This document shows, one piece after another, positions 1 to 64,000 of a stretch of 64,000 nt of DNA (its first letter is position 1; every line of letters starts with the position of its first letter). A program made the position numbers and the translations under genes. The notes beneath the pieces were generated by a model. The model searched no databases. It had not been told where the DNA came from and was given only the letters and a program-made list of their open reading frames with translations. The stretch comes from Turbatrix aceti. Lineage: Eukaryota > Nematoda > Chromadorea > Rhabditida > Panagrolaimidae. Location: contig OZ017766.1 of the NCBI GenBank assembly GCA_963969345.1, forward strand, positions 1,054,001 to 1,118,000, read 5' to 3'.

Positions 1-172
1 GCCAACGGAAGCCAGCTAAAAGTCCTAAACACCGATTTTTTCCTAATACCTGTACTAATGTTACAAATTTTTTGTTTCGTTCTATTCCCCCTGGTATAAT
101 TGTTTTGGTAAAAAACGTTTGTCCACGAACTTTTGTCGCACCCTGTATTTCGCGTGAACCCGGAGTTTTCAG

Positions 173-1101
173 TTCAAATTCTTCCAACAAGTGTCCCCGG
201 AGCCGCCCAGCCGTCCACCGCTGGCGTACCAAACCATTCGGCCGTCCATCGTCGCTCATTGCGCTTCGATGGCTGTCGTCGCGCTCTCCCTCATCACAGC
301 TGCATCCGGTGACCTCAGAACGATGCGGGTAATTCGTCTCCAGAGAAACTGCTTCCCGGACGCATCCTATGGATCGAAGGACAATTTCACGAAATCCGTC
401 TACTCGACGCACGTCTTCTGCAACATGGCACTGGGCTTCCTCTTCCTCGGCAACTGCAGATTCGGCTTCGCGCATACCGACGAAGCGATTGCGGCCCTCG
501 TCGTCTCGTTGTTTCCACTATTTCCGCAGCATGTCAGCGACAACCGCTACTACTTCCAGCCACTGCGCCTCATCTGGCCTCTTGCCGTGGAGTACAGGCT
601 GCTGACTGCTGTCGACAGTCGAACGCTGAAGCACGTTCGAATGCACGCTGAATTTACGATGCAGGTTGGTAGGAATTCTCATCCTGATGCTTCGGACCCA
701 GAAAGCTCAACGGGTGAGTCCAAAGCTAAAAACGATCGCTTCAAGACGTCCCACCCGATGAGGCTCCAATTGCCGGCCGTCATCCCGCCACTCGAAGAGA
801 TTACGACCATCAAGTTGTACGCCAACGGCTACGAAGCAATGATCCTCAACGTTGCCAGCGAAGAAGAGCACCTCAAGAAACTGAAGCAAGCCCTGCAGGA
901 ATATCATGGCCAAATTTTGGTCAAAAAACTGCCCAAGTAAGTTTTTTAGGGATTTTACTGGAAAACAATGAAGTGAATACTTTTAGGCCTTATAGCGACT
1001 GTCTCGACGAAACCCCCGTCTTTCGATCCATGGATTTTGCCGACCTGGAAGATATCGAACCGAATACGAGTATTCCTTACGCATCACAGTACCAATTTTG
1101 A
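173..1101 (+). CDS. ANAPC1: Anaphase-promoting complex subunit 1 (APC1), C-terminal end
   Basis: Partial gene; upstream exons lie before the window. Exons are 173-936 (acceptor TTTTCAG at 166-172) and 987-1101, giving the last 292 residues. The segment MALGFLFLGNCRFGF, then AIAALVVSLFPLFP and DNRYYFQPLRLIWPLA, closely matches the conserved C-terminal part of the APC1 PC-repeat region (human MALGLLFLGG, DNRYHLQALRHLYVLA, recalled from family knowledge). APC1 is the largest scaffold of the APC/C ubiquitin ligase that drives metaphase-anaphase transition; the C. elegans member is mat-2. The reading ends in a short tail after the second exon, roughly 300 residues before the human end, so nematode-type shortening or a missed exon is possible. 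A polyadenylation signal AATAAA is at 1200-1205. Confidence 0.72.
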
Positions 1102-2380
1102 ATTTTTTTATCGAGTAACTTGGTTTATTGTATTTACGCCCATAAGGGCAACGTTGCTTTCTGTGTTTTTTATTTATCATAAGAATGTAGAACAATGGCA
1201 ATAAATGAAGTGTATTTTAGGCCTAAATTTGGAAAATAGGACTAATACACATTTTTCTCAGAAGATCAATTTATGACCTCATTATTGCAACCTACAGCAC
1301 AAGCGGGTTGCAAGTTGCAACCCCAACCCGCTTGTAAAAAGGCAGTTAAAATCCAGAAAGGATTGCAGATAACAAGAAAATAATTATTGAACACAATGGC
1401 CAATCGAACAAAAGTCATTACGTGACACTATGCGCACGCGATGTGTCTAATCGCGAATACAGCAGTGCTGTCGGGTACCCGACCCGAAGACCTTACCCGG
1501 ACCCGAAAATGTCGGGTACCCGACCCGAAGACCTTACCCGGACCCGAAAATGTCGGGTACCCGACCCGAAAACCCGACCCGGAACCGAAACTTTCGGGTA
1601 CCCGACCCGAAATTCCGGGTATTTCGGGTCGGGTCCAAGTTCGGGTCGGGTTTCGGGTCGGGTACCCGACAGCACTGGAATACAGTAGTCCCATATAAAT
1701 TCCATATGGAACAACTGCAGTTGTAGTGCTTCATTTTGTTTTACTTTTTTTTCGATTTTGCACGTGCATTTCACGTTTTGTGCTGCAAATTCCTGTCTTT
1801 TGCTGGATGCCTTTTGTGTTTATTTTGCTATGGACGCACATTTTTTGCCGCTTCCTGTTGGGGGTGCTCCTTTGCTTAGAATAGCAATTTTTTACCTAAT
1901 TTTTGCAATCTTATTTTTGAAATGGAAATTTTTCTTTTTGCCATTAATTAATTTTTGCTTTTGGGTTTTTCCGGACTTGAACCACTTTTTAGCATGATTT
2001 TTTTTTGTCGTTGCGTAGCAGGTAGGCAGGCATCGGGCACTGATGGACCAGACAAGTTTATCGATAACAGTCTTCTAGGAGTGAAAAATGTGCTGCTTAC
2101 GTCAAATAACCCATTATAGCTGATAAAAATGCAATAAAGAAATTCTTACTAGCTTCACCGGAATTCCTTTTTTTGTGAGTTGAAAGTACACTTTTAAGTG
2201 GGTTGAAAACGATTTTTTTTCACTGTGTATTTATTACGTACCTAACGTAAGATGCATGACGGTAACACGTTCGTTAACAATCGATATATTATTGTATGAG
2301 TATGACAACAACTTATAAATGCGTACGTTATGTACACGACACCAAAAAATAGTCACATGGATTGAGGGAGTTTTGACGAA
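1102..2380. other. Intergenic: APC1 3' UTR, one MITE, no gene seen
   Basis: Contains the APC1 3' UTR with AATAAA at 1200-1205, the short hAT-like element at 1463-1677, and T-rich sequence to the 3' end of the pump gene. Open frames inside 1422-1774 are only the repeat read in several frames, and 1758-1997 is a T-rich chance frame. Confidence 0.6.
1463..1677. mobile_element. Non-autonomous hAT-like MITE (GGGTACCCGA family), copy 1
   Basis: The element begins CAGTGCTGTCGGGTACCCGA and ends with its reverse complement (TCGGGTACCCGACAGCACTG). It is flanked on both sides by the identical octamer GAATACAG (1455-1462 and 1678-1685), an 8-bp target-site duplication as made by hAT transposases. The 215-bp body is nothing but variants of GGGTACCCGACCCGAA and CCCGGACCCGAAA. 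It lacks the unique core found in the copies at 29606 and 44295. The exact duplication implies a fairly recent insertion. Confidence 0.88.
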
Positions 2381-5300
2381 TTACCACTTGAAAAATCGTA
2401 CAATGAGATTGGTCGGTGCGATGCGGATGAAGAACTTGCGGATCTCGTTGAAGATGAACATCGCGAGGCCACCGCCGATGGCTACCACCCATGCTTGCCA
2501 CGGAAGAGGGGCTCCTCCCATGAAGGTGTTGAGGCCTGGCACGTAGACCATCAGGCAGAGCAGGACGATTGCCAGGCACTGCGCTCCAATCGATTCGGGG
2601 TTCTTGAAGATGCCGTGCGTGAAGATAGACTGACGCCGAGTACGCGTGTTGAACAAGTGGAAGAACTGGTTGACGACGATGGCCATTTGTGTAGCCGAGC
2701 AAGACTGACGGCGCAGATGGACTTGATCGGCGCCGGTGAACGTCTTGCCTCCGATGATGAGGTCAGGCGAGGAGCTCTTCCAGTAGGTGTCAGACGATTG
2801 CCAGAGGTCACCGATTCCGAAGCCGTTGATCCAGTAGATAGTCATGTATGTGAGGAAGCACGCAATGCACTGGATCATGCCGCCGTAGAAATAAGAGTAA
2901 AAGAGCAGCGTGTTGGACGTCAGGACCTTGTCGCGTCGGCGGGGAGGACGCAGCATGATGTCGCCTTCTTTCGGTTCCTTGGCCATGGCAATGCCAGGAG
3001 CGATTTCGGTACCCAAATCGATGGACAGAATTTGGAGCGAGCTGATGCCCAGGGGGAATCCGAAGCAGAAGTTAAGCACTATAGGCAGCATTTCGGGTGT
3101 CGAGTGGAGTGCGACGTAGGCGAGGAGCTTTTTGATGTTGTCGAACATCATGCGACCTTCTTGGATGGCGTTGACGATAGATGCGAAGTTGTCGTCCATG
3201 AGGATCAGGTCCGCGGCTTGCTTGGCGACGTCACTTCCAGATCCCATGGCGATACCGATGTCAGCGCGCTTTAGAGCAGGAGAATCGTTGACACCGTCGC
3301 CCGTCATGGCAATGATGAATCCGCGCTTTTGGCACTCTTCTACGATCATAAGCTTTTGTTCGGGCGTGGTACGTGCAAAGACGAGAGCGTTTTTCGTGAG
3401 TAGTTTGTCCCAGTCGCTTCCCTGCAGCTGGGCGATGGCTTTGCTCTCAAGGACAGCGTAGTCGGGTTCCTTGCCGGGGACGTCTTGAACGAGGTTGATT
3501 TCGCGTGCAATGGCAGCGGCTGTCAGCTGGTGGTCACCGGTGACCATGAACACCTTGATGCCGGCGCTTCGGCAAAGGTGAACGGCGCCTGCCGTTTCAT
3601 CCCTAGGCGGATCCATGATAGCGCAGATGCCGGCAAAGGTCAAGCCGGTGAGCGGGAAGTTGCCAACCTTGTCGTCAAACTCGGTGTTATCGGCGGCGAC
3701 AAAGGTTGTGGTTGCGAAGCCCAGAACACGTCGACCGTTGGATCCAAATTTGTCATAGGCAGTTTGGAAACGATTTGCTGTGTTGGCGTCGAAGTCGATT
3801 GGACCGTTAGATGTATAGATCCTTGAGCACATTCCGGTGATTCGCTCCGGAGCACCCTTAATGAGCAGCTTGTATTCTGCGTTGCCGTCTCCGAGTGAGT
3901 CGAGTTTGGCAATCATGAGATGCCACTTGCGTTCCGAGTTGAAGGGGATTTCGAAGACAATCTTGTAGGATGCGCGGGCGGCGTTGATGCTGATGATTTC
4001 GTCGGCGTATCGAAGCATGGCAATTTCCGTAGGAGCACCTGTAGCTGGCTTCTCATGGGGGCCTTCTCGTTCCATATCTACGATTTCCTGATGCGTGGGC
4101 ATGGAAATGGAGGTTTGCGTAAGGAAACGCTGCGTATGGGCACGGACGCGTTCTTCGTCGACGAACTTGGCAGCGTTACACACAGCCATGATTTCGAGCA
4201 TGTCGCTGACCGGGCTGTCGAATCTGTCTAGCCCACTGCCGTAGCGGTCTGCAGTCTGGCGCACTGCTTGGGGTTTGCCGGCGATGAACTCGTCGTAGAA
4301 CCAGGCATCTGTGACGGTCATGACGTTCTTAGTAAGGGTACCGGTTTTGTCGGAAGCGATGATGTTGACGGATCCGAGGGCTTCGACGATGTCGAGTCGC
4401 TTCAGGAAGACATTTCTCTCACCGAGACGACGGGCAACCAAGGCAATGATGGAAGTGACAGTGGCGGGCATACCAGTGGGCACCAGACAGATAGCGCAGA
4501 CGAGGAAACCTGTGCAGAGAAGCTGGATGACCCCCTTCCACTTGTGGACGATGGCACCGACGACGAAGACCGTAAGACCGATGACAGTAGCGGCGACGAT
4601 GAGGAAAACAACGAAGCGGAACATCTGTTGTTCGAGACGGGATTTTCCAGCTTTTTGTCCGGTAGTAAGGCTTGCGATCTGACCAATGACGGTATCGGTA
4701 CCCGTACGAATGACGACAGCGTGGGCTTCACCATCAACACACATGGAGCCGTTGAAGACGATGTTTCGGGAGTCAAAGACTGGGATGGTTTCGGGTACGT
4801 CGAGGGCGTGGTATTCGAGTGGTTCGGCTTCACCGGTGATGGATGACGTTTCGAGTTTTAGGGATCGGCAGAACTGTAAACTCGGATCATAAAGTTTCGG
4901 AGGGGGGATAACTCACAAAGACACGGCCATCAGCGGGCACACGGTTTCCGTTCTTGACGATGATGACATCACCGACGACCAAGTCTTCGGCGCTGATAGT
5001 CTGCTGCTTGCCATCTCGGATGACGATAGATTCTTGTGGCAACAAATTTTGGAATCCACGAACAACTTTCATGGCTTCTCTTTCGTGAAGGAAAGAGACA
5101 AAACACATGCCAATAATAACGAATAGGATAATAAGGGTGACCCAGAGTTGTGTGAGATCACTGGTGTCATCGAGGAAGCCAACGAATGAAAGCACGACGG
5201 TTACAAGAAGCAAGATCCACAAGAGGTTAAGGAACTGTTTGAAAAATAGTTCGATGTCGCTGACTTCCTTGGGCTTCGGTAGGGCATTCGGGCCGTCTTC

Positions 5301-5644
5301 AATTAGACGCTCGTAGGCATCGTGAGCCGACAGACCCGTACTCTTGGCGGGGTCCGAGATGTTGATGCCACTTGTCGGAAAGTTTTGCAGCAGCACGTCG
5401 TAGGTCCAGGTGTGTTCAACGAAGTTTCCGGACATGTTGCGGGCGGCATCTATGTTTTCCTTCGGCACCGCAGGCCCGACCTTGTTCTTCTTGCGGCCGA
5501 ACCATCCCTCTAGGATTCAGATATCAGTAAACTAGATTTGGTAAAAGCAAAGGATCTCAACTCACTTCCGCCTTTGGCCTCCCGAGATGCCTTGGCGCCG
5601 ACGCCATTTTTGTCTGTTTTCTTCTTCCGCGAAAATAGACCCAT
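2381..5644 (-). CDS. Na+/K+-ATPase-like P-type ATPase alpha subunit (type IIC) with altered cation site
   Basis: Three exons on the minus strand: 5566-5644, 4917-5509 and 2381-4873, giving 1054 residues. The N-terminus is lysine-rich (MGLFSRKKKTDKNG), as in Na/K pumps. Visible motifs are TGEA in the actuator domain, SDKTGTLT with the phosphorylated Asp, KGAPERI in the nucleotide domain, and TGDGVNDSPALKRAD in the hinge. Type IIC pumps exchange Na+ and K+ across the plasma membrane. The cation-binding positions are unusual: M4 reads LVPTGMPATVT where canonical pumps have VPEGLLATVT (Glu to Thr), M5 has HSTPE for SNIPE, and M6 has IDLGTE for IDLGTD. The C-terminus ends FFKW instead of KETYY. 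This resembles the divergent C. elegans CATP-1/2/3 group, at least one of which is reported to act independently of pumping. Pump activity is therefore uncertain. Confidence 0.9.
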
Positions 5645-7781
5645 ATTTAGGCGTGAAGACACCGGATAGCAAGTGAATCGTCTGACAATGCGACAACTGC
5701 TTTATATCACCGACTTCCTTTTGGTTGACATGCGTAAGCTTTCTTCCTGCATGCATAGGGGCATAGAAAACCGCCTTCTTTTTACTCCTGTCTGCTATTA
5801 CCGTGTCTTCCCATGGTTTATCTGGTGTCTTATTGCTTCTCAGCTATCTGGTGCTCTCTCTCCAAAATCAATGCCTCGTAAAAAGCTACCAGGGTCCGGT
5901 ATGTAACAACGCCTCCAAATCAAGCGGACCAAGTTACTGGCCAAGACAGAAAAATTTTATGACTCTTCTTCTTCAACGGTGATTTGGACTACTTTTTTCA
6001 ACTACGGCTGCTAACACAGTTAGTTAATTGTTCTGTAGGTGATAAGCTTCGTTTGGCTGTGATGCAACCAGAGAGACCTGTGCACTCTTCCGTGCTACCA
6101 AACATCAAGCAGAGAAATGAGACTTTAGGGACAGTAAAACAGAATTCGATTTAAGTTTTTACAAACGATTTGGCGATTACGAAGACATCAGAAGCACATT
6201 GATCGCAGTTTTTAAGATCGATAAGTTCATACGTGATTTATGCATGGTAACGGTTGCCCGATTCTCTTCTAATCCCTTATGAGACATTCTCTGAAGGTTG
6301 GTTGGGTCGACCGCCTTTGTCGTATTTAAAGGCATCTTATCCGTCGGATTAAACACTACCGTCTTGTCGTGAGTTGTCTATTGTTTGTAGTATTACGTTG
6401 GTTGACAGATAAAGGCACCCGATGGAGGATGTAGATACTTACGTTTGTTTTTATTGCAGGACGGGTGTATCATGGCCAGAAGAAGCGATAAGTCTTCATG
6501 AACGGGGTGTTAGGGGAAAGACAATAACGGGAACTATCATGTCAATCAATTCTGGTTAACTGCAACATACTGAACTGTATTGTACATTGCGCTTTGAGGG
6601 ATTATCGGGGGTACTAAATGCAGCTAATGATAGATTTGGGGAGAGGAGGTTTATTACTTCGAGTACTTTTTAAAAGTGTGTGGTGATGATAAGCAAAGGT
6701 GTCAGCCGACTGTTAGTTAGAATTCTTGAAATTTGTAAGATGTGCAAACATGGTATTTTAGTTTGCTTTGCTTTGGGGTGTGTTTTTAAACACACCCAAA
6801 AAACTGTCGTATTAAAATGATCTCCAGTTCCTAATAGGGTTATTGAGTAGAGCACTTAGTAATCTTTCAGAAACTTTGTAATTTCGATGTTATTCCTTAT
6901 GTTAGTGACTTTTCCAAAAGTTGGTGCTCTGTACCCTACAAACGCCAATCTTGATCATAGCATAAATTGTAAGGGCCATCATTCTTACACGCATTCTTCT
7001 TTTTGTTATACGCAGAACAAAAGCAAAGAACACTCGATAATTTACGACTTCTTTGAATTGCCAGGAAGGAAGTTCATATATTTTACCCAGCTTAGTTAGG
7101 GGTGTGCGAATGGAAAAAACAGATGAGTTACTTATCGTGAAGAAACATAGAAGCCTTGGGGGATTAATTGATAAAAATGACTGACAGCATTAAGCGGTGG
7201 GCACATATGATGTCATAGATCACGTACACACTGAATTTTGGAAGTTTGCCTGATTATGTATCCAAGTTTTCAGGCTTAATTATGGGATCATGTCTGAAGC
7301 GTTGCTGATTTGAGACCGGCAGACTTTTACTTCAACTGTTACTGTTTTTGAAAACACACACATTTTTGAAAACAAAGTTAATCGTGTGATTACGTCGGCG
7401 TTAAGTATTTGCTCTTATCAAAGCAAAGGATAGTCACAGATATCATGCATTGACAAAATAAAGCGCTTTTCACCAACATACTACAGACTGTTTGTTTTTT
7501 TAGATTTTTTTGTGACGCACCTATGGGTTCGAAATATTTTTTAAATTTAAAAATGGACATAAGGCAAAAAATGGTTGCAAATATTAAATTGTGAAAATGA
7601 TAATCGACAAGCTGGGATGAAAACCTCGATCCTTCTACACAAACAGTAATTTGCGTTTGTGTAGAAGTAAGCTCGGTTCTATAGATATTTTTCATGTCTA
7701 TTGCACTCGGATATTGTATCGCACCTCATTTAAACAATATCACAATTCAATTACAAGTCAAAAAAATTTTGACATAAGCTA
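5645..7781. other. 2.1 kb intergenic region, no gene seen
   Basis: Upstream flank of the pump gene (right side reads away from it) and downstream flank of the secreted-protein gene. Frames of 60-120 codons here are AT-rich, lack splice-supported extension and are not conserved with anything I recognise. Several GATA-type words (GATAAG) occur but no TATA box could be assigned. Confidence 0.5.
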
Positions 7782-8814
7782 TCAGCATTTAACTGTGTTT
7801 GTGCCATTAATGACAGTGGTAGCGTTCGAAAGTTGTGGGAAGGTCGGCGGACTTGCGAAGACTTCGTCCACGATTGTTGGGAGACTTGTCCATACCATTC
7901 CCAGCGTTGTCGATACCATGGATGCAGAGGCACTGATCATTTCTGTTGTTGTCTTGTTTCCAGTAATCGTTTTGGACGCCTTGGTTTTGAGAATCCAGTT
8001 GAAGTTGTACGAAACGTAATCCATAAGGTTGTTGTGAAGATAAACCCAGAGCGCTGCCACGGCATTGTTGATGCTGACATAAGTAGCGGTGTTTGTACTC
8101 TTGATGCCCAGAATGTATACCAGGTTGTCGACAATTACGGTGAGGTTCTTGTAGTAAGTGCCGTTGGAGAATACGGTTTGGCTCGCGGAAGGGAACAGTT
8201 TGACGAACTTCTTGGTATCAGCCGCCTTTTTGAGGAACTTGTTGATGGCTGTGACGAGCTTCTTGATGTCTTTTTCAGTTGGCGCGGTGTACGTCTTGGC
8301 CGTGTAGAATTTGACGATCATCTGCGCGACCGTCTTCGCCGTTGCGGGCCATGTTTTGAAGTAGTTCAGCGCTATATTGCCGAGTCGTGTGACAACGGCA
8401 CTGTCGGACAAAGGCTCGAGCACGATGTAGAGTCCTTCCTGATTGGGGTCACATGTATTGAGGATATTGTTAAGCAGGTCAAGACGACTGTCGGATTCGT
8501 CGAATGCCGCGAGGAAGCCTTGGAGGTTTTGGAAAAGACATACAAACTGAGTGGCCGGCAACGTCGCCAAGTTCGCGACAAAATTTGCGAGAAAGGGGTC
8601 GACTATAAGTTTGTTGATTCGTGAAAATTTATCAAAAAACTGATAACTTACGCGAAGCAATACGGATGAAGTAGGTATCTATCTGCGAATCGGTCAAATT
8701 GTTTTGAAGCGCATCGACGATTGTGACGGACGCTGAACTGGCATCGTCACTAGCTGCTTCTTGTAGGCATCCTAGCACGACGGTAAAAAACAGAAACACT
8801 GTTGTAGACTTCAT
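7782..8814 (-). CDS. Secreted protein of unknown family, paralogue A
   Basis: Two exons, 8652-8814 and 7782-8602, joined by a 49-bp intron, give 327 residues. The N-terminus MKSTTVFLFFTVVLGCLQ is a clear signal peptide. No family is recognised. The mature protein looks helical and has several Asn-X-Ser/Thr sites, and cysteines at FVCLF and NTCD. Those two cysteines, the phrase YLHNNL and the intron position (phase 1, before Leu-Asp) are shared with the neighbouring gene at 11618-12597, so the pair arose by duplication. A TATA-like box lies about 45 bp upstream of the ATG, followed further out by GATA words (8915-8940) that in nematodes often mark gut genes; the gut link is inference. The C-terminus ends in several possible glycosylation sites. 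Confidence 0.8.
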
Positions 8815-8859
8815 GGTGTACAGTAGTTGTAATGAGGACTAACTGAGCTTCCGGTGGTC

Positions 8860-8867
8860 TTTTTATA
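8860..8867 (-). promoter_or_regulatory. TATA-like box of paralogue A
   Basis: Minus-strand TATAAAAA at 46-53 bp upstream of the ATG at 8814, a normal spacing for a short 5' UTR. Confidence 0.5.
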
Positions 8868-9937
8868 AGCAAGAACATGCCCGTTAACAGAACCCATTAA
8901 TCGGAAACTTTAATCCGCCAGGATAAGCGTGATCAGATAAAAAGTTGGACAAAATATAGGGTTGTTTGCGTGCACAATAACATTATCCAGATACGTTGGA
9001 TTACCAAATGTAGACTACAATAATAGACGACACCACGCATTTTTTTATTTTGAAATACATAAACACTGTACTGCAGTTAAGCAAAAGATCAAGTATATCA
9101 GGGTTATCCCTAGTTTATCAAAGCTGGACGTTCTTTGCGAACAACAGTAGGGAACATTGATCGCAGTCAAGAGTTGGAGCTTTGATTCTTGCATTGGATA
9201 TTTGAGGTATTGTTTTCTGATTTTCTAGTTATGGTACCAGTCAGCAGTACACTAGATCATTATTATGGTCTCTAATTTTAGTGATCATAACGCAGAGAAT
9301 TTTCAGTACGTATTGTGTACGGTTCGTTATTGTTTGTTTTTGGATTTCATTTTGGTTTTGGTCATCAAATAAAACGTACATTTTTCGTTAAACCTGATTC
9401 GTGTATTGCATGCGGTACACATTTTGCATTCAAAAAACTTTTTTTCCGAAATGATAGCACACACAATTTGACATTATGAGAAAGTCGCACAGCTTTTTTA
9501 CATTGCGTCTGGCGTATTCCTACTTATTTTTTTTGTTGTTGAAATTGTTACGATATAAGACGAGGACAATAAAAATTTTTTTTGTCATGCTATTTTTTTG
9601 CCTTTTTTTTAGAATTCACTTCTTGAAGAAGTAAACTGACTGTAAAAACCAAATTTCTTCAAATAGGAAATAAAACACCCCATGTTTTTTCATTTTTCAT
9701 CATTTTTACAAAATGACGTCTCAACAGTTGTCTTGGACGCAAAAAGATGCACAATCGCAGTTTTTGATATCAGTCGATTTTGCAGATGTAAACTTAGTGA
9801 TTTTGCAATAAAATAGAACAACGTTTTTGAATTGGAAGTAAGTGTAGTGATTTTTATGAATGTGCTGCCATGCTGAGTATCTCTTGCTTTTTTTACAATT
9901 TATTTCTATATAAGTATCGGTCAAACGTATTTTTCAC
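8868..9937. other. AT-rich spacer upstream of paralogue A
   Basis: No gene seen. GATA words at 8915-8940. Bases 9551-9595 are an inverted copy of 11527-11571, which lies just 3' of paralogue B, so the inverted duplication in this area extends beyond the 1.3 kb palindrome, with more divergence. Confidence 0.55.
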
Positions 9938-9960
9938 AAAAACAAAACAAAGATGTGCAC

Positions 9961-10253
9961 GCTATCCACTACGAAGTGAGTAGCTTCTGCGCGCAAAAGA
10001 GAGGGAGACGCTATCCACTACGAAGTGAGTAGCTTCTGCGCGCAAAAGAAAGGGAGACGCTATCCACTACGAAGTGGGTAGCTTCTGCGCGCAAAAGAGA
10101 GGGAGACGCTATCCACTACGAAGTGGGTAGCTTCTGCGCGCAAAAGAGAGGGAGACGCTATCCACTACGAAGTGGGTAGCTTCTGCGCGCAAAAGAGAGG
10201 GAGACGCTATCCACTACGAAGTGGGTAGCTTCTGCGCGCATAAAAGAGAGAAA
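9961..10253. repeat. 49-bp tandem array, left arm (6 copies)
   Basis: Six units, starts at 9961, 10010, 10059, 10108, 10157 and 10206, each beginning GCTATCCACTACGAAGTG and ending in an AAAAGAGAGGGAGAC-like segment. Units differ at one or two positions (GTGAG/GTGGG). Confidence 0.92.
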
Positions 10254-10960
10254 AGAGAAAGCGCGCAGATGGGTGGTTCTTCGTTGATAGATTCTGATGG
10301 ATTCTGGTCGTCGCTGTGCCGCGATGAATTTTCCGGTGGCATTTCATAGACACTGCAAAAGCATCTTCGTAAAACCACAATTCAGAAATGGTGCGCTCAA
10401 AACAATTCTTACCGTGAGTGATAACGGGTCACCTGTGCAAGCATCGGCTGGTATCACTGCTGGCACTGGCCGTGGAAATCATTGAGGCGATGAGAACAGA
10501 GAAAATGGCAACGGAAATCGATGCAAAAACGTTGACAATCGATTGAGGAACGATCGCGTTCCGTTTTTTGAACGTCAGAACAACACGTTCAAACAGCGCG
10601 TGCGCACATTTTCTTTAACAGATCGCGAACGTTCCTCACTTTGCTAATTGTGAACAATGGATTGTCAACGTTTTTGCATCGATTTCCGTTGCCGTTTCTC
10701 TGTTCTCATCGCCTCAATGATTTTCACGGCCAGTGCCAGCAGTGATACCAGCCGATGCTTGCACAGGTGACCCGTTATCACTCACGGTAAGAATTGTGTT
10801 GAGCGCACCATTTCTGAATTGTGGTTTTACGAAGATGCTTTTGCAGTGTCTATGAAATGCCACCGGAAAATTCATCGCGGCACAGCGACGACCAGAATCC
10901 ATCAGAATCTATCAACGAAGAACCACCCATCTGCGCGCTTTCTCTTTTCTCTCTTTTATG

Positions 10961-11206
10961 CGCGCAGAAGCTACCCACTTCGTAGTGGATAGCGTCTCCC
11001 TTTCTTTTGCGCGCAGAAGCTACTCACTTCGTAGTGGATAGCGTCTCCCTTTCTTTTGCGCGCAGAAGCTACTCACTTCGTAGTGGATAGCGTCTCCCTC
11101 TCTTTTGCGCGCAGAAGCTACCCACTTCGTAGTGGATAGCGTCTCCCTCTCTTTTGCGCGCAGAAGCTACTCACTTCGTAGTGGATAGCGTCTCCCTCTC
11201 TTTTGG
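10961..11206. repeat. 49-bp tandem array, right arm (5 copies)
   Basis: Reverse-complement counterpart of the left array, with five units containing CTACCCACTTCGTAGTGGAT or its CTACTCACTT variant. One unit fewer than the left arm, so the arrays have changed in length since the duplication. Confidence 0.9.
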
Positions 11207-11617
11207 GTGCACATCTTTGTTTTGTTTTGATTTGTTTGCAATTTGTTGATAATAAATACGAAAATCTTTATTCGCCAACATGTGCAACAAGAAATGACAT
11301 AAATTATGAATAGTGCTTCTGTTCAACTCAAAGTAGAAGTAAACTACTCGATTTTGACAAAAATGCAAAAAAATGGTTCTGAACGTGAATTTCAACTTGG
11401 CGTTTTCAGAGAATCCAATAAATCGTAATTTTAGCTTCTTTTGTTTTAGCTCAGACGCTTTCTACAATAAAAACGCAAAAACATGAAAATGATGATGTCA
11501 CAAATTTGCTTTCAAAAAATGGGGAAAAATAAGCATGACAAAAAAAATTTTTATTGTCCTCGTCTTATATATTTATTTGACAAAAAGAAAACAGCGAAAT
11601 TCATTTCTTGTTGGGTT

Positions 11618-12597
11618 TTAAAACTTTAGCGGAAAAGTAATGGGGTGAGCGAAGACGTTGTCAATCTCCTTGGGCACTTCGGACCAAACGAGATTTAGGG
11701 ATTGAGTCAGCATGACCGTCGTCTCGCTGATCATCTCTTCTGCTGTTGAATTCAAGTACGACGCGAGCGGCTGATTAAGCAACCAATTGAGGCTGTATCC
11801 AACCAAATCGAGAAGATTATTGTGCAGGTAGTCGTTAAGCTGTGCGATAGCCGCGTTGATGGATTTGTACTCCGCGTCAGTACCCTTTGTGACACCCAGC
11901 ATGACGGGGATGGAGTCGATCAGTGTTGTGACGGAGGCGTAGTTGGTGCCATTGGATTCGAGTAGTTGCGCCAGGGATGGCATGAGCTTGATCATGCCTG
12001 CGACATCGGATTTGGATTGCAACAGTGTTTTGAGCGATTTTTCAGCGGATTCTGCTTCAGCCTTGGTTGGTTTCTTGATATCAGTGCTTGTCAAAAAAGT
12101 GACTACCGACTGAGCCAGTGATTGCACGCCCTTGGGCCAAGATTTGAAGTAGAGAGTCACAATTTTGCCAAGGCGCGTTATAACTGCCGGATCGGCAAAA
12201 GGGACGAGCACTGGGTAGAGACCGATGTGGGTTTTATCACAGGTGTTTATAATTCCATCGATAAAAGCTGAGCGATTTGTCGTACTTCCAAGCATGGAAT
12301 AGAATAGCTTGGCGTCGTCAACCAGACACAGAAACTGTCCCGGTGGAATGGAAGGAATGCGGACCACAAAGTTGCAAATCGTGGTATCCACTGAAAATTA
12401 AACTTTTGTATTAGGCAAACGGATATTGAAGCAAACGACAGACGAGAGGAAACATGGAGAAGGTATTCTTCCAGCTGGACATCGGTGATGTTATCTTGAA
12501 GAAAAGTTGCAATTTTGTCAGACGCGGCACTCGGCGACGACGAGCATACGGAGAGGTGGATGGAAATTGCGAAGACCAGAACTTCAAGCGTTTTCAT
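11618..12597 (-). CDS. Secreted protein of unknown family, paralogue B
   Basis: Two exons, 12444-12597 and 11618-12390, give 308 residues. The N-terminus MKTLEVLVFAISIHLSVCS is a signal peptide. The intron sits at the same place and phase as in paralogue A. The mature part shares GQFLCLV...NTCD, FADPAVITRLGKI and YLHNNLLDLVGY with paralogue A. No function is recognised. It lies 314 bp upstream of the stop of the exchanger gene in the same orientation. Confidence 0.8.
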
Positions 12598-12911
12598 GGT
12601 GAACTGATTTAGTGTTGTGCGTGGCGAAACTTTGTAATTTGTACGAAGGATTTGCTACTGCCTCATTATTTTTTGATTGGTTGGTTGTGTTTTAGTCTTT
12701 TTAACAGGATTTGATTGTTGCGTTGCATGAAAAACTAACATATAGGAGATTATAGGATTTGGCGCTCGTGGCGCAAACTGAAATTCGAAAATTTTCGTAT
12801 CTCAACCGAAACAGCGAACCGGAACCGGTTTTGGATTCGGTTCCTGATTTTAGCTCCAATATTCAAATTTCTTTTTTAATTTATTGACATAAATTCTTTA
12901 TGCATTATACC
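12598..12911. other. Spacer between exchanger 3' end and paralogue B promoter
   Basis: No gene seen. It should hold the promoter of paralogue B and the 3' UTR of the exchanger, both minus strand. A small run of ACCGAAACAGCGAACCGGAACCGGTT-type palindromic sequence near 12806-12832 is the only structure noted. Confidence 0.5.
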
Positions 12912-15283
12912 TTACAAAATATTATTCTTTTTGATAGCCTGCGTAGCATGAGAAAAGTCAGGTTGCGACAAATATCTTTCAACCGTTCTCGGGCGTCGTG
13001 AGACTTCGTCCCTTTGATGAGTGCTGTCAATGAAGTTAGCCGGCACCGACCACTGCGAGGCGGCTTTCGTGAGGTTTAAGCCATCGATGTAGTCGTCTGC
13101 GATGTCCGTTCTCCTTTCCGTTGTTTTCGCGACCTTGGCGAGTAGTTCTTGGAATTTGTTATCCATCACTTGGTTGAGCATCCTAACTAGGGCTTCTTCG
13201 TTGATCCCGGTCTCTGGTGCATGGGCACCTCCTTCGGACGGGGACTCAGGAATTTTTTCGAGTTTGCTTGTTGACATTTGAGGAGGGGGGCTGAAACACG
13301 TTTGTAATTGAAAAAGTTCAAATGTGCGTGACTTACAGTAATCCTTTGTTTACAAGTTCCATGGCTTGTTGCAGAGTGGACATTGAAAAAGCAGTCAGGA
13401 TCGATTGGTCTTGCTCGGTTTTGATCTTGTTCGTCAGAATTGGCATGAGTACTGCCGAGCTGAATCGTCGGTAGCTGAAAGGAAACTGTTTTTACAATTA
13501 TTGATGTTCATAAGCTTACGCGGTTCGCAGCCAGTGCATCCCTTTGTTGCCCACAATGTCTTCGATGCCACTCATCGCGAGATCAATGTACCTGTTGTAC
13601 ATGTCTTCGACAAAGGCCTTTTGATCGTCTGATTTTCTATCGATTCCGAGCCAGAACAACAGGGGTCGGATCGTGATGCCTTGCACGAAGACGGTAAAGA
13701 ATATGACGGCAATAGTGCTCGTGACAAACATACTCTTGGCGGCTATGGTGACAGGCATCGAGACGGCAAGACCGAAGGCGATTGCCCCCCGTAGGCCTCC
13801 GTATGACAGGACGAACTGCTCGGCGGCGGTGAATTTCTTCTTTCTCGATTGATTGAGAATTGCGCATTGAAGCACAGTAAAAATAGTACGGTATACGAGG
13901 CAACTGATTACCGTAACAACGACAAAGGTTGTGTCCCAGTGGTGGTCGTAGGATATCGTCGAGAGACCAAGGAACATGAAAATGACCATTTCTGAGCTCT
14001 GAGCGAGCATTTTTGCAAAGTATTTTACAGATACCCTCGCTTCAGCAGTGATATTCGCTTTGACGTATTCTTTCATTACGATTCCGCATGTTACAATACT
14101 AGAATGTTTTTTTTTGTACATAAAATGAAGTAGTTGATACAACTTACGCAAATATGCTGGAAACCTTAAACATTTCTGCGGTCAGGTAAGCCAGGTAGGG
14201 GATAGCGAAGATGAAAACCGGGGCGATGGGGCTTTGCGAGACTATTGGAGTGAATCTGAAGATGGGTCTAAAATGGAATACGGCAGAACAGAATTTACTT
14301 TGTGCTGAAGCTAGCAATGAATGCTGCCAGAAGACCGATGAAAATTCCTCCAAAAACAATAACAACAAAGGAAGCGCTGCTGATAGCGTAGTCCACTGTT
14401 GTAACGTTATCCGCTCCGATGTCCACAAACTTGTGGAACATGACGTAGAGAACCACCGTGATACCATCGTTAAAGAGACTTAAAATTCGTCAAAAGTGTT
14501 TTATTTGTTAAGATGGATAGACTTACGCTTCGCCGAAAACATTTATGAGCAGAAATTCATTGACTTTAATCTGTAAAAAAGTTCATTATCGCATTAAATA
14601 TGTGTTTTGTATACCTCCTCAAATACAGCAATAACAGCCACAGGATCCACAGCGGATATCAGTGATGCAAAGAGAAATATTTCATAGAAATCAAATTGGA
14701 CGCTGAAAAGTCCGTACAATCCAAATGCGTACAGAGTTGTTCCTATAGCGACGGCGTTCATGACTGAAAGTTCCCAAAAAGTTGTGGTTTTTTATAGATT
14801 TTGACAAACTCGTGCCAACAACGGCAAAAAGCATGACGCTGTCTAGGTTGTCAAAAAGCTGTCTGTTGGGCATGAAGTAGCCGGCGTCGAACATAATAGG
14901 TGGCAGAAGGTACAGAAAGAAAGTCGTGGAATCAAGGCGGAAGAGGCGTCTGCTGACGTGCAGGGCGTGGAGGCCGTAACCGAGCAACAGACCAACGGCG
15001 ATCAGGCACGCGCTATCCGGCAGACCATCACCAAACTTTTTATTCACGTGAAACACTAAAAACCGATTTTAGTTCGCAGAAAGCAATCTTGAGGCCTACA
15101 AATTTTAGCAATAGACGCCACCACAATCCATACAGTGACCGTGTACGCAGCTTCGACACCTTGCCAGTGGAAGTCGAAAAGCAGCACCCGTGGAGTGTGT
15201 GAACTGTTGTTGTTCGTGCCGCCGTTAGCATTGCACAAAACTGTCAGCAACGGGAGTCCAAAAATTAAAAATAGAAATTTCAT
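12912..15283 (-). CDS. Na+/H+ exchanger (NHE/NHX family)
   Basis: Nine exons on the minus strand: 15100-15283, 14810-15055, 14615-14763, 14527-14570, 14299-14478, 14148-14267, 13520-14098, 13337-13474, 12912-13290; all phases close, giving 672 residues. The product moves H+ out in exchange for Na+ across the plasma membrane or an organelle membrane. Recognised segments are FLYLLPPIMFDAGYFMP, SAVDPVAVIAVFEEI, VFGEALFNDGITVVLY (with the conserved Asn-Asp) and SYGGLRGAIAFGLAV. The start MKFLFLIFGLPLLTVLCNA reads as a signal peptide, common in NHE proteins. The cytosolic tail is short (about 190 residues) with IDRKSDDQKAFVEDMYN as in other metazoan NHEs. Which nhx paralogue cannot be decided. Confidence 0.95.
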
Positions 15284-15992
15284 TGTTGTGTTTGTCAACT
15301 CGAAATCAGACGACACTGAATCGACTCGGCCTATCAAAACCACAAATCATTGATTTGATTTGCGTACCTAAATTGTTTTCAAAATAACGAGTATTTTTTT
15401 ATTACGCTCAAAAACTTGTATTCTACACTACCTTAAGGCGATATGTGGTTCTCTTTGGTTACGACATTTTATCGCATCTTTGTTTTTGCGCCCCACAGCA
15501 AGAATAAAACGCTTACGCGATTGAGCGAATCAAGATAATGCTAATTTTGTGCTGTTGTGAAACAAGAAACAAGTGACTTGATTGATATTCACTAACTTGA
15601 TTTTCAATGGTGGTTTATAATTTGAAACAATAAAATATCGACATGATTTATTTATAATTTTTAAGCTTTAAAAAACGATTTTTATTTCCAACAAATTTTT
15701 TCTGATCCGTTGTCTCATATCTCAAAACACAAGTTGTGTCTCAATGTCGTTGATAAAATGTGATTTGTGATTTGCAAGAAAATATGACAACTTTCCCAAC
15801 ATTTTATGTATTAGGAAAAATTGTTATCCTTATCGCTGGGCATTTTTCTTTGTGTAGATCTTTGTGAGATGCAGTTGATGGATTATTAATGCCATCGTGA
15901 CATGTAAGTTTCACCTGTTGCGCACTAATGAAACACCGCCATTGATAACATCGCCTTAGTTATTTTTTAGTACAGTAACGACTAGTGTTTGG

Positions 15993-16110
15993 CTGATATC
16001 AGGTTTTGCCTGATATCAGAGTCTGATACTGATAATGATATCAGTATCAGTATCAATCAGGATGAGATTTGGTATCAGGATGATATCAGTATGATATCAT
16101 GATATCGATT
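15993..16110. repeat. GATATCAG-rich palindromic repeat
   Basis: About 118 bp made largely of TGATATCAG and TATCAG words, many of them self-complementary. No target duplication or terminal inverted repeat was found. Confidence 0.7.
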
Positions 16111-16403
16111 TTTTCGTCAAAATATGCTTCAAAATACGTTTTTTGATGCCATTTGCTCACAATTGATGTAAAAAATACTCATTTTTATAGCGGTAAAAGA
16201 CCGAAAAAATATAAAGCGGGAGTGGAGCCAGCGGCATAATGAAAAAAAAAATTTGGTGCGCGAGCGTACATAATTTAGAAAAAAAGGAGCGGGAGCGGGG
16301 AGAGCGGTACAAAAAGTCAAATTTGAAAACCCTGTGTGCAACGCCATTTTTAGTGTTTTTTTGCAGTGCACAAACGTAAAGAAACAAAAACTTTAGCTTT
16401 TTT

Positions 16404-16484
16404 GGACGACAAAGTGATAAATTTGTTCCAAAAAAAATTTGTAACGACTGGTTTTCAAGGTCAAGGTTCGATTCCGCGTCGTCC
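16404..16484 (+). pseudogene. tRNA-like relic
   Basis: GGACGAC at 16404-16410 pairs perfectly with GTCGTCC at 16478-16484, and GGTTCGATTCC at 16465-16475 is a perfect B box. The 81-base length suits a long-variable-arm tRNA, but the T stem is only partly paired, the A box is missing and no anticodon arm is clear. It may be a decayed tRNA gene or the head of a SINE. Confidence 0.35.
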
Positions 16485-16680
16485 TGCAAAATGTTCAAAT
16501 CTTTTCTCGATGGTTTGTTTGATCATGATCGTGTTCAAACCAATGTATTGCATTTTGTTTCTCAGCGCGGACAGACACAGCGATCGCATTCAGTGGCACA
16601 CGAAAAATGTGTCGTTTTCCATGCGCTGTCGTTCACCACACTTTATGGTGCGTTTTAGCTAGCAGTGTTGTCGGGTTCGG

Positions 16681-17010
16681 AAATTTTTCGGGTAACCCGA
16701 CCCGAACCCGAACCCGAACCCGAAAATTTCGGGTAACCCGACCCGAACCCGAACCCGAACCCGAAAATTTCGGGTAACCCGACCCGAACCCGAACCCGAA
16801 CCCGAAATTTTCGGGTTACCCGACCCGAACCTGAACCCGAACCCGAAAATTTCGGGTAACCCGACCCGAACTCGAACTCGAACCCGAAAATTTCGGGTTA
16901 CCCGACCCGAACCAAAACCCGAACCCGAAAATTTCGGGTTACCCGACCCGAAACCCGAAGTTCGGGTAACCCGACCCGAAAACCCGACCCGAACTTCAAC
17001 CCGGCAATTT
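16681..17010. repeat. Left subterminal array of the hAT element
   Basis: About eight units of roughly 41 bp, each GGGTAACCCGACCCGAACCC followed by more CCGAA words and an AAAATTTC link. Such subterminal repeats are where hAT transposases usually bind; binding here is inference. Confidence 0.88.
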
Positions 17011-17075
17011 TATGCAAGCTGTCACAAACCGAAAGTCAAACGAAAAAAAATTTTAAAAGAACATGAATAACGATT

Positions 17076-19492
17076 TTAATCCAAAATTTCTATGTCGGAC
17101 GCAGCGTCGTCATAGCTGTCCGCGGCAATGGCAGTCTTCCTGTCGAGTTGGTCGGCAAGCGTTTGCTCGCGAACCGTTTCCAGATGCACAGTAAGCTCTG
17201 GAGATAAATTGCACCGATGTTTATCGGCGATATTAATATCCAGGGAAGAAAATCCTCTTTCTGGCTCGCTACTAGCTACCATTTGACAAACTCTGCGGCG
17301 AGCTTCGGTTGATAACATCGGCATGACTGTGGAATTTCCGTGCCAGAAATTTAAAACATCGTTGAAGTTGTCGAATCCTGGTTTAGGACATGCCAGCTTT
17401 TTTGGCCCTTTGACGAGGTTTTTGTAAGTATTTACTTCAATCTAAAATGTGAATACATGTAAATAATTTTTTTTTCATTTCCAAACTTACCTCTATGTCA
17501 TTTGGGGTAACAGAATTTTCAAAAGTAGTCCATGCAGAAGCCGCTGGTTGCTGCTCGTCGGCAACAATAGTAGGTGCTGGTTCGTTGTCTGGGGGTGAAC
17601 AAATGGCGTAGACGTCTCTGGTGATGGCATCCCACTCGTCGGTCGTGTAAACGGAGCTAAATCAAAAATTAAATTTTTTTTCAAATTAAAATTTAAACGT
17701 ACCTCATAGCAAACCGCGGATCAAAAAAACTTGCCAACTTTACCGATTGACTAGTTTCGTATTCTTTAAATCTTGAGTGAATCTGCGTTACCGCTTGGGC
17801 AATGTAAGGTTTTTCGCCGTCTGCAGCGGCAATCTTGCACTGGTTGAGCATGATCACTTTGAAGTAGGGAATCAGACTGGATATCGCAGTTTTGCTTTCC
17901 GCCTAAAATTTAATTTTAAAATGCGTTATTATTATTATTATTATGCTAAATCATACCATCTTTGTGATATCTCTGAAGAATCCTAGAAATTTATTCAACT
18001 CAATCAGCTCGGCTTCATCTACTTTTAATGCCTCTCGTATTTTCGGAAATGTAGATGACGATTTTACCCTCGGATCAGATAAAATATTCTTGAGAAGGCA
18101 CCTGTTAGCAATAAAAGAAGAAATGAGACTGTGCACGCTACTCCATCGTGTTTGAGCGGGCTGAAATTCAGTAATAAATATCAACACTATTATTGGAAAC
18201 AAAATTACTATTTTGAGAGCAGTCTTCGATCCGGCCTCTCGCAAAACATTTTGCATCAGTGATGCTTTTTTAAAAGATGCCGCAAGCTCTCGAATTGGCA
18301 GAACTAAGTCAGTTGCGTAGCCCGCCATCATTCCTTGAACTATGAGGTTAGTGTTGTGGGCGAAACAATGCAAGCTTTCGACGTCCAAGATGCTACACGC
18401 CAGGACTCCACTACTTGCGCCATCTCTGGTTACGGCTATTACGTTGATGCCGTACTCGTCGATAATGTCGTTTACCATGCTTGCCAGATATGCTCCCGTA
18501 GCTCTGTTTGAGTCCAAGGACTTCATAGGCAGACGGCGATGATGAAATTTAAAGTCTTTATTGATCCACGAAACCGTGGTGCTGCAACAAATGTTTTGTT
18601 TTTGTTTTGTTGTTTTCACACAAAACGAAAACAACAATGAAACCAACCTGAGCAGCCGCAGCTTCCCACTGGACGTTTCATCAAAGGGGATGCAGCCATG
18701 TACACCTGCGAGATTGATTTTGTGTTGCTGCTTAATACTTTCACTCAGTTTAATGACGCTGGCCTTCACTTCGTGACGAGTAGGGTACTATAACATCAAA
18801 CTAAGATTTTCATAATTTTTTATAATTTGTCTAACCTTAAAAGAGGGGTTCCACGAATTCAAAACATCATGAAATAGAACGTCGCCTAAAGTTGTAAAGC
18901 TTAAACCTTTCGTAGCAGCGAGCTTGGCCACTTTTTCCATAAACTCAGTTCTAGAAAGCACGACAGTAGGCCGTGTGAAAAAGGTTGTTGCGCGTTGTTT
19001 CTCATTTTCCATTTTTGGGTCCTTATCACGATGCCGTTGTATATGTCGGGTTCGGGAGCTTGTACTTTTGTCAGCACTCTTGGAGAGTTTGGCTGTGCAG
19101 CCCTTCCACTGACATTCGTATTTACCTGCCTTTTCTTTGAAGTATTCCAAGGCATCTTTGCTTTTGCTTGATTGGCTTTCTGACAGACTGGGGCTCGGAA
19201 CAACACCATTGTCAGTGGTCAGTGGACTGGATTCCCGGTCGATTTCGAATGGATGGGTTCGCTTACGAGTTGCTTGCCTGGCAGTAGATATTCTTCGGTA
19301 TGGAGACGATAAAAGAGTTCGAGGTGAAGGAGTGGGAGCCAGACTTCGTGAGAACGGCGACGCTGCCCTGCTGGGTGATAAACGGGATTCATCGAGGTCT
19401 GCTCTGACGCGAGTAAAACTCGCCGCCGAGGCATGTTCAAAATCGTCCACATTGTTAATGACATCTTCGTTGAAAAAAATCTCATCATCCAT
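17076..19492 (-). CDS. hAT transposase (BED zinc finger, hAT dimerisation domain)
   Basis: Seven exons: 18836-19492, 18648-18787, 18209-18581, 17957-18160, 17703-17902, 17491-17656, 17076-17441. All phases close, giving 701 residues with no stop or frameshift. An acidic N-terminus and Ser-rich stretch are followed by a BED-type zinc finger around residues 125-155 (YECQWKGCTAKL, then HIQRH). The RNase H-like core shows VTRDGASS, LHCFAHNTNLIV and TRWSS, then LASFFDPRF. The C-terminal dimerisation region has DVLNFWHGN, ARRRV and ASSEPERGFSSLDI with the conserved Glu-Arg-x-Phe-Ser. It cuts and pastes the surrounding element. The start at 19492 is the first ATG of the frame. Confidence 0.93.
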
Positions 19493-19923
19493 TTGTTGCT
19501 ATAAAATAAACAATGTGATAAAAAACAACAATCATATTCAATCGCGCGACAGGCAAAAAATTGCGTCTGGTCACTGAGAAGTGGTCACAAAACAAGAAAA
19601 TAATTGATTTAATATTGTGCAAGCAGCGCGGTCGCCGCCTTGTGCATCGGGCACCAGATGATTTAGGTAGGTGCGTCCCATATATTCTACGACGAAAAAC
19701 GCAAACAAATGTTTCCAGCATGTGCCGACAACACACCTGAGGGGTCAATCGACGCCGCTGTTCGGCAGCGCGAGTTGTTTTGCTTCCCTAACTCATCGGC
19801 AGAGCATTCGCTTTATAGTCGCGGTACACCGCAACGTCATGCGGGCCGCGTTTGTCCATACTATGCGCTGATGGACACCATAGCGCTGATTGACAGCACA
19901 CCCTCTTCCCAACACAGCGGCCA

Positions 19924-20277
19924 AAGTGTTGTCGGGTTCTGAAATTTTCGGGTTACCCGACCCGAACCCGAACCCGAACCCGAAAATTTCGGGTAATCCG
20001 ACCCGAACCCGAACCCGAACCCGAAAATTTCGGGTAACCCGACCCAAACCCGAACTCGAACCCGAAAATTTCGGGTAACCCGACCCGAACCCGAACCCGA
20101 ACCCGAAAATTTCGGGTAACCCGACCCGAACTCGAACTCGAACCCGAAAATTTCGGGTTACCCGACCCGAACCAAAACCCGAACCCGAAAATTTCGGGTT
20201 ACCCGACCCGAAACCCGGGATTTTCGGGTCGGGTTCGGGTCGGGTCGGGTTTCGGGTCGGGTAACCCGACAACACTG
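19924..20277. repeat. Right subterminal array of the hAT element
   Basis: About eight units like those at the left, in the same direct orientation, with the last 60 bp turning into the inverted terminus. Its inner edge (AGTGTTGTCGGGTTCTGAAA at 19925) copies the outer left terminus of the whole element, so this array is bounded by terminus-like sequence on both sides. Confidence 0.85.
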
Positions 20278-20868
20278 TTAGCTAGGCCACATTCATGTAC
20301 CTAAGCAAAGTTTGCAATGAGAGGAGGGCGCGATGCAACCAAACGACTTTGTGACCTTTTTTTACTGGATAACCGATGTGATCCCAGGCGTTTGGTGGAC
20401 ACACTGTTGTGCGCGCAAGTTTTTGTACAAACGACGGCGGTTAGTGGCACGAAATTATGCCCCTGCCGCGAAAACGATTTGCTTAGGACACAGGCGCGTC
20501 TGCTCCTGCGCAAACTTAATGGAACCGCACACCTTATTGTGCTGCGATCGCTCTCACCGTCTGTGCCAAAGAAACAAAATGCAATACCTTGGTTCAAACG
20601 CTATTTTGGAGACGGTAAAGCTGTGTGAAAAGCTTTTTGGACAGCATTAGCCAGCTTTTGTCAGCATGTTATAGAGAAATCGATCTCGTTGATCTTCGAA
20701 GTTTGTGTCTGTTTTGCCTGTTTTTTACACAGACACAAGATCAATCTGATCAGGATTGTTGTTCTAGGGGCTCGTGCTTGCTTGCAGGCCATTGCGAGCA
20801 AGAGTTGAAGCAAAATCGGTCACCTCGAGCAATGCAAGAAAACAAACATTTTTTAAGAACGATTCAGG

Positions 20869-21190
20869 GTGGCCGGCTGGCCGCAAAAGCCGCGCGGCCG
20901 GCCGGCTTAATTTTTTTTAAGCCGGCCGAAAAAGCCGGAAACAAAAAAAAAAGCATGATTTTCGGACATTTTTGTATTGCATTCATCAATATTTTTTACT
21001 TTTTACAATTAGTCAATGATTAGTACCCCTATTTATGCATACAGTATTTGGTTATTTTGAACAAAAATTTTCTTAGAACTTGGTTACAATTTAAAAAATT
21101 AACCCCGAAAAAATGTTCGAAATTAGGCGGCCGGGCCGCGGCCGCGGCCAGAAAATTTAGGCCGGCCGGCGGCCTGATTTTGAGGCCGGT
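20869..21190. repeat. GCCGGCC-rich repeat pair
   Basis: Two clusters of GGCCGGC words (20869-20940 and 21124-21190) enclose about 180 bp of AT-rich sequence, the same architecture as the nearby MITEs. No matching ends or target duplication could be found, so it may be a decayed element. Confidence 0.6.
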
Positions 21191-21906
21191 TTTATGCCTT
21201 GGTCTTGTCGCAGAAATGCAATTAATATTATAATGCACAAATTATAATATTTACTTTATAAACATGTGTACTCCTTTGCATGTTTTTTGACCCCTAAACA
21301 ACTTTGTTTCTACATTAATTTTTTTTCCAATAAAAGCACCTGTGATTTATTTGATTCACTCTTTCTCCAGTCGTTACACATGTCAAGAAAAACAGGCAGG
21401 CATCATCTGACAACGTGGTCTAAAGAACCTTCGACTTTTAGCGGAGACAAAGCACGTTACCATAACGTGATTCTTTTTTGCAGGGGTGTAGGAGGGAAAA
21501 GGAATACGGGGCAAAGTCCGAATTCGCGAGAAACAGCATAAATACCAAATAAATGTTTTTTGAAAGGTTCTTGTCATCAAAAAGTTATTTTTGCCTGATT
21601 TCAACGATTTTCGAAAATCAAAACAACTTTTTATTACGATGGCTGGAAGATACCAACCAGAGCAGAGTTGGCACAGACTCCAAAACTAGCTGTATGTCGA
21701 CTGGCCTGCACTTAGCACATTTTTTAAACAAAATTTACGGTTGACGAAAAAAGTTGTTTGTGTCGTAGGTTGTCGACGGCCACTCAAGCTTGTGTACGCC
21801 AAACGCACCTACAGACCACCAAGATCACCAACGAACACCTAACTCTCTCTCCCATTCTCATCCTTTCCTGCGATCATCGCGATCAACACCGTCTCGTTGC
21901 CGTGCG

Positions 21907-21914
21907 TATAAAAG
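21907..21914 (+). promoter_or_regulatory. TATA box upstream of gene at 22116
   Basis: TATAAAAG, about 200 bp before the ATG; transcription would start near 21940 and leave a 5' UTR of about 175 bp. Confidence 0.5.
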
Positions 21915-22115
21915 ACGAAAGACGTCAGTCAGGACAAGCAGCAGAAAAGAAAAGGAAGAAGTGCTGGTTGTGAACTGCGTCGACGTCAACGACGACAATC
22001 TTTGGTGCATTCCAACAAACTATTTCATATCTTCTTTTGCTTTTTGCGTGTTGCAGTTGGTTTCTTTTCAACCGACTGCATTCAATTTTTTTTCTGTTGT
22101 CAATAATCTACCGCA

Positions 22116-22606
22116 ATGGCTTCGGGTGTTGCTCAGAACGTGGCGCTACGTGTCACACGCTCGATTCTCCTGAATCAGGGAAAGAATCTACAAAACAACG
22201 GAAACGACGACTACAAACGTCGGCATTTCGATCTCATGCCGGATGACGGTCATTCGTCTCTCATGTCTTCTTCGATGGATAACCGACGTCCCAGCTATAA
22301 CAACTTGCTTCACTTGTCCAGGTAAGTACAAAATATTCTTGTGTAAAAATTTTTCTGAGTTTCATTTTTTTCAGATTAGCGACAACGTTGCCTCCCTCGC
22401 AAAGTTCGCCGATGCTGATGAAACGTAATACAAGCACCGTCGAAAGCCATCTTTCGGATATTCACTCCAGTCCTCCGCCGCCGCCTTCCAGACCCTCGCT
22501 AAAATCTACTGCAGGTGCAATAACAAAGTCCAAGTCCACGTCTCCATCTATGGATGCTCCACGTCCAATCTTTGTGATTAACGATGACTTTGCAACTCCA
22601 ATTTGA
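22116..22606 (+). CDS. Small Ser/Pro-rich protein, unknown
   Basis: Exons 22116-22321 and 22375-22606 give 145 residues. No family recognised. The N-terminal half is basic and Asn/Asp-rich; the C-terminal half is Ser-rich with a run of six prolines followed by Ser-Arg-Pro-Ser-Leu-Lys, a possible SH3- or WW-type ligand. There is no signal peptide or membrane segment, so it is probably cytosolic or nuclear. A TATA box precedes it. Confidence 0.6.
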
Positions 22607-23107
22607 TTTTCACCCCGTTTTTTATAGGAATTGATGTAATTCAGGTCACGTCTTACAATGTATATTGTACATATACCGTAACACTTACTGTCAATATTTA
22701 TCGCATACACAAATGGGTAATTTTTTGTAGTCACTAATAAATTTGTTGTTTTTTATTCATGCTAGTCATCATTCACTTCATTCAACTAGAGTTGTAAATG
22801 TATTATAAATGTAAATGTCAAATTTTTGCAAACACGCACACGGAATCTTGAAATATACAAGTGTTGTCATGGGAAACAGCGTATGATTGAGAATCTAAGC
22901 ATACAAAATTTAATACGTAAAAAATTTCTTAAAATGATGTCACAACTGTCACAAAGGTTGTGCAATTTGCAAAAAACAGACGCGACACTGTTCCCTCATT
23001 TCAAAAGATTGCATAATCTTACCCCTCTTGTAATCTAAACGCATAAAAGGATGACTTAAGGGCGCTGTAGGCAGCAGTTCTGCTACCTCCGCTACATTCA
23101 ATCAACG
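22607..23107. other. Spacer between two unknown plus-strand genes
   Basis: 3' UTR of the preceding gene (AATAAA at 22737-22742) and promoter of the next. No gene seen. Confidence 0.5.
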
Positions 23108-24044
23108 ATGTCGTCTACGGGAATCGACTTTGATCTCAAACCGGGTAGCCGTGATGGCAATAGTCCACGGGTGAACAGCACCATCCGATCCGGCTACCAC
23201 CACCGTGCGCATGCCAATGCGCACAAAGCCTTCGCGTCCAAGATGCTGACTCACGTAGACTGCTGCAACGACGGCCAGTGGCCACACCGCGATAATGGTG
23301 CATGCATCGGTCATCAGGTATGTGTTTAGCCTTCTGAAGTATTTTTGATAACAAAAAGAAATTCAGTGGTCCTGCCAAGACAAGCCCCGAAGCACCAAGT
23401 TCTCCAACGTGACAACCGACGGCTTTGAATTCAACCTACCGTACTCTCTCAACAAAAACAATCGCTGGGTGAATTTTTCATCCCCCGAGCGCCTCATTGC
23501 AACCATGACCACCGACCGTTGCGACGACCAGATGCAGTTCCACGTCGATGCCATCGAGTTGTTGGAGAACGCCATGTGGAAGTCGGCTAAGGCATACGCC
23601 GCGACAACTTCCGCCGATTTTGGTACTATTGTCAACCACCGTGTAGCCACGACCGGTCGACTTTCCGGGCCTTCGCTTATTGAAACCATCCGCAACGTCC
23701 ACAACCTGGAGACGAAGATTCGGATTGGTCGGAGTGGTAGCAGAATCGAGCAGAATCGAGAACAACCAGCACCCGTCATCCGATTTACGGTTCAAAAGAT
23801 GAATCCCAACACGGAGCAATTCTGTCGAAGACTCACACGGGACAACACAATAAATACAACGGTACAGTCGACTCGTGAAAAGATTCACTGCAAATGGTCA
23901 AAAGAGGCCGCTATCGACGACGAAGAAATCTATGACGACGTTGAAGACAACGACTACGCTTCGGATTCAGAATCTGAGCCTGATGACAACTTTGAATACG
24001 TTAAACGACCCGGATTCAATCTCGGAGATTTTATCGATTTTTGA
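23108..24044 (+). CDS. Unknown protein with acidic C-terminus
   Basis: Exons 23108-23317 and 23367-24044 give 295 residues. No family recognised. The start follows a short plausible 5' UTR and is the first ATG of the frame. The N-terminal third has a cysteine cluster (HVDCCND, GACIGHQWSC), the middle is helical and charged, and residues about 255-285 are very acidic (DDEEIYDDVEDND), followed by FEYVKRPGFNLGDF at the end. No signal peptide or membrane segment. Codon use is GC-rich at third positions like its neighbours, which supports a real gene. Confidence 0.65.
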
Positions 24045-24843
24045 ATCTGCTAATGTATTTGGACTGCATTTAAATCATTGCGTAAATTAAGCAGTAAAAA
24101 AGTCAGTTTACAATGATAAGTTCCAACAATTTTAATGAAAAAAATATAAAGCTTTGCAACAAAAAATAAAGATGTTAGAATTCATTGTTTCTTGTTTGAC
24201 GAATCAAAAAAATTGAAATTTAGGTTTTTTGAACTCGAAAGAATGTCACTTCGACTAAATTTTAGCAACTACTGACATTCACAAATTTATTTAGCATAAG
24301 TAAATGTAATGTAAAAATAACATATACACACTATGAGATATTTAGTAAATATATATTTTCTGTACGTCAATTTGTCAATACATTTTTTGGCGTGCAACAA
24401 ACCAAGCCAGTCAGGTCAATTTCATCGGCTGGCAAAAAAATGCAGTCGCTAAAAAAAGATGATTTCATTTTCAAACCACCACGTTGCGAGAATATTCACC
24501 TCTTTTCCTTGCGACGACAACGATGCTGCCTGTTGACGATTAGCGTTGTTTACGGAGGTTCTCTGATTGACGCCATCGCGCCGTGACGCACGCCTGTCTC
24601 GTGTGCGTTCATCCGTCACGCCGCACGCATCCCGGATCCCCTTCGAGGGCGTGCGTCTGCGTGTCCGTAGGGCGACTGGCAGCAGCATTCGTCAGACATC
24701 TTCGCCACCAACCTCGAGCACAGCCGGCGTGAGCAAGACAGCAGTTTATATATCGTTGTTGTTTTCGTCAGTCTGGTAACCCGTATTTAAAAATCTTCAC
24801 GATCACACTTGTTTTTACCTTTCATCTATTTTCTCATTATTCA
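24045..24843. other. Intergenic, upstream of kinase
   Basis: 3' UTR of the preceding gene, then a GC-rich stretch (24500-24720) and a TATATATC near 24747 that may serve the kinase promoter. Frames of 60-80 codons overlap on both strands and are not supported. Confidence 0.5.
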
Positions 24844-27257
24844 ATGATTGAGGATCCGATTCCTGTGGAATCCCGGCTCTCTGAGCATCAAAATCACTCA
24901 TCCGTCTCGTATCAGTCTCCCTTGCCCAGAAGGTAGCGGTTTGAGTGTTCTATGCGTGGTGATTGATTTATAACAACCGTTCCAGGACCAAGCAACCCCC
25001 GGCATCCGCGTCGCTCGCCGACTTTGATGTCCTTCGACTGCTCGGATGCGGGAAATTTGGCAGCGTGCTTCAGGTTTCAAAGAAAACCGGCAAGGATGCC
25101 GGCACGCTGTACGCCATGAAGGTGCTGAAGAAGAGTACCAGAAAGAACTTCAAAACGCAAAAAGACACGGCCTTCGACGAGGCCCGTGTCATGATGGTCT
25201 GTGATGTACGTTTTTGACGTTTTCATCTTCTAGCTTGCAATCACCGGCCAAGCGGTCGAAATCACTACCGAACAGAGGAAAAGACCCGATAGTCCCTGCA
25301 CATTTATATTTTTAAGTCGTGATCATTTTTTAATGTCTTAGAAAGCGATAAACGATTGGTGCACACTATTTTTAACTTATTTTGCGCAGGGCTGCAAAAC
25401 TTTTTTTTGTTTTTTATAAATCGTGACACGAATCAATGATTTACGGTTTTCGTTGTCATGTTTATGGTTTTCACATAATGTTTTTTGAAGTTTTAAACCT
25501 GTTTATTTTTAATTACGCTCAAACAGGGTGGCGAATAGGGGATTCCTATGGGAAATATCCCGGGAATTATCCCGGGATTCCCATCTATCACGGGATAATT
25601 CTTCGAGGAATTTAAAAAAATGCTCGATCTCGCTTAAAATACCCCCGTTATTTTACGCAGAAGCGTGCTTTTTTTTTAAAATTAGGGAAATGATTTTATT
25701 TTCATTGTGAATTTTATTACGTTATTTAAAAATAGTCCGTTTTTGGATATCTTTTTTACATGAACATGTATTTTTTTTAAACATACCAAAAAATATCCAT
25801 TTGGTACATTTAGGGAAAAAAACTCCCATAGGATTCCCATGTAAATCCCATGGGATAATTTCCTTATTTCTAATTCCTGTGGGAGTTTCGCCACCCGACA
25901 CTCAAGGCGAAAAATAAAAATACTGTCACGAAGAAACCATGGTTTAATAAAGTGGTAACTTTTTATATTGTTTTACCTAAATATTTACCAAAAAATTTCT
26001 CCCCTTTAATTTTTTTGAATGTTCAAAACGGAAAAACATTTTGATCCTTGCATTGTTAAAAAAAATAACTCTCGACCGTTGTTTTTTTTTCTCTGGTACA
26101 TCAAGTTTGCATTTTTGTAGTCAGCTGCAAAAGTGTTGATCTCTTGTCCCGTCTCGACTGTCCCGTGAGTACACACGTCAGTAGCGCACGCTAGGAGGGG
26201 TAAACACAAAGGGAGAAAGACTGGTTTCACTTAGAGATCAGAGGTGATGACGCCAGTCTTTTTTTGCAACGGTCTGGTTGAACTTTTTCAAATGCACAAA
26301 TGCTTATCTTTTTTTTTCAATTTTTGATCTAAAATCATGTTTCATTCATTTTTAGAGCCCGTTCATCTGCAAACTTTACTACACGTTCCAGTCCGAACAC
26401 AGGCTGTTCCTCGTGACGGACTACTTTGCCGGTGGCGAGTTCTACCTTCTTGTTAAGCGCGAAGATGGCCTCGGCGAGGCTCGTGCTGCGTTCTACCTTG
26501 CCGAAATCGCTCTCGGCATCGGCTATCTCCACTCTCAGGGCATCCTCTACGGTGACGTCAAGCCAGACAACGTCATGCTCGACGTTCGAGGGCATGCCAA
26601 GCTCATCGACTTTGGCTTTGTTCAGATCGGCATGACGAAGGACTCTCGTACGAGACACGTCGCAGGGACACTCATCTATCTAGCGCCGGAAGTTGTTCTT
26701 CGCGAGCCCTTTGGCTTCCCCTCCGACTGGTGGTCGTATGGCTGCCTTGCTTTTGCTGTCATCACCGGCACCGTCATGTTCCAGGCTGAGACGAACAGGG
26801 AAACCGTCGAGAATATTATCAAAAATCCAATTACGATTTCCGAGTACCTAAGCGATAATACAATGGATTTTATCCGTCGACTCATCAGACGAAGCGCTCG
26901 CAAGCGTCTCGGTAACGTAGAGGACGTTGAAGACATCAAAAACCACCCCTACTTTGCCGGCATTGACTGGGCTCGCATTGAAAACCAATCTGTAAGTTTA
27001 TTTTTTTGTTGGCAAAAATTATTTTTAGCCTGCAGCTGAAGCCTCCCTTCGTGCCAGACCTGACATCAGAAATCAACGACGTCCGCTTTTTTGACCCGGC
27101 TGTCACGTCAACAACCGACTTTATGGATCTCGTCGTTGACAATCCCACTCAGGGTGCCGACGACGCCAATGAAACCTCCATTCCTGGTAGTGATTCCAAC
27201 GGGTGTTTACCGGATCCTTATGCTAACTTTGATTGGACAGCTCCCAATCTCCTCTAA
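24844..27257 (+). CDS. Divergent AGC-family Ser/Thr protein kinase (PKA/PKG-like)
   Basis: Exons 24844-24932, 24986-25205, 26356-26991 and 27036-27257 give 388 residues. The kinase domain begins near residue 45: glycine loop GCGKFGSV, AMKVLKK with the ATP lysine, VTDYFAGGEF, LIDFGF, LAPEVV and DWWSYGCLAF. It ends with the AGC C-tail (LKPPFVP, then a hydrophobic-motif-like YANFDW with an acidic residue at the phosphosite position). Two features are odd. The catalytic loop reads YGDVKPDN instead of YRDLKPEN, so it is a non-RD kinase. The activation loop has RHVAGT where PKA has TLCGT, so the phosphorylated Thr is replaced by His. The catalytic Asp, Lys and DFG remain, so it may be active without loop phosphorylation. 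Intron 2 is 1150 bp and carries a MITE. Confidence 0.88.
25523..25897. mobile_element. Probable hAT-like MITE (GGGATTCCC family) in kinase intron
   Basis: The ends read ACAGGGTGGCGAA and TTCGCCACCCG; flanking octamers ACGCTCAA and ACACTCAA match at 7 of 8 positions. Both ends carry imperfect palindromic words (GGGAATTATCCCGGGATTCCC-type); the middle is AT-rich. Confidence 0.65.
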
Positions 27258-27812
27258 CCATTGATTGACCTGCTTTCGTTCAGTTTTTGCAGAAAAAATT
27301 TATTTATGATTAGTGCCTTCTATTCACCTCTTTAAAACATCTTTTGGCAGCTTTCAACGGTTAATTATTCTAGAACTCTATCTACCCGGGTTACTGTTTG
27401 AAAGCCTAGAAAGGCATATTTTTTGCTCACAATTACATGTTGTTATAACTGTGCACATGTTCTTTTGTTTGTATATAGTATGTTTTTTTAAGACTACACT
27501 TCATAATAAATTTTGCGATGTCAGGAGTCCTGACCTAGGACACACCCGCACGATCTTCAGTAGGGCCGCAACACGATAAGGCACGCTCGGATTATCGGCT
27601 TACGGCAATTATTCCGGTGACGAACCCGACACTGAAGCTCCTAATACCAACATTCGGTTCAATGCTCAAATAATCATCATAATAATCATAAAAAAAACGT
27701 CTCGGTTTCATGGCCGCGGCTGTCAGTCATGAAACCGAGACGTAACGGTCTACAGGCACAAAGTTGTCGACATCAAAATAAACCTCGTTTTCAGAGTTGT
27801 TCGATGCTCACC
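27258..27812. other. Kinase 3' UTR and hairpin
   Basis: AATAAA at 27505-27510 is a likely polyadenylation signal. A perfect 16-bp hairpin lies at 27697-27743. No gene seen. Confidence 0.5.
27697..27743. repeat. Perfect 16-bp inverted repeat with 15-base loop
   Basis: ACGTCTCGGTTTCATG at 27697-27712 is exactly repeated in reverse complement at 27728-27743. Confidence 0.9.
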
Positions 27813-27853
27813 AAACGACAAGTTTTTACCGAGGTAGGAAAAGTTCTACCTTC

Positions 27854-28135
27854 CCGCACTCGCATGAGAATCATAACGGAATCATAACGGAATTATAAGG
27901 CTTTGCACGCTAATGTGTTTTATTGTGATTCATTCGCACGCATGTAATTCATTGTGATCCGCAGCTCTAATTTAGTCATTGTTTTTTGCTGAATTTTGAA
28001 TGCGAATAAAGGGGAAAATAGCTTAGATTTTTTTGCACTTCATTGTGATTCTTCATTTTCATTGTGCGTCTCATTTGATTCTAGCCGCCTTATAATTCCG
28101 TTATGATTCCGTTATGATTTTCATGCGAGTGCGGG
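27854..28135. mobile_element. 282-bp MITE with 48-bp terminal inverted repeats
   Basis: Ends CCCGCACTCGCATGA followed by AATCATAACGGAATCATAA and the same in reverse at the right, with about 47 of 48 positions matching. It is nested inside the larger candidate element. Flanking bases do not give a clear duplication. Confidence 0.8.
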
Positions 28136-28596
28136 TTGGTCAACCGTGGTAAACCGTGGGTAGATCTTCGACTACCGCGGTAGTTTTGAATGCGCGCTCG
28201 CTAGCCGGTTTTCTACCTAGGTGCTGTACGTCGGTTGTACGGGCCGAGTACAGACAACGGAAGGGGCGAGATCAGGCAGAGGCAGATAACATTTATTGGG
28301 TATCAGACAAGTGCTTATATACAGAGTAGGAGTGAGCTATGCTAATGTCGCTGGACTAGGTTACAATTACAAAAAACAGTGAAGTGAGTTGCTGGCGATG
28401 TGTTGCACGTTTTTCTTTCGTATGATGGATGTCCTCGATTCGATGTCGATGCCGATGTTTTTGTGGTTTTATATGGTTTCGTCTTGATGGAAGCAGCATC
28501 CGAGTACCGTAGATCTTGGTCGTCGTGCCGAGGTCGTTTTTTTGTCACTTCTTCTCATATTGATGATGACGACATCGTCGTCTCAGCGCCGCAGAT

Positions 28597-29185
28597 TCCT
28601 GAAAATTCATAAGTTAGCACATTTTTCGAATTTTTCTCAAAAACTTACAAGTTTTTCTCAAACTGGAGTCACGTCCACTGGAAGCCGTCTGAAAGCTGTG
28701 AGGCAGTACTGAACACAAAATGAGGCCCAAAAAATAATATTTCCCCCCAAAATTTAATACCAACTGCCCTTCAACCAATTTTTTACCATTTTTTTGCGAA
28801 TGTGCACCCCATCTATCAACATCGCAATCCTACCTAACAATTCGCAGAAACTCATCAAAGCACGATCGCACAAAAAGGTAAAAAACCATTGAAATTTGGT
28901 TGGTTTCCAAAAAGTAGTGATTTTGATAACTCATAAATCGTAAAAACATACCCATGGGTATGCATGTCGGCAGCACTTCGATCTTAGGAATGTCGCCCGA
29001 GAAAGTAGCCCGATCCTGAAACTAATAAATGAGAAGTAACGCGGAAAAAAACAGCCAAAAAACAAAAATAAAACACGACAAAAAAATAACATAGACAAAA
29101 AAGCAACGTCGGCCAAGTTTTCAGCGAACAGATCGCTTTTTTCGCTTTGAGATTCCTCCAAGCGACCGTAAAAACTCGAAAACAT
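28597..29185 (-). CDS. Tentative small five-exon gene inside the candidate element
   Basis: Possible exons 29108-29185, 28952-29015, 28787-28833, 28649-28688 and 28597-28598 (stop spans the last junction) give 76 residues, starting MFSSFYGRLEESQSEKSD. Each junction has GT and AG and the phases close, but the exons are tiny, no family is recognised, and chance remains a strong alternative. An AATAAA on the same strand lies near 28290. Confidence 0.25.
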
Positions 29186-29333
29186 GGACTACCGAGGTAA
29201 AACTTTTCGTACCTCGGTAGTTTTTCCGTCGCGACGGAAAAAACGCTTTTTTTGCAGCAAAATTTCTTCTAAGTCCCCGAACTTTTCGTACCTAGGTAGA
29301 ACTTTTCCTACCTAGGGTAGAACTTGTCGTTTT

Positions 29334-29605
29334 CTTCTTGCCTGTGTGTGCGAGCGGGAAAAATTGAATTGCTCAAAAAGCGCGAGCAGAGCGAGCGCGA
29401 TAAATTTTTAAAATGAGCACTGCTCACTATAAATTTAGCTACAAATACTAAAATATTGATAGTTTCGATCAAAAACACGATGTTGGGGGTATCTCCAAGC
29501 AATATGCGGTCTTTCTTTTCATGAGGGATTGAATTTGTGTCTCAAACTTCACTTTTTTTGTGTGAGCCATGTTCGCCCATTGCTCGCACCTGCCCGACTC
29601 ATGAG
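29334..29605. other. Spacer left of MITE copy 2
   Basis: No gene seen. Contains GCGCGAGCAGAGCGAGCGCG near 29380, which recurs with one change at 30151-30170 on the other side of the MITE. Confidence 0.5.
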
Positions 29606-30093
29606 CAGTGCTGTCGGGTACCCGACCCGAAACCCGACCCGAACTTGGACCCGACCCGAAATACCCGGAATTTCGGGTCGGGTACCCGAAAGTTTCGGGT
29701 CCGGGTCGGGTTTTCGGGTCGGGTACCCGAAAATTTCGGGTCCGGGTCCGGGTCCGGATCGGGTACCCGAAAATTTCGGGTTCGGGTTGCAAAAAACAAC
29801 AAAAATCCAATGAAAGAGAAGCTCCTCACGCAAGACAAGCTCTTTAGTGCGTCTGGACATTGAGTGGCTCAACTAGATTTGACATACATCGGCCAAGGCA
29901 TATGTTCCGGAAGCAAAAATTTCGGGTTTTCGGGTCGGGTACCCGAAAGTTTCGGATCCGGATCCGGGTCCGGGTCGGGTACCCGAAAGTTTCGGATCCG
30001 GATCGGGTTTTCGGGTCGGGTACCCGAAATTTTCGGGTCCGGGTAAGGTCTTCGGGTCGGGTACCCGACATTTTCGGGTACCCGACAGCACTG
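29606..30093. mobile_element. Non-autonomous hAT-like MITE (GGGTACCCGA family), copy 2
   Basis: 488 bp, CAGTGCTGTCGGGTACCCGA at both ends, exact 8-bp duplication CTCATGAG at 29598-29605 and 30094-30101. Two arrays of GGGTCGGGTACCCGAAA-type words flank a unique core of about 130 bp (29788-29920). The same core occurs in the opposite orientation in the copy at 44295. Confidence 0.92.
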
Positions 30094-30449
30094 CTCATGA
30101 GCGTGAGTCGGGCAAGAGCAGAGAATCTGAGAATAAAAGAGCGCGAGCGGAGCGAGCGCGAAAATCTTAGGAACTCAAAGAGCATGGCGCTGAAAATTGT
30201 CAAATTGAACAACTCTGCTCGTTTTTCGTTGTAAGACCTTTTTCAATACTATTGTTCTTTCAGGCCCAACCGGACCGTTACATTTGGGCCCCGGGCCGGC
30301 TAGGCCCATTTTAGACTCTGATCCTGCTTCATAGTTTCCTTGATCTTATACTCATTTTGAATTGACTTGGGTTTTATCATTTTCAAAGAATATCAAAAAA
30401 GTACACTTGAAAAGAAACTTATTTTTATAATAAAACCAAAACCCGTGTA
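30094..30449. other. Spacer with GGCCC-rich fragment
   Basis: No gene seen. A 60-bp GGGCCC/CCGG-rich fragment at 30262-30320 ends TAGGCCCATTTTAGACTCTG, resembling one terminus of the element at 44679, and may be a broken copy. Confidence 0.5.
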
Positions 30450-32282
30450 TCACGCGTTCCACGCCTTTTGTAGTTGATCAAAATAAATTTTTTTCTCATT
30501 TGCAGGAATGAGAAGCACACCGGTGACTGACTTGAGCGAACAGACCGGAGGAACAATGGGGGCTACGCCGGCTTTCATTGTAGCCAAGCGTCTTCTACAG
30601 GACTGAAAAGGCATCTGTATGAAGAGCAGGGGAAATGTGGGCAGCGGCACTAGAGACGCCAGGCCCCAGCCCAGTTCGTAGTACACAGCCACGTATCTAT
30701 CATTGCCTACGACGTTTTTCTGCAAAAGGTAGAATGCGACGTAGACGCAGCCATGACCGATACATAGGAGCGAAAACACCAGCATGGGCTTGAGCAGGCG
30801 GATGTTTTCGGCCGTTTGGTATCGAGAACTCAGGTGAAACACTTGTTCGTTGCTGTTGTAAAATTTAACGTTCCAGCGGTAAAGGATGATGCAAGTCTGA
30901 AGAGAGAAGGTCAACTTCATGTGTCTAAAGGAAGCACTTACGCCCGCAGAGGCTAGTTGGATACAAAAATGAACAATCATGACGCTTCTCGTTCGGATGT
31001 CGCGTGGTTTAATGTCAAACAATGCGTAGTAGAGTATTGGAGTCATGTACTACAAAAAACATTTTAAAAAATTATCATTAAGAACACGACAAAAAAACAG
31101 TACAGCAATGACAAAAACAAAAAAGGCACCAATTTTGTGCCATTTTGAAGTGCTGTATTCGTAGTGACGAACAAAGACCGTCGAGACCAGGCGCTCGATT
31201 GCGATGAGAATCGGCGTCGAAGCTGCCTGCATGACAGCGATGCCCCGCAGAGTATGCACCCAAAAATACAGACAGGATTTATTATAACAACGGGGCATAA
31301 ATTGGCGGTCGAGGAAGGCAATGTCTATCATGAAACATATTCTGAAAGAAAAGATACCTCAGATTGTCCAGAAACGTTTGTATACTGACTATTTTTTTCA
31401 AAATAAAAATTGAATAAAGCAGGCAATTTACAGGGGGTTTTAGCATTGAAACTTGGCTTGCTTCATTGTCATTTTTCACTATTTAGTCGTGTTTTCCTTC
31501 AATTTTTCTAATTTTTTTCAAAAAACGGCGTTAAAATTTTGAATGTGAACTTTTACGAGGAGAGACTTTTCACGGAGAGTGCACTCTCCGTGAAAAGTTT
31601 TTTTAAGGGAAAGAAATCGTTGGGGGGATACGGGGAGCTCCCCGCGGGGAATTCCCCGGGGAACGGATGGGGGAGAGGGACCCTAATACTTACTCTGTAA
31701 TGCTGTACAAAATCACACAACTGCAAAAAAAACAGCAAATAAGTTTGGCGTTGAGGTGGATGGCAGTGCGTATCGTAAGTTCGTGAAGCCAGAGAGCGTA
31801 GAAATAAAAAGTACAAACGATGAATCCCGTTGCCAGAACAATGAGTGCTATCCCGGCTAACATTTTGGCGTCAGAGCATTTAGCTTGGCATACCGAAAGC
31901 TGCCAAAATCTTGTAAGAATTAAAAACGCGTAATACCAAAACTACTGAAAACACAGAACAACGTATCACAGAAAAATTTACGTTAAGTTATATGCCCACA
32001 AAAAGATAACTTTATTAGGAGGAATATGAGTATTCAAGGAAGTATACCTAACCTAGTTACATCAGATATGGACTTTTATGCCCCCCTTGAATGGCCTAAT
32101 GTCCTATAAGGTCTGTAGGACGTCAAAAATCGTCCAACATGACAAACATATTTGCAGCATATATCCGGGAGTTGATGAACGTAATTTATAGGTGAATAAG
32201 ACAGTACTAACCAAGAGATCAAGAAATATATTTCGACGTAGTCAACAGAGTGAAAATTAACAATCAACGCCGTGAAAGTCAT
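30450..32282 (-). CDS. Nematode-type 7TM chemoreceptor (Sra superfamily, Sre/Srab-like)
   Basis: Six exons: 32208-32282, 31694-31899, 31358-31384, 31104-31341, 30942-31049, 30450-30896, giving 366 residues. Hydrophobic segments include LAGIALIVLATGFIVCTFYF, IGAFFVFVIAYMTPILYYAL and LLKPMLVFSLLCIGHGCVYV. The phrases IERLVSTVFVRHYEYS and LSSRYQTAENIRLLKP match the conserved transmembrane-3 and intracellular-loop signatures I associate with sre/srab receptors. Such receptors sense chemicals at sensory-neuron cilia. The first exon (start 32282) and the 27-bp third exon are the least certain. Intron 2 carries a palindrome-rich insertion. Confidence 0.78.
31565..31598. repeat. 34-bp perfect palindrome in receptor intron
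   Basis: ACTTTTCACGGAGAGTGC followed directly by its reverse complement, no loop. Just downstream (31621-31668) come GGGGAGCTCCCC, CCCCGCGGGG and CCCCGGGG, so the intron insertion follows the same palindrome-word design as the MITEs. Confidence 0.92.
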
Positions 32283-33210
32283 GTTTAAAAAATTGCTTTC
32301 AAAGCTGTACCAGTGTTATCACCGTGTACTGTTTCTAATTCAAATTTTATAAAAAAGATAAGCAATTGAAGGATTAACAACAAAAATTAGGTTTTGAGTC
32401 AAAGAATATTAACATTACGATATGCAAAACTATAACAATTTTGGACAAAAATATATTCCAAGTATATATAAATTGTTAGTTTCGTGCTGAAAACGCCCGA
32501 CAAGTTTTACTAATTTGTAGTCAGCTAGGCCTGACACGAGCAGAAGTGGTGAACCTCTCCCGCTTGAGACACGCACAAAACACGTCAGCGGACTAACTAT
32601 CACCTGCTACAGGTGCCATTAGTATGCCCCAAACTACTTTGCAAAAAAATTTAAACAGAAAAGTCAAATTTGGAAAAGATTTATCTATGAATTTTATTTA
32701 CAGGGATATCGAACGAAAAAGAAAAACATGGTCATAGAACCTACTTCGGTATTTTCATCTTCGTGACAGCAAATACAGAGTGCGCCAAAATAACGGGAAC
32801 AAACGCTTTTTACCAAAACAATTTTAATTGAAAAAAAAACCAGAGGGAATAATTGCACAACCGCCGCATCATTTTTATTCGATCCAACAACCATTTATGT
32901 TGTCAGAAAAAATTAAACACGCAAGTTAGTCAGGATTTGTAAATTAGTTTCTGCCATCGGCAAGAACAGTGTGCGTGGTATCAATTTTTATCAAAAACCT
33001 TCCAGAAGCAAAATCTACAGAATCCGGGTTTTTTTAAATGCGTGTACCGCGGATTTAGACATTTTTGGGATGGGGAACAATTCCGGCTCAAAACATTTAA
33101 AGTTAGAAAAAAGTCTTGTCGGTCGTCCTAAATCCTGTCGCAGACTAATTAGTACTAATACATAGGCGCACGAATGCATGAACCAAAGTTAGTTTTTTCA
33201 ACCAATGACC

Positions 33211-33259
33211 CGGAAAAGTGTTCCAGAATAATTCAAAAAATATTCTGGAACACTTTCCG
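33211..33259. repeat. About 19-bp hairpin
   Basis: CGGAAAAGTGTTCCAGAATA at 33211-33230 pairs with TATTCTGGAACACTTTCCG at 33241-33259, one bulged A and a 10-base loop. Confidence 0.85.
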
Positions 33260-33358
33260 CAATCCAACCATACTTTTCTCGAAATTTCTGGAAGTTTACT
33301 GAATAATATCTGAATAATTTTTGGACATTTTTTTTTTCGAAAAAAAATTTGGGGCCCT

Positions 33359-33666
33359 GGATCGCAGCCGTTTTGGAGATTCATAAAAAAGAACGATTCT
33401 GCGCTTAAAAATGCGCACGCGCATTGCATTCGCTTCGCTTGCTGTTCCGTTCGGTGTTCATACAGCGAATAAATTACAGCGAAAAGTCAGAATCACAAAA
33501 AGAATCTGACTTTTTTATGGCATCTGATTCTTTTGTATTTTATTTATTTCTGTCTTTTTTGATTAAAAGCACCATTATTAACAATATTTCACATATTTTT
33601 CAAAGTGTGCGCATTTTCAAGCGCAGAATCGTTTTTTTTTATGAATCTCCTCAACGGCTGCGATCC
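33359..33666. mobile_element. 308-bp MITE with about 58-bp terminal inverted repeats
   Basis: Left GGATCGCAGCCGTTTTGGAG then ATTCATAAAAAAGAACGATTC; right end is the reverse complement with few changes. The middle contains a small AGTCAGAT/ATCTGACT hairpin. No target duplication identified. Confidence 0.75.
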
Positions 33667-34225
33667 AATGCCTCATACTGTGCCTACTGATTCTTCTTGA
33701 CCTAAGGAATCCCGCTTTTGAAAACTTATTAAAATTCCCAGATATTTCGGTGAGTTACGGTACTTGAAAGTTTCGTGTTTTTTTTAACGGCTGTAGCACA
33801 GTGCAAAATTATCCGAGAAATGCCGCGAGTGGCTTTTAAGATTTTAAAAAACAATCTTTGGGACATGCCTAAGCCTACCCAAATGACCGTTAGCATAACA
33901 ATCAAAAATTAGCTTTAGGGCCTTTTTTTGTAAATGCCTTCCTTCAAAAATGCGCGCGCGCTGTCAAAAAAACAAGGGGAAAGTAAATGCGGTGATTCCG
34001 TACTCCAAAATGTTCCAAACTTCTGAAAATTTGAGACAATAAACGAACGACAAATATATTTTGCACGTGCAGCCGTGGCTGTAGTGCAAAGTATGCACAC
34101 TTTGAGGACCAAGGGCATCCCCCAAATCGATTGCGTTGACTTGACTCGTTCTGTGATTGGCCAAAACAACACTGGCCATGTCATCGGTGCAGTCACCGGG
34201 TCAGACCGTCAAAAAACGCCGAGCC

Positions 34226-35182
34226 ATGCGGTCAATTGCTGTTTTTCTGCTGCTGGGGGCGTCCGTTGCTTCCCTCTTTGTCGACAGCCTCGGCCAACTC
34301 CTGGATGACCAAGAAGCCGCCGCCGTCGCCACTAAGCATGAAAGCCAGCTCATGCGCTCCCTCATCCGCGCGCTCGACGAAATCAATTTGGACTCGACTG
34401 CCGTGCCCATCGAGAGGAGCGAGATTCTGGTCTACAGCCTGCCGAACAAGATCACCCGTCTGCAAGGCAATAAAGAAAAGGCTTTTCGCGTCAAACAGGA
34501 CGAGATCTTGGTGAGCGAGTTTGACAAGACCGTTTTTGATTACAGTTGATTGCAGCCCATTCCGAGTCTCGTCGATGACAACGACCACGTGCGGTCGGAC
34601 GGCGACTTCAATCTAATCGATGACGACGACGAGGACTTCATCACGCTCCGTCTCCCTACCGACAAACGACACGTCTTGCTGACAATAGACCAGGTGAATT
34701 TTTGTGGATATTGAAAAAATGTGTCAACAATTTTGTAGCACGACTTTTCCCGTTTTATCCGTGATCCACCACACAAGACAAAAAAGCGCCAGATTGGGAG
34801 CGGAGCGAGCTTCGGCGGCGGCAACACCCACAACCGGTCCCCATCTGGCCCCGTCAATCCGAACATACCTCCGTCATCGGTCGGCAACTCCTACCAGACT
34901 CCGCGCGCGCTTCCTTTCACGACTACTTCAATCCCCATCGGCGTAGGCGTTCGTCCGAATCCGACTACCACGGCCCCCATCGGCGGGGACGTTGATTCGA
35001 ATTCTCCTTGGATCCCCCTTCCGCCACCTTGGTGGATTCAGCCTAATACCACAACCACAACAACCACGACAACAACCCTCCCGCCTACTCCTCCACCTAA
35101 GTTGGTGTTTCATTTTCCTCAATGCCCCTGGTGGTGTCGTTCTGTTTTTGCACATGCAGATGACGCATCTGATGTTGAGTAA
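34226..35182 (+). CDS. Secreted Pro/Thr-rich protein, unknown
   Basis: Exons 34226-34510, 34556-34693 and 34739-35182 give 288 residues. I chose the ATG at 34226 because it opens a clear signal peptide (MRSIAVFLLLGASVASLF). The N-terminal half is helical and charged, with an acidic run DDDDED near residue 120; the C-terminal half is Gly/Ser/Pro-rich with a run of ten threonines and PPTPPP, mucin-like and probably O-glycosylated. The last 30 codons (CPWWC...) could instead be removed as a 59-bp intron, in which case the protein ends at Pro-Lys. No family recognised. Confidence 0.65.
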
Positions 35183-35485
35183 CTTTTTAATCTTGTAATA
35201 TGTCGTATAAAGTAAAACCTTTGAACCTTAAAATGATGTTTTTAAAGGTTTTTTTGGGGCATTGGTCGGAGGGGGTAAATCTGTTTTACACTTTATTAGA
35301 GTCCATGTGGCTTAACATAAGAGAGTCCACTGTAAGGCTTCATTGTTGGTTGCGATAGTGTTGGTTGGTTTGGGGTGGCGAAAAAAACATCTGCCTTACT
35401 TATTTCCCGGTAAAAACTTAATATCAAAATCATGTGTATTTTTAGGCAGATCAATTTATTAATCTTCGAATGAATGAACATGGCT
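35183..35485. other. Spacer between convergent secreted-protein genes
   Basis: 3' UTRs of both neighbours. No gene seen. Confidence 0.5.
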
Positions 35486-36688
35486 TCACTGCAAATCACC
35501 AATTTTAAGACCGGAAGGCTTCTTGAACTTCAAAGGAAGTATTTCGACGGCTTTGGAGTCAAGTTTCTTGAAAACGTCCCCGAATTCGGTGCAGCAGATT
35601 TCGGAAAGACTCGTTGCTCGAACAGCTAAAATGTTTGAACGCTCACATGTTTTCATGCTTTCAAAAAAGCCTACTGTTGTTTGGGAGCTGAATGAAGGGC
35701 AAGGTCTGCTTGACGCACGGCGACGTTTCGTTAAGTCCGAGCCCCTGAAATCCGGTGATTCGGCCGTCGTGATATTCAAAGTACCCCAGACTGGAGAGCA
35801 GGTTGATCCCGACAGAGGCGTCTACAATTCTCGTCGAAAAGTAAATCTGACTGCCTCCGTTGAAGAGGAACTCGTTCCACCACAGGTCCTGGTAGCTGTT
35901 AGTAAGGGTCACGGCTGTCAGGTTGAGACTTGCGTTCTTCGCCGACACAATTGGTGTCGAGAACGAAACGATGTTGCCGTTGATGCTGGTCGTAACGTTG
36001 ACAGTGGCAAGCACGGTGCTGCCGGTGAGGAAGGTGGCGCTTCCCTGCAGCGTCTTGCATGACTCTAAAACGACTCGAACTCAACAAATCTTCTTTTTTG
36101 GTGATTAACAACTTTTCGCCGGCTGAACGCTGTACGCTCGCCATCGGTTGCAGCAAATATTGATTGACACCGCGATGTTGTCTTCGCCGAATCCTAAAAC
36201 CCAAGTTGAAATGACTTTGACTAAACCAGGTGCAAACCAATTTGCTCGCAAGGACTCTCGGAGCTAAAGTCTATCGAAGACGTGCCGTAGATGGTGCCCT
36301 GGTACAAGCTCAGAGAAGTGATGACGTTCAGCACCTCTGACGCCCTCTTATACGTCGCGTTCACGTAGAAGCCGGCGTAGTTGTTGAACGCGAGGCCCGA
36401 ACACCCGACGCCGCTGCAGACGACTTGTTTTCCATCGACGTCAGCGTAGTAGAAGGCACCGAACGAAAATTCGTTGCTCCGAACTTGTTTGGAAATGTTA
36501 ACAACTTGGTAGCGGGAATAGTTCGGCCGGGGGCTGTCAAAGACAATGCTGCTTTCGAAATCAGCCAGAGAAGTGTTTGTGACCACGTCTGTAATCTGAA
36601 GCAGAGAGCTCACACCGGTGCAATAACTGGCGGCAAGCGATGCTGCTGGGAGTGCGGAAATGACGACGGCAATCAGCGGTAGAAACAT
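35486..36688 (-). CDS. Secreted protein of unknown family, divergent pair member 1
   Basis: Exons 36238-36688, 36113-36193, 35675-36064 and 35486-35625 give 353 residues with a signal peptide (MFLPLIAVVISALPAASLA). It shares a clear pattern with the gene at 37224-38578: YCTGV near the start, FDSPRP, FGAFYY, VGCSGL, LYQGTIY, CCNRW, SSLGYFEYHDGRI and CCTEFGD. Two similar halves, each with Cys-rich motifs and many Asn-X-Ser/Thr sites, suggest an extracellular beta-rich glycoprotein. Family unknown. Introns 1, 2 and the last one are at the same positions as in its partner; the partner has extra introns. Confidence 0.8.
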
Positions 36689-37223
36689 GGTCAGAAAACT
36701 GCATGCGGATATTTTTTCAGGGAAGCTTATTTATTGCACTTGTTTCAGCACCGCACCCCTGCGAATCCATCAGACCTGGGGATAGGTAGACAGTGCTGAT
36801 AAGCTTTGATAGCGCCATAAAAAATTGTTCTACATGCGTTTCGTGGTAAACAACATTGCTGGACTTTGTCTTTGTTTTTTGTCGTAGCAAGTACTCAATC
36901 CGACAAATTTTGACTGTTGCGTGAGATGACCATGACGTTTTCCCCGACAGGTTAGATGAAGTGAATGAATCTTGGTCGCCACAAAGTTCAAAGGATCTTT
37001 CAAAAAAATATTGATTCGCATTTTGACCTCCTCCGACTTCCTTTTCCGGTTAGTCATTGATCGACAAATGACGACGGATAGTAAAAGCTCGCCCTGCTTG
37101 TTTATCATAAGCCTCAATACCGGGAACGAAGAGCATCGATACACCAAGTCCAGTCAAAAGCGCACGTCAAGCTTTTTTAATCCGTCTTGACAGCGTCCAT
37201 TCACTTGTTAGAATTTTGTCGCC
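36689..37223. promoter_or_regulatory. Shared intergenic promoter of the divergent pair
   Basis: 535 bp between the two start codons. No single TATA box stands out in either direction; the head-to-head arrangement of paralogues suggests co-regulation. Confidence 0.4.
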
Positions 37224-38578
37224 ATGTCTAGGGGGTGTTGTACCTTCGTGGTAGCACTGCTATGCGGCCTGGCAGTGGCCGGACCGACCGGCGACACGTA
37301 CTGCACAGGTATCAAGACTTCTGTAACCGTTTCCAGTGACAAACAGTATCTCGGTGCATTTTTTGCGCAGCTTCAATTCGACAGCCCTAGACCCCACGTG
37401 ACGCGTTACCGAACGACAGCCATGTCCTCCAGCGTCGTTGACGAGCTACTGCAATTTGGAGCCATCAGGTTCTACGACATAACCGATGTACCTACTCCCT
37501 GTTACGGTATTGGGTGTTCTGGAATCGTGCAGAATGGAAATACGGATATGAGGGTGCAAACCACCTATAATGGAACAAATTTGACACTCAACACTATGGT
37601 ATTTACGAACTTGTATCAGGGAACAATATACGAAGTTGCATCTTTTGAGTACACGCCGGAAGCTCCCTGTGTCGAGTTTCAGGAGATAGGTAGGTGCCAA
37701 ATCGGACACGCAGTTCGAGCAAAACTTTTTTTTTTCTATTTTCTGCACTGGATTTTGAACTTCAGTAAACTTCACACCCCGTATCACAACCAACGTTACG
37801 GTTTGCTGCAATCGATGGACACCTTTGATTCCGACAGATAGCCAAAGTGAGTCTGTCAATCGATCGCCCCTTCCCAGGTACAATTTACAGCAACGTGCAA
37901 ACAATTGACCAGCAAGACAGTTTACATCGACGGAAACAGCTCCCTCGCATCCATCAATGCTACGATTGAACTTGAAGACCGGAAACTGATCATAACGGTC
38001 GGTGACGTTGTGTCGATCAATTACGGTGACATTTTTTCTGCTAGGATTGTCGTCAATTCTTATTACGGTTGTTCGTGAGTTTTTTGCGTTATAAAAAATA
38101 AAATTCAGAATTTTTATTTACAATTAAAAAATATAATTTTTTAATATTATAATTTAATAAAAATGAACACTAAATGTTTTTGATCCAGGAAAGGATGCGA
38201 TATCAACTTATACACGTTCGGCAGCCAAGTCTACGTCACCACCACGTTCAGCAACGCGAACGGCGCCAGTCTGCTCTCCACCCTAGGCTACCTGGAGTAC
38301 CGTCAAGGCAGAATCGTCGGATTCAATGGAATCGGTCTCACTTCAGACCAGCCTTGTGTCCGACAGTCTTTTCCATACGTTCCTCTGCGTGAGTTTTCGA
38401 AAAGCCACATTTAATTATGATTTGTTTAAATTCCAAATTTTTGCAGCAAATAACAGTGAGTTGTGAAAAAACGAAATCTGACGAAAGATAACCTTTAGCA
38501 CTCCCCGGTGTCACCAGCACGTCCGAACTATGTTGCACGCAATTCGGGGACGTTGAGCCACCTTTCTACGTTCGTTAA
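37224..38578 (+). CDS. Secreted protein of unknown family, divergent pair member 2
   Basis: Exons 37224-37689, 37766-37846, 37891-38074, 38189-38388, 38447-38455 (9 bp) and 38499-38578 give 339 residues. Signal peptide MSRGCCTFVVALLCGLAVAG. Shared motifs with its partner: YCTGI, FDSPRP, IGCSGI, LYQGTIY, CCNRW, TLGYLEYRQGRI and CCTQFGD. The second exon is 81 bp in both genes. The 9-bp micro-exon is supported because it restores PNN before the last exon exactly as in the partner. Function unknown; likely extracellular. Confidence 0.78.
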
Positions 38579-38951
38579 ATTCGTGGCTACCTTCCTATGA
38601 ACCGGGAAGGTTCAAAGCAACGTCCAAACTTTGACTAAAAAAAACTGGTTTGATTATCATTAAATTTTGTTTTCTTTGCGCCCTAAAACCCCCTAAAAAA
38701 TAACATTTTGTTTGTTTACATGAAAAAGGGAAAAAATACTGTTATCACAGCAGTGAAAACACATTTTTCAAGGAAATCCGGAGAAAAAAGCACGTCCATC
38801 TCGAACTTTTGGAGTTGCATTTTATTCCCCAGATCAATCAAAAAAAGATGAAGTTCACAACAAGATAAGAGATCAAAAAAAGTAGTGGTTTGTTGTTCAA
38901 ATGCATGGAATGTAGCATGACACAGGTTATCCGGTAGAACACCACCTGTAT
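38579..38951. other. Spacer between convergent genes
   Basis: 3' UTR sequence; a minus-strand frame at 38716-38955 is AT-rich and overlaps the TFIIA gene stop. No gene seen. Confidence 0.5.
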
Positions 38952-39324
38952 TCACTTTTTAGCCTCACATGCTACAATTTTAAGACGCTGTACCTGGACA
39001 AAAGATCCGGTTGTGCCGTCCTTCACGTCGGTTTGGTTGAGCAGAAACGTCCATACGTTGTCGCAGTACCGGTATACCGCCAGCTTGTTGGACTGAAATT
39101 CTTGTCTACAAAGATTGAAAAGTTCGGAGTCCGCCCACCTTGAATGTGATCCGACTGCGCACCAGATTGCTGAAGCCCTTGGAGAGCGCCTTGTCGAAGC
39201 GAGCCATGATCTTCTCCTGCAGGCTTCGCGGAATGCGCTCGTTGTTGACAAAGTCCTCCAGAGTGCGATCGAGGGTATCGCCGAGCGTCGTCGCCCGGTA
39301 CATCGTGTAGAACTGATCCGTCAT
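38952..39324 (-). CDS. GTF2A2: Transcription initiation factor IIA gamma (small) subunit
   Basis: Exons 39139-39324 and 38952-39092 give 108 residues, against 109 in human. YRATTLGDTL, then RFDKAL, ITFK, YRYCDNVWTFLLN and KIVACEAK follow the family closely (human YRNTTLGNSL, YRFCDNVWTFVLN, KIVACDGK). TFIIA stabilises TBP on the TATA box in RNA polymerase II initiation. The acceptor after AATTTCAG at 39093 was chosen because it keeps frame and alignment. It starts 170 bp after the stop of the WD40 gene on the same strand, a spacing typical of nematode operons. Confidence 0.95.
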
Positions 39325-39494
39325 CGTGGCTATTCGATTTTAATTAAAATGCATACAAATAAATTTTAAATATACGACCAAAAATAATGGAATTGTTTCG
39401 AACGCAGCGGTGCACTTATTTCATAAACATTTATGTTTTAATGAGTAAAAAATCAACAAGTCCCAATCAACGGAAAAGCAATGATTGGCCAACC

Positions 39495-41222
39495 TCAAGC
39501 GGAAAGCGCAACAACTTTTTGAACGTATTCCTCGTCTTTCAGATCGGTCACTTCGGTTTTCGGCATGATGGGCAAGTCGCCAAATGGATCTGAAAAAAAA
39601 ACAAAGTGACGAGCCCAAAAAAAAACTGCAATGCAACCCACCATTGAAGTATCTCAGATGTCCCAGCGAAGACACAGCGCATATCGTCATGGATCCATCG
39701 GCAGCCGGAAAAAAGTGGTACGCAAACGTTGAAATGCGTCCTCTGCTGTAGAAAGTCTAAATCCGGCCCAAATGAATGCATCAAGCACAAAGAAACCCAC
39801 ATCCAGTAGCTGCAAACGAGCGCCTTTTTTCGTGCTGAAAACCAGCACAGTACCATCATGGGTGCCGGCGTAGACCTTGGTGGCGTCTCTGTTGAAGCCA
39901 AAATCAATGATTGTATTGTTCGAAAGAGTGTGACGGAAGATCAAAGAATTGTGCTTGATTTTGACGTCGTGCAGTTCGATGATCCCAGAAACCGTGCCGA
40001 AAACGACCAAATTTTCCTGGTACGTGTCCAGGTAACGGATGACTTCGACAGAAGAGTCGTCTTCAATCTGCAAAACTTTGTTTACAAAAATAACAGAACA
40101 GGAAAAAACTTACCGACACTTCACCAAAATCAACGCGATTTTTGAACTGCTGTCGTCGCGTGCCGCCTCCGATGGGAAAGACGGAAATACGACCCTTGCT
40201 GGTGCCACCGACGATGAAATAAGGCGAGACAGCCAGCGCGGTAACCGCGACGTGAAGATCGTAAACATCGTAGACGGCATTCTGGCCTACGTCGCCCTTG
40301 TACAGCATAATCTTGCCGCATCGAAACGCGACTGCCAGTTGCTTGAGTCGCGGCACCGGTGCCAGGGCAGTAGGCTCGGGGAATTTGAAGAAATATTTCA
40401 TCTTGGAGAACAGCCCATTACGTTCAAAGCCAATGCGAACGGCTCTGGACTGAAGTGGAACCATTACAAAGATGTCAGCCTGTCGGTCCGACTTGATCGG
40501 TTCATCAGAAATTCGCAAATGAGACATTTCAACTGTTCCTGCGATATCGAGCTAAAGTATAACAAAACTAAAAATACAAAAACGGCAGATAAAATGGACA
40601 AAATAGAGAAATACGGTCAACGACCTAAAATCTCAAAAAGACAAAATAAACCCACAGTAAACCGTTTGAAGTTGTCTCGAACGGAAAGTGCAACGACTGT
40701 GCCGGATACGACGTAGTAAACGTAATTTCCGTTAGGAGTAAAAACTACTTCGGCAACTGTATCTTCCTCTTTCAGGATCAGGTAAGGTACTCGAACTAAA
40801 ATTACGGTCATTAGAATGCTAATTCAGGATTGGCAAAACGGCACCGCCACGGTTTTTGTTTTCTAGGTGTTATAAAAATCTCCTAACAAACAACCTGCAG
40901 GTGGATGTCACCTTCAAATTCCACAAAAAACATGACTTACGGCTTTCACTCGTTATGAAGACGAGGCAGACGTCATCGCATCCACCCGTGACGACATACT
41001 CAAAATCCGGAGACACGGCAACGCAGACGGCGTCCTTGTTATGCGGGCGAGTTGTTAGGACAGCAGTATCGTAAATTGCTACAAGACAAAGCAAATGCTG
41101 GCAAAAGTGGAAACAAAGAACCCACCATTGGGATCCAAGTCGTACGGATCCTCTTCTTCTTCAGGTTCTTCGCCTTCCTCCTCTTCGATGCCGCTCATGC
41201 GATCGTCGTCGTTGTCAGACAT
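39495..41222 (-). CDS. WD40-repeat protein, AAMP-like
   Basis: Seven exons: 41126-41222, 40941-41078, 40656-40795, 40114-40551, 39801-40067, 39642-39756, 39495-39589, giving 429 residues. The start is an acidic stretch (EEEEGEEPEEEEDPYDLDP) followed by WD-type blades: AVCVAVSPDFEYVVTGGCDD, VAEVVFTPNGNYVYY, VTALAVSPYFIVGGTSKG, IIDFGFNRDATKVYAGTHDG. The acidic head, first-blade wording and length fit the AAMP family (434 in human), which has been linked to ribosome assembly and cell migration. The Trp-Asp pairs are largely lost, so other WD proteins are possible. It may share a transcript with the TFIIA gene. Confidence 0.7.
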
Positions 41223-41602
41223 GATAGACGGTACAACTTCTAGGGAAGGACAAAAAAGGACGACAATAACGATCAAGGAAAAAACGAAAACTGTTTTGAG
41301 GACGTTTTCAGTGTGTGCTCGCAACGTGCAGCGTTGATTGCGAGTTGGTGCCTTTTCCAGATTTTTGCTTCCCGGAATTCAGTGATTGTATCCTACTGGA
41401 ACCGTATAATCTTAAACCCACATTTACGGTCTTTAAAGTGCAACCTAGAAAACTCTGAATCAAAAAAGTACACATTTAGGCAAGGTGAAAAAGCATTACT
41501 AAAATAGATTGTTTTTTAGGGCTCCTGCCGCGAATTTTGTTTTCTGTTGACGAGTTTGTTATTTCCGAGTTGCATCCACAACGTGTCGTCATTGATGCCA
41601 TC
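41223..41602. promoter_or_regulatory. Divergent promoter region
   Basis: 380 bp between the starts of the WD40 gene (minus) and the splicing-factor gene (plus). A 3' splice acceptor GTTTTTTAG ends at 41519 on the plus strand and may accept a spliced leader. No TATA box seen. Confidence 0.45.
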
Positions 41603-44065
41603 ATGGGTGCCGATGACAAGCACATCAGGCTTCTTCAAGTCTACAACATAGCAACATCCGCCACCAATGACTCGATCAAGCAGCTTTTTCAGTACTTTGG
41701 CCGAATTGAAGACTTCCAGGTTTGTTCACTAACTTTTCTTGCTGCCAAGCATATATAGTTCATTTATTTCAGGTCTATCCTATTGTTATTACCCCACAAA
41801 CGACGCAGAAGGTTGCTTTTGTGAGATTTGAACGTGAAAAATCTGTGTTGGTTGCCCAGCATCTTACAAATACGGTATTTTACGATCGGGCAATCGTCTG
41901 TATGTTGGGCACCACAAGTGAGTGTTTTGAGCTCTCCCTTTGTTGTCTGGGTGACAAAAAGCGTTTTAGATGCCATACCAGACGAAGACAGCGCGATGCA
42001 GAGCAGTACGGCACCGGGAAAGCGAGTTTTACCTTCGCACGTCGTAAATACCGTTCAGGAAAACGAACATGGTCAGAAAATGGTTAGTTTTTGCTTTTCC
42101 CCGCGTCTTTTTTCAATTTTGAACGTTTGCTTTATTTCCAAGATCTACACAAGCGATCCCAACCTAGCATCCCTAGGCCTGCCGCCCTATCCGCCCCTGG
42201 GAGCCGAGATGGATCCAGAAAAGGTCGAAGAAACCCGCCGAACCGTTTACGTTGGAAATTTGAAGAAGGACGTCGACGAGGAGGACGTTGTCAAATTTTT
42301 CAACACAATTGGCGAGGTTTGTTTTATCAGTTTTCGGAGGTTTCAAAAATTTGCTTCACGTCGTAACGTTATTTATCGGGTCAGTAGTACACGTAGTCAT
42401 CAGAGCGCCATGAAATCCCATTCGTATACCTGATGTGTCTGCCACCACTCGGAGCCGGAGGCTTGGAGGACAGATGAGTAGTAGGCGGTGTTGAAGAGGA
42501 ACGATACCCACCAGAAAACCTTGAACCATCCGTTGCCGAGGGTGGCATTCATTTCGGCAGCCATTTCGGACGAGCTTTCGCTGAAATGGGGTTTTCTGGC
42601 GATTTTGGTGTCTCGGGTAAAAGTTTATGGGCTCTCGGGTAAAAAAATAGCTTTTTTGCAAAAAATGCTCACGAAAAGACGAGATGCAACATTCTTAGCA
42701 CGAATGGGATCCAGAGGAGTGCGAGGTAGAAATCCACCTCGTCTTCGATGTGATCACTGAGTGGCTTGGGCCACTGCCATTCGCTGAAGGGCTTGAAGCC
42801 TGTCGATTGGCGACTGTATTTTGTCTTGCAAATTTCGCATTCCTAGAAAAACTTTTTTCCGCTTAAAAAATTAAAAAGATGCCTACACTCCTCCGGGTGT
42901 TGTCAAACCACATCTTGAGGCATGCTTTGTGGACGTACGCGTGGGATCCCTTGCACTTGCACGGTGAAATGAGTTTGTTGCGGTTAGCGTCTTCGAGACA
43001 GATGCGACAGACCCCAAAGTACTCTGAGAAGAGTGCCGTGTGTGCACTCATCTCGGATACCCTTCTACTGGATCGCCCTGAGACGAAGGAGATCGCCTCC
43101 TTGGCTGTGGGAGACGCTGAGGCCATCGCAGTCAATTTTGAGGGGGTCAGTCGGAAGAAGTTGAAGTCGAAGCGGGAATCAGCAGTCCGCCGTGCCCGAC
43201 TCGCTTCGCTGCTTCCCCTTCACCAGCGGGAATGACTCCGGAGACATTCAAATTCTTTTTCTTTCCAGGTTATGTACATCAGGATGGCAAATATCACTGA
43301 ACATCACGAATGTGCCTACGCCTACGTCGAATTCACAAATCAGACTTCGGTGCCACAGGCGCTGCAAAATGATGGCATAGAGTTTCAAGGACGGCCTCTG
43401 AAGTGAGTTTCACCCCATTTAGACACAGTACCGGCTTGTTTTGCAGAATCCAACACTCTCGATCGGCCATTGTCAAACCTCAGCAAAAAACCAATGACCA
43501 GGCGCTGGAAGAGGTCGAAGAAGCCATGCGGAAGCGAGATCGTGCCGACCCTTCGCCCGCGCGTCGTCGCACTCCCTCACCTCGCCAAGTCCGCGGTGGT
43601 CGTCGTACCAGAACTCACTCACGGTCACCTATTCGACGAGGTGGCCGTGGCGGGGACCGGGATCGAGACCGAGTTCGCCGTCGCGAGGATCGGGAACGAG
43701 ACAGGGACCGAGATCGCCGTCGTGGCGGCGGCGGAGGCGACCGGGAACGAGACCGAGGACGCGAACGTGAACGGGGTGAAAAGGACAAAGACCGTGATCG
43801 CGATGCTGAGAAGAAATCTTCTCGAGACCGCGACAAGGAACGCAGCCGACATAAGTCGTCCCCTAGTCGCAGGGAATCGTCCAAACGACGTCGTACCAGC
43901 AGATCGCCCGAAAAGGAGAAGAAGGAACGCGACCGAGACCGTGAACGCAGGAGGGATTCCCGCCACGACGAAGACGACAAACTGACGGCTGCAGAACGAA
44001 ACATGCGTGAACGACTCCTCGCCAAGGCGCTCGAAAAAAAGCGGCGCTCCGATGATGGTCGCTGA
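41603..44065 (+). CDS. SR-type splicing factor with two RRMs (SREK1/SRSF11-like)
   Basis: Exons 41603-41719, 41773-41917, 41970-42082, 42143-42316, 43269-43402 and 43447-44065 give 433 residues. RRM1 covers about residues 8-87 and contains VAQHLTNTVFYDRAIV, nearly as in human SRSF11. After a linker with IPDED and LASLGLPPYPP comes RRM2 with RRTVYVGNLKKDVDEEDVV and CAYAYVEFTNQ, then SRSAIVKPQ as in SREK1. The tail of about 190 residues is an RS/RD/RE domain. Such proteins regulate 3' splice-site choice in the nucleus; the C. elegans relative is rsp-7. Intron 4 (42317-43268, 952 bp) contains a complete antisense gene. Confidence 0.92.
42400..43126 (-). CDS. RING-CH (MARCH-type) membrane E3 ubiquitin ligase, nested antisense
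   Basis: Exons 42887-43126, 42673-42842 and 42400-42580 give 196 residues, wholly within intron 4 of the SR-factor gene on the other strand. The RING-CH finger is CRICLED, then CKCKGSHAYVHKACLKMW and ECEICKTKY, the C4HC3 pattern in order. Two hydrophobic segments follow (DFYLALLWIPFVLRMLHLVF and WFKVFWWVSFLFNTAYYSSV), as in MARCH ligases, which ubiquitinate membrane proteins. The first ATG is taken at 43126. The C-terminal end is less certain: a donor-like CAG-GTATAC lies just before the stop. Which MARCH subtype is unclear. Confidence 0.88.
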
Positions 44066-44294
44066 TCTCACTTCCTTTCCTGCTGATCTTTGGCCGCTTG
44101 CGTGGTGTTGTGCTTTGTGTTGTTTTTTTGTTGTTCATCATCACCACAACTGCTGCGGAGAAAAATAACAAATGGAACCTAAGCGAGATGAATTGGTGGA
44201 AAATCGTTTTTGCACGATTTTTGTATCTTGTCAGAAGGAAAATTTCGGGAGAGGGAAACAAATTTTGGATAAAAAATTAAACGTTGATCGTAAA

Positions 44295-44611
44295 CAATGC
44301 TGTCGGGTACCCGACCCGAAGACCTTACCCGGACCCGAAAATTTCGGGTACCCGATTCGAAATTTTTGCTTCCGGAACATATGCCTTGGCCGATGTACGC
44401 CAAATCTAGTTGAGCCACTCAATGTCCAGACGCACCAAAGAGCTTGTCTTGCGTGAGGAGTTTCTCTTTCATTGGATTTTTGTTGTTTTTTGACACCCGA
44501 ACCCGAAATTTTCGGGTACCCGACCCAGACCCGAAACTTTCGGGTACCCGGCCCGAAATTCCGGGTATTTCGGGTCGGGTCCGAGTTGGGGTCGGGTACC
44601 CGACAGCACTG
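44295..44611. mobile_element. Non-autonomous hAT-like MITE (GGGTACCCGA family), copy 3
   Basis: 317 bp; ends CAATGCTGTCGGGTACCCGA and, inward from the right, CAGTGCTGTCGGGTACCCGA. Exact 8-bp duplication ATCGTAAA at 44287-44294 and 44612-44619. The core (about 44366-44500) is the reverse complement of the core in copy 2 with only a few differences. Confidence 0.92.
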
Positions 44612-44678
44612 ATCGTAAATTGAAGAAACAAGAACCGTACTGTGTTTTACTTCCGGTGTTCGAGCGCCTTGGCTTGAC

Positions 44679-45027
44679 CAGACATGAAAATGGCCCGCCG
44701 AAGCCCGGCCCGGCCCAGGCCCGTGCCGGGCTTGGGCGGACGTGACTTTTCAGTAGGCCCGGAAAAGCCCGTTTTGGCCCCTTATTTAATAAATAATGTA
44801 AAAAATACGAAAAATTAACTGTATTTTGGTTATTTTTAACAAAATTTAGTCTCTACGGATAAAAAACATGGTATTTTGGGTAAAAACCAGTAATTTATGT
44901 AATTTATATAACGATTTGCTGCTATTTTTTTGGTTAAAAATTTGGAAAAAATGCAGAATGGATAATTTCGGGACGGGCCCGGCCGAGCCGGGCCTGGGCC
45001 TAAAAATTAGGCCCGTTTTCATGTCTG
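44679..45027. mobile_element. hAT-like MITE of a second family (GGGCCCG)
   Basis: 349 bp; ends CAGACATGAAAATGGCCCG and, inward from the right, CAGACATGAAAACGGGCC. Exact 8-bp duplication GGCTTGAC at 44671-44678 and 45028-45035. Both ends are packed with GGCCCG/CGGGCC words; the middle 200 bp is AT-rich. Confidence 0.9.
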
Positions 45028-45165
45028 GGCTTGACGCGATTTTTTTTTTATCTTAAGAAACGGTACTGGTTGTAGCCTTTCAATTTTTTGTTACTTTTGC
45101 AGTGTTTTTCCTGACGCGATTTTGTACTCGTTTTTGTCCTATTTTACTTAATTTTTTCCAGCAAC

Positions 45166-46275
45166 ATGCTTCGCTGGCGTCCCGTTTTCTCCCTGGCGAG
45201 TCGTCGACTGGCTTCCTCTCTTGTCTACGAGAAGCACGGCGACCCTCTGGAAGTCATCCAACTCCAGCAATCGCCTCCCCTCAGCGACCGTCTAACAGGC
45301 AAACAAGTTCGACTCCAAATTCTGGGTGCTCCCATCAATCCCGCTGACATCAACCAGATCCAGGGCGTTTACCCCGTCAAGCCTCCCCTTCCCGCAGTCG
45401 GTGGCAACGAGGGTGTCGCCCGTGTCGTGGACGTAGGCCCCGATGTCAGTACCTTAGTCGCCGGCGACCACGTCATTCCCGCGCAATCTGGATTTGGCAT
45501 GTGGCGGGAAGAGGCCGTTGCCGAAGACGAAGAGCTGCTATTCAGGATCGATTCACGGCTGCCGATCGAATTCGCTTCTACGCTGCAGGTCAATCCCTGC
45601 ACTGCCTATCGCATGCTGACGGACTTCGTCAGACTCAAGCCCGGAGAGTTCGTCGTCCAGAATGGCGCCAACAGTGCCGTCGGGCGCTATGTTATCCAGG
45701 TTTGTTTTTATGGCACGTACAGGGCATTAAACTGTTTTTTATTGTTGCTTTCTCAGATTGCGAAAATATTCGGTCTGCAAACCGTCAACATCGTTCGTGA
45801 TCGTCCCGGCATCGACGACCTCAAAAAGGACCTCACGAGCCTCGGCGCCACCCTGGTCTACACGGAAGAAGAGTTCGGCAAAGTGGTGCGCGACGTCAAG
45901 AGCCGTCTGGCTCTGAACTGTGTCGGCGGGCGCTCCAGCTTCCAGATCGCCCGAACGCTTCAACGCGAGGGCGTCATGGTGACGTACGGCGGAATGAGCA
46001 AGCAGCCAGTGCAGGGCGCGACCGGGCCGTTCATCTTCAACGACGTCATCTTCCGCGGCTTCTGGATGAGCTACTGGTACGAGTTGAGCAAGAAGGATCC
46101 CGAAAAGAAGCGCGAACGCGCCAAAATGTACAACAAACTCGCGCAGTGGATCATTGCGGGTCACTTCGCGACTCCAAAGCTCGTTCGTCGACAACTCGGC
46201 GACTATCAGGCCGCTTTGACTGATGCAATCGCTTCCGCCGATGCCAAACAAATCTTTGTTTTCGGTGAAAAGTAG
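45166..46275 (+). CDS. MECR: Mitochondrial enoyl-[ACP]/trans-2-enoyl-CoA reductase
   Basis: Exons 45166-45699 and 45757-46275 give 350 residues. It reduces trans-2-enoyl thioesters with NADPH in the last step of mitochondrial type II fatty-acid synthesis, which supplies lipoic acid. The N-terminus MLRWRPVFSLASRRLASS is an Arg-rich mitochondrial presequence. LGAPINPADINQIQGVYP carries the conserved catalytic Tyr; NGANSAVGRYVIQIAKIFG is the nucleotide-binding loop; ALNCVGGRS and FRGFWMSYW are also family-typical. The 57-bp intron is in frame, so reading through adds 19 residues that no family member has. The ATG follows a TTTTTTCCAGCAAC acceptor, suggesting trans-splicing. AATAAA at 46329-46334. 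Confidence 0.96.
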   Translation: MLRWRPVFSLASRRLASSLVYEKHGDPLEVIQLQQSPPLSDRLTGKQVRLQILGAPINPADINQIQGVYPVKPPLPAVGGNEGVARVVDVGPDVSTLVAGDHVIPAQSGFGMWREEAVAEDEELLFRIDSRLPIEFASTLQVNPCTAYRMLTDFVRLKPGEFVVQNGANSAVGRYVIQVCFYGTYRALNCFLLLLSQIAKIFGLQTVNIVRDRPGIDDLKKDLTSLGATLVYTEEEFGKVVRDVKSRLALNCVGGRSSFQIARTLQREGVMVTYGGMSKQPVQGATGPFIFNDVIFRGFWMSYWYELSKKDPEKKRERAKMYNKLAQWIIAGHFATPKLVRRQLGDYQAALTDAIASADAKQIFVFGEK

Positions 46276-46357
46276 GACTCTATCGTGCCAGTGCATGCCA
46301 GACAGTGTAACATGTATACTTTGTAGCAAATAAACCTAAATAACAAAAAATGAAACG

Positions 46358-46890
46358 TCAGTCGTGCTCGATGAACGTCTGTCGGTATTCCTCGTTCTGC
46401 TTCATTTCCTCGATGTGGCCTTGCTGGACGCGGAAGGAACGGATGTTGCTCAGCAGGCCGATGGAGTGCTCGAGCTTGCCCTTGGTGTTGACGTACTGGT
46501 AGAAATCAGGTTGGAACAGACACCGTAAGTCGTACATGACGTCTGGCGGGGGAACTCCGAATTCGCTGCAAAGATTACGTTTTCTCATGGTAAATTAAAA
46601 ATAAAACTACGTAAATTTCATTCTTGAACAAAAAAACTAGAATATTGTTCGAAGGTCGTGTAGACGTCATATTTTATTTAAAACTGGTCTAGAACCCCCG
46701 CAACCACTTTTTTTTGCAATAGGCACAACAAAAACAAGCAAACTCACACAATCAAAGCGCCAGCGGCAATGAGAGACCCTGAGACAAATAAAAACCACTG
46801 CGCAAAATCCTTCCGTACAGATGACCTATCCTCAAAGATGTAATTCTTCGACTTGATGAATTTGTGGAGATGTCGTAACGACGGAAACAT
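46358..46890 (-). CDS. Small single-pass membrane protein, unknown
   Basis: Exons 46748-46890 and 46358-46565 give 116 residues. I started at the ATG at 46890 because an acceptor (TCTGCTCTAG) lies 16 bp upstream and the frame further upstream has no ATG. A basic N-terminus (RHLHKFIKSKN) is followed by one membrane segment (WFLFVSGSLIAAGALIV) and a soluble tail beginning EFGVPPPDVMYDLRCLF. The layout would suit a small mitochondrial inner-membrane protein, but no family is recognised. It converges with MECR, stops 82 bp apart. Confidence 0.65.
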
Positions 46891-47353
46891 GACTGATGAG
46901 ATCGATCCTAGAGCAGAGTGATAAATTAATCCCCAGAAAATCGTAAAAACAGCATTCGGGGACACAGGAACGCTGACATGGTGTTCCCCGTTAGCTGTTG
47001 ATGCCTTTTTTCGTCAATTTTGTCATCTCTTTTTTGTACACTTTTTTGCTCCGTGTTTTTCAGTGAACTGATGATAGCTATGCAAGAATTGGGTTAAGTT
47101 TTCTAGCTGCTTGGCCGGTGATAGCTGATCGCAGAGCTTTTCGTGTACTGGCTACGCTTTTTGTGGGCAAGTCATCGTTCTGGTATGGTTCGAGAGTGGT
47201 CTTATCGTGCAGCGTGTGTCCCGTCCATCTCAGTGGAAATATCGCGTGAGATTGACATTTCTCCTCCCCTTCCCGTACTTTTTTCACGTGTATGAGACAA
47301 CCAGTGTCGTCTAAATACACCCGTCTTACTTTATTTTCCATTTTTCCAGCAAC
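46891..47353. other. Intergenic, upstream of ketoacyl reductase
   Basis: Divergent promoter region for the small membrane protein and the reductase. It ends in the trans-splice acceptor TTTTTCCAGCAAC before the ATG at 47354. No gene seen. Confidence 0.5.
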
Positions 47354-48398
47354 ATGGTTTGCCAGTGCACAATCAACGCTGTTGCCTACGCGGCTCTGGC
47401 CTACGTTGCTTTTCGCGTCTTTCGCGCGGTCTACGCCATCGCCTATCCCTACCTCGTCGCTTCGCCTCCGAATCTCAAGAAGCTCGCTGGCGCGGACTTT
47501 GCTGTGGTCACCGGATCGACGGACGGCATCGGCAAGGAGTACGCGTTCCAACTCGCCAAGCAGGGCTTCAATCTCGTCCTCGTCAGCCGCAGCGCCGAAA
47601 AGCTCCAGACTACGAAGGCTGAGATTCAGGAAAAGCACTCGAATGTCGAGGTTCGCACCATTACTTTTGACTTCACCCAGGCTGGGGTCGACTCCTACCG
47701 TCAAAACTTGGTCAATGAGCTCCAGGACATCCAGATCGGCGTTCTCGGTGAGTTTTTCTCATTTTTAGGTTTGACAATAAAAAATGCAGCATACCCTTTT
47801 TTTACAAATTTTTTAATTAAAACCATTTCTCACCTAAATTTCAGTCAACAACGTCGGCCTGAGCTACAACTACCCCGAATCCCTCCACAAAGTCGCCGGT
47901 GGCCTGGAGCGCATCGCCGACATCACGGTCATCAACACCCTGCCGGTTACCTTGCTCTCCGCCGCCGTTCTCCCCCAGATGGTCAAGCGCCGCGCCGGCG
48001 TCATCGTCAATATCAGCTCGTCGGCGTCGCGTGGCTTCCTCCGATACTGGGCGGTGTACAGCGCGACGAAGAAGTACGTCAACCACCTGACCGAGATCCT
48101 CCGTCGCGAGTACGCCAGCGAAGGCATCACTGTGCAGACCGTTCTGCCCATGATGGTCTCCACCAAGATGTCCAAGGTCCGCACGAGCTTCTTCGCCCCG
48201 AACGCTGCCACTTTCGCTGCTTCGGCCATCCGTACGATCGGCGTCGTTTCCGAGACCACGGGCTGCTTGGCGCACGAAATTCAGAGCTTGGTCTTCTCGC
48301 TGCCGGACGTCATCGTCGATCACATCACGACGTCCAATTCAGTTGCTACCCGTGCTGCTGCTCTTCGCAAGCTCGAGCGCCAGGCCAAGGCTCAGTAG
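47354..48398 (+). CDS. Very-long-chain 3-oxoacyl-CoA reductase / 17-beta-HSD12-like (LET-767 type)
   Basis: Exons 47354-47747 and 47845-48398 give 315 residues. A short-chain dehydrogenase: TGSTDGIGKEYA nucleotide-binding motif near residue 54, NNVGLSY, NISSSAS with the catalytic Ser, and YSATKKY with the catalytic Tyr and Lys. The hydrophobic N-terminus (NAVAYAALAYVAFRVFRAVY) anchors it in the ER. Family members reduce 3-ketoacyl-CoA during fatty-acid elongation and, in some animals, sex steroids; C. elegans LET-767 is the closest type I recall. The C-terminus lacks a clear KKxx signal. It converges with the primase gene (180 bp between stops). Confidence 0.95.
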
Positions 48399-48577
48399 GG
48401 AGACGCAAGCGAGGGGTTTTTGGCATGTTTTGTACCGGAAAAACCGTTTTTTTGTGTAATCAAATAAATTTAAGTAGTTTCGTGTCAAGAACCAATACGG
48501 CGGCCTTTATCACATTTCAATCACATGAAAACGTAAAATTGTGTTCAGGGGTGCAATATCACTCATCAGCCCGTTGT

Positions 48578-50062
48578 TCAACGATTTTTGACAGCAGACT
48601 CGACAAAGGCATCAAATGTCTCAACAAACGGCGCGAGTGAGCAGTGCTTGTAATACAGCTTCTTGCACCCGGCATTCTCCGCGTCTTCGGTAGCTGTCAA
48701 CGCCTTGAGCTCGTCCATGAGCTTGCTAATCGTCGGAAGACTGCTAATAACCATGCGGGGGACCTGTTCTGCGCTCAGTGGAACGGCAACGATGCCGGTT
48801 TTGGGGTGGACGCAGAAGGGGCTCTTGAGGAGATGGTTCGTCCCGGTGGTGACGTTGATGTCCAGTCTGGGGTACGTGTAGTGGAGAACAAAGTTCTTCA
48901 GAAAGCGCCGAACAGACTTTGGAGGCTCTCTCGGCAGCGCCGAGCCGGATTCAGCGACCGCGCGTCGCTCGTTTTCGTCAAAGTACCGTTTGAGTAGTTT
49001 CCACCTGGCTTCCGCGCTGGGGAGACTGGTAAATTGGTTGTGGAGGAGCGTACGGAAGTGCAGGTCATTGCAGAGTTCCAAGATTTGTGTCCAGGCTTTG
49101 GGGGTTTCCAGCCACTTCTGGGAGAGGATGAGTGGGGTCAGGTCGGGGGACGACATGAGGGAGGCGTAGGCGGTTTGGAACATGGGGTGGATGTAGTCCC
49201 CGGTGAGAGCCACTTTTTTGGAGCCCTAAAATGATGCCAAATAAAGATGACCTGTATTTTTAAGACAAAAGTATAGAAATAACTCGCCACAGTGACGGAA
49301 AGGTACTCGGCAACGGCAGCACGTCCAGAATTGTCGAGTTTTCGGGCAGCTTCATCGGCAACCCAACAATGAATACCTCTGCGACCAGAAAACAGGTACA
49401 TGATGTTGTTGAAGCCAAAGTGCTCACGAAGCAGGGTGTCCAGCACGCGAGCAGCAAGCGACATGAATCTCCAACATGCCTGGCAGACGTTGGCCTGCGA
49501 ACAGCACGTCCTGATGTCATCGTAATCCGTCAAATCAATGTCAAAGACCAATTCACGTTCTTCCGCTCGAAAGTTTTTACCGTATTTCAGCTTGTCTCGA
49601 GGCTAAAAAAGTGACCGTAAATTGTAGTACGGAAACAGTGACTGCAATCGTAATATAAAATGAATCGTAAACTGGAGTATAATATTGCATTTAAAGACAA
49701 ATTCACAGTTCTTATCCCAAATTGTGTACATTTTTTCCTCAAAACTGTAAAAAATAAAACTCACGCATGCATTGTAAACAGCTCCGATATCAACTTTGTG
49801 AGGAAGAGTGCGTTCGAGTTCACGCTTCATATCCCCAGGTTCCGTAAAGTTGAGAAAACGAAGGTGAACGTCATCCTTAAGAATAAATGCAATTTCACGT
49901 CGCTGGAGGTACTCCGATGGTTCTAAAGACAAAAAAAAGGTTTACAAAAATCACCCAAAAATTCATACTTTTTCCATAAGACAGCCACCGAATGACACTT
50001 TTGACGGGATAAAGGTGACGGTAGTACTCCTTCAACCAGCTATTTGGCAAAACTTCGGTCAT
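48578..50062 (-). CDS. PRIM1: DNA primase small (catalytic) subunit
   Basis: Exons 49969-50062, 49765-49922, 49291-49602 and 48578-49225 give 403 residues (human 420). It makes RNA primers as part of DNA polymerase alpha-primase. [13 protein letters not shown] holds the two catalytic Asp residues; [13 protein letters not shown] is the zinc site; [31 protein letters not shown] and [11 protein letters not shown] are strongly conserved. The start [19 protein letters not shown] fits the family N-terminus. It shares a 214-bp divergent promoter with the Sly1 gene. Confidence 0.97.
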
Positions 50063-50276
50063 TATTTAAAAAAACAAACGTGACAGAAAGTTGGCGCCTA
50101 ATTTGGGAAAGCGAGAAGAACTCTGTCGTTCAAATTTTCGCGCGCGCACTTTCACAGAGAACATTATGGTGACAAAGTGTTCTTCTTTTTTATGACACGT
50201 TGAAAACTTGTCTTTCATCTAACGTTTCTTCCACATTTCACTCATCGTTTCGCCGAGGGGTTTGTAGCGCTACCAG
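50063..50276. promoter_or_regulatory. Divergent promoter of primase and Sly1
   Basis: 214 bp between the two start codons. It contains GCGCGCGC near 50142-50149 and a CTTTCATCTAACGTTTCTTCC-type pyrimidine run; no TATA box. A possible acceptor GCTACCAG directly precedes the Sly1 ATG. Confidence 0.4.
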
Positions 50277-52665
50277 ATGCAACGTGTAAGCCGTGAAAAG
50301 GTGGACAACATTCGGAGTCGGCAAATTGGTTGGTTTTTTAAGCGTTTTGGATAAATTTGGAATGTTTTACACATTTTTTTTTGTTCTAATGAGTTTTTTG
50401 TTTGTCTTTTCAGCTTCGATAAAGCAGATTCTCAATTTTAATCAGCCTGTTTTGTCTTCGATAGCCAATGAACCGGTGTGGAAGATTCTCATTCTGGATC
50501 ACTTTACGCAGGACGTCATCTCCCCGCTGATTCCGGTCAAGACGCTCCGAGAAAACGGCGTTACTCTTCACTTGTCTGTTTTTAACGGCTTTCTCTTGAC
50601 CATGACCATTTATTGCTTTCAGCCTGATATCCACGCCCCGAGAGACGCTGCCCGATGTCCCGGCGGTCTACCTCGTAAGTCCAACCGACGACAACATTCG
50701 CATCATCTGTGAGGACGTCAAGAAGGCAATGTACGACAACTTCTACATCAACACCGTGCTCCCGATTGCACGACCGCAGCTGGAGTTGATCGCGTCTGCC
50801 GCCGTCCACAGCGGAATGATCAATCAAATTCAGAAGGTGGCCGATCAGTTTTTGGCTTTTATTTCGCTGGAGGATGATCTCTTTGCCCTCAGGCGGTATA
50901 CGTCCAATTCACCGTTTTCCTTCCATGGTATGCCTTTTTCCAAATCCTTGTTTTTGTTTTTACTATTTTTGCTTTTTCCAGCCATCAACGACCCCTCAAT
51001 CACCCCCGAGCAGATGGATGACCTGATCAACGGCATCGCTAACAGCCTCTTCAGCGTCTGCGCGACCCTCGGCGTCGTCCCCATCATCAAGTGCGGCAAG
51101 GACAACGCCGCCGAGCAGGTTGCCATCGTAAGTCTGCATTTTTTGCTTCCTTGTTTTTTCAACTGTGTTTTTTCAAGAAATTGGATCAAAAAATCCGGGA
51201 CAACCTTCGCGACGCTCGCAACAACCTCTTCACCCAGGAACACATCCGGGGAGGTCAGTTCAGCATGCATCGGCCTGTCTTTGTCATCGCGGACCGCAAC
51301 ATCGATCTCGCAACGATGCTCCACCACACGTGGACGTACCAGGCGCTGGTCCATGACGTGCTGGGACTCGACTCGAACCGTGTCCGCATGGTGGATTCGA
51401 ACGGAAAGCAACGCGAGTACGACATGGACCAGGCGGATCAGCTGTGGATGGGCCACCGCGGCAGTCCCTTCCCTGTAGTTGCCGAGGCCATCCAGACCGA
51501 TCTCGAAAAGGTCAAAGCCAGCGAGAAGTCCATCAAGGACCTGAAATCTGCGATGGGATACGGCGAGGAGTCTGACGAGGCCATAATTGTGTGGAGCGAT
51601 ACCACGTCCAAGCTGTCCAGTGCCGTCGGCTCGCTTGGGGACCTCCTCAAGCAGAAGGCCTTCGTCGAGCTTCATACCAACGTTGCGACTTCCCTGCTGT
51701 CGGATATCAAGCAGCGCCACCTCGATGTTCTCTTCGAAAACGAGGAAAAGCTGCTCAACGGACAGACGGATGTCGGAATCCTGGGGTTGCTCAATAAGTC
51801 CACGAATCACGATGACATCCTCCGCGTTATGCTTATTTATTTCCTCTGTTCACCGAATATCACCAAGGTAAGCATGTTTTACACTGAAAATGTCATTTTG
51901 TATTGCTGTCTTTTGTCTTACGTATGCGCGAGTTTTCAAAATGCCATCTATGACGCAGTAGGGGCTTTTTACGTAATAACTAGACGCAGTAGAGGCTTTT
52001 TGCGTAATAACTATTGTTAATGCCACTTTTGGCATCATTTCGGATACAAGAATAGAATTTTCAGTCGGACAAAGACGAACTCCGATCCTTCCTAGCCGAA
52101 CGAGAAATTGATGATTCCGCGCTACGATACATCGAGCGCCTTCGATCCTTCTCCACCATGGCCAAGCTCGAACTCCACCAAGGCGCCGGCACAAAGAGCG
52201 AAAGCATGTTCTCAAACCTCCTCCAGAGCACATCCAAGATCTTCATGGAAGGCGTCAAGAATCTCGTTCCCAAGCAACACAACCTTCCGCTGACCAGATT
52301 TGTCGACCAAATGGTGGACACCCGGCCGAGTGGTGTCCATCCCATCGCTTCGTCCGGGGACGTCGACGACTGCCGGTACTATGATCCCAAATTTCCCCAT
52401 GGAACTGCCAAAGAGTAAGAATACTACTTTTTTACCTATTAAAAACGAGGTGCTTATTTTCAGTCAATCACGAGCCCGAGGAGGCAGTCTTGCGCAGGAC
52501 GTTCTCGTCTTTGTCATTGGTGGTGGCAACTACGTCGAGTACCAAAACCTGGTGGATTACGCCAAAAACAAAGGCATCCAGCGACTTACCTATGGCTGCA
52601 CCGAACTCGTCACTCCCCACCAGTTTATGGACCAGCTTCGACAACTTGGACAGCAACTGCGCTGA
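50277..52665 (+). CDS. SCFD1: Sec1/Munc18-family protein Sly1
   Basis: Seven exons: 50277-50328, 50414-50573, 50623-50927, 50982-51127, 51178-51867, 52065-52414, 52464-52665, giving 634 residues (human 642). Sly1 binds syntaxin-5 and promotes SNARE assembly for ER-Golgi traffic. IKQILNFNQP, VWKILILDHFTQDVISPL, RPVFVIADRNIDLATMLHHT, TWTYQALVHDVLG, ELHTNVATSLL and FVIGGGNYVEYQNLVDYA all follow the family. The 5' exon is short and its ATG is the first after a CAG acceptor. Intron 5 carries a 31-bp direct repeat. Confidence 0.97.
51952..52013. repeat. 31-bp tandem duplication in Sly1 intron 5
   Basis: Two adjacent units beginning GACGCAGTAG, differing at two positions. Confidence 0.9.
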
Positions 52666-53671
52666 ATGCAACTAAAATGTGCGAAAGGGCAAAGAAAAAA
52701 CGCGTGCGCGGCTGCTCTGCCGGGGGAGACTAAATATGGCTTTGGAGAAATTAACTTATCGGGGATGAGGGTGCAACAGATGTGTTCTTCAATGGACGAA
52801 AGTAAATAAATAATTTAACAAAAAACGAAGGAAATGTTTCGAAAACCGTAAAGAGAACAAAGTTTAGGTTAAAGAATATCGGCAGTTACGTCAAAGAACA
52901 ACGTTACTCCAAATAACAGTATTCGATGAGAAGCACCGTAAATTCTTATCGTACATTTACACGTTTTCATTGATCATTGAATCTGTTTTATAGTCCGTAA
53001 CTTTTATACCGGTACACATGCATTTGTTTTGATTATTTGTCGTTGCTTTGTATCGAATCCCATCCCATTCCAATAAATAACGAAAAACTTGACGTACAAA
53101 TATTTTCACCAAGAAAAACCCTGGTGTTATCTATCCCCCGTTGCCAAAACAGATAACGAGGACGTCAATTCCCCAACGAAAACTGGAAAGAGATAAAAAC
53201 ATGACAACAGAAGCAGCCACCGGCAAACAAACAAAAAATGAATAATTATAATTGTTTATTTGGCAGGAAAGGAAAATTCAAGACTGCGCGCAGCAAAGCT
53301 TTTCACGGTCTCTAAGCGAAAATGCTTTCGCCCTTTGAAGAAGTATACTCGCTTCGTGCCTTTGTTGAACTGGAGCAGAAGTATTCTCCCTTTTATGATT
53401 ATGCCGGATTCCAGCCTTGCGGGTCGTACGATCTGACACGTTCTCTGTACTCGGGAACTGTGTTGTTCCAAGGAAATAAGCGCGTTATTGATTTGTTATA
53501 TGGGAAATTGATTTTTCTTGGACGCTTTATTGTCGGGCTGTGTTTGATTCCTTTTTTTTCCGTGACGCGTATACTTACATGGCCAGCCTTGCGGAATTGC
53601 CATCAGATTGATGGTTTTGCATGGCTTTGGTGTTCTGAAGAACTGAAACGCATCTCTTTAGAGCAACGACG
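52666..53671. other. 1.0 kb spacer between Sly1 and transportin
   Basis: Sly1 3' UTR (AATAAATAATTT near 52806), AT-rich sequence, then the transportin 5' region. Frames of 70-180 codons at 53256-53873 overlap the first transportin exons on both strands in wrong frames; no gene supported. Confidence 0.5.
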
Positions 53672-56600
53672 ATGGCGGTGCCAAGCGTATTCGGCTGGCA
53701 GCCTGTCGAAAGGGATTTGCAGCAGGTGGGTGGCAGCTCCTGTCTTCCCCGGGTTTATTTACCTGTTTCAGGTCATCCTCATCCTTGAGCAATCGCAAGC
53801 ACCCGATTCGCAGACCCAGAAGCAGGTTCAAGAGGTAGGCGTCGCTTTTCTGGCAGATGACGATATTTTTTGAAATCCGCGGGTTTTTTATAAAACTTAT
53901 TTTTTTGGCTTTCTTGATTTGTTTGGACATTTTTGGGTCATTTCAGCAATTGGAAAACCTGAACACGAGACCGGAATTCTGTCGTTACCTGATATACATC
54001 CTCGGCGAGATGAAGGATCAGCCGGAGAACGTGCGTGCTATGAGCGGTCTTTTGCTCAAGAATACCGTAAAGCAAAGATGGCAGTACCTCCCGTCCGAAA
54101 TCCACAGCTTCATCAAGCAGGGCGTCTTCCTGGCCATCGGCGATGATTCCGCACTTATCAGGGCTACAGTTGGCATCATTATTACAAATATTTTCTTCTA
54201 TGAAGGCACAGCCAACTGGCCTGAACTCATTTCAACTATGCTCAGTCTCTTTCAGATGCCATCCTTCAACACCCTTGATGTGAGTTGTCTCACCGCGAAA
54301 GTAACAACATTTTTTTACCTTTAGGGTGCCCTTGGGGCGCTGCAGAAAATGTGCGAGGACAACGCCGAGAGGTTTTCACAAGAAGAAGTTTACCAGCTGC
54401 TGAGGCCGTGTTTCGGCTTCTTCTCGTCTTCGTCGTCCCGCCTCCGAGGTCTGGCCCTGAACGCCGTCAATTCGATCCTGCTCATGCAAAACGAGACTCT
54501 CACGGGGTGCATCGATGAATTCGTGCAGGCTCTCTTCATGCTTAGCACCGATGAAGACCGCGAGGTGCAGAAGCAACTCTGCCGGGCACTGACTCTCCTG
54601 GTCGAGTACCACGTCGACCGCATCGAAGCCCAGCTCCCCAACATCATCAAGTACATGCTCAGCAAGACCCTGGATCCCGACATCGACATCGCGCTCGAGG
54701 CTTGTGAGTTCTGGCTGGCTTTTGCCGAGAATCAGACGACGTGCAAGACTTTCCTCGAGTCGGTCCTGCCGGAACTCTTCCCGGTGCTCCTGAGGTGCAT
54801 GAAGTACACTCCTGACGAGATTGTGGCTCTCAAGGGAAACGTCGAAGACGACGCGAACGTGCCCGACAGGGACGAAGACATCAGGCCGAGGTTTCACAAG
54901 GCCAAGACCCACGGCGGGCAGATTAACGTGAGTTGGCTGTTTTTTTTGCACCAATCTGGTTTTGGCAGTTCCAGGACGACGATGACGACGAAGATGAAGA
55001 CGACGACGGCGACGACTCCCCGAGTGAGTGGAGTCTTCGAAAGTGCGCCGCAGCGTCACTCGACGTGCTTGCGACGACGTTCGGCGACTCCTGCTTGCCC
55101 GTGTTGCTCCCCCACCTCAACAACACCATCATGAGCGAGGAGTGGGAAGTCCAGGAAAGCGGGATCCTCGCGGTCGGCGCCGTGGCCGAGGGCTGCATGA
55201 CGGGGATGACTCCTCACCTCAACGAACTCGTGCCTTTCCTCATCAACTCGCTGAGTCACAAGCGATCCCTCGTGCGGTCTATTACCTGCTGGACGCTGTC
55301 GAGGTACTGCCACTTTGTCATGGAAGATGGAAATTACGAAGTTTTCAAGCAGCTTTTGGCCGAGGTAATTTTTTTCGTGTTTTCGGACAAAATTTGACGC
55401 TTTCAGCTGCTCAAACGAGTGCTCGACAACAACAAAAAGGTGCAGGAAGCTGCGTGCTCGGCGTTCGCGACTCTGGAAGAGGAGGCGCGCGAACAGCTTT
55501 CTCCCTTCCTCTCGGAGGTCATCCAGACCTTCGTCGAGGCTTTCAAGCGCTACCAAGCCAAGAACTTGTTCATCCTCTACGACGCGGTCGGCACACTCGC
55601 CGACGTAGTCGGACAATCCCTGGCTGAGCCCCAGTACGTCCAGATGCTGCTCGTCCCCGTCATTACCAAATTCATCGAATTGACCGAAGACGATCGCGAG
55701 CTCTACCCCCTCCTCGAGTGTCTCAACTCCATTACGATTGCTATCCGACACGCAATTCTCCCCTTCGGTGGTCCCATCTTTCAGAAGTGCATCCAGCTGA
55801 TTCATAACAACCTTCAGAAGAGTATTTGCGCTCACGTGCTTGCCAATCAATTGCAACAGGGTTAGTTTTTGATTTGTAGGACGGCCTTATTTATTTGTAT
55901 TTTCTTCAGATATCATGGCCAATGGAATTCCGACGGATGCCCAGCTGGCCGCGATACAGAGCATAGAACCTCCGGAAAAGGATGTTCTCATCGTTGCCCT
56001 CGACTTGCTCTCGGAACTCACCGAAGCCTGTGGCGCACACGTCAGCCCTTTCGTCCAACAAACCCGGATGATCGAATACGTGTACTTTTGCTTGATGGTA
56101 AGTCGGGACTAGCCAAGGTTTTTTTTCATTAAAAATTCGGTCTTCTGTTTTGACCTTTTTTGGGGCCTTTGCAGCTCTAAGGATTCTTTTGCAGGACATC
56201 AACTCAGAAGTGAAGCAGAGCAGCTTTGCCCTTCTCGGCGACCTCACAAAGTCGTGCTTTCAACACGTGGAACCCTTTGTCACGAATTTTCTCACCATCC
56301 TGTCTGCAAATATCAACCCGACCAATGTGTCGGTCTGCAACAACGCTGTCTGGGCCATCGGCGAAATCATCTTACGGTATGAGAAACCAATCAGGGAATA
56401 CCTCCCCAACATCATTCAGCCACTGATTCTGGTGCTTCGGACAGAACAGGGCATTCCGAAAACTCTTCAAGAAAATTGTGGTAAGTAAAAGTTTGTTTTT
56501 GAATGTTTGAAGCTAATTGTAGCTTGTTGGTCGTTGTTTTCTGCTTCATCTCGAAAATTGTACGTTTTCAGCCATTACCATCGGCAGAATAGGCAACCGT

Positions 56601-56980
56601 TATCCCGAAGAAATGGTTGCTAACTTCAACGATTACGCCAGGTACTGGTTTACGGTGCTGCGAAACATCAGCGACAACGGCGAGAAGGAGAGCGCGTTCA
56701 ACGGCCTCTGCATGATGGTCTCCGCGAATCCAGCAGCCGTCGCGAACCATTTCATCTACCTCTGCGACGCGCTGTGTTCGTGGTCAAATCCGCCGCCGCA
56801 TCTCCGGGAGACGTTCAAAGCCGTAAGTTCCTGCTTTTTTTGCGAAAAACTTCGATTTCGGGTGTTTTTCAGATGCTGCATCGATTTAAAGGCGACGTCG
56901 AGCCAAGCGTCTGGAATGACTTCATGTCACACTTCCCCGAGCAAATTCGACAACAATTATATCAAAAATACGGTGTCTAG
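53672..56980 (+). CDS. TNPO1: Transportin-1 (karyopherin beta-2)
   Basis: Ten exons: 53672-53725, 53772-53834, 53947-54279, 54325-54927, 54969-55364, 55407-55860, 55910-56097, 56195-56480, 56572-56822, 56873-56980, giving 911 residues (human about 890). It imports PY-NLS cargoes such as hnRNPs and binds RanGTP. HEAT repeats fill the protein: SGLLLKNTVK, DDSALIRATVGIIIT, ALEACEFWLAFAE, DEDIRPRFHKAKT, then the acidic H8 loop (DDDDDEDEDDDGDD), SEWSLRKCAAASLDVLA, VQEAACSAFATLEEEA, QSSFALLGDLTKSCFQHV and the end LYQKYGV. The start MAVPSVFGWQPVERDLQQ replaces human MEYEWKPDEQGLQQI in alignment. Confidence 0.97.
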
Positions 56981-58721
56981 ACCCACCAAGCCGCAATCCA
57001 GGCGAGTCAACGTTGTCTGTTTTCTGTATAGGGGTGGTGCCGTGATGATAACGCGGATGGATCCGTGGAAGCAAGCCGTCGTCTCGGCAGGCAGAAGGCT
57101 GAATCCATCCTTCTGACGGGTAACTGAATTATTCTTTTGTGTATTTTTTTCTGTCTTTGTTTGATATTAACGAACAATTTCGAGTCGTCCTCAATTTTTC
57201 TTTAATCCAACTTTGTTTTTTCTTCTTTTGCATTCTGTGTAACCGATTTTTAAAGAATCTATCCAACTGGGCAATCAATCATCCGAGTTTTATTTTATTT
57301 ATTTTTTGCACATGTCTTCCTACTCAAATTTCGATAAACACGGGGTCTTTTTTGTTTCTCCACCATGCGACAGGCACCAGACGCGCATCGCTCGCGGTCG
57401 TCTTCGCGTTGCTGTTTCAAACAACGATTTCTCATCCGGGGTATGCTTGCTACACATGTTCACGATACCATCGATACAAAAAAAACAAATTTTTGGTTTT
57501 GGCGTCCTTTTTTTACCTTTTGTATTTTTTCGTGTCAAAGTCAGTCATTCAATTTTTAGGGTATCCTGTGATAAACCCAGTAAATTCACTTGTAAAAATA
57601 TTTTTCATAACTTTTATTTTTTTATGTTGAAATGTGTCGGGGTATTTAATAAACGTGGACTTTTCTCTCAACCATGAGAAAGTTTTGAACAAAAGCGTTG
57701 GATTTGTGGTCGCATTGGACGTTCGAACAATTGGCTCCGCGAGAGTACATCAGGTGAAGAGAATCTTGCTGCATACAGCATCCTTCGGGGTGTTTAAGGA
57801 AGCGTTGTGGCAGTACCGTAAACTCGGCGTTTAAATGTATTGCTTAATTTGTCGTTGAACGTACAAATTACTTATGATTACTCTTTGTTTCGACCAACGA
57901 ACATTGCTTCATTTTTTATAACAATCCTGTGTCGGCGTTCAAAAATCTTTATTTTTCGACTCCAGTTCGTTTCGGACAAGCAAAAAATTATGCAACCAAC
58001 TGAATGACACCTTGGAGATAACGAATACGGTAGTTTCGTCAGGCTAGCTACCTTTCTTTCTAAAAATTCATGTCACTCTTATTGAATTGAGTGTTTGAAG
58101 CAGAATAAAAATTACATTAGTTGTCAACGGCACCCGGAAATAACTGTGAAATGAAGAACACTCAAACAATTGGACTATCAACCATGATAAAAATTTAGGT
58201 TCCCGAACTTTGCGTGAAAACACCGGCAAATTTTTATCTGCAAGCATGTTGTTTTCGCAAAAGAATTAAAAATACACTTCAGGTATCTTGAGACATGCCC
58301 CGGTTCCTACTAGGCAATTATTTTTTGTAATACCCTTCTACCCAACTCCTTTTCCAACATCAGATACATGTTTTCAGCCACCAAGAGTCGTGAACACAAA
58401 ATGGAGTGTAATTCTCGTAAGCTACGTGTGGCCTTAACCGAGGGATAACGATATTTAGAGTTGTGTCACGTATAAATCAGAAATGCCAGCCACTGCTGTT
58501 TTCAATATAGTTTTTTCCTATCATTGTTAAGTGCGCTTTTGACACCCGTGTATGCGCAATTTTGTATTTAAATCTATGAAATATTTTAAAACACAATTTT
58601 TGTTTTTTTTAAACTAAGTTGGTCGTAATTTTAAAGTGAACCGAAAACCGTAAAAAATTGTCCTTTTCCTGTCCCTTTTCCCCCAAAAACTATGACTACC
58701 GTAAAACACATTTTTAGCCGC
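56981..58721. other. 1.7 kb intergenic region
   Basis: Transportin 3' UTR with a possible hairpin (57055-57110). A frame at 57370-57500 reads like a signal peptide followed by YACYTCSRYH, as in Ly6-type proteins, but has no usable start or continuation. No gene is called. Confidence 0.45.
57055..57110. repeat. Imperfect hairpin in transportin 3' region
   Basis: GGATGGAT (57055-57062) pairs with ATCCATCC (57103-57110); inside, GCCG and CGGC can pair. Structure is modest and may be chance. Confidence 0.4.
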
Positions 58722-59763
58722 ATGTCATCGTTCCTGTTCAACTTTGGCAACTTCCAGCTTCTGTCGACCCTAACCATTGCTATAATCACGGTTGCACTGT
58801 ATTGCTTCATCGTCTGGATCATCGTCTCCACAGGCCACCAGTACCGGCTCAACAGCTTTTATTTCTACGCATTCTGCCACCAAGCCGCTTCCAATACACT
58901 TGGCCTTCTGTCGACCATCATGACGGGTCAGTGCTTCCAGGCCTCCCTCATGGGGCCCGTCATAGCGCTGATGCCGACAATGCATCCTCTGTTCAGTCTG
59001 TTGGTTTTTATAACGCATACGTCGTTCGACTTCAGCCTTCTGGCTGGCCTGTCGATGACTATCAACCGGTGCATGACCATTGTCTTCGTCACCATGGACA
59101 AGCAAAAGTGGGAGACAGTGAAGCCTTTTTTCAGCGGCGCTCTCCCCCTCGTGTCCATGATTTTCACGGCCAACGTCTGGTTCATGAACTACGCTATACT
59201 CCCAAACGCCGGAACTGGTAGTGGATTTTTCTGGACAAATCAGAAAGTCAGTTTCATCGGAGATCAGAGTAAAGTTCAGTTTTGTCTGTTGTTTTTTGTC
59301 TGGTGGACCGAGCTCCTGCTCAACATCGTATCCATCATTTTCCTGGTCAAACGACGGAAGCCTGTGCTCCATCGAAATTCTCGAAAGACACTTTCCAAGG
59401 AGGACAGAAGGTTGTTCTTCTGCACGCTGCTTATATTCGTATCCAAGAGCTTCTACATGGCTGGCCAGTTCATGTTCGTGGTTGGCATCACCAGCAATCT
59501 ACAAAGACAGGTGGCCTTTGCACTCGGGATTGACGGCGCCGTAGTAGAGATGTCGTCTCCCGCGTGGATTCTCTTCTCAGGCAGCAGCGGGCTGCGAAAA
59601 GCGATGGTAGGTCCATTTTTCTGTCCTGGATGTTAAAATGTGTCTAAAAACAAAAGCCACTTTTTTATAGAAAAAATCCATAGCATCTACAGGATCAGTA
59701 GTGCACACGGTGACGACATCTCATAACTTGTCTGGTTTAAGAGTCGCAAGCCACCACTCGTAA
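58722..59763 (+). CDS. Nematode-type serpentine 7TM receptor (Srg superfamily-like)
   Basis: Exons 58722-59606 and 59671-59763 give 325 residues. I placed the start at 58722 because the acceptor ACATTTTTAG ends 4 bases before it; an ATG at 58692 would add 10 residues but lies before that acceptor. Seven hydrophobic stretches are visible, for example LLSTLTIAIITVALYCFIVW, HPLFSLLVFITHTSFDFSLL and FCLLFFVWWTELLLNIVSII. AGLSMTINRCMTIVF at the third-segment end and PAWILFSGSSGLRKAM at the last fit srx/srv/srg chemoreceptors. The tail is Ser/Thr/His-rich. Precise class unclear. Confidence 0.78.
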
Positions 59764-62700
59764 CAACGGTTGACAACCAGCCACGCGGTCAGGCATCACG
59801 TGCAACGGCAGTTCGTGGAACTCGTATACAGGCGCCCTCGGCATCCCTCTCTTCATAATTCTAGTTTTAACTCGACACGTGCCATTCACATGTCGCATAT
59901 CTGACAAAACAACACCTGTACGAATAGTAAAATGTTGAAATAAATAACAAACTTTTTCGTAGTTTTTCTTTAATATTTAATTTCGAATACCCTTGTCCAA
60001 CGTTATGCGCCTGGATAACTCATCCTAACCAACAGTTAGTTTTAGCGCACACGTTACTCCTTCACCAATACATTCCTTCACCAATGTCCTCTGTGAATCA
60101 TACGCAACGATTACCGCTACAAATTCTAAAAACCCCGCAGATTATCCTGCTTATTTCTGATGTCATTTATTTCGATTGGAATAAAGTTGTCTAATTACTG
60201 TAAGGTACACCGTTGACGATGATGCATGGGATGTCGAAGGGCCTTTTTAAAATAATTTTCTATCACTTTCATAGCAACAATAAATAAACAGCAAACGACA
60301 CTTTTGGGTCGAAAGGTGCTATTGTGAGGTTAGCTGGTGGGATATAGTCTTTTGTTTTTGTTTTTTTTGGAAATCCGAGCATAGCGAGGGCTGCAAGTTC
60401 CTTGTTCAATACAATATAATTCTTTTGGTTTATTTTTATATTTATTTTTCCTGCACGCAAATGATTTTCTTCTTTTGTTTTCAATTTATTTTTATTTTTT
60501 GTAGTTGATACAAAGAATTCAATAGAGGCAACGGAAGAACAAAAAAATTTTTTACAGACACGGGCATTTCACGTGTGTGCTGACATTTATTGCGTTTTTT
60601 TTAGAAATAATTTGTATGAAGTTAAATCAAATACTGTATACATCTTTATAAAGAAATAATATTTATATTGCTGGGTTTTGAAAATCTAGTTTGGTGTTCA
60701 ATTGGAAAATAATTACTGTTAGGTGTTCAAAACCGATTCAAAAATACCGCTCAAATCTGCACGAAAACACAAACGTCATCAGTCGGCTGAAAAGTGTGCG
60801 AAACACAATTTTGTTGTCAAAAAAATATGCGCATGTGTTTTTGATAGTGCCATGTTGTTCTAAGATAACGCAGAAATGCCATTACAACAATGATTGTTCA
60901 AGTGAATAAAATAGGACTTATGTATATGGGTGAGAGGAAAAACAGGAAAGCAAAAAAAGGGTATGTGCCGGCATTCATTGTTTTTGATTCCAGGCTCGGA
61001 CTGGCTTCCTGTGATGTTCATTGTGTTGAAAATTCTGACTGTTTTGTTTTTGCAACAATTTGTTTGGCCATTATTTTAATTGCCATTTTTGCTGTCTGTA
61101 CTGTTGTTGTTTTTATGCAAATTGAAAAAATTCGTTGGTTCTAAAAAAAAGAAAACGAGGTTTTTTTACAAAAAAAAGAACTTTCTAGCAGGTGATAGAT
61201 ACTTTTTGTCTATCTAAATAAAATATTCTGTTGTCTGAGTAGTGGAGGAAGACGCAAATATTTATTTCCGGTCTATGTTTAACGTTTTTGCAATGCTTAA
61301 ATTTAAGATCTTAAATTTCATTTTAAAGTACAAATAAAATTTTATAGTATGAAACCAGTTATAAAAAAAATATATTTTGCATTTCGGGAAACAGGTAAAG
61401 TACGTAAGGTGCAGGTGTCGACAGACTGCTTGAAATAGAGGTTATCAGGTTACGTCCAGGATGACAATGCCGACGACGTGCATTACGGCATTTTTTAAAT
61501 ATTTCAGCACAACGGCCGCCATTTGAGATGAAGAATTCTACGCCCACAAGGAAGCTCTTCTTTTTTATAGGATGATATAATCTCAATGTTGTTGTTGTCT
61601 TTTGAAACTAAAACCACAAATTTACTAGAAAACATTTTTAGAATAAACATGTGAGAAACCATAAATCTGCTTTTCATTTTTTTGTAAATAAAATAACAAA
61701 AAGCTTTACTTTGCTCGAATAATGTGCGTACACCCGCTGCCTTTAAAACGCATGAAATTTTAAACTACATTACACAAACTCTATTGTAAATACAATGTTT
61801 TTTGTATTTATATGGTGCAGGGCCTACTTCTTATTTTTCGTGTAACAACCACATTTTTTGTCCAAAAAACGAATAGAATTTTTTTCGTTTGCTATTTGTC
61901 ACACGATTTTTATAAATACGGTATGTTAGATTTTGATTTCGTGCATCGTACAATTTTTTTACTTCCTCAAACAATTCCAAAAAACAAGAAGAAGGGTGCG
62001 CAAAAAAAACAGGAAGATACGTATTTTGAACAAAACATTAACATAAACTAAGGGGAATTGACTAAAGTTTGTAACATTTGATAATGCGAATTCGCCCTTT
62101 ACCAAAAAAATCGTACGCCTTTACCAAAAAATCGTACGCACACGCATATTTTTCTGTACGCAGACGCACGCGCAGCGCTTGCTGTTTTCGCGTTGTTTTT
62201 TGATCGTTTTTTGAAAAGTGCGTGTTACTAAATAGCTCATCCTGGATCTAGGATTAAAGATATCTGTTTTGAATTTTTTTGATATTGTTAGGCTTCAATT
62301 TATCTTTAATTTGGCACAAAAGCCAAATTTCAAGTGTTACTAGGCAATGCGCTAGAGGGCTGACAAAAACGTCAATTTTTGAACTTCGGAAGCTTATAAC
62401 TTTTCGGCTTTTGGTACAAAAGTCTCCAAATTTTCAGCAGACACTGTTATTAGTGTCATAAACATAACTGAGGTTTTAAATCCGGATCCATTTCGTCAGT
62501 CCTGAGATGGCATTTCAGGGTGACTTTTGGTGGCTTATTAATGTAGTTTTTGTACAATTGCACGTTTTTGGATCGAAATGTGCTGCCAAATTTTTGGTAA
62601 AGGGGAAATTTCCCATTGTGGCGAACAAAGGGGCCCGGATTATCCAAATGTTAAGTAAACGATTACTTTACAACATTTTTATGATTTTTGTTTCTTGCAA

Positions 62701-62962
62701 TATAATAGATCCTGTTTTGTATGATTCACTTTGCATTGCAAGGAAACTTCGAAACGCAGTAATTTATTATGGTATCAAAACTGACTTGTCGGGCACTTTT
62801 TGGCTGAGGTAGAACCTAGAATCCATATAAACAAGAATTATTTTTTCGATGCAGAAATGAATTTATAACTTGTGGACATGGTTTTCAACAAGCCGTTTTT
62901 TACGGCAGGGGCAAGACAGGACTTGCACAGCGTAGGCCCCCGCCCGGGCCGCCTTTTAAATA
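59764..62962. other. 3.2 kb AT-rich region, no supported gene
   Basis: 3' UTR of the receptor (AATAAA near 59939). A plus-strand frame at 60890-61144 encodes a 22-residue hydrophobic stretch but has no other support; frames at 62279-62812 likewise. Two near repeats of TTTACCAAAAAATCGTACGC occur at 62097-62138. Confidence 0.45.
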
Positions 62963-63344
62963 TTAAAATATTAGATAACGATTTTTTAGTTCGATGGATT
63001 TGATGATTCGGTCGACTTTCAATTCAACCGGTTTTAACGATATAAATTTGTTTGTCAAATGTTTTTTCAATACGAGAGTTAATTTTGTTGCATCATCATT
63101 AACCTCATCAAAGTTGTTATCATTTGAAATTTTTTTCTGCAAAAATATAAAAAAATGTAAATAAAAAAATATTGCTTACGTTTACGAGGTACAACTGTTG
63201 TGTTCTTACGTAAGTGACAGGCGTACCCCTGGTACGGCATATAAACAAAATATAAAATAATAACAAAAAAATAAAACAATGAAAACTGCAAATTGTAGTT
63301 TTTGTTGGGAGGATCCAACTGAAGAAAGAGGTGGAGTCTGACAT
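62963..63344 (-). CDS. Tentative small single-pass membrane protein
   Basis: Exons 63180-63344 and 62963-63136, joined by a GTAAGC...TTTGCAG intron of 43 bp in phase 0, give 112 residues. It has one hydrophobic segment (CFIFLLLFYILFIC) near residue 30 and a charged C-terminal half (NDNNFDEVNDDATK, then LKVDRIIKSIELKN). The second exon stays open for 57 codons only in the frame reached by this splice, which supports the model. A TATATAAA on this strand (63356-63363) lies too close to the ATG to drive it, so the true start may differ. No family recognised. Confidence 0.4.
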
Positions 63345-64000
63345 CCGTTATCAGGTTTATATACCGCCCGAGCTTTCTATTTACCATAATTGTTTAACGC
63401 CTGTCGTCTTTGTGCTGATCTGACGGGACGCGACAATAGTTTTTGTTTGCAAACGAACTGTATTTTTTTTGCGTTTATCTACCCATTTTCTCTTCTTGCA
63501 TTCTCATTGAGGTACGGTGCCTAGAAATCTCAGACAACAGTCATAAATACCTTTCGAGTTGCCAAAAATAAAAAAATTTGAATGTTTTCTTTTTTTACTA
63601 TTTTAGCGATTTTAGTTTTTTTCAAAAACAGATAAAAAGTACAAAAAATGACAACTTCATTTTATAATACTAATACTAATTGTTGTAAATACAATTGTTC
63701 ATTTTTTCTAACAGTTAACCATTTTTGCACAAATTGTTTCAATCTAAAAAGTGGCTCAATTTTACGTGTTCGTATTTATTGAAAAGGTTGAAATTATTCC
63801 AAACCTTAGACACTGTTCAAGTTTCACTCGTTGTTTACCTACAAATCACACTAACGTAGAATTTATATTACCGTTTCTTACTACTACTGACATAATTATA
63901 CCACTGGCATATTATGTATAGTATAACTGGGGTTTGTGTAACAAATGTTTTTGTAACCTCGCTTGACGGCTTTACTTTTACAACAGCATAAAGAAATAAG
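63345..64000. other. AT-rich end of window, no gene seen
   Basis: Poly-T and poly-A runs, no long frame, no repeat family recognised. Confidence 0.5.

What the first reader, a model, noticed from the sequence alone, without database searches (positions are those of the whole stretch)
16663..20277. Intact, recently inserted hAT transposon whose ends are arrays of a 41-bp CCCGAA-rich unit
A seven-exon transposase closes in frame (701 residues) with BED finger, RNase H-like core and hAT dimerisation motif. The element is flanked by a perfect octamer duplication, TTAGCTAG. Unlike textbook hAT elements with short ends and scattered subterminal motifs, about 700 of its 3615 bp are regular arrays at both ends. 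The arrays could give many transposase sites per end. Array function is inference.
Basis: partly seen in the sequence, partly recalled or inferred. Interest (0 to 1): 0.85.

Follow-up and report, generated by a model that had tools for sequence, protein, structure and literature searches.

The report
hAT transposon with 41-bp terminal arrays
A recently mobile cut-and-paste transposon in an unnamed, probably nematode, genome carries regular arrays of a palindromic 41-bp unit at both ends, and diverged relatives in the same genome keep the 41-42-bp spacing while the unit's sequence changes, so it can be tested whether such arrays are docking platforms for the transposase.

Summary
Window 16663-20277 is a 3,615-bp hAT transposon with a perfect TTAGCTAG duplication, a seven-exon 701-residue transposase frame and 41-bp arrays at both ends. 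A second near-full copy (3,531 bp, frameshifted) and many deletion derivatives with their own 8-bp duplications show recent mobility. A paralogous empty site has a single octamer.

The array core repeats the inner part of the terminal inverted repeat, and core type follows terminus type across families. Two diverged transposase families (about 41% and 29% identical) also carry direct-orientation arrays, of period 41 and 42, with different units. That fits arrays of amplified transposase sites, but no binding was tested. Against it, array-poor copies with intact duplications exist, and copy number drifts by whole units.

Herves, a cod hAT MITE and Galileo are precedents, so this is a new variant of a known kind.

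The parts
16663..20277 (-). hAT transposon, 3,615 bp (strand of its gene)
   Evidence: Termini, duplication and arrays; further copies
16655..16662 (.). Target site duplication TTAGCTAG, left copy
   Evidence: single octamer in the paralogous empty site L090
20278..20285 (.). Target site duplication TTAGCTAG, right copy
16663..16677 (+). Left terminal inverted repeat CAGTGTTGTCGGGTT
20263..20277 (-). Right terminal inverted repeat, same 15-mer
16686..16959 (+). Left 41-bp array, 6.7 copies; shoulder to about 17003
19941..20217 (+). Right 41-bp array, 6.7 copies, same orientation as the left array
19924..19938 (+). Internal copy of the left terminus with its first base changed, opening the right array
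20218..20262 (.). GC-rich tail between the right array and the right terminus
18836..19492 (-). Transposase exon 1 (start codon at 19492)
18648..18787 (-). Transposase exon 2
18209..18581 (-). Transposase exon 3
17957..18160 (-). Transposase exon 4
17703..17902 (-). Transposase exon 5
17491..17656 (-). Transposase exon 6
17076..17441 (-). Transposase exon 7 with stop codon and hAT dimerisation region
1463..1677 (.). Related array element, CAGTGCTG family, 215 bp, duplication GAATACAG, 41-bp units
29606..30093 (.). Related array element, CAGTGCTG family, 488 bp, duplication CTCATGAG, 40-41-bp units at both ends
44295..44611 (.). Related array element, CAGTGCTG family, 317 bp, duplication ATCGTAAA

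Best explanation
This is a recently mobile hAT element. Shown: its cut-and-paste anatomy, an unbroken transposase frame, recent relatives, and end arrays that vary by whole 41-bp units. Inferred: each unit carries a palindromic copy of the inner part of the terminus (TCGGGTWACCCGA) that the transposase, through its BED-like finger, binds, probably as a dimer. The arrays then form a high-avidity platform beside each cleavage site. Because the site is palindromic, the direct orientation of the two arrays need not matter for binding. One or two units per end appear to suffice for insertion; further units come and go by slippage or unequal exchange, and a spacing near 41-42 bp (about four helical turns) is kept because it suits the transposase. 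The same direct orientation lets the two arrays recombine, which removes the gene and leaves a short 'solo array' that keeps both termini.
For: Terminus and unit share the palindrome. Core type follows terminus type: 36 elements with GTTGTCGGGTT termini carry 285 odd and 3 even cores (the 3 all in L093, an L072-like element), 6 CAGTGCTG elements 0 and 40, 5 CAGTGTTGTCGGGTA elements 1 and 17. Diverged families keep the period with other units: L072 period 41 (transposase 249/612 identical) and L074/L075 period 42 on a CGAGC unit (181/628), each with its two arrays in one orientation. Among listed rows of genome-wide scans, 41 bp in 43 of 50 odd-core pairs, 40-41 bp in 35 of 50 even-core pairs, 42 bp in 33 of 38 CGAGC pairs. 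Solo array L028 reads terminus-A-C-B-right tail. Precedents: BED domains binding several subterminal repeats in Hermes, transposase sites inside tandem repeats of Galileo.
Against: Array-poor copies with intact duplications: L036 without a right array, L085 with 2+2 units and no divergence over a 144-bp middle; elements of 74 and 101 bp with perfect duplications. Spacings of 35, 34 and 28-29 bp occur, so phasing is not strict. Conservation of the core inside the unit is only modest when units are cut without reference to it: 21/684 against 83/836 changes, 3rd lowest of 40 circular shifts; the 11-bp palindrome alone 19/380 against 85/1140 for the rest. The families share ancestry, so a common period may simply be inherited. 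zf-BED is not detected in this transposase.
Confidence: 0.5

Rival explanations
1. The arrays are a neutral by-product: GC-rich, partly palindromic ends slip during replication or gap repair after excision, grow and shrink, and are homogenised by unequal exchange. The shared 41-42-bp period is inherited from an array of the common ancestor.
For: Copies with near-identical bodies differ by whole units or one hexamer; array-poor copies insert with perfect duplications; left and right arrays share unit order C-B, a sign of copying between ends.
Against: Unit sequence differs between families while the period stays, and unit core and terminus core change together, which plain slippage does not predict, though gene conversion between terminus and array could.
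Confidence: 0.35
2. The arrays act through DNA structure (hairpins, cruciforms or G-quadruplexes) or as a host-chromatin or promoter element rather than as transposase sites.
For: Palindromes of 11 bp or more occur in the arrays of the four families tested, and G-quadruplex motifs in the arrays of this element; the right array lies upstream of the gene's start.
Against: G-quadruplex motifs are absent from the L072 and L074 arrays; copies that have lost the gene keep the arrays.
Confidence: 0.1
3. The arrays are an unrelated satellite into or beside which the element inserted, or an assembly artefact.
For: Other CCCGA-rich arrays lie in the same window.
Against: 26 of 38 fetched loci and the window copy have both termini and a perfect 8-bp duplication outside the arrays; three of the other arrays of the window are themselves duplication-flanked elements.
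Confidence: 0.02

Closest known systems
hAT elements with subterminal repeats (Hermes; also Ac, Tol2, Tag1)
   Same: hAT transposase with dimerisation region, 8-bp duplication, short termini, several transposase sites near each end; in Hermes BED domains bind subterminal repeats (PMC10368747, passages seen)
   Different: Those repeats are short motifs; here they are regular 41-bp tandem arrays, about 6.7 copies per end
Herves (hAT, Anopheles gambiae)
   Same: [quoted passage not shown] transposase binds a motif repeated at both ends (PMC3143072, passages seen)
   Different: Longer unit, described for one end, no whole-unit variation series described in the passages seen
gadMor-hAT-1784 (hAT MITE of Atlantic cod)
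   Same: Long ends made of tandem repeats (PMC12368964, passages seen)
   Different: Unit 167-169 bp, inverted ends, no transposase in the consensus
Galileo and Tetris (Foldback-like)
   Same: Tandem repeats in the ends; in Galileo they hold further transposase-binding sites shown by EMSA (PMC3688188, passages); in Tetris copy number varies and seeds a satellite (PMC4079207, passages)
   Different: Galileo belongs to the P superfamily and Tetris has no known transposase; arrays lie in long inverted repeats, here they are direct

Membership tests
hAT superfamily | 8-bp target duplication with nTnnnnAn bias (bias recalled) | tested here: met
   Perfect 8-bp duplication in 27 copies; T at position 2 in 17/27, A at position 7 in 21/27
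hAT superfamily | C-terminal dimerisation region | tested here: met
   PF05699 E 3.2e-7, above cut-off
hAT superfamily | DDE catalytic residues in an RNase H-like fold | tested here: inconclusive
   D255, D319, E641 invariant in four proteins; Pfam RNase H-like match below cut-off; no structure predicted
hAT superfamily | N-terminal BED zinc finger (common, not universal) | tested here: inconclusive
   zf-BED not detected; cysteine-histidine pattern shared with L072
hAT superfamily | Short terminal inverted repeats beginning CAG | tested here: met
   CAGTGTTGTCGGGTT at both ends
Foldback-type elements | Tandem arrays in inverted orientation, forming long inverted repeats | tested here: not met
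   Both arrays have the same orientation and share unit order C-B
Transposase-site arrays (as in Galileo) | Transposase binds the repeated unit | not testable with these tools
   Needs EMSA or footprinting

The most novel reading that the evidence does not exclude
This genome holds a clade of hAT elements whose recognition architecture is a two-ended, direct-orientation array of palindromic sites with a 41-42-bp period: transposase, terminus core and array core change together while the spacing stays, so spacing is the constrained feature; and the direct arrays give a one-step route to short mobile 'solo arrays', comparable to solo LTRs.
Probability: 0.35. Interest if true: 0.72.

Novelty: new variant of a known kind. 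Interest (0 to 1): 0.5.

Why it matters
How many subterminal sites a hAT transposase needs, and whether their spacing matters, is little known beyond a few model elements. Here natural copies with none to about eight units per end, three diverged transposases and three unit sequences at nearly one spacing form a ready-made series to test site number, spacing and sequence separately. The direct arrays also suggest a concrete route from an autonomous element to short non-autonomous ones, and a way for families to change recognition sequence while staying mobile.

Tried and rejected
G-quadruplexes as the conserved feature: rejected, motifs absent from the L072 and L074 arrays. Strict helical phasing: weakened, 35-, 34- and 28-29-bp steps occur. 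Core conservation inside units: a first, core-anchored count looked strong, but a core-independent count is modest, so I do not lean on it. Array length against age in the 680-bp class: Spearman -0.63, p 0.007, n 17, but it includes L101, a doubtful 29%-diverged match with no units, so it is not used; of 28 loci matching the middle, 5 short matches were dropped before that table and 6 more for lacking a recognised end. Database proteins: 2 found, 23-24% identity, with only 7,996 candidates scored; no PDB sequence relative (best E 0.79). Papers: eight searches of the held open-access library listed no hAT with direct-orientation terminal arrays at both ends; I saw listings and the passages cited only, and subscription journals and Repbase are outside it. 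A coral MITE paper (PMC2872659, passages) proved to be about piggyBac-like elements. Whether other hAT transposases of this genome lack arrays (a control) could not be seen: one search lists 17 matches, some of them these families, but their sequence could not be fetched.

Full report
What is there. Window 16663-20277 is a 3,615-bp hAT element flanked by the perfect octamer TTAGCTAG. Its gene runs on the minus strand in seven exons with GT..AG introns and encodes 701 residues. Pfam finds the hAT dimerisation region (E 3.2e-7); the RNase H-like match is below cut-off and zf-BED is not found. In an alignment with the relative L072 from the same genome and two database proteins, D255, D319 and E641, a CxxH motif and an RW pair are invariant. 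A C-x4-C...H-x4-H pattern is shared with L072. Tandem Repeats Finder places 41-bp arrays at 16686-16959 and 19941-20217.

Copies and age. The host assembly is 59.9 Mb in 28 contigs; a DNA search gave 219 matches, a lower bound. A second near-full copy on C4 (3,531 bp, duplication GCCATGAA) differs by four substitutions, a 2-bp deletion inside exon 4 that shifts the frame, and 82 bp, two array units, at the right end. So of these two only the window copy has an unbroken frame. Of 38 loci fetched for hits, 26 have both termini and a perfect 8-bp duplication, 27 with the window copy; 12 do not. Ten loci (L012-L021) share one internal-deletion junction (element positions 436/2991) with bodies 99.6-100% identical to the window element. 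The eight with both ends measure 855 to 1,101 bp and differ in their arrays by whole units or by one hexamer. The duplications fit the hAT bias (recalled): T at position 2 in 17 of 27, A at position 7 in 21 of 27.

Empty site. The element sits in another repeat with inverted ends. A copy of that repeat on C6, 394 of 437 positions identical to the joined flanks, runs through the junction with a single octamer, CAAGCTAG in place of TTAGCTAG. This is a paralogous, not an orthologous, empty site.

Anatomy of the ends. Each unit holds the palindrome TCGGGTWACCCGA, then CCCGAA hexamers and an AAAATTT step. The right terminus, read inward, is CAGTGTTGTCGGGTTACCCGA, so terminus and unit share the palindrome. 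The two arrays have the same orientation. The right one opens with an internal copy of the left terminus at 19924-19938 whose first base is changed. Unit strings are A-A-D-F-C-B on the left and E-N-O-A-C-B on the right; the shared C-B end points to copying between ends. The 232-bp element L028 (duplication GTGTCAGT) reads terminus-A-C-B-right tail, as expected if left and right arrays recombined and removed the gene. Other short elements with perfect duplications (200, 232, 232, 273 and 394 bp) carry unit types seen mostly in the 680-bp class. Whether such deletions came before or after insertion is not known.

Relatives in the same genome. L072 (C1:6202553-6205443, 2,891 bp, duplication CATGGCAG) has a transposase with 249 of 612 aligned residues identical and no stop in the spliced alignment, and arrays at both ends with period 41 but another unit (CGGGTACCCGAAAATCAGAATTTCGG followed by GGTTCC hexamers). 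Its partner L073 (99.7% over 2.7 kb) is cut off inside the right array. L074 (C5:2247199-2250111) and L075 (C4:104145-107059), 99.93% identical, have terminus CAGAGTTGTCGACCGAGCC, duplications TCCAACAT and, read by eye, 9-bp CTTGGGAAC, and arrays of period 42 built on CGAGC, in one orientation at both ends. Their transposase has 181 of 628 residues identical, with a forced N-terminal part that holds two stops outside the likely gene. The CAGTGCTG family, three members of which lie in this window, has periods of 40-41; its gene-bearing copy was not sought.

Core and terminus. I pooled 85 fetched loci (L009-L046, L072-L118) and the window. There are 47 elements with at most one mismatch in the duplication (42 perfect, 5 with one; identical sequences counted once). 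The 36 with GTTGTCGGGTT termini carry 285 odd and 3 even cores; the 3 lie in L093, an L072-like element filed there by one terminus. Six CAGTGCTG elements carry 0 and 40, five CAGTGTTGTCGGGTA elements 1 and 17. Genome-wide scans list only the first 100 rows; tallied by hand over the 50 plus-strand rows, 43 of 50 odd-core pairs are 41 bp apart and 35 of 50 even-core pairs 40-41 bp. These rows include elements already fetched. All 38 rows of the CGAGC scan are listed, 33 of them at 42 bp. Reversed controls gave 0 in each scan.

Results against a strict role of the arrays. L036 (479 bp, perfect duplication) has no right array; L085 has two units per end and no divergence over a 144-bp middle; L084, L086, L105, L104 and L108 are also array-poor, the last two with one mismatch in the duplication. 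Elements of 74 and 101 bp with perfect duplications exist in the CAGTGTTGTCGGGTA group. So long arrays seem not to be needed for insertion, unless they shrank afterwards. Core conservation inside the unit is modest when units are cut without reference to the core. Steps of 35, 34 and 28-29 bp occur.

Mechanism. The best reading is amplified transposase sites: terminus-type palindromes repeated near four helical turns apart (turn length recalled). Support comes by analogy from Hermes (PMC10368747, passages), Herves (PMC3143072, passages) and Galileo (PMC3688188, passages). The main rival is neutral array growth with an inherited period.

Novelty. hAT elements with tandem repeats at their ends are known: Herves and a cod MITE (PMC12368964, passages). 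What I did not find in eight searches of the held library is an intact hAT with direct-orientation arrays at both ends whose period is shared by diverged relatives with other units. I file it as a new variant of a known kind.

Host. A window frame matches the Srg chemoreceptor family (E 1.7e-7), which I recall as nematode-specific, so the host is probably a nematode.

Noticed in passing
9946-11211: A Foldback-like inverted structure: 517-nt arms (9988-10504, 10695-11211), 98% complementary, whose outer parts are 49-bp tandem arrays in inverted orientation. Unlike the hAT arrays, these are inverted.
   Followed up: partly
16537-16662 and 20286-20592: The host repeat into which the hAT inserted; related copies stand in tandem every 1,695 bp on C2 (about 305670-321333) and on the small contig C3.
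   Followed up: partly
G000, 23 places, e.g. C1:4038005 and 4038326: Dispersed elements with CGAGC units of 42-bp period outside L074/L075, often as two pairs about 320 bp apart, probably short derivatives of that family.
   Followed up: no
L086 (element 403-968): An array element whose middle holds unrelated GC-rich sequence followed by an internal terminus copy, possibly a captured fragment.
   Followed up: no
58635-59633: Open frame matching the Srg chemoreceptor family, a hint that the host is a nematode.
   Followed up: partly
L112 (C1:1-800): The contig carrying the window begins with sequence that I recognise as 28S ribosomal RNA gene (by eye, no search) rather than telomere repeats.
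   Followed up: no
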